Assembly: GCA_033439295.1 (NCBI GenBank)
Contig: JAVTLE010000014.1
Coordinates: 62,001-126,000, forward strand
Reading direction: 5' to 3'
Source: Deuterostichococcus epilithicus
Lineage: Eukaryota; Chlorophyta; Trebouxiophyceae; Prasiolales; Stichococcaceae
Length of the DNA: 64,000 nt
The notes under the pieces were generated by a model. The model saw nothing but the letters and a program-made list of their open reading frames with translations, had not been told where the DNA came from and did no database searches. A program made the translations under genes and the position numbers. Position 1 is the first letter of the stretch. Each line of letters opens with the position of its first letter. This document shows positions 1 to 64,000 of the stretch, in pieces.

Positions 1-61
1 TCGAGTGCGGGCGGACTTTTGTCTGCCGCCGTGTCTATCGAGACTGCTGCTCTGCTCGCAG

Positions 62-1393
62 GCTGTCGCCATCTGCAAGGACGTCATCGAGGGCCTGCTG
101 GGACCGCCGGAACAAGTGACGGTGGCGGCACTCAGTCAGGACGACAGCTTGCAGCGCTGGGGCGACGTGTTCAGCACCATTCAGGTGCGTTGAGGGCAGA
201 TGGGGGCTGCTATTGGGTGCGCCGCCACGTATCCATGGTTGGCAGCTGGAACGCGACCCCACCATGGCGTGCAGGCTGGGCATCTGGGGTACGGTGTGCT
301 TGACGACACTCCCTGATATTTGTGCTCAGATGCAGCGAGAGTACGCAGAGTACGGCGTGCGGGTCTCGTAATTCGATTCCGGGAGCACGCGATGTCAATC
401 ATCCTATCCGGATCACCGTTCTGCTCGCAGCGCCACGAGGTGTGGGCGGTGAATGGCGCCTGGGTGCAGGAGTCGAAGCCCGACTTTGGGCCCGGCATCG
501 CAGAACGCTACCAGGCGGCATCAGAGATCACCCAGGAGCAGGCACGCCTGAGCTCTGCGCCCCGTTTCTGTGCCGACATCAGCGTGGTCGACCCATGATT
601 CAGTGCCCATGAGCCTGACGTGCTGCAGGGCTTCTGAACCGCACGCTCGCTACCCGTCCTCAGCCGGAGACCGCCACTCTCATCATGGCTGCCCAGCACC
701 ATGCGTGGCGCGACGGGAACAAGATGATATGGGACTAGGGTATAGTTAGAATCGAGTGCCTACGCCATGCGTGTCCCTGGGCGCAGGCTAGCGAGGCAGT
801 GCGGGAGCAGGGCCGCATCCGGCACCACGTCGACAACCTGCTGAAGTGGAATGCGGTGCTCATGGTGCCGACGACGCCGAGCGCGCCGGCGGCGGTCGGC
901 GCGCCACAGGCGCAGCTGGCGCCGCTGCGGCGGCGCGTCATCGGCATCAACTCCATTGCCGGCCTGTGCGGCCTGCCGCAGGTGACCTGCCTGCACGAAT
1001 CTACGCAAAACCCTAAAACCAGCTCATCAAGGACTCATCAGGCACCGATCCATCGAAAGACTGTCACGTCACTCGGTCACGCAAGTCACTGCCGTGCCGC
1101 GTGCATGAGGGGGTGTCAGAAGGCCTGCCCTCCGCAGTGAGGAAGTAGGCTGGCGCCTGATCCGGCGCCGGACCTGTTCACGACCTGGGGAAGGAGGAGA
1201 GCCCGAGTGCTGGTGCAGAGCGCCCACCGTCATCACCACCCATCCATCCCTCCCACCGCAGGTGACCCTGCCGGTGGCGCGCACGGCAGACGGCCCTGTG
1301 GGACTTGGCTTGATCGGGCCCCGCGGCTCTGACGAGGCACTGCTGGAGTTTGCCGAGGCGGTGATGGCGGCTGTTGACGGCGGTGGCACGTGA
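62..1393 (+). CDS. Amidase-signature family protein, C-terminal part (AMI1-like)
   Basis: This is the 3' end of an amidase-signature serine hydrolase; members hydrolyse amides, and plant AMI1 converts indole-3-acetamide to IAA. Four exons join in frame: 62-184, 431-541, 787-981 and 1262-1393 (stop TGA 1391-1393). Junctions read FSTIQ/RHEVWAVNG, ITQEQ/ASEAVRE and GLPQ/VTLPVAR. Family hallmarks are WAVNGAW followed by KPDFGPGIAER, the strand VLMVPTTPSAPA, and the C-terminal stretch GLPQVTLPVAR with GLGLIGPRGSDEALL. The catalytic Lys-Ser-Ser residues lie in the N-terminal part, left of the window. Intron 542-786 needs a GC donor (CAG/gcacgc). Intron 982-1261 is flanked by a perfect 12-bp direct repeat. 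The protein ends soon after the amidase fold, so the TPR region of Toc64-type amidase homologues is absent. The substrate cannot be read from this part. Confidence 0.85.
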
Positions 1394-1962
1394 CGTGCTC
1401 CATGTGCAGCGACATGGGCGTGACACAGCGGATCGTGGGCAGCCGGCCGCGGCGGCTGGCTGCGCAGACCATGCCGCCCCGCATGGCATGCCGGTGCGGC
1501 TGCGCTGGGTCGGGAGGCGTGCCGAGCGCAGGTGGTGCAAGTGCAGTGGGCAGCGTCTGCAACCCAGTGTATGGAGAGACAAGCCACGTAATGCAGTAGC
1601 TAGGGAGTACTGCCGAGCTATTGTTTCGGAACATGCTCTTTGTTGCCAGCTAGAGGAATGACCACTGCGCGGTCATGCTGTCAAGTTTCCATTTTTTTTC
1701 TTTTTTGTTTAAGTGACTGTGGCATAATGGCAAAATGCGGCTGTTAAAACCTCACTTCACTGCGGCTCAGGGTTGATCGTATGCCACGCTTGCGACGTGC
1801 TGCTTGCTGCAGATCTGCTAATAGGCTGCGCCACCGCGCCGCATAGGCGTCGGCTGTGGCGACTGGGGACGGCTAGGTGTCATCAGAAGTGCGCCGCAGG
1901 GGCGCTGGGAGGCGGGCGGCGGAGCATTTACTTTTCTTTCTTCTCAGCACCCGCGGCCCGGG
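1394..1962. other. Intergenic spacer between convergent amidase and unknown gene
   Basis: Both flanking genes end here (amidase on +, unknown gene on -), so the spacer should hold two 3' UTRs. A T-rich run near 1690-1710 is the only compositional landmark. I saw no TGTAA poly(A) motif on the + strand and no convincing ORF. Confidence 0.4.
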
Positions 1963-4900
1963 TCAGTGCGCTGGCGGCAGCGGCGCCGGGACGTAGGACG
2001 TGCCGGCCACCTCCAGCAGCAGGCTCCAGGGGTTGCGCTCCACGGCGAAGGAAACGTGCCGCAGCGGCTCCCCGTGCAGGTGCAGGATGCCCGCCTCGTA
2101 GATCTGCAATCGTGGAGTGTCAAGGGATAGTAAGTGGGACTTCACATTCCCTGATTAAGCTGCTGTCGTCGCCTTGTCTGCCTTTTCGTGTGACTGTGCC
2201 TCATGCAACGTGCTGCCCTGGGAAATCAAAGCATGGGATCCTGGTCCGGGCTCCCGCTGCCACCCCTGGGGTGGAGTTGCGATTTCGCAACCCGCCACCA
2301 TTCGTGGTTAGTCCGCGCTATTGAAGCTGCGGCGTCCCAGCAGAGTGGGGCAGCAGCACCTGCCAACTTGCTTCATCGCCAGAGTGTGCAGAGGGTCCCG
2401 GTGCAAGAGTTGCAGGAGCGAACCTTGGCCATGAATGGCAACTCCACCGAGCCGAGGCCCTCAAGGCGCAGCGACAGCCGCAGCGCTGCCCGCTGCGTCG
2501 CGGCCACCGGCTCACTCAGGCACTTCCACTTCCCTGCACTCGAGAATCAAACGCGCTCGAAACGCAGGGTTGCAGCGGTATGAATGCAGGGTGCGGCCAA
2601 GGTGCGGCGCCGGGTTCAACAGGAACGACCCACGAGCATGCTGTTGAAATGCATCGGATTCGGTTGTTTGAATGAATGTGAGTGAGAGTTGGATGTCTGA
2701 CCTTGCCAGGTTGTGCGGCCAGCTCGTTCATACTCCTTCAGTGGCGCAGCCGCCGCTGCCGCAGGCGTAGGCACGGTTGCCGCCGCAGCTGTTGCATTTG
2801 GTGCCGCTGCCACAGCCTTGGGCGCTGCTGAGGCCGCCACCGACGCCGCTGGTGCCGCCGGTGCTGCCGCTGGCGCTGCTCCTGGCACCGCAACCCTCGT
2901 CAGCTTGAGGGTATCGTCCTCGAGGTATGGAGTCGCGTCCGCCTGGTCGGTCGCATTCTCGAAAAATTCCGGCGACCGCGTCACAAGGCGTGCATTGCCT
3001 CTGCATGCGACAGAGTCAGGTCACCCTTCTGAAACCTGCAGCGTCACCGACCACGTCGAGGTCTTTCCTGCCCAGCGGCAAAGCGCGGCAGAACGCTCGT
3101 TGCACAGGTCCAGTTCAGGCTGGTTTGCCAGCGCTGCTGGGGGTGTGCGGCTGCTGCTGCTGCGCACCCCAGCGTCAGGGAGCTGTCGGCGCTGATTCGC
3201 ACGAGGTACTCCCTGCCATACCCAAACTTGAGGGTGGCAGCGATCTTGGCGCTCTTGAAGCGGTCGCCTGCACCATCGAGGGTTTAGGACAAGGCTCCAC
3301 ACTGGTCGAGACGCAGACGTGGACCTTAGAAGCTGCAAATGCAAAGAATGCGAAAACCCTTCTGCTTCTGCCCGGCGACCCCTTCAAGACGCGGCGTCGC
3401 CTTGGGCTTCAGGACCTCAGCAGCAGCACTGTGTCAGGCGATGGCTGCAGGTTTCATGGCGGTGGCGCACCGTCCAGCTTGTGGCGAACCGCGTGGCCCG
3501 TCTTGACGTCAGTGAACGCCACCGAGATGCCCCACATGCGCCTGCGGGGGCACGGGTGCGGGTCTGTTTCCCTTGCGAAGCAAGCGCGTCGTCCGGGGTT
3601 TTCAGCTGTAGACCAGATGTACGGGCGGCACACCAACAAGGCCGGCTCTCCTGTGGGGCCATCCAAATGCAGAATGCCCTGCGTGATGCAGCTTGTGGCA
3701 GCACACACCGAACCCGAGACACAGGCTTTGGGATTGGCAGGCAGGATTGGCCTGCGTGCAGTTGATCCTGAGGCCATCACACCTCTCCTCAGTCGCCTGG
3801 CGCTGCCGCTTTGCAGGCCGCACCGCCGCCTCGGAGCCTTCCCCGGCCCCCGCCGCTGGCGTGGCGGCAATTGAGCCGCCGCCGCCGCCGCCGGCCGACG
3901 CTGCCGCAGGACCGACGCCCGCCTTGCTGTTTCCAGAGGGCGCGGCCGTGGCAGGAGCCTTCCTCTTGTCGCCACTGTTGTCGCTCTTCCCGGCTGCTGG
4001 TGCCGACGACTTCGGCAGCGCCAGCTGCGAGGCAGGCAGCCCGGCGGCGGCTGGCGGCGGTGGCGGCACCAGGAGAGGTGCCAACGCGTGCGTCGGCTGA
4101 GGCGCTGGCCCAGCAGCAGTGGATCCCCTGGGAGCAGCGCCCCTGACGGCGAGCCCAGCTGCCAGCTGCGCCGCCCGCAGAGCTGCTTGCTGTGCCGTCC
4201 CAGGTGGCGCTGCCGGTACGAGGCCGTACAGCGATGGGCTGCCGCCGCCGCCGCCGCCGGAGGGACGGACTGGAGGGGCGACAGCAGATGCGGGGAGTAG
4301 CCCCGCTGCTGCGATATCGTCAACGCCGTCGGTATGGCAGCCAGCATCTGCTGGGCCGCCGGCCTGTAGTGCCGACCTTTCCTCGGCAGCCGCATGCGGA
4401 GTGGCGGCACCTCTCGGGCGAGGGAAGTTTGGCACCGTGACGCCGGCGGCGCGCGCCGCCTCCGCCGCCGCGCTGCGCCTGGCAGCTCGCCGCGACGCCG
4501 CTCCTCTCGCCTTCGCCTCCTGGCGCAAGGTGAGGGGTTAAGGTTTCGGGCTTCATCTTCTTCGTCCTCGTGGACTTGGCGAGCAGGATCAGGACGGCAG
4601 GTTATATGATTCCGGTGGCAAATGCTGCTCAAATTTTTTGGACTCCAGCAGCTCCCGCGCGCCGGATCCGTTGACCCGAACAGTCTCAGCCGACGGGGAC
4701 TGTGTGCCGACCTCTTCGGCGTCTGCCTGTGCCGCCTGCGCACGCAGCGCCGCCTCCTGCCGTGCTTGCCTAGCCAGCTCCGCTTCCACGGGGTTTTGCA
4801 CGCCCAGCTGGCGCACCGCTGCAGCCACCAGGGCGGCCATGGCGGCGCCGCCGTCCTTTTTGGCTCTCATCTCTGAGAGCAAACAACGTCTGTGTTCAGC

Positions 4901-5444
4901 AGCTGGGCGGATGAGAATCCGCTGGGTTAAGTCGTACAGGCCAAGGCAGGAGCTGCCTTGCGACTGCCGTCTTTCGGTGCCCTCGAGGCAGCACGCGAGA
5001 GTCACATCTTATTTTACCTCGAAAAAGCTTCCTTAATGAGTGTGTTGCAGTTGGAAACCATCAGGCTTGGCTGCACGTTTCTGTCGGCACTTCCCAGGAG
5101 GTTCACACTTGTGCTTCCGCGAAGTGCACTGAAGGCTCATTGCTGCCAAGCTAAGCTGGAGAGGTCTTACCTGGGGGCGCAAACGCTCGCATGAGGCTTT
5201 CCAGCCATCCGTCCTTTCCGCCCCAGGCTGCTTGCCTATCATCGTCAGGGGCCTGCTGCTGCTCCCTGTTGCTATCGGGCGGGCGCACGTCCAGCCGCAC
5301 GACGGCGGCATACTCCGGCTCAAAGAGATCTAAAGCCCATTCCATGTCCTGGTCTGCGCTGTACCTGTGCGACCCTGCGAGCTCGTCCATTGCACCTTCG
5401 AAACTGCCGGACGTCAGCATCGCATCGATGTCGGGCAACGACAT
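1963..5444 (-). CDS. Unrecognised Ala/Gly-rich protein, probably nuclear
   Basis: Function not recognised. The likely start is ATG at 5444 (MSLPDIDAMLTSG...), with a first exon to about 5171 (acidic, DMEWALDLFEPEY) ending at gtaaga. A second exon starts at 4872 (RAKKDGGAAMAALV, then a Glu/Ala/Gln helix). A large exon of about 4519-3790 begins after cgccag and is rich in Ala, Gly and Pro; it ends in basic clusters (DKRKAPA and AKRQRQ) that look like nuclear localisation signals. Smaller exon candidates follow: GILHLDGPTGEPALL, MWGISVAFTDVKTGHAV (after cccgcag), RFKSAKIAATLKFGYG, a Pro/Ala linker at about 2980-2720, and a last exon 1963-2103 (IYEAGILHLHGEPLRH...) ending in TGA. Splice sites in the middle are provisional. 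It is divergent from HAP2. A transcription or Mediator-type subunit is possible, but I found no diagnostic motif. Confidence 0.45.
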
Positions 5445-5942
5445 CGTTTCCGGTAGCAGGCGGGGATTTTGCGGGTTCGGATGTAGACTGGTTCACGAAC
5501 CAAGGAAACTTCCAATCACGCTGACTGCTTTTGCACGACGGACGTCGCGCAGAAGGCGAAGAGCCGTGTTTCGGAAGGGGCGGACTAAAACGTCAATCTT
5601 GAGCGAGGGCATGCCGGTTCGCATGCCGGCATCTGTGCGCCAGCGCAGCGCTGCATCGATTTTGCGACGTTGAAAATTGCAAGGCAACGTGTGGCGTCTC
5701 TTCAATACGTTGACGGCAGCATTGCTCATTTGGGGTCCGTTTTGAGAAACGCGAGGGGCATGCGACCGTACTGGCGGGCGACGGCAATGCGTATCACTGC
5801 CTGATGAAGGGCGCGGTAGACTAAAGGGAAAACGAGCCAGCAGTTACAAGTCGCCTCAGGGCCCAGGGAAGCTTGCTGATTCATGCACCACGACCGAACT
5901 CACCCCGTGACCCACAGACAGTCGAAATACGCTCCGGCCGGC
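5445..5942. promoter_or_regulatory. Divergent promoter region between unknown gene and HAP2
   Basis: About 0.5 kb separates the two predicted start codons (5444 on -, 5943 on +), so the 5' regions of both genes must lie here. An in-frame upstream ATG for HAP2 at 5883 would lengthen the protein by 20 residues and shorten the shared region. No TATA box or named element is obvious. This is inferred from gene orientation. Confidence 0.4.
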
Positions 5943-8900
5943 ATGGACACATTGAGGTCACGGAAAGCAGATCCTCTCTTTGACAAGGATTTAACAAGGG
6001 TTGCGAGGGTCCTGGTGATCCTAGGAGTGGCAGCGGCACTGCTGCCGCATGTGGCGGCACAGGCGACCGTGATTTCAAGCAGCAAGCTACAGTCCTGCGT
6101 CGCAGATGGCACGGTAAGGCGCGCTGGATGTGCCGTGCATCCAAATTGGCCAGCTTCAACTATCTGCTCGGCCAGTCGCGGCACAAGCTTGCACCATTGC
6201 AGCCTATCAACACAGTACCTGCAATGAACTACAGACGGCGGCGGCGGCGCTGGGCTGCCAGCAGAAGCTGGTGGTGACACTGGCGGTGTCAGGCAGCACA
6301 AGCCTGGCAACTTCTACGCTGCAGTTTTCTGTGCCGTGCGTCGGCAGGTGAGTCTGCCGCCTTGCGTCACCCGACGCAAAAGCGTGAAGTCCTCGGCGCT
6401 TGCACCTGGCCTGCTGTGATCAGCAGTATCCGCAGCCAAAGGCGCAGCACCCTGTTTGCTGCATTTTCTGGTTTGGCACGGTCCATTCGGGGCTCTGGCC
6501 ACAGGAGCCATCGGTGTGTACAGGGCGGCTGTCCTGGAACATGAAATCTTGCGGAATTGTGTCTTGCCGCAGCACCGACGGCAAGTGCCCATGCACCTGC
6601 AACTACGCGACCGACCTAACGTGTGGCTGCCGCGACATTGCCGGCGCGCTCAACGTGACCCTCACCAAGTCGCCGGTGTACGCAACTTACCCGCTGCTGT
6701 ACTTGCGCTCCTTCAACGCTAAACCCTACGAGGTGCCCGCCCCCTCTAACCTGATGCCGTCGAAATTCTTTTCGAGCACGGCGTGCTCTTGCAAGTTGCT
6801 CCCAAGGAGCTTCGGGGAGAAGAGGGGGGGGATGCTATAGCAGTCCGAATGCACGCTTGAGTGCTTGCGCCGGCAGTGGCATCGGCGCCTGACGCTGCCG
6901 TGGTTGCTGGTTGCCTCGGCTGGAACAAGAGGGACCGACATCTACACTGTGACCTGGCGGCAGCAAGGTTGTGCATGACACGCGACTGAAGCGACGCTGT
7001 GACTGATATGTCCACACAGGCGGTGATCAGCACTGGCGGACACACGGGAGTGTCCTGCGAGGATGGCGCCAATGTGGCTGTCCCCACCTGCGGCTGGTTC
7101 AAGGATGCCAGTGGCGCCCGCATCCAGTGCGATCCTTCCTCCTTCCTCCTTCTCTGCACAAACGCTTCAACCCCTGACAAACGGCTGCGGCAGAACGGAC
7201 ATCAATCGGTGTACGACGAGGACTAATCGGCGACAGTCTGTGATGTGCGCCGGGCTGCTGGCCTGCTTAGTGCGCAGCGCGGCGGCGCCTCGGCTGCCGC
7301 GTCTCCATACTGGCCTTGTCGAATCGTACCTTGCAGCGAGCTCAGTGTCCTCGTGGCTGGTGTAGGGACTCGCAGGGCTTCTGCTGCAGCTGCACGTTCA
7401 GCCAGAGCCTCAGCAACACCTTTGGCGGCACAGCCGACCAGGTGAACTCTCGCCGGGCATGACGGGTACCAGAAGCTCGCATGAAGTGCCCGGCCGGCCG
7501 GCAAACAAAGGAGTAGAACGTGCTGCTGAGAGCATGCCGAGTCTTGCTTCACGGAGAAGAAGAAGAGGCATTGAGCTGATCCCCATCGCGTGTGCGCAGG
7601 CAACAAGGGCGGGACTGGACTGCTCCTTCTTCGACAACTTCCCGCTGTTCAGCGGCATCGCGGGCTCCGCCAGCTGCCTGCGCTACGACGCCCTGTGGTA
7701 TGCGGTGAGCCGTCCCCGACCCGCCGAGTCTGGCGTCTGGCAGCGGGCTGGCGGCTGGGAGCTCTCAGGGAGTCACTGCATGCACGCGCGCTAAGGAGAA
7801 GATCCATTGCAGAGTTTCATTTGGCATGTCGTGTCACCCATCGTTTTGTGCGTCCGAGAGGAATGCCAGGAACTCCAGCTTCAGCGCGCGTTCGACTGCA
7901 GGGCTACACAATACAGGGCGCCAGCCTGGACTTCAGCATCAATGCCACGGTCGTATCGCCGTCCGCAGACGGCGCTTCGACCTCGGACATCGTCACCCTC
8001 GGGCCGTCCACGCCCATCGGCCTCAGTGCCAAGGTGCTGACGCACGTCACTCACGCAATGCCAGTCACAGCAATGCTCCTCAAATAAGGTCGTCCACCCT
8101 GTAGGCCTGGCCTACAGAGCAGCTCGGGCATTTGAAGCGTGCCATGGTGTGGCTCATCACACCAATCGTGCAAGGTGCCGACTGTCCTGCCGCATGGCAC
8201 ACAGCTAGCCCGCCCAGCGGCATCCACCCAGCATCTCTGCTGATGGCCACGGCCTGCCGCTGCTCGGAGAGGCAGTCAAACAGCTTCTGAGCTCGATAGA
8301 GAGGGTGTGCCAGAGGGAGGGCACGCTGCATTGTGCCTCCTGCGCAGGGCACCCTCAGCGCGACGTTGCTGGGCGACCTGGCCAGCTACACCGCATGGCC
8401 GGATGTCACCGGGAAGTACCTAATGGTGCCCTCGCCCGCGGGTGAGGACCCAGGATCTGCGATACTCCAGTGTGACTGACTCTGGCTGATCAGGCATGCC
8501 CGGCGCACCAGCAACATGGGCGTTCACACCCAGCCTTGAGCAGCCGCTGAAGCGATGACGTCGCCGCCGCTTCTAGTGGCATTGTCCCCATGCCGCAGGC
8601 CAGACCGCGGCGCAGGCACTGGCGGCCAATCGCGGCACCTGGATGGTGCTGAGCCCAAGCCTGGTGTCCCAAACGGGTGACGACTGCGACCTGGTCGGCA
8701 CCTCCTTCCCCGCCTTCCGCAATCAAGTGGTGCCGCTTCTGGGACATCGCCAAGAAAGCTTAACGAAAGGGCTCATTGCAGAGCACCATGCCCTGACTGT
8801 AGGATTTTTACGCTTCGAAACTCAGTTTGCCCTCGTGTCCAGCCAAAGTCGCGGCAATGGCGCCAGCGGGGGCCGATGGCTGAAGCCCATCTGCAACTGC

Positions 8901-11900
8901 AGTGTTCACTGGGTCGGACAATTGTCAGCACAACCCATACCTCAATCCGCATCATTCCTGCTGCAGAATGGCTGCAGGCGCCCCGCCGGCACCTGCCTGG
9001 CGAACCAGCTGACGGACCTCGCGGATGCTGACAAGGCGCGCGTTGCTGCCGGCTCCACCCCACTGTACTTCATCGGCCGCTACGGCGGCGGCACCGCCAA
9101 CTCCAAGCAGGCATGTTGTCCCCTGTGACATGGAGGGTGTGGCAGTCAGGACGGGAGTGACATCTCCCATGAACCAGTCCCTGTTGTTCCGTGGCACTGC
9201 TGTGATCCCCTTTCCGCAACCCACCAGCAGACATCTCTCATCGGTCACAGCTCCGATCGACTTTGAGGCCTGTCTTGCCCTTGCAGGCGTTCAGCAAGCC
9301 CGCGGGCGGCAGCGGCAGCCAGCTGTACCTGGGACTGCCAGTCTCCAGCGGCACCAACAGCCTGGTGGTCCTGTCGGTGATGGCGGACGACCTGAAGCTC
9401 ACCACCAACCGCTGCCCAGGCAACATCACCGCTGCGCAGGTGCGGCCATTGCCATGCAGCCTCAGACAGCCTTGGCCGCCTGCTGCGCGCGCTTTACATG
9501 ACGGCCCTGCGCCGGCATTGCTTGGTGGCTGTTGCTTCAGCCATCTCGGTACCGCCTGTCCCTGCCATACTGGGCTCCTGTCGGTCTTCTGCAATGGTGC
9601 CTGCGGCACCACCTCTTCAGTGCTGCCAAGGCTGGCTCATCGGGAGGCAACTCAACTGCACGGACCAGGGACATGACAGACCTCGGTCCGTGCATCACCA
9701 ACTGGCGTGTCTGCCGTCCCTGCAATGCACAGGTGTGCCAGTACGCAGACGTCAGGTGCGGCGGCTTCCAGGCGCTCGCGGACAAAGGGTACCTGCAGGT
9801 GGATGTGCGCAACACCGGCTACATCGCCTCCAGCTACTACGTCACGGTGTGTGCATGCGACTCTGAACGACATCTGTAGCACTGCCTTCCTCTGGACCCT
9901 TGTTTGGTTTGGTCGACCTGCCTGGGAAGCAGGCGTCTGAGGCTTCTGTCATCTCTGGGGCGGCTCTGCATCGCCCACTGCTTTCACAGCACTAATCCTG
10001 CCATTGATCGCGATGCCCGAACCCAAAGCAGCAAGTGAGGATCAGCTTGCAAGCATCTCCAGGAAAGGCAGCGTCTGGTGCCTCTGCAGGTGTCCAAGTG
10101 CACCGGCAGCGTGGCGCCAAGTGCCGCACAGTCGGTCAGCATGGCCGCCCAGGTGACGGCGGGTCTGGTTTTCGAGGTGTTCGTGACAAGCGCCAATGCC
10201 ATTGCCAATAACACCTGCACCGTCACGATGTTCGATTCCCAGGTGGGAGGATCCGTTGCACCAGTTCCTTTCTCCTGCAAGCTCCCAGTCTTCATGCAAC
10301 GAAATTTTGCAACTGCATTGTACTAGCTTGATTCAAATAGCAAGGTAGTGCCAACATGTAGCCCTTCCGACATGGGATGAAGGGCAGCATTCATCCGATT
10401 TAGACGGATGTACTGAGGCGCATTCGTATGCCTGTCCCCGCAGAACGGCGTGGCTGACAAGCGCACGTTCAGCTTTTACACCAACGCCACGGTCTACGCT
10501 GACAACCCTGCCAACCCCGCAACCGGCGCAAATGTACGCAGGCTTGCACATGCCTTGCGACCATTCAATGAGTCCTCACACACGGCTTTCTAATGGTTGC
10601 TGTCCCGCCGAAAGCGCTGTCGCGGCAGCCGTGCAGGACCCAGAGGAGGTGCTCCGATGTGGTGCTGCGCAGCGGTCTGACTCTCGGCTCCCAAATGTGT
10701 GCAGACAACGGAGGGCGGCGGCTCCGGTATCACCATCAACGTGTCTGTGTGCTCAGCGCTGTGCACCAGCATCTTCAAGGTCTCCTGCATCCTGCTGCAC
10801 CGCTGCTGGTCCAAGTTCTTCCAGCTGCTGGCCCTCATCCTCGGCCTGCTGCTCGGCGGTGCTGGACTTCCCCGTTCCGCCCTTTTTCTGCCCGCCTTCG
10901 CTGTGTTGACCTGCTGGGGCAGTCGTGCTAGTGTGCATGCCAAGCTGCAGCCGCCGGTGTGCGCCGTTATAGCCCTGTCGATGCTGACAAGTCTTTCCGA
11001 CTGTGCTCACCTTTCGCTCAGAGTTCCGCCGTGCTGCAGCCATGACCCTGCTTCCTAGGTCGGCTATGGGAGCATGGCGGGCCAAACCCCACCAGTGCTG
11101 GTGCAGTGGCTGAGGTTGCACGCCCTGTGTGCTGCAGCGTCTCTGGTGTGGGTCGCCTTCTGGCGGGGATGGATCGCATACTGCTGCGAGTGCTGCTGCA
11201 AGTGCCTCTTCAAGCGGGCGGCCAAGGCGGCATCGCCGGGCGCCGTGAGCACCGCAGAGACATCAGGCAATCCAGCAGCCGAATGCTGATGCTGCGCTGT
11301 TGGAGCTGACTGGGTCCAGACTGCTGCCCTTCCTCTGCGCTTCCAGCCAGCAGGCAGGCGCTGTGCCCAAGCATACTGCCGTAAAATTCTGGGATTTCAC
11401 GTCCAATGAACTTCCAGTGTGGCTGGATGAAACAACATTTAAGCACCCAAGTTTAAAAACAAGCTTGCAGTCTGGCTGGATGATGTTTTAAAGACAATCG
11501 AACCTGCGCTCCCTGCACTCGACGGCCCGCCTGCTGCATCTGCAGGCGAGGTGGCGGCCATGACGCAACTGATGATGCAGACGGCAGTGCTGGCCGGGCG
11601 CACATTGCAGCCGCCACCCTCTCAGACTATGGCGGCTGGGGGTCGAGGCAGAGTCAGCGGCGGCGGCGCCGGCAGTGGCGGCTGTGATGCCTACGACGAC
11701 AGCAGCATCAAGCCGCAATCGTTCACGGCGTCATCAGGGCAGCGGCAAGTTGGCAATGGCATGCCCCTGCCTGGCGATATACTCGGTCGCAGCTTCGATG
11801 GCACCAAGCAGGCAACTGGGGCCGGGATTGCAGGCGGCTCGGCGGCTGGCGTCGGTGCGGTGTTGGGCAAGCTGCGCAGCAAGAGCAAAGGTGGGCCATC

Positions 11901-13319
11901 CGCCTGCATGGTTGCATGACGTCTGGAAGCGTCTGCACTCTGACTGTCCAGAGTGGCTCCCAACGCTAGGTCTGCTCACATGGTAGCATTGAAAGCGTCT
12001 GTGTCATCCTCTCAGACTGCACCTGTGCTCCTGGTTGTGAATGTCTCACGCTTCGCTACAGACTCTGGTCTGAACGCAGGCGGTGGTCCAGGCAGCGCCA
12101 CAGGTGGCACACCTGCGACGCTGCTGCCGCGCCAAGCAGGCGCAGAGGGCAGAAGGGCCGCCGGGACAAGCGGCAATCGATCAGCCGCGCTGTCTGACAC
12201 ACAAATCGGCACTGACCTTTGGGACGACGCTCAGGTGATTAGCGAGCTGTCGGCAGTCTGCCTGCAGGCGAACACAGTCGGCAGCTGGTGCAGGCTGCTG
12301 ATGAGTGAACATCCCATGGAGACACCGATGTGGACTTGCGCTGCGAAGACAGGCCAAGTTGCCACACGTCACACTACTATCGTCATGTATTTACTCGCTT
12401 TCCCTTGCTGTGGTCCTGATCCCGAGATCGTGAGGTGCCGATGCAGGCTGATGGGGTTGGTGAGTTGAGCCAGCCGCTTGGCAGCGGCAGCAGCGTGGCG
12501 CCAATGCTCATGCCGCACGTGGCAGACCGGCAGGCGGCTGCGTGGCACGCAAGCAGCGCCAGAGGTCCTGGGCCGGCTGGCTCCACGGGGATGGACAGCA
12601 GTGGCGGCGGGGGCTGCGGCGGCGGTGGCCGGGGCGGGCTCGTCGATGGCAGCGGCGGTCTCGGCGCCTTCTGGCAGCCCTCAAGGTCTGGCGCGCCGAG
12701 CGAGGCTCGGCCTGCCCGTCCTGGCACGTCGGCCCTGGCGCGGATGCAGCAGCCGTCTGAGCAGTCCTGGCAGCCGCAGGTGCCAGCTGGTGAGGGTGCC
12801 GCGCGGCCGCAGCAAAGGCTGGCTGCGGTGCAGGCGGCTGCGAGGCCAGGCGGCATGACCATGCCGCCTGAGCAGGCTCAGGCGGCGCAGCGCCAGCAGC
12901 AGCAGCTGCGCATGGCGCAGACGGCGGCGGCAGGGCAGATGCAACCCCCCCAGCAGCAGCCGCAGCAGCAGCAGCAGTTTGTGGCGAGCGGCTGGACCCT
13001 GCCGAGGCCACTGCCGCCGCAGCCAGGGAAGCAGCCGCGACCGCAGGCAGCGCAGCAGCCGTTGCGGCCGCTTGGGCAGGCACGCGGACCGCAGCCTGCC
13101 AGCATGCGAACGCAGACGCAGGCCGTCCCGGCGCACATGAGTCAAACGATGCCCTTCAGCATGCAGTACGCAGGGCGGCCACCCTTGCCGGGGATGCACA
13201 CGATTCAGCCGCCGTATGGGGTTCCGCCTGGCATGACGCTTCGGCCAATGGCGGCGCTGCCGCAGCAGCAGCAACCGACACGCCCCGCAATGCACATTCA
13301 GCCGCCGCTGCCCCGGTAG
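5943..13319 (+). CDS. HAP2: HAP2/GCS1 gamete membrane fusion protein
   Basis: Class II fusion protein that merges gamete membranes after adhesion; it is a single-pass surface protein. Nineteen exons join in frame: 5943-6113, 6235-6347, 6573-6732, 7020-7126, 7366-7441, 7600-7704, 7902-8033, 8348-8441, 8599-8726, 8967-9110, 9287-9439, 9733-9846, 10090-10242, 10444-10533, 10705-10858, 11138-11244, 11551-11890, 12080-12234, 12447-13319. The total is 1,122 residues plus stop. Diagnostic features are a signal peptide (VLVILGVAAALLPHVAAQA), CPCTCNYATDLTCGC, the HAP2-GCS1 domain core DSQGFCCSC, CRRPAGTCL, RCGGFQALADKGY, and SALCTSIFKVSC just before the membrane segment LLALILGLLLGGASLVWVAF. A Cys cluster (CCECCCKC) follows the membrane segment. 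The remaining cytoplasmic tail (exons 16-19, about 490 residues) is Gly-, Pro- and Gln-rich. Intron 9111-9286 is GC-AG. The order of motifs matches Chlamydomonas HAP2. An alternative start is ATG 5883. Confidence 0.95.
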
Positions 13320-14646
13320 GGAAGGACGCAGGCGGCAGCATAGCACCGCTTGCGGGCAGCGCGGTGCAGCCTCGTTTGCCAGTTGTGCCGGCAGGGCAGC
13401 TTCCGCAGAAGGGCTGGCGCGCTGAGGTGTTGAAATGGGTGATCAGCCAGGGCCGAGCTGTCCCATTCGGCCCACCTGCCAGGGCAAGCACAGCCGAGGC
13501 AATCTAGTCATTGACAATGCGACCTTGGAGGGTCAGTCTTCTACGTACATACAGTCACGCAGCAGTCACGTCGCTAGAACTTCAGTTGACTGTGCGATGC
13601 TGCACTTTACAACCTGCAATTTCCTAGTACTGAACCAAATTTGACAAGGCTAATAAGGACTGAATTGCCTAGGCACCTTCAAGCAACTCGTGCTGCAGAC
13701 AAGGCAGAAACGGTCACTCTTGAGCTCAGATCATCTGAGTCAGATGTTTGATCAACGGAGAGGTCCCATTGACAAGCAGGTTGGCAGTCATCATCGTACC
13801 TCGAGGAGAGATCCCCATCCCCGCTGGTCCTGCAAAACGTATCAAGCGATAATGCAGAAACACACATCCCCGCCGCCCCCGAACCCCGCACCAATGCGCG
13901 AATTGCAGCTTCACGAATTCAAAGAGAATTACTCTGGCAGTGTGTTATTGTACTGCTACCAATCCAGAGCCGCCGTGAGCCTGTCACTGTTGGCTGACAG
14001 CTGCTCGTGATACTAGCGTGGCAACTCGAAGGCATCAGAAGACGGGCGGGCGGTCACGACCTCACACACTCCCGTCTTCTTCGAGTCTTCTGCGGCTCCT
14101 CGCTGTTGAGGTCGACAAAGAATAGCCTTCAAGCTTGCTGGTGGGCCGTGTTTGGCCATGCTGGAGTTTATACTGCGCTACCACAGCTGCAGCCGCCGCC
14201 GCTGCCGCCGCTGCCGCCGCTGTTGCCGCCAATGAAGCGGCAGCCTCATCGACCTAACTTCTGCATACGGACTTCGCCACAGCCGCCCACGTCATGAGAA
14301 GCAGAAAGTGTTGCTCGATGCTGCAGACACGCACGGAGAGTGCGGCGTGACGTCGCCGTGGATGTCGCCCCAGCGCTTCATGCACTCCCGGTCTCGAGTT
14401 GCCTGCGGCGGCAGGCGCACACAACAATTGTTCGACTGCGCTCAGTTCCTCAGCAGAGCAGGTTGCAGTACAGCCGTCAGGTCCGAGAGCGCATGTGCGG
14501 CATCATTCGTGCTCCAGTCACAAATTCGAAAAGCAGGTGATATTGTGCTGATTCGCACTGCAGGCTGCACACAGTCCACATGCACATCTGTCAATTCTGG
14601 TCCCAAAAGCGCCGGGCATGGCAGCCCCAGCACGGGGCTTCAGAAA
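13320..14646. other. Spacer downstream of HAP2
   Basis: Contains the HAP2 3' UTR. There is a Pro/Leu low-complexity stretch on + at about 14185-14235 (repeated CCGCTG) with no family resemblance. No RNA gene or repeat was recognised. Confidence 0.35.
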
Positions 14647-14910
14647 TTAACGGCGCACCAGCACCATGCGCACGAGGTTGTAGCGCGTCGGCGTCAGAGT
14701 CGCCAGCGGCGTGCTGCCTCGTGCCAGCGCCTGCACCAGCTCATGCAGCTGGCTGCTTGCGGGACACTGCTTGTCTGTCCACAGCCCAGGCGCCTCCTGC
14801 AGCAAAATGCCGATGAGCTTGTCGGCAAAACTTGGAGGTGAGGACGACAGTAGCGGTAGTGAAACGGGAATTGCATGAGGGGGGGCAGGCAGCAGTTTGC
14901 CGCTGGTCAT
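14647..14910 (-). CDS. Hypothetical 87-residue ORF or terminal exon
   Basis: Open frame with start ATG 14910 and stop TAA 14647-14649. The part after about 14830 reads like real coding sequence (LIGILLQEAPGLW, LHELVQALARGSTPL). It may be the last exon of a gene on the minus strand rather than a free small gene. I could not join it in phase to the TAZ exon upstream. No function recognised. Confidence 0.3.
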   Translation of the reverse strand: MTSGKLLPAPPHAIPVSLPLLSSSPPSFADKLIGILLQEAPGLWTDKQCPASSQLHELVQALARGSTPLATLTPTRYNLVRMVLVRR

Positions 14911-15074
14911 ATGGGCACTGGAAACTCATGCCGCGCGGTCCACATGCTGCATAGAGCTGGCTGGCATGCTATGGTACACCAGCCAGTGAATGTATACGCA
15001 GCCTTGTCTGGACTGTTTGCACTCGTGCAGTGCTACCAGTATCGTCTGTCGTCAGTCCCGTCCCAAACTGGCAG

Positions 15075-15774
15075 CTAGGCTGGCAGAAAGGCGTGCAGTT
15101 TTGTGCTTGCGGCCGCGAAGCAAGAAGCGCGTCTCATCAGCGTGATGTGCTGACGAGCCACATCCGCGCGCACCTGGACATGGCAGTGCGTCCCACCGAC
15201 GGCCGCTAGCACGCGCCGCACGGGCTGGCATGTGGAGCATGCCTCGCTGAGGCAGGAGCAGAAGTGCACGACCAGCCGCCGCGTGAACGCGCACCTGCGA
15301 TTGTAGCAAACATCGTTTCTCGAGCAGGCATGTGTTGAAAGGGCGTGTTGGTGCTGCAGTAAGCGTGCAGGAGGCGCTGCCGGCCCATCTTACCTGCGAG
15401 AGGTGCTCCGATGCCGCGGCAGCACTTCATTCAAATCGCTGTCGAGCTCAGCTGCTGCCAACAAGGCAACTCATGCATCGCACTCGAGGCGTGCCGCGGC
15501 GAGGCTCATAATGCAAAGAGTGTATGCTGGCAGCACCCACATTGCGTTGCCGCAGGCGCCGCCGCTGCAGTGCTTGATGTGCTGCCACAGCTGCCGTCCG
15601 AAGCCGCAGCTTCGATGGCCGTACGGCCAGTTGTCGCTGCGCATTTCGCCGCAGAAGGCATTGCAGCCGCAGCAGGCCCCACCGCCGCTGCCGCAGCCGC
15701 CGCCGCTGCATGCCGCCCAGTGTAGCGACAGCAGCAGCCAGTGCTGTCGCAGCACCTCCGCGCGCTCGCGGCAC
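15075..15774 (-). CDS. TAZ zinc-finger protein, C-terminal exons
   Basis: Two exons, 15541-15774 and 15075-15294, join in frame across an AT/G codon. Together they give the TAZ zinc-finger pattern known from CBP/p300 acetyltransferases and plant BT and HAC proteins: LLLSLHWAAC (HxxxC), Cys-rich loop, SCGFGRQLWQHIKHC, then ACGNAMC, HFCSC and ACSTCQPVRRVL. The spacing of His and Cys through the first three quarters matches a TAZ domain of three zinc sites, and the intron falls inside the domain. TAZ domains bind transcription-factor activation segments in the nucleus. The stop TAG is at 15075-15077. N-terminal exons were not found, so I cannot say whether this is a BTB-TAZ adaptor, a CBP-like acetyltransferase or a TAZ-only protein. 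Confidence 0.6.
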
Positions 15775-18700
15775 CTGTCAGTGCCGGAGCGGTTTTGGTC
15801 AACAGTGTGGCTCGTCAACAGATGCAAAGTGATGACGAGGGAAAAGTATTTGCGGTACAGACGCCCACAGGTTCCTCAACGAGCGTTTCGACTACCAGAC
15901 CGCTACGACCGCGCGCGGGTCGTATGAGTCCCCGGACTGTCACTGAAGAGGGATAACGATATATCTCCCCATGGGAACGTGCGTCAAGCTGGCTGATGCG
16001 CCGGGCGTGTCCGGGAAATAGTGGCTGTGTAGGGCGGCTGAAACCTCCTTGTACCTTGGTACCGGTACGACCAATTCTCGTATCGGGCAGACACCGTGCC
16101 AGGGTCAGGGCAGATATGGAAAGACGTGCCGGCGCATTGAGGCTGCGAGGTCGTGCCATCGCGGGTCAGAACGGCTGTTGTGATTTCTGCCTCACCATGG
16201 TGTGGCCAGGTGCTCCACATCCGGCGGAAGCAGGTCCGGCAGCCCGTCTTGCTCCCGGCAGCACGCGACGCCGGCGGCCGGTGCGCCGTCTGCGACGAGC
16301 GGCGACCAGTGGGCTGAGTCATCGGTGGGGATTGTTCGTCAGCGCCCCACCGCACGTAATGCGATACGACAGCAGAAACCGCCTGGCGTACTCCGAGCGT
16401 CAGCGCACGCCTCCATTGATGATGCAGACACAGCTCAGTAGATGGTTGCGGCAGAATGGCACCATAGCATAGCACGGTCCCGCCGGTGCTGTGTCTGCAT
16501 AACCGCCGGTTCCTTGTCCACATTACTATGCAACGAGCTTTCAACACAACAGGGTGTTGTTGACAGAAGCGGATCCCGCCGTCGCCCTCATTAGTAGTCA
16601 CCGCTTGATCATAGTCACCGCACTTGGGCAGCTGCTGTTCGAGGCCGAGCGATCCGCCCGCGCGCGCGGGCACTCGGCTGTCGCTGCGCTGCACAGGCCG
16701 GCCATCGCAGCTGCGGATGATGCGATGACTGCGCGGCGCCGGAGGCGGACTCGCAAGACGATATGGCCAGCCGCACGCTTCAGCCGCGCTACTACGCCCT
16801 GCAACCACTTTGGGCGCAGGAAGTCCGGTATCAGCCGGTGCTAGATGGGAGTGACGGCCGAAGTGAGCCGTGTCTCGTGTCTCCTCATTGTCACGGCAGG
16901 ACTGGCAGTACGATCTAGGGCCCGCACGTGACGCCAGCTGATGACGTTCTCGATGACTACAACTTGGCCGAAGCTGACTCACAAACCATGGTCGGCCAGT
17001 CAAGTTTGAAGGACGCAGGGCGGCTGCTGCGCGGTCGGCTGACCGGTGACGAAGCTGCCGCCGAGCAGTTGCCACTGTCGCCGCCATAACTATCGATGCA
17101 GACCACTGACGGTCAGTTTGGCAATGGCTGTCTGTACTGACAGCCAGTAGTACTGCAGCATCAACGCCCTAGTACTTCCGACGTGCCTAGCCGGCATTGT
17201 GTGCACTTCGGCTTGAATGTGCCTTGCCGCAACTCCTTCAGCTGCGGCTGCCTCGCCGCCGATAGCGCAAAACACCATGCGGCATGGCATCACCCCTGCA
17301 TAAGCAAAACCTGAAGTTTCGCTCCGTCATCAGGGCAGGGTGACAACAGTAATGTCGAGCCGACAGTCACTTGGGCCACATCGGAAGCAAGTGGCAATAT
17401 CTTTGATTTGGTTGAAACACGCCGCAGTGCAAATGCAGCCTGCGCGCCCAGTGATTTGAGGCTCGGTGACTTCGCAGCGGCGGTCGCCTACAACTGTACC
17501 GCCGAACGCATCGAAGCGTGCTTGCTGCAGCAGTCTGAGCGACGGTTGGACCAGTTCCTCATTGGCAGCAGAAATGCCCGCCAAGCGCATGCGCTCGCGC
17601 TTGCGCCTAGGTGTCCAGGGCCCGTGTGGTGCTGTTCATGACGTACGCTGCCCACTGCAAAGTGCAAGCAGAGATCTCGCAAGGCCACGGCAACGTGAAC
17701 CATCCCATCCACAGTTTGTACCCATCTACAGCAATGCGTATGCCGCTGCTTAGGAAGTCGCGCCGCTAATGGCAGCCAGGCACTCGCAGGGCGGCTGCCG
17801 CAGTGCCTGAAGCAGTTGACGACCGGTGTCAAGCGTCGTGCAAGCTGAGATTGTGCAGGTTCTTCGCTCCACAAGGATGTCAAATGTGTGCGTCCTTCCA
17901 CCGATGGGTGCCCCAGAAGAACGGATGATCAACTTTGCGAGCTCCAGCGAGCAAAGTCATTCGCGTACTGCATACTGCACGGTGCATCTATCTGCAACAT
18001 CAGCAGCGGAGGTGGGTGGCATTGGCAACTGGCCAATATATAGTGTGTTCGGAAGTTTGCACCACGTCGCACGGGGATCGAAGTTCGCAAGCGGATCGTG
18101 CCTGTCGGCACTCGGAGGCTTGCTACAATGTTTGTCACGCTTTCACACCCACACCATCCAGCTGAGGCACACACAAGCCGGATCGGTATCCCCACCGCCG
18201 CGTCTGTGCATGTGAAGCAGCCACAGGCCTGCGCAGCACCTGATGCCCAAGGCAGAAGGCGCTTCAACAGGATCAGCAGCCTCTCAGGCAGCGCGCGGCT
18301 CAGATCGCCTGCAGCGGCACACCTGCGGCGACCGCAGCCTAGTCGGCGGGCGCTGGAGACTGACAAGGCGCTGCAGACAGGTGTGCGGCATCAGCTCCCA
18401 TCCAGGAGCAGTCACATGGTGGTTCAAACTCTTGCATTGCTGGCGGCTTCACGCGTGTCTGCTGGAGCTGCACGGTGTTGCAGCAGGCCCGCTGCTGTAG
18501 CGGGATGCTGCCACACGGCCCTCAATCCTGGGAGCGCTGCAGCCGGCTCACCGGCTGGCGCCTCTGCGCGCAGAGTCCCAGACGAACGCGGCGACCTATG
18601 TAGAACCCCGGCAGTACCCTGACTGGCTGCCCCGGCAGGTGTGTGCACCCTGGCGGCAGTGAGAGTGCTGACAGCACCACTCAGACACTCATGTCCCAGA

Positions 18701-18984
18701 ATTCCTGTTGACATTGGCGCTGGGGTCGCGGTTGCGGAGATCCGGGCGGTGGCGACACCGCATGTGGCGGAGGCGATGGCGAGTTCCCGTTTGGCGAGCG
18801 GTCCCGGACATGGGGTCGACGGCACCAGCGGTCGCTTGGGTTTTGGGTTGAGGCTTCTTCGAGGGGTTGACCTGATGGATTCCTTCAAGACGCCCAAGAC
18901 TCCTCAGATCGGGCAGGATCGCCAGCGTTCAGACATACACGGAATCTAACCTGACGAGGGCATGCCGCTGGCTGTTTCCTGCAG
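15775..18984. other. 3.2 kb without a confident gene
   Basis: Should contain the upstream exons of the TAZ gene (-) and the first exon(s) of the alpha/beta hydrolase (+). Long open frames exist on the minus strand (about 17087-15984 and 18366-17929), but their translations are Arg/Cys/Ser-mixed and match no family I know. Fragments such as DLSRALPERLLILLKRLLP (about 18300, -) and QPSLRLLQQARFDAFGG (about 17550, -) could be exons. On the + strand, about 18735-18870 could encode a hydrolase leader. Confidence 0.3.
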
Positions 18985-21564
18985 ATCGAGGACATCCAGG
19001 AGGCTGCGGCACTCGACATGGCGGCGGCGATGGCGCGCGAGCCCATCGAGGTGCCGGCCATGGGCCGCGCGGTGGACACCGCCTTTGTGGGGCCTGGCAC
19101 CTGGACAGCGGCCCCCGCAGGTCCATGGCGCTGTAGCCTCTCGGCGTGTGCAGTGTCCGGGGGCTGGGCCGAGGGCCAGGCATACGCTGCAGCCCCTGTG
19201 CACGCAACCTGCTGCACGTGCACAATCCCAGGGGAACGACACGCGCAGCACCCATGTGCCTATACCCTATACCCTACACCGAGGCCAACTGCTGGGTCAT
19301 GTGCCCCCTGCAGACGCGGACGCGCCGCCGTTCATGCTCATACCCTCCTTCGACTCCAGCCTGCTGGAGTACAGGCGCCTGTACCCGCTGCTGGCCGCGG
19401 AGCGGCGCGCATTTGCCGTCGACGTCGTCGGCTGGGGTGCGCGTGTTGGTCCTCCACCAAGGCTTCTTCCCCTCCTGCATGTCCTGTGGGTCGGCGCGGC
19501 TGCACCCGCTGCTGGCCGCGGAGCGGCGCGCGTTCGCCGTCGACGCCGTCGGCTGGGGCGCGCCTGTGACAGCTCAAGGCAGCTATGTGCGTTGCTTTTC
19601 CGTCCTGCTTGGCTGATATCTGCCGCTTTAAGGTGCGTCCAGGCTGGCTCCCTGCGCCACATTGCCCCAGCCTGACGTGGACGCCTCAAAACCCCGTTCC
19701 ATGCCCGGCTGGCGGCTCGGTGTGTCAATCGTGCCGAGTGCCGAGCCAAGTGGGCCGCTCCTCGCAGGCTTCACGGATGCCAGCTTTGCAGCGGACCCGC
19801 AGGTGGCACTGGGGCCGCTCCAGAAACGGGAGCACCTGCACGCATTCCACCAGCAGAAGGTGCCTTCCTCCTTGAAGCTTCCATTGTTTAACAGCTTGCT
19901 GGCTCCGAGGCCAGACGCCTTGCAGGCCGATGACCTAGCCCCAGGCATGGCTCTCTGACGATGCAACGTCTGCGACTTGGTCTGCTAGCCGCTTGGCTGA
20001 AGCATGCACGTGGTTGCCCATGAGTGCCCGTGCCTCCCAGCCCCAGGTCTCCAATGCATGCTCCATGTGCACATTGCTGCCCAGTGCCCAGTGGCACAGC
20101 ACCAGACACTCTGCATGTCCCATGCCCGCAGATTGGCAGGCCGGCGGTTGTAGTGGGCACCAGCATTGGCGGCGCGACGGCACTGGACTTTGCGCTCAAC
20201 CACCCGGAGGATGTCGCGGCGCTGGTGCTCATCGATGCGCAGGTCGGGCAGTTTAGAGTTTAGGGTCCGAGTGGGAAGAAATCCACTATCTTCCCTCCCC
20301 CAGGCTCTGTTGCTTGAGCTCTGGCCGTGTTGACAGGTCACCGCGGCGCTGTTGCGGCAGCACCAGCTGCGCGTTCATATCACAGCGCTGTCCTCTGTCC
20401 TCGCTGCTTGGCCGGGCGAGACATCTCACCTGCGGCTGCGCGCTGTTCGCAGGGTTTCATCGATGGCATCGGACCCATGGCCAAGCTGCCGCGCTTCGCT
20501 GCGCGGCTGGGAGTCAAGGTGCGCCAGGCTGAAGATGCCAGGCAGGACCTTTTCCGATCAGAAACCTGTGAATGACAGGACTGTTTGGGTGACATGCATG
20601 TGTCCCTGCGCAGAGTCATGGCTTGCGTGGTTCCTCATGCGCAGCCGCTGGATCCCGTGAGGCAGTCCTGTTCGATTGTCGCCTGCAGGTGCTGAAGACC
20701 GAGTGGCTGCGCCAGCAGGCCAACATGATGGCATACGTCGATCCAGCGCTGTCGAACAGGGATGCCATGCTCGTGGGGCGCCTCAACACGCACATGCCAG
20801 GTGCCGCCTATGTTTCGTCATGCACATGTCCCGAGGCTTGCCCTATGAAGCGACCCCGCCCTTTGACCTGCCCGGCCAGCTGGCCAGCTGGCCAGCGACC
20901 GGCTCTGCGGCTGTTGGGCCAAAGGGTGCCATGCTATATGGGCGCCACCAGCAACTGCCCGCTAGCACAGGGTGCTGTCCCAGAGCCGGCGTTCAGCCAA
21001 TGGTGGGGAGGTGCAGCACCTTGGCTTGCCGAGCCCGACTGCTGCATGCCGCGCCACTGCAGGGTGGGAGGACGCCAACGTGGCGTTCATGGCCAGCGGC
21101 GGTTACACCGGCATCGGCGCCCAAGTGCCAAATGTGAAGGTGCGGCGGGCGGCGACTCGTCCTTGGGCATCATGACGGTTCCTCGCCCTTCTGTGGAGAG
21201 GGGCACTGCAAGATCGTCGGATAAGTTTGCACGCACCTCAGGCCATGTGCGTGAGTGAAACGCGAGCGCAGGCGGAAGAACGGCACCGCTCATCTGCCGC
21301 TCATCCTGCTGACTGTGCCTTGTCACGCCTCCTTCAAACTTGAAAATGAGTCCCGCCCTTTTTCTGCAGCCGCCGGTGCTGGTGCTGTGGGGCCGCCAGG
21401 ATCGCATCCTGCCGCCGGAGACAGCGGAACAGTTTGCAGCCGCGCTGCCTGAGGCGACGGTCACGTATCTGGAGAAGTCGGGGCATTCGGGACACCTGGA
21501 GGAGCCGCGCGTCGCGGCAGATGCGATACTGAAGTTTGTGAACAGCTGCCAAGCCGCAAATTGA
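18985..21564 (+). CDS. Alpha/beta hydrolase fold protein (plant organellar type), 5' exon(s) missing
   Basis: Eight exons are in phase: 18985-19120, 19314-19436, 19768-19859, 20132-20242, 20453-20518, 20689-20800, 21063-21139, 21370-21564 (stop). The fold landmarks are all present: PSFDSSLLEYRRLYPLL (oxyanion/HG-like region), AVDVVGWGFTD across an intron, nucleophile elbow VVGTSIGGATA (Ser of GTSIGG), LVLIDAQ, acid residue in LWGRQDRILPPE, and catalytic His in SGHSGHLEEP. Spacing and the DSS-LE-GWGF signature resemble a plant family of predicted plastid hydrolases whose substrates are mostly unknown. An upstream exon with start codon and any transit peptide is not resolved. Intron 19437-19767 contains a near-perfect copy of the end of exon 19314-19436. 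The gene is convergent with the copper ATPase. Confidence 0.85.
19500..19567 (+). pseudogene. Relic copy of hydrolase exon end inside an intron
   Basis: 68 bp matching 19379-19446 at 62 of 68 positions by hand count. The copy has no acceptor in front of it, and the splice donor of the parent (G/gtgcgc) has become gcgcgc. Splicing from the first copy at 19436 gives the expected GWGFTD junction, so the second copy appears to be intronic and unused. Confidence 0.75.
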
Positions 21565-22035
21565 TCTATATGGGTTTGCGGCGGGGCTCTGCAAAACAGG
21601 CGTTCTGGGTGTTCTCCGGGGCTCGATGCTAGGTGGCAGCTCCCCACGTTTGGAGGTTGCCATCGGCATTGCTCAGTTGCTCCTATCTACCGACTGCCCA
21701 GGTGGATGTGCAATGCGCATGCCCGGGTCGTGACAGACACCATTTTTGCAAAATGGCACAGCGCATGACAGTTTTCACAGACAATTCCGGGTAATTCATA
21801 TTCTTTTGTTGGAATTGGATCTGACTGAGGTTATCGGAGCCTGGGACTGTGACTGCTTGCATGGAGACAATCCACTTGCAAGACTATTGCAAGCGTTTAT
21901 GTCCGGTTCTGCCTTTGTGGTGCCATCAATGTGTGACCTAAAATTGCTTACAAAACCGACAGTCGCCATACACCCATCCACCCATCCTTGCCACCAGGAG
22001 CAAAGAGGATCATCAAAGTCCTCACGAACGTCCTC
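21565..22035. other. Spacer between convergent hydrolase and copper ATPase
   Basis: Holds the 3' ends of both genes. It is noticeably more AT-rich than the coding DNA (for example 21780-21800 and 21935-21965). No ORF of interest. Confidence 0.4.
21948..21952 (-). terminator. Candidate TGTAA poly(A) signal of the copper ATPase
   Basis: TGTAA on the minus strand, about 84 nt downstream of the ATPase stop codon. TGTAA is the usual polyadenylation signal in chlorophyte algae. The position fits, but five bases can occur by chance. Confidence 0.4.
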
Positions 22036-25000
22036 CTACTCAGTCACGACGACCTGCCGCATGACCGGCGCCGGCGGCTTATAGGACCGCAGCAGTAGCG
22101 AGGAGCACACCACGCTGACACTAGACAGCGCCATCGCGCCGCCTGCAACGAAAACAACACTGTCATTCAAGAGCCGAGCTTGAAGCGACATGCAGGCCGG
22201 CACAGGCGCAGGAATGGGTGTGCCGAACGCCAGCCCGCTCTGCAGACTGGGCTCACAGCCGCACGAGGCGCTGCAATGCCATTCGGCAGTGGGCGCTCGA
22301 CCGCACAGCGACTGACTGAAAAAGCACTAAGGTTTGAAGGAGACTCAGCTGAGGGGCGGCGGCACGCACCTGCAGCCCAGGGCGGCATCTGCCAGCGCAC
22401 GGAGGGGAACAGCACGCCGGCAGCCAGTGGGATCATGAGCGTGTTGTAGCCGAAGGCCCAGCAGTAGTTGAGGCGGATACGGGCAAAGGTGCGGGCCGAC
22501 AGGTCCAGCGCCGTCAGCACGTCTCCCAGGTCCGACTTCATGAGGACGTAGTCCGCTGCCTCAATGGCGATGTCCGTGCCTGGGCGAAGACGAGGTAAAT
22601 CGGAGACCCGTTCCGGGCGTGAGAGCTGCACCTTGTTTCGGCAGCTCTTCAAGGGCCGCAGTCTTTGTCGGCAGCTGTGGGAGGGCCGGAGTTGTAGCTC
22701 GAGGCTGGTGATAATTGGACGGCACCAGCGGTAATGGCACGTCTGGAAGTCAGGCGGGCAGCAGCTGCATTGTGCGGCAGAGGCGAAAGGAGAGGGCCGG
22801 AGGCCCGCCGAATATAAAGCGAGAACCACGGGCAGAGTTGAGCGAGCGAGAAAACCCCACCGGAGCCGATGGCGAGGCCGACGTCGGCTTGTGCCAGCGC
22901 GGGCGAGTCGTTGACGCCATCGCCGACCATGGCCACGCCGGTGCCGCCTGCCTGCAGCGCCCGAACCACATCTGCCTTGCCGCTCGGCAGCACCTGCAGG
23001 AATGTGCATTGAGACAAACCTTTGAAGCCCTTGCAGCCAGTGGAGCTGGAGTCCCAACCTGGCCGAGCGGCCCCCGGCAGCCAGCAGCAGCCCTGACGGG
23101 TCGACCAGACATGCAGCAGGGGCATAAATCCCCACCCATAAATTATTGTTACACGTTCAAATTCTGAAACACCGGTGCAGACAGGCCTCTGCCGCTGCCG
23201 CTGCTGCTTCGAGGGCACCACACCGTGCACATTCCAGCGGCGGGGGCAGCAACTTATCAGGCTGCAGAAGCGGATGAGGTGGCTGATGACAAACCCTGGA
23301 CTAGCTGCCAGGGCGGCGCACCTCCGCGGTGACGTGGCGGATGCCCAGTCGCGCGGCGATGATGCGGGCGGTGGTCCAATTGTCGCCGGTCAGCATGTGG
23401 CAGGCGCGGCCGCTGGCCTGCAGCGCCGCGATCACGCCCGCCGCCTCCGGCTTCACTGGGTCAGCCACTGCCAGCGCCGCCACCAGCCTGTGGGTCAGAC
23501 GGGCTCCAGAGGCTGTAATGCTGCATGAATCGCGGTGCAAGAGCCCGCTCCGCCACATTGCGGCAAGCAGCTGCACCGATGAGGGCGGGCGGAAGGACAG
23601 AGCATTGAGTAACATGTAACATGTAACAACCAGTGTCAATATGGCAGCCACCCCACCTGCCATCACCAGCAACAAAAACGCAGGTGTAGCCGCTGCCCTC
23701 GGCCTCACGCGCCCACTCCGCCGCCGCAAGGCTGACGCTTATACCCTGCTCCTCCATCAGACGCCGGCTGCCGACCAGGGTCATGACGCCGCCGCCCGCA
23801 CTGGTGCCGGCGCCGGTGCTGCCGCTGCCGAGCCCGTGCTGGATGTCGCTGCCGCGGGCGCCGCTGCCGAGCGGCGCCGGCAGGCGCACCCTGCACTTGA
23901 CGCCCCTGCACAGCACACAGGACCACCATGCAGGATGTGGGCGTTGTGCATCTGTGCACACACGGCAAGTGGATGGTGCAGCGTGAGGTGGCTGGAGAAC
24001 AGCAGTGCGCATCAACAGACTCCGTTTGGGCGCCTCACCGCAGGTCGAAGCGTCAGGGTTCAGGGCAGAGGATGCAGTTACGCCGCACCTGCCGGGAAGG
24101 ATCTCCAGGTCGGATGATGGTGCCACCCAGCTGACGTCCCGACTGCCACCGCCGCCGACAATGCTGGCCTGCCGGTCCAGTCGCCGCCTGCTTTCGTTGC
24201 TGCTGCTACTGCCGCTGCTGTCCTCGACCGCAGCGCTGCTGCCGCTGCCGCGGCACATTGCTGCCGGCCCAATGGCCAGGTCGGCAAATGCCAGCACTGC
24301 CGCTGCCACTGGGTGCTCGCTGGACACCTCTGCAGCGGCTGTCAGCGCCAGCACCTCGTGCAGGGACGCCTGCAGGCGAGTGTCCAAAATCAGCTTTCCT
24401 GCTTTGACATATAAATTGACAGCTTTCAGCCCTGCTGCAGTTGACTATATGGCCTCATGAAGGAATACCACCGCTGCAAGGCTCACACCATGTCCCCGCA
24501 CTGGATGGTGCAAGCGCAGTGTCGAGCAGAGTGCGCCGCGCGGCCACAGCTCTAGTGACAGTTCCTCAGGTGGTAAAACCTACTTTCCTGATGCAGGTAC
24601 ACCCGAATTCTATCGGGTAAGACAGCTCCTCACCTGTTTATCGAACAGGTGGTGATCCAGCACCGTGGGCTTGCCCACGGTGAGCGTGCCTGTCTTGTCG
24701 AAGACCACCGCTTTCACCTTAGTGGCCCGCTCCATGCCATCGGCACCCTGATTTTCCAGTCAACACACGAAATAATCATATCGCACTTCGTTCACACTTC
24801 CTCTCTGAGCTGGGACGGTGGCGGAGGTGCCATCAGCGCAACGTGCAACGGACGACAGGTGCAGCCGGCTGTGGGAGGGCATCGATCGATGCAACTGCAG
24901 CTGGAACAGGGGTGTGTGAGACTTCCCAGCTGAGCAAGTCGTCGAGAAGTGCGCCGCAACTCGCCTTGATGAGAATGCCGTTGGAGGCGGCGATGCCGGA

Positions 25001-28000
25001 GCCGACCATGACAGCTGTTGGCGCCGCCAGGCCCACGGCGCAGGGGCATGCAATGACCAACACGCTGATGCCGAAGAGGAGCGCGAAGACAAAGTCGTTG
25101 CTCTCGTCGGGCAGCCAGTCGCGCGGGAATGCGTGTGTGACGCCTGTGCCGATGATGTTCGTCAGGGACGAGATGGAAGTGTCTGGCAATTCGAAAAGGG
25201 CCAGCCTGGCGACAGCCAAAGCCAAGCGGGCAGCCTGCAAACTGGCGGACGGATGCTTGTTGCAGGGGCAGCACAGCAGGTCTGCACTATCAGACACGAT
25301 GCAAGGGGTGCATCGTCACGAGCTGGGAGGGATGCATTGCCACACACCGGCAACGAACCAGGCGAGCCAGGTGACGAAGGCGGCGGCGCACACGGCCGGC
25401 ACGAAGAACGCTGACACACGGTCGCCGAGGGCCTGCAGGGGGGACCAACGACGAACGTTGCAGGCGACAGCAGTCCGCCCGTCGCTGCCGCTAGCGGGAC
25501 GGCCAGCTGTGGCGTGTGGACGAGTGCGGGATGGACACATGCCCAATCCATGAGGACGCCAGAGGACAAGCGAGTATTTCTTCTTTTGATGACTAATGAA
25601 AGGTTTGTACTGTATGCTGCACGCACCTGAATTGGCGCCTTGGCCAGCTGGGCGCCCTCCACAAGGCGCACGATCTGCGCCAGCGTGGTGTCGGCGCCCG
25701 TGCGGCTCACGCGCACGTGCAGCACGCCGCCGCCGTTCACCGAGCCTGTGCAGATGTGAGATTTGGGCATCGTGCTGCAAACTTGAGCAGGCAACAGAAG
25801 CGCAGCAGAGACCCAGGACCACTAACCGAGGGTTGAGGGTTCATGGGTTGCCACGAAACAGTCAGTCTTGCGCGCTTGGTTGCCAGCGCATATCGTTCGA
25901 CATAAGGGGACGCACAACAGCACACCGCTGATGACGGGGGAACCGGGGCGTTTGGGCACGGGCGCCGACTCGCCGGTAATCATGGACTCGTCCACGAACG
26001 AGGTCCCCTCCGCCACCTCGCCATCTGCCGGCGCCTTGGCATACGGCTTGACCTGTGCAGGGCGCAGCAGATCACTCTGAAGCACTAGACCGTTTCCATC
26101 TTTTGCGCATGCAGGGTCGCTCCAGAGAAACCCTAGATGAAGTCTCCTCTGCCTCCCCCCAAGATTACCGGCTCCCCAACGTCCGGCTTGACCTGCCGCT
26201 GACAGGCAGCGCAATTTGGACAGGTCCAAAGCTCGCGCTTGCTCCCTATCAGGGAAGGTGGTTTCAGCAGGAAGGTGGTATTGATGCCTGACAGATGCCC
26301 GCACGCTGCTGCGCGACAGTCGTTTCGGCCCGGCATGCACACACATGGTGCGTTCTGCCGCGCCGCTCTGGGTGCTCTCAACGATGCAATCATGACGCAT
26401 TGGCCTGCAGCGACACAGCCCCTCACCCGCAGCGCTGCACTCGTCCAGCAACTGATGCTCGATCGTGCACACCGTTATGCAAGTAACAGCAACAAGAACG
26501 CCCCCTGCAGCTTCCTGACACTCTTGAGAGTACGCACCTTGAGCAGGTCTCCGCGCTGCACCAGCGCCACCGGAACCTCCTCCTCTGCCGTCACGTGCCC
26601 GTCGTCGTCCACAGTCAGCAGCACCGCCGTCGCCGGCGCCAGCCGCAGCAGCTGCTGCACCGCCTGCGCATCGCCAGAGCATGCATACACATGGCGGAGG
26701 CGTCTCTGAGGTTTGGTCGGGATGCTGAGCGCTGGCGGGATCGGCAACGCCAGCCAGCTTTGCATATTGTATGACAGGTCGGTGCACCATGAATCAATGC
26801 AAAACCCCAAGGTTTGGTCATAGGACAGCCAATCATTAAGAGCGGAGGGACCTGCGTACCCGGGAGGTGCGGCCCTTGGCGGCACCCTCCAGCAGCTTGC
26901 CGAGCGCGATGAAGGTTATAAGCAGAGCACTGGTCTCAAAGAACTCCACCGCCTGGGCGCAGTAGGGTTTGGAGACACGTCTGATATCGTTCAGTCGTGT
27001 TACAAGCAGCACCACGGTGACGCCAGGTGACGCCGGAGATGCTCAGTCTTGCGTTCCGGCTCGTGCCGTCTGGGAGCGTCGGACAGTCAACACGGAGGCC
27101 TGCTCAAACGCCCAAGCGGCGAGCGAAGCGTGATCGCCCCGACAGTCGCGAGCTTGCTGTGGCTTGCAGGATGGGGTGATGAACAACCTCAGGTGCTAGA
27201 GTGGGGTATGTAACATGCACAGGAGGGTCGAAAAGTGATAACCCACCTTGTAGCCGGGGCCGTTGGCCACGCGACCGTAGATCACCGAAAACACTGAGTA
27301 GATGTACGCCGCCATGGTACCCACCGATATCAGGACATACCTGCGGCAGACGACACGCTTGGCATGACGGGCGGCGAAGCCTGTCGTCCTATGCTGCTGC
27401 ACCAGTGGCCGGTGAGACCGGGTGTCTCCATGCCAGCGGCGTCCCAGGCTTAGAGAGGTGCTCGTGGCAAGCATGAACTTGTGGGGCCCTGCATGCTGGC
27501 GGTGAGAACAACGCAAACAAATTGAGCAGGACACGTGAGGAAGGCTCACATGTTGGCGGAGCCGTGCCGCAGGGAGCGCGCGGCGCCCCGGTGGATCGGC
27601 CATCCGATGACAAACTGCAGAGATGGAAACCCAGTGCGATCACACCGTGCTGCCCAGCCCTGCTGTTGATTCGAGTTGACGCTCTACTTCCGTGAGTCAC
27701 CGGCATGTCCCAGGCCTGCCAAATGCCATCAGGAGCAGCACAATGCTGATTTGAGTTCTGATGCACTGCAAAAAACATCCCCATGTCAAGCACCACACAT
27801 TCAGGGCGCTGCAGCAACAGTCAGCCAGGACCAGGCAGCTTGGCAAGTGTCAGACCCAGAGTGGTAGCAGGGATTTTGCCGTGCCTGGACTGGCGTGGTG
27901 AGCGCAAACTTCAGAAGATGGCCCAGCTCCACGCCGCCGACGCGCGTATTGGTGACGGCCTTAAGCCCTGGCACGAATGGCACAACCTGCATGCAGCATG

Positions 28001-31000
28001 CAGTCGGAGGTGGTCGGTCTGACATCGCAAGTCTCTCCCAACGCATGTGTCGTCTTGAGCCCCAGGTGATCACCCCGACCCCAAGCGTGCGGCCGGCTTT
28101 GGCATGCCCCTGGACACATGGTGTCAGGGTCTATTGCCATGGGCAGCAGGACGTAGCAGCGGCAGCATGAGTAAACAGGCCGCTTGTTGCTGCAGGCACA
28201 GGCGCCAAGGCCAGCGCTTGTCAGAAGCCTTGCAAGCATCGGCCGCGGCACTGCAGGCCTACAATTGCTGAAGCCTGCCTCCTGACGAATTGGCAACAGC
28301 CACACACACACAGCAGGGTGGCATCAGCGCTGCGGGCGCACCATGGCCAATAGGAAGGTGGGCACAGCGAAGAGCGCCGCCCACAGGAAGCGGCGCAGCC
28401 AGAAGCGGCGGTCCCGCTCCGCAGGGTCCTCCCCCCTGTCGTCGTCCTCGGCCTCCAGCCGCGCTGGGTAGCCCAGGTCGGCGTCTATCAGCCGCAGCAG
28501 CGTGCGCACACCAACGACGTCGGGGTCGAAGCGGACCTGCGCACCGCCGTGCCGCTGTGCTCAGCAACTACTAGGAGGCTGGGACGGCCCTCGACTGGAT
28601 GCTTTATTGCCGGCGCTTTGTTGACGGCGCCCTGGATTCCCAGCCCCCTCCCCTGAACCCTGCCATCCCTTCCCACCCCTACACGCTTGCGTCGCCCGGT
28701 ATTGCTGTACGTCTGCCACGGGCCAAACCCTGAAACCACTAAGATACATTCACGGGCTCAGGCGTGCAGAATGGAAGATAGCTTCGGTGTCCGCCAAACC
28801 TGAAGACACAGATCACGTTTTGTCACTGAGTCACACCGCGAATGGGGCTCGCCGGCAGCAGCCGGGCAAGCAGCCCGACAGGCATTGCAGTCCTGTGTAA
28901 AACCAGGTTTTGCATTCTGAAGTCTCTCTCGCACCTCCGCCTTGTGGGTGAGCAGGCTGACGGAGGCGTCCAGCACGCCGGGCTGCTCCCGCAGCGCCTT
29001 TTCGATCTTGCCGCTGCACGCGGAGCACAGCATGCCGTCCACGTGCAGGCGGGCGGTGCCGGCTTCGCCGCCCTGCCCCAGCAGCCGTCCCTCGAACCCC
29101 GCGTCCTCGATCGACTCCACCAATTCTTCCTGCAAGGGTGAATACAGTGCCGCAGTGTGGACGCCGCCCTCAGCAAGGTCCTTGGGCAAGTTCTTTGACA
29201 GGAAGCAGGGAGACGGGGGCCGGGCACGGTCCCCACTGGCCGCCCTTCCAATGACAGCGTCCTCGATCGGCTCAACAAAATTCGTCCTGCGAATGCAGAT
29301 GGATTTATGTGCTCAGTTCAAAAACAGCTCATTTGAAAATCTCAGATGTCACAACGAGTACTGATAGGCCACAGCAGTCGCCTGTGGAAGACAGCATCCT
29401 CTATCAACTAAACGCGATGCTCCTGCAATGCAAGAATGAAGCTGGATCGTTCATCTCGAGCGTCCGAATTTCGTGAGTTCCTGACGCAACACCCGTTGGT
29501 CTGAAGGCGAACAGATGATCGATTTGACAGGCCACAGCGAGCGGCTGACGCCAGGGCTGGAATCTGGCACATGGGCAGCTCTGTCCTGCGAGGTGTGCAC
29601 CCTCGAGGTTGTGCGGGAGCTGGCCAGAGCCACGAGCGACGGCCGCCAGGCAACTGGCTGCAATGTAGGCAGTGGGGCGGGGGTATGGGGACGTGCGGCG
29701 ATGGCGGCCGCCCGGACGGAGGGGGAGGAACTGCAGTGCACTTGTTGCATCCCAGGCCAGCAGGGGCTCAAATCCGACGCGCCGACGACAGTGAAGGACG
29801 AGGTCCAGCCCACAGGCTCACCTCCCTGACGAGCAAGGGCTCGTACTCCACCCGCGCCTCCTGCGTCGTCAGTGCCACGTGGGCGCGCCGAACCCCGGCC
29901 CGCCGCCGCAGCGACGCCTCGACCGCGGCGCTGCAAGCGGAGCAGGACATGCCGCCCACCTGCACGGTAGCCAGGGGGCCGGGATGAGACACTTGGGTGG
30001 CGATTCAAGGTCCCTGGATCAGGCTTTCGCGTTTGAAGGTTCCCAGATCGGGCGGTAATCGCTGGAGCGCTTTAGCAGCAGCGCCTCCAGTGCAGCGCTG
30101 CAGGCGGAGCAGGTCATGCCACTCGCCTGCAGAGCGAGTCGGAGGCACTGTTAGTACCCAAGAGTCTCTTGACACCTCAGAACCTGGTCCCAGCGCCTCT
30201 GCGCCGCCGCTGCCAGGGCGCTGCACTCCAGGTGTGGTGGTGACAACTGGTACACATCCGCAGACATCGGCAGCAAGGTGTGTGAGCGCCGCAGGCAGGC
30301 CGTGGGCAGTGGGCGCCAGGGTGTTCACTGCTGTTTGCGCTGGTCAAACGCCACCCACCGACAGCTTGGCGACCCTTAAGGTGCCGCCGTCCGGTGCGCA
30401 CGAGCGGACGGTCGCCTCAAAGCCCGCGTCTGCAATGGCGTCGGCGATGCGCTGCGGTCCAACGGCGCCGCTGTCGAACTTGACCTGCGGCAGTTTGCAG
30501 CAGGGACATCACATGACATCATATAATGAGCGAGTCGCAAGGCACAGGAGGCCAGCGCATGTGCAGCGCCCACAGCGCTCACTGCGACAGGGAGGCTGCG
30601 CAGCCAAGGGGTTTGGGCAATCCAATTTGCTGCTGCGGCGGGTGCGTCCGGGAATAGTCCGACACCTCAGCGGAGTTGGTGGCGAGGGAGACAGAGCAGG
30701 CAGTGACGCCCGGCAGGCGGCGCGCCGCTCGCTCGACGCCGCCGACGCAGGTAGCGCAGGTCATGCCGCCCACCGCCAGCTGGGGCAGGAACGAAATCAT
30801 CGGGATCGACAGGAGCCTCGGCAAGCATCACATGTATGTGACGCCGCCGATGCAGCTGGAGCACGACATGGCGCCCACCACCAGTTGAGAGCGCAGCATC
30901 AGAGGCCGCGCTATGCATGGCGGTGTGAGTTGGACATCCGCGTTGCGCTCGGCGCCCGCAGTCAAAACCAGAGCACATCAAGTCGCCCAGCATTGTAGCA

Positions 31001-31337
31001 CTGCCATGACGCGTCGGACGACTTCCCTCAAGAACATGTCAGCAGGCTGAGCTCTCACCACAGCCGTGGCCGGCGTGGCACGCCCCGATGAGGCGCCGCC
31101 ATCCTGCACATCCGACAGTGGCGGCGGCGACACCACCCTTGAGCCGCTGCGCGGCGCCCCTGCTCCCAACGCCTCGGAACCTGTAGCCGCAACCTCCTGC
31201 TGCAGCGCTAACGGCGGAGGCGAGGCGTGCGAGGCTCGCGAGCTCGGCCGCGACTGCAGTGCCGCCTCGGCGCGCAGTGAACCGAGCTGCATGGCCGCTG
31301 GCCACAGCGGCCTGCAGCTGAGGGTGATAGCGCCCAC
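22036..31337 (-). CDS. Copper-transporting P1B-type ATPase with three metal-binding domains
   Basis: Pumps Cu(I) across a membrane using ATP. Twenty-two exons give 1,111 residues with every phase consistent: 31337-31059, 30779-30666, 30484-30359, 29959-29822, 29129-28935, 28536-28342, 27986-27885, 27614-27550, 27340-27247, 26952-26860, 26663-26538, 26052-25926, 25745-25627, 25432-25348, 25182-24965, 24747-24634, 24369-24089, 23905-23657, 23487-23322, 22993-22861, 22579-22370, 22142-22036. In order: Ala/Ser/Arg-rich leader; three HMA domains (GMTCATC, GMSCSAC, GMLCSAC); TGES actuator; membrane CPC (IACPCAVGL); phosphorylation site DKTGT; SEHP; MLTGDN; GDGVND; C-terminal [15 protein letters not shown]. 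The CPC and C-terminal helices indicate Cu(I) specificity (RAN1/HMA5 group). The leader could be a transit peptide, but I cannot assign the membrane. Two introns are GC-AG. Confidence 0.93.
29238..29286 (-). pseudogene. Relic copy of ATPase exon 5 start
   Basis: In the intron before exon 5 (29129-28935). An acceptor-like cag precedes GACGAATTTTGTTGAGCCGA, which aligns with the start of exon 5 (GAAGAATTGGTGGAGTCGAT) and continues through the shared block CGATCGAGGACGC. One inserted base breaks the frame. The parent encodes [14 protein letters not shown]; the relic would read [13 protein letters not shown] after correcting the shift. Confidence 0.65.
30076..30126 (-). pseudogene. Relic metal-binding half-domain (copy of ATPase exon 4 start)
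   Basis: 51 bp after ctctgcag encode [17 protein letters not shown]. They match exon 4 (29959 down; [17 protein letters not shown]) at 40 of 51 positions by hand count. There is no GT donor and no second half of the HMA fold follows, so including it would derail the protein; exon 3 joins exon 4 directly in phase. An unproductive or alternative exon cannot be excluded. Confidence 0.65.
30840..30884 (-). pseudogene. Relic metal-binding motif (copy of ATPase exon 2 start)
   Basis: 45 bp encode [15 protein letters not shown] and match the start of exon 2 (30779 down; [15 protein letters not shown]) at 37 of 45 positions by hand count. The base triplet before it is caa where exon 2 has cag, so the splice acceptor is lost. 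It lies in the first intron. Confidence 0.7.
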
Positions 31338-32174
31338 GTCAGTCGGAGCCCATCCAATTTCTTCTGAGAAAGATTGCTCATGTTTCCAGATCCAGCGGTT
31401 CAGTGTTCCGACAGGTGTGGTCTTTCAGGAAGGAGCTTTGAAGTTCGACAAGTGCGACGTGCCATTGCAGGCAAGCAGCTGACAGATGAGCAGGCGCTGA
31501 TGCTCGACTGCTTTATCGGCCCTTGATAAGCAGGAACACGTCAGGTGCTAGGCTCTGATTCGAGCAGCGAAAGGAACACATGCATGTTCAAAGGGCCGGC
31601 AGTCAGCTTGACATGGTCGCCTTGCATGGGCGGAACGCGAGTTGTTCATACTCATTGACATTTGTAGAGTCAGGCTGAGGAAAGGCAGCTGCACAACCCC
31701 TCACCGTGCAGCGGTGGGCGTGTGGTATGCACGCACGACGGTGTGGCAAGTAGTGAGACCGCGCGCCGCCTGAAGGAGTGACAGCCGCTGTAGTTGTGCT
31801 TGGTACGGTTCGATTGACAGAGGTTTGCTGCCTTGTGGACCGGGAATGTGCGCGCGGCAGAACTGCGACACGACTGTGGGGATTGGCTCGAAGCCGAAGC
31901 CCGAAGGTTCTAAACCCTGTCTTTGGGGATCCAGATCAGCAGGGCAAAACCCAGCTGCCATATGCTGGGCCTCGTCCACCAGGCTCCTTTCATACTCCAC
32001 CGTTCTGTTCTGATGATTCCTCACTTAACAATTGAATCCAGGCCGACTTGGCTCCACATCAGTCTTTGTGCGGCTGCCTGACGCTCCTGCATTGTGGCGG
32101 GCACCGCCCCCGCTCATAACGCCACCTCGTGCTCAAGACCCTGAAAGCCAGCAACCTTGCAACAAGGCCATCCG
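31338..32174. other. Spacer upstream of the copper ATPase
   Basis: Between the Nudix stop codon and the ATPase start, both on the minus strand, so it holds the Nudix 3' end and the ATPase promoter/5' UTR. A telomere-like taaaccctgt is at 31911-31920. No convincing ORF. Confidence 0.35.
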
Positions 32175-35100
32175 TCACAGATGGCTTGCAAACCAGGAGT
32201 GCGGCCGCGTCGCCCACTCCCGGATAAGGCTGTGAGCGATGGCATACGGCGGTGGCAGCCAGAAGCCGATATCCGGCTGCGGCTCGTCGCCGCCTGAGGC
32301 GGATTCAAACACGGGCGTCAGTATGTCAATGCTGGCAAGAACAGCTCTCTGTAAGTGACGAGCCAACAGGATCCTGCAAGCGAGCTGGGAGGTGAGGTCA
32401 GCGGAAAATTTAGTCCTTAACAGCAGCACGCCAGCCGTATGCAGAGGCATGGCCTCCGTCTCAGCGACGTGAGCCCGACACTTACCCTGATAGTGAGCCA
32501 GGTGATCGCCAGCGGCGCTGGCCTCGACTGCGCGCCGCACCACATCCTTGTGCACCCACCTTCACGCAGAAAGGAGGAAGGCCTCGCAAGCAGCGCTCGG
32601 ATCTCAATTCCACAAGTTCACTTTTACAACCAGGATTTGGCAGGGAGCTTGTGCCGACGGCCCATGCGCTGTGGGCGGCACCTGACATCCTCCATCTCGT
32701 CGGCGTCGACGTGCAGCGTGTCCGCTGACGCCTGGGCCACGCAGCCAATCATCAGCTCGCAGGAGCCGCCGCGCCCTGCACAGGCAGCAACCCTTTGCTT
32801 TCAGGGTTCAAGTTTGAGGGTTTGGTTGAGTTCGTTGAGCTCCAAAAACCAGGTCAACCTGGTCGGAACATGTCGGACTGCGCTAACAGCGTTACGTCTT
32901 CGAGTTAGCCGCCAGCTGAAACCCCGTGCCTTGCGCCGCTGCGGGACTGGGTGCCCACCGAGCTCTCCAGTCGCAGGGGGCTGCCAGTGGCTTCGACCTG
33001 ACGCGATTGACAGGTGCGCCTCCAAGGGAATGAGAGGGACGAGCAGAGGGGTAAGGGTCCAGATGCTCGGGGTTTAGGGCTTAAGGGGCACACCGATGGG
33101 CCACGGCTGGCTGCCGACAACGGCAACAGGGCCCACGCGGATGCCAGCCTCCTCAAACACCTCCCGTCGCACAGCCTCCTCTGCACAGAGTGTGACGGGT
33201 TTGCAGCAGTTGCACCAGCAGAGTTCAGCATGTAGAATCATATCGGCAGAGTTCAGCATGTAGAATCATATTGCCGGAGTTCAGCATGCAGAATTCAAGC
33301 CTGCATCTGGCATGCAGTCGGCCTTGGCAGGCAGTCGTCATGATGGCCGTGGCGGTCAGAAGAAAAGGTAAAGCTGTGCGCCTGGGGGTGGATTCGCCAC
33401 AGACGCACCGCTGGATCCAGAGACATGAGTTATGCAGGGCGGCTGGCGCAGGCGACTCGGAATAGCGTTCGGTGTGCAGAGTGCATTCGGGATTCGGCAG
33501 GGCAGCATGCCAGCATCCTCAAGCGCCGCACCGATGGACTCGGACTGGTCGATGAAGCCGGACAGGCAGGTCAGCATGCCCGGGCGGTGGCCATGACTAC
33601 GGCCCAGCAGCGCCATCTGCCCATTGGGCGACTCCACCATCATGATGGCCTGCAGAGGAAGCCATCAAGATGACAAGCTGACAGGAAGATTACGGGATGA
33701 TAGAAAGATACCGGATGAAAGAGAATTAGAACACGACCCAACCGGCAGGCCACCCCTGTGGCGCTCCGCATCAGCTGTGGCACTGCACTGCGCTGCTGCT
33801 TGCGCTCGTATGTCGCCTCACTTGCAGGGACGCATGTCGTTTCAGCGTAGTCAGGGGTGCTGCAGCAGACCAGGCTGGCAGCGAGCAGCTGGCACTCACT
33901 ACGGGGTCTGTTCGCGGGTAGACGCGGTGCCGGGCGTTGCGTGTGCACGCTCGCTTGGCGCCCGCCTCGATTGGCTCCGTTGCGACACCACACCGACCGC
34001 AAAACGCGTTCAGCTGCGCGCCACGGTAATACGTCAGCAAATTGCAATCGATGCATGGCTTTGCATCGCTTGATTCGCATGGCTTGCTTCCCTGCACTAA
34101 CCCTCCGGGCAAATGGCTCGCATACGGCTACAATTACGCCGGTTGTTCGCACACACTCCGGGTGCATGCTGTAGCTTCCTCCACCATGCTCCAAGCACTG
34201 CGAGGATGACCGCTGGTCGGGCAGAGCAGCCCCTTTAGCCCACCTCATGCCAGGAGGCGAGCGCGACTGCGTGCCCTGCTGTCGCAAGCTCCTCCGCCGG
34301 CAGCTGTGACATCAGCTTTCGCAGGTCCTCCTTCACCCAGCCTGTGGCAAAAGGCAGGCTCAGAGGAGTGCGCACCGAGCGACCGGCTGGTAGGAGTCAT
34401 GCGCAACAGACAGGGCAAGACGAGCGCCAGGAGAGCAGCTATGGCAACATGCTGTTTGGCACAGGTCGCTCACATTCAGTACAGGCCGGAGCACTTCAAA
34501 AGTCCAAAGAAAAGCGCACGATGCTGCTGCGCAGCAGCCATCACTGAGAGCCTCACCTCGCTCATCAGCCCTCGACTGAATGCTGTCCAGTTGCACCGCT
34601 GGCAGCGGCAGCACGAAGCGCAGGCAGTCGACTGACTCTCGGCCCAGCAGGTACGGCGTCGTGCACCAGCCGCCTCCGTCGCTGCCTGGTAGGGGTCAAG
34701 TCCGTGATCGAGCGGGAACGCTTTTCAAGCACTTCTCAGCAGGCCCGTGGACAAGGGATGGACATCCCCGCGAACATCCACCTGCACACGCTTGGTGCAT
34801 TGAGCAGACCAGTCATTGGCTTCGTGCTGCAAGAGACATGCAGCACGAAGCTGTCATGTACATGGCGCATGCCGCACGCACCCTCAGACGATCGGAAGCA
34901 GCTTCCGTCTGGCTCCAGACCAAGCGTCAGGCGCAGCTCCGCTGCCGTCAGCCACAGCAGCCGCGGAGGCGACGTGTCCTGAGGCCCTTGCATCCCTGCC
35001 GCCAATGCTCCATTGCCGCTGCCATTGCGGTCGCCAGCACCATTGTCGGTGGCAGCGCCGCCGCCGTCGCCAGCTTTGCCGCTGAGGGGCGTGGCGGAGG

Positions 35101-35341
35101 GCGACTGGACCCAGACGGACCGCTCCGTTACGGGCAGGAACGCCGCAGAGGGCAGCGCCTGCGCAGGACAATACGCCTATGGCATTGGCCGGATGAGGGA
35201 GTTTTCGGCCATGCCCCGACGCCTGCATGCTTCAGCCACACACCGCAAGCGAGGTGCAGGCGAGCTCAGCAGGACCTTCTGAAGGAAGTCTGCGTCCTTC
35301 ACGGACGCGACTCGCCGCTCCAGGGTCCCCTGAGCGAACGA
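32175..35341 (-). CDS. NADH pyrophosphatase, Nudix family (NUDT12/AtNUDX19-like)
   Basis: Hydrolyses NAD(P)H to NMNH and AMP. Exons in phase: 35158-34882, 34685-34557, 34341-34244, 34013-33900, 33649-33532, 33180-33094, 32775 to about 32690, 32331-32175 (stop TGA). A further N-terminal exon starts at 35341 (SFAQGTLERRV...DADFLQK), and its junction to 35158 is not settled. Motifs: zinc ribbon FCGRCG...RACTRNARHRVYPRTDP; Nudix box split by an intron, GFIDQSESI/EEAVRREVFEEAGI, which fits Gx5Ex7REUXEExGU; the NADH-pyrophosphatase signature SQPWP just after it; and the C-terminal FWLPPPYAIAHSLI. The zinc ribbon shows only three of the usual four Cys. The first exon with the start codon is not identified; ORFs at about 35690-35400 could give an organellar leader. 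The gene is divergent from SMG1. Confidence 0.88.
33221..33297. repeat. 28-bp tandem repeat, about 2.75 copies
   Basis: The unit gagttcagcatgtagaatca starts at 33221, 33249 and 33277, with the spacer to the next copy varying slightly (tatcggca, tattgccg). It lies inside the Nudix intron that splits the Nudix box (33181-33531). Confidence 0.85.
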
Positions 35342-36872
35342 CTGCGGAGCCAGCAGCGGGAGCACGCCGCTGCCTCCGCGGGTGGTGGACATCCCTGCGC
35401 TCGAAGCTGCCTGCTGTTCAGGTGAAGCTACGGTACGAGATTGTTGTACTATCGAGTGCGGCGGAAGGCACTGATCCGATTGCAACAGTCGGCAAGGACG
35501 TGCAAAGTATGGCAGTACGGTGCGCGGGGGTATGACCTTTGCAGGAGCTCGATGCAGCACGGTGTTGGCGAGGTGCTGCAAGCACAACCTGACCATACCA
35601 AAGTCTCGTGCAAGGGCGTACAGCGCGGCTTTGCGCGCTGATGAGGGCATCGTGGCGTTCGCTTGCGCCGGGCAGCTAACGGACAATACCTAACCTAACC
35701 TATGCACAGTAGCAGCGAGCTCACCTGCAGAGCAGCGGGCGCTGGGTTCGCCTTCCGGTGAGAGGGTCCGTCCCGTCATGTTACGCCCCACAGCCTCTAC
35801 CACCGAGGCCAACGCCACTAGCTTCGACTCGATGCTGGCCAGCATTGACACCGTTCGCAGAGACCTCCGGTGCCCCGATGCCTCGCGTTCTTGCATCAGT
35901 ACCGCAATCCACATATTCTGAGTAACTGCAATTTTCGCCCTTTCAGTTTGGCAAGCTCCTGAGAGGGTTTCAGTTTGTGCGGCTGCTGCTGGGATGTCCC
36001 ATCCGCGTTCCTCTTCAAGACACCCCTTGCCATGCTAGGGCGAAGCGCAGGAGCGGCTTTTCCTCTAGCCTTGAAACGTCGAGGTTTCACTGGATCCAGT
36101 GTGGAGAGAGCTCATCGTCGCCGAATTCGTGTTCAGCTGTACTTTGGGTACTTGCTAGAGTTCCGGGAGCATTAGTCACGCCTAGGTTTTTTGCAGATCC
36201 CACCCCAGGCCAACCGAAGACGAATTCAGCGGAGCAATATCTGTTCATATTTCAGTTATCGTAATAATCAGCAGGAGCTTGAGCCGTGATACGCAAAGCG
36301 CGCGGGATCGCAACCGGCGTTGCAGCTTCAGAATTGCACCTGCTTGGACGTTTCGGAATCACGTTTGCGTGCCTTGGACGGTCTGCTCAAAGCACCGGAG
36401 TATGCAGTCGCTCCTGAACCTGTCGATGAGCCAGCTCGCCAGATTGGAAGAACAGGTGCGGCAGTCCGAAATGCAGACAATCTGACTTGTGCTGGATGCA
36501 GGCAGTCGGATTTACTGCCAGCTGCAGGACCAACGGGTACGTTAACATCGCTTGACATGCAGATGGCGATCCGGAGCTTTGACACCAGGCGGGCATGCGG
36601 CGCGATTCAAGCCAGTTGTGGCGTCGCACCTGCATCTGGGCGGCTGCTGCGGGCGCATAGACAGAGCGGCATGGTGCAGCCCAGTGGCTGACAGCCGCTG
36701 ATGCGCACCTGACGACCACACGCCAAGGTTTTCGTTAAAGCTGGATGCATGCCGTGACATGCGTGGCAAAGCCTCCAAAACATGTTCGCTGTCGGCAAAC
36801 AGGCATGGAGAGCGCGGCACCAGGGCGTGCAGAAATGTAGCACACTATGCAATTGACTCAGCAGTTGCAACA
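35342..36872. promoter_or_regulatory. Divergent 5' region of the Nudix and SMG1 genes
   Basis: About 1.5 kb between the N-terminal coding parts of two genes transcribed away from each other. It should hold the first Nudix exon(s), both 5' UTRs and both promoters. Minus-strand open frames at 35690-35400 and 35914-35720 (the latter ending in ctgcag/gtgagc) are exon candidates for the Nudix leader. A short tandem of taacc units is at about 35688-35701. No core promoter motif is obvious. Confidence 0.35.

Positions 36873-64000
<27,128 letters not shown>

Follow-up and report, generated by a model that had tools for sequence, protein, structure and literature searches.

An apparently intact HAP2/GCS1 gamete fusogen gene in the green alga Deuterostichococcus epilithicus

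The stretch of DNA analyzed here (hereafter, the window) is 64,000 nucleotides long and corresponds to positions 62001–126000 of contig C12 in the algal genome. On its plus strand, at 5943–13319, lies a gene for HAP2/GCS1, the protein responsible for gamete fusion in many eukaryotes. We built the gene model, from start to stop codon, from reading phase, splice sites, and similarity, and matches to Pfam and to the sequences of solved structures support it. The model comprises 19 exons with 3,312 nt including the stop codon and encodes 1,103 residues; 17 of its 18 introns are of the GT-AG type, while intron 10 is GC-AG. Because it was built with the two gene ends and the 873-nt last exon of a first-pass annotation in view, all of which were known beforehand, the 19-exon model is not fully independent of that annotation. 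The start at 5943 and the stop ending at 13319 were both recovered, and 19 exons do close in frame, as had been proposed; this solution is not unique, and the proposed length of 1,122 residues was not reproduced. A second in-frame ATG lies upstream at 5883, so that the position of the start codon is not certain.

The exons follow the domain order of the protein. Exon 1 (5943–6113) encodes a signal-peptide-like hydrophobic stretch, detected by hydropathy within residues 16–44, and the first strand of domain I, which continues in exon 2 (6235–6347). Exon 3 (6573–6732) carries a cystine-ladder-like loop, termed C0D0, and its last residue is the salt-bridge glutamate E148, aligned with E126 of Chlamydomonas HAP2. 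Domain II is reached in exon 4 (7020–7126), and exon 5 (7366–7441) contains the fusion loop 1 region, with L199 and F203 aligned to Chlamydomonas W173 and F177. The alignment further places R212, the arginine of the salt bridge (R185 in Chlamydomonas), in exon 6 (7600–7704) together with fusion loop 2 (F219, F220, F223, F226, and S227), and a shortened E0F0 loop in exon 7 (7902–8033). Exon 8 (8348–8441) is followed by exon 9 (8599–8726) and exon 10 (8967–9110), which belong to the HAP2-GCS1 core according to the Pfam profile match and of which the second precedes the GC-AG intron. Exon 11 (9287–9439) is followed by exon 12 (9733–9846), which leads toward domain III, with an approximate domain border; exon 13 (10090–10242), which has both profile and structure matches, lies in the domain III region, and exon 14 (10444–10533) covers the end of that region. 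Matches to solved structures underlie the placement of exons 2, 4, 8, 11, 12, and 14 as well. All of exons 2–15 fall within the Pfam match (residues 63–614), and the Chlamydomonas alignment likewise spans most of the ectodomain.

The membrane anchor is split between two exons. Alignment and hydropathy assign the stem, the membrane-proximal cysteines, and the first half of the transmembrane helix to exon 15 (10705–10858), whereas exon 16 (11138–11244), whose 3′ end is uncertain, encodes the second half of the helix and the motif CCECCCKC (11182–11205). No alignment crosses the join between the two; its phase fits, its splice scores are fair (4.4 and 7.3), and it yields one uninterrupted hydrophobic helix. 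Starting exon 16 at 11059 or 11107 was rejected as incompatible in phase with the end of exon 15; position 11096 is compatible in this respect, but its acceptor is poor and the helix would be disrupted. The cytoplasmic tail then runs through exon 17 (11626–11890), with an uncertain 5′ boundary for which the acceptors at 11546 and 11581 score higher, and exon 18 (12062–12234), for which an acceptor at 12080 scores nearly as well. It ends in exon 19 (12447–13319), 873 nt rich in codons for Gln, Pro, Ala, and Gly, which was assessed by composition, codon, and splice scores and whose join to exon 18 is tentative.

The family assignment is beyond reasonable doubt as judged from sequence comparison. 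A profile search with the HAP2-GCS1 family, which the first-pass annotation had suggested as a check, gave the model protein a score of 335.6 bits (cut-off 27.4; E = 6.2e-100) over nearly the full profile (positions 2–514 of 515; residues 63–614), and no other Pfam family matched it below 0.001. When the first 667 residues were compared with the sequences of solved structures (E up to 0.1), six distinct sequences matched, five of them named HAP2 and one “Uncharacterized protein”; three constructs of Chlamydomonas HAP2 led with E values of about 1e-134. Identity to the Chlamydomonas ectodomain was 49% (255 of 522 aligned residues). The letters of that ectodomain were taken from the structure match, with 10 missing residues set to X, and all 22 cysteines present in these available letters are kept here. 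There are also additional cysteines, namely C453, which lies opposite a Chlamydomonas serine, and three more outside the aligned part. The domain II salt bridge between Glu and Arg that is described in the available text of PMC6089408 is retained (Chlamydomonas E126 and R185; E148 and R212 here). So is the cystine-ladder-like C0D0 loop in domain I, since cysteines stand opposite all six at Chlamydomonas positions 71–92, which we assigned to the loop; this loop is said in the available part of PMC6327110 to occur in green algae only. Together with the similarity of the HAP2 sequence, the loop marks the source as a green alga. The core that had been noticed from the sequence is thus present by profile, cysteines, salt bridge, and structure matches together. 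From its identity to a solved structure, the ectodomain is predicted to fold as class II domains I–III.

Hydropathy windows above 1.6 were found within residues 16–44 and 614–642, alongside a weaker, Cys-rich patch at residues 591–611. A signal peptide, one transmembrane segment, and a membrane-proximal Cys motif are accordingly all present, the signal peptide and the single helix having been called by simple hydropathy only. Both the membrane-proximal cysteines and the helix had been listed in the first pass, as had the CCECCCKC cluster right after the membrane, which by arithmetic from the model occupies residues 647–654. These cysteines may be palmitoylated.

The surfaces that would contact the partner membrane show both likeness to and difference from the Chlamydomonas protein. 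Seven fusion-helix residues of Chlamydomonas HAP2 were mutated in work described in PMC6170185, as far as the available text goes, and the positions aligned with them here are L199, F203, F219, F220, F223, F226, and S227. Six of the seven are hydrophobic and one, S227, is polar. Phe occupies four fusion-loop positions here at which Chlamydomonas has F, W, L, and L, while W173 is replaced by Leu and I201 by Ser. The helical hydrophobic moment of loop 1 is similar in the two proteins (0.47 here, 0.42 in Chlamydomonas), and that of loop 2 is lower here (0.32 versus 0.58), making it less amphipathic. The replacements of W173 and I201 and the lower loop 2 moment were counted against reading the protein as a functional fusogen. 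A further difference concerns the mucin-like E0F0 loop, which spans 45 residues (239–284) in Chlamydomonas HAP2 and about 10 here, so that the long form of green algae was not found. As the loop lies inside exon 7, its shortening is not a splicing error. According to the available portion of PMC6327110, the E0F0 loop is highly variable among orthologs, yet particularly long in green algae; given this variability, the short loop is not decisive as to membership in the green-algal HAP2 subgroup.

With codon log-odds trained on exons 1–15, the modeled frame was the best of six in every one of these exons and also in exons 16–18, and it ranked second in exon 19 (−0.29 versus −0.07 for the best frame). 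Leave-one-out scores were positive for 14 of the 15 training exons, the exception being exon 1 (−0.09), and in all 18 introns even the highest-scoring frame fell below zero. When synonymous choice alone was considered, the modeled frame was best in 13 of exons 1–15 and in exon 16, second in exons 17 and 18, and fourth in exon 19. Against a base-composition null, synonymous choice gave z scores of 4.3 for exon 19 and 4.1 for exons 16–18, values that GC-rich DNA could produce as well.

Downstream of the anchor, the structure of the gene is less firm. Our model gives a tail of 457 residues behind the anchor, composed mostly of Gly, Ala, Pro, and Gln, and the 873-nt last exon is rich in Gln, Pro, and Ala, as had been described (46, 46, and 41 of 290 residues, respectively). 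Splice models were trained on introns 1–15, and their scores therefore flatter these introns (donors 2.9–7.3, acceptors 5.4–10.0); intron 16 scored 1.6 at its donor and −1.7 at its acceptor. The intron 18 acceptor (3.8) also fell below the range of introns 1–15; intron 17 scored well at both ends, as did intron 18 at its donor. When paths were enumerated from GT donors under score thresholds that exclude intron 16 of our own model, 905 splice paths closed in frame, and the best 25 of these encode 743–1142 residues. Reading through exon 16 leads to a stop at 11289, corresponding by arithmetic to a protein of ~681 residues. TGTAA is the usual green-algal polyadenylation signal; this pentamer was absent from the plus strand between about 12000 and 20000. 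With the poor scores of intron 16 and 905 alternative paths closing in frame, the structure of the tail is not secured. Of the earlier proposal of a tail of ~490 residues, what stands is that an in-frame long-tail model exists, whereas its splicing is not fixed and a length of this order (457 residues in our model) is plausible.

This raises the alternative that the protein is a HAP2 with a much shorter tail, in which reading on from exon 16 or 17 meets a stop, or other joins are used, and exon 19 lies outside the protein or is included in some transcripts only. We lean away from this arrangement while giving it serious weight. The weak sites of intron 16, the low acceptor score of intron 18, and the abundance of in-frame paths all speak for it, as 17 of the best 25 paths miss the stop at 13319 and eight reach it; the modeled frame of exon 19 is also second of six by codon log-odds and fourth by the synonymous measure. 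However, the enumeration weighs splice sites only and not the coding sequence, and by codon log-odds exons 16–18 are best in the modeled frame. The remaining splice sites of introns 17 and 18 argue for the long tail too, as does the 290-codon open frame of exon 19, which was equaled in nine of 2,000 base shuffles. Moreover, the available text of PMC8777248 describes Chlamydomonas HAP2 as a protein of 1,139 residues with an intracellular domain of at least 500 residues and a Cys-rich polybasic stretch, and reports such a stretch behind the membrane in many HAP2 orthologs. By this analogy a long tail is likely here too, although the tail sequence of the model is hypothetical. Neither the Cys cluster nor such a tail, should it be real, sets this alga apart, as both have been described for Chlamydomonas HAP2.

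We searched the genome (46.8 Mb in 21 contigs) for further copies and for genes of the sexual cycle. No second HAP2 was found across the 46.8 Mb, as both profile matches and all 16 protein matches to the first 667 residues fall in this gene. A pattern search for relatives outside the window, meant for tests of the tail and of selection, gave no match in viral contigs and six in genome contigs, none of which was confirmed as a relative. Meiotic sequences were located exon by exon, the DMC1, RAD51, HOP1-like, and second SPO11-type queries being hand-joined from exon pieces. DMC1 was found on C13, with top solved-structure matches to DMC1 above RAD51, and RAD51 on C18; a HOP1/HORMAD-like gene lies on C3, MND1 on C11, and HOP2 on C12. 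There are two SPO11/TOP6A-type loci, one on C12 and one on C3. The SPO11-domain locus on C12 reads like TOP6A, which we take to be the vegetative paralog. Among solved structures, the C3 locus matches topoisomerase VI A subunits first (E = 1e-13 and 1e-8 for the top two hits); “Meiosis-specific protein SPO11” comes third (E = 1e-7), and two more topoisomerase VI A hits close the list. Because topoisomerase VI A matches better than SPO11, this locus is a SPO11 candidate only. MutS-type matches numbered 23, in nine separate places by our own grouping, within which MSH4 and MSH5 were not separated. RWP-RK matches numbered eight in the genome, seven of them above the cut-off, and none of the eight lies in the window, which led us to reject the idea that HAP2 sits beside a MID-like RWP-RK gene. 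A genome search for the Tht1 family (KAR5/GEX1, nuclear fusion), run without a positive control, returned no match. This uncontrolled result and the closer similarity of the SPO11-like locus to topoisomerase VI A were counted against a functional fusogen.

The presence of HAP2 had been taken to imply gamete fusion in this alga, present or recent, even if sex has not been seen. The unbroken and apparently single-copy frame, together with the DMC1, HOP1-like, HOP2, MND1, and SPO11-like sequences, supports this view, and from the sequence we infer that gamete fusion occurs in the lineage now or did so recently. That the gene is instead a decaying or repurposed relic in a lineage without gamete fusion is, in our judgment, extremely unlikely: the one polar fusion-helix position (I201 to Ser) and the uncontrolled Tht1 search would fit a relic, but exons 1–15 lack any frame break, every cysteine of the available Chlamydomonas ectodomain letters is kept, and meiosis-specific DMC1 and other meiotic sequences are present in the genome.

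We are highly confident that this green-algal locus codes for a functional class II gamete fusogen, HAP2/GCS1. The observations behind this reading are the exon structure as far as the anchor, the family, the cysteines, the salt bridge, the mostly hydrophobic fusion loops, the single copy found, and the meiotic genes. For expression, the mating type of the producing gamete, trimer formation, fusion activity, and tail function, we infer the following course. By homology with Chlamydomonas HAP2, the protein would be made in one type of gamete, and its signal peptide would take it to the plasma membrane, where the hydrophobic residues of the domain II loops would insert into the membrane of the partner gamete. 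HAP2 trimers would then form and fold back into a hairpin, drawing the two membranes together, while the Cys-rich basic stretch and the disordered tail would probably place or regulate HAP2 at the fusion site. A more speculative idea, and one we consider improbable, is that splicing after exon 16, through introns that are retained or used alternatively, switches the tail between a short form and a long, Gln/Pro-rich disordered form, thereby regulating fusion or the placement of the fusogen, and that loss of the mucin-like loop reflects a control of the ectodomain unlike that in Chlamydomonas.

The general picture of HAP2 action is unchanged by this gene. Through it, another green alga joins those with meiotic genes and a gamete fusogen that appears intact, which makes hidden sex testable; the reduced mucin-like loop and the replacements in the fusion helices of this HAP2 provide a natural variant for questions about the control of algal HAP2. 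Since HAP2 genes have already been described in several green algae whose sexual reproduction is observed rarely, if at all, the find is solid but ordinary.

Among known systems, the closest is HAP2 of Chlamydomonas reinhardtii (PDB 6DBS, 6E18, and 5MF1), whose ectodomain is collinear with the present one and which has the 22 cysteines, the cystine-ladder loop, and the salt bridge in common with it; as noted above, it too is described in part of the literature with an extended tail and, behind the membrane, a basic stretch rich in Cys. HAP2s outside the green algae (5OW3, “Protein HAPLESS 2”; 5OW4, “Uncharacterized protein”; and 7S0K) belong to the same family and are less similar (E = 4e-58 to 8e-40); 5OW3 and 5OW4 are presumably the proteins of Arabidopsis and Trypanosoma cruzi, respectively. 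They differ in that the cystine-ladder loop is described, in the available part of PMC6327110, as green-algal only. Archaeal fusexins are grouped here with these non-algal HAP2s among the known systems. Among open-access papers, the same available text (PMC6327110) already aligns HAP2 of Coccomyxa subellipsoidea, Chlorella variabilis, C. sorokiniana, Micractinium conductrix, Auxenochlorella, and Monoraphidium. In the available portions of the respective reports, HAP2 together with meiosis genes has been taken to hint at sex in Chlorella vulgaris (PMC6972661), Auxenochlorella (PMC12636532), and Trebouxia sp. A48 (PMC12712428). For several hosts of these other green-algal HAP2s, sex is described as cryptic or seldom observed, and meiosis genes are described as well; it is to these HAP2s, by description rather than residue by residue, that the present gene is likened.

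Within the genome that holds the window (G000), a second SPO11/TOP6A-type locus was identified at G000:C3:1504850-1504990 (L055), in addition to the one on contig C12. Comparison of L055 with solved structures placed topoisomerase VI A first and SPO11 third; the locus is a candidate for meiotic SPO11. Two RWP-RK matches (L015 and L016) were located on opposite strands less than 7 kb apart at G000:C11:1020102-1026729.

Inside the window, the region at about 22398-30884 (-) encodes a copper-transporting P1B ATPase, with domain matches to E1-E2 ATPase and HMA; a hand-joined query from this region returned "Copper-transporting ATPase HMA4" as the top solved match (E = 6e-86). The PI3K-like kinase exons at about 53766-56170 (+) most resemble SMG1, the kinase that acts in nonsense-mediated decay; SMG1 provided the top solved matches when these exons were joined by hand (E = 1e-43). 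An alpha/beta hydrolase-like fragment was observed at 20153-20245 (+), scoring under the cut-off of each of the three families that it matched.

Approximately 0.5 kb upstream of HAP2 lies the start of a possible divergent gene (5151-5447, -), for which a Pfam search yielded no match; the two genes possibly have a promoter region in common. Compared with Chlamydomonas HAP2, in which the mucin-like E0F0 loop of the ectodomain spans 45 residues, the loop is cut to about 10 residues here (exon 7, 7902-8033).
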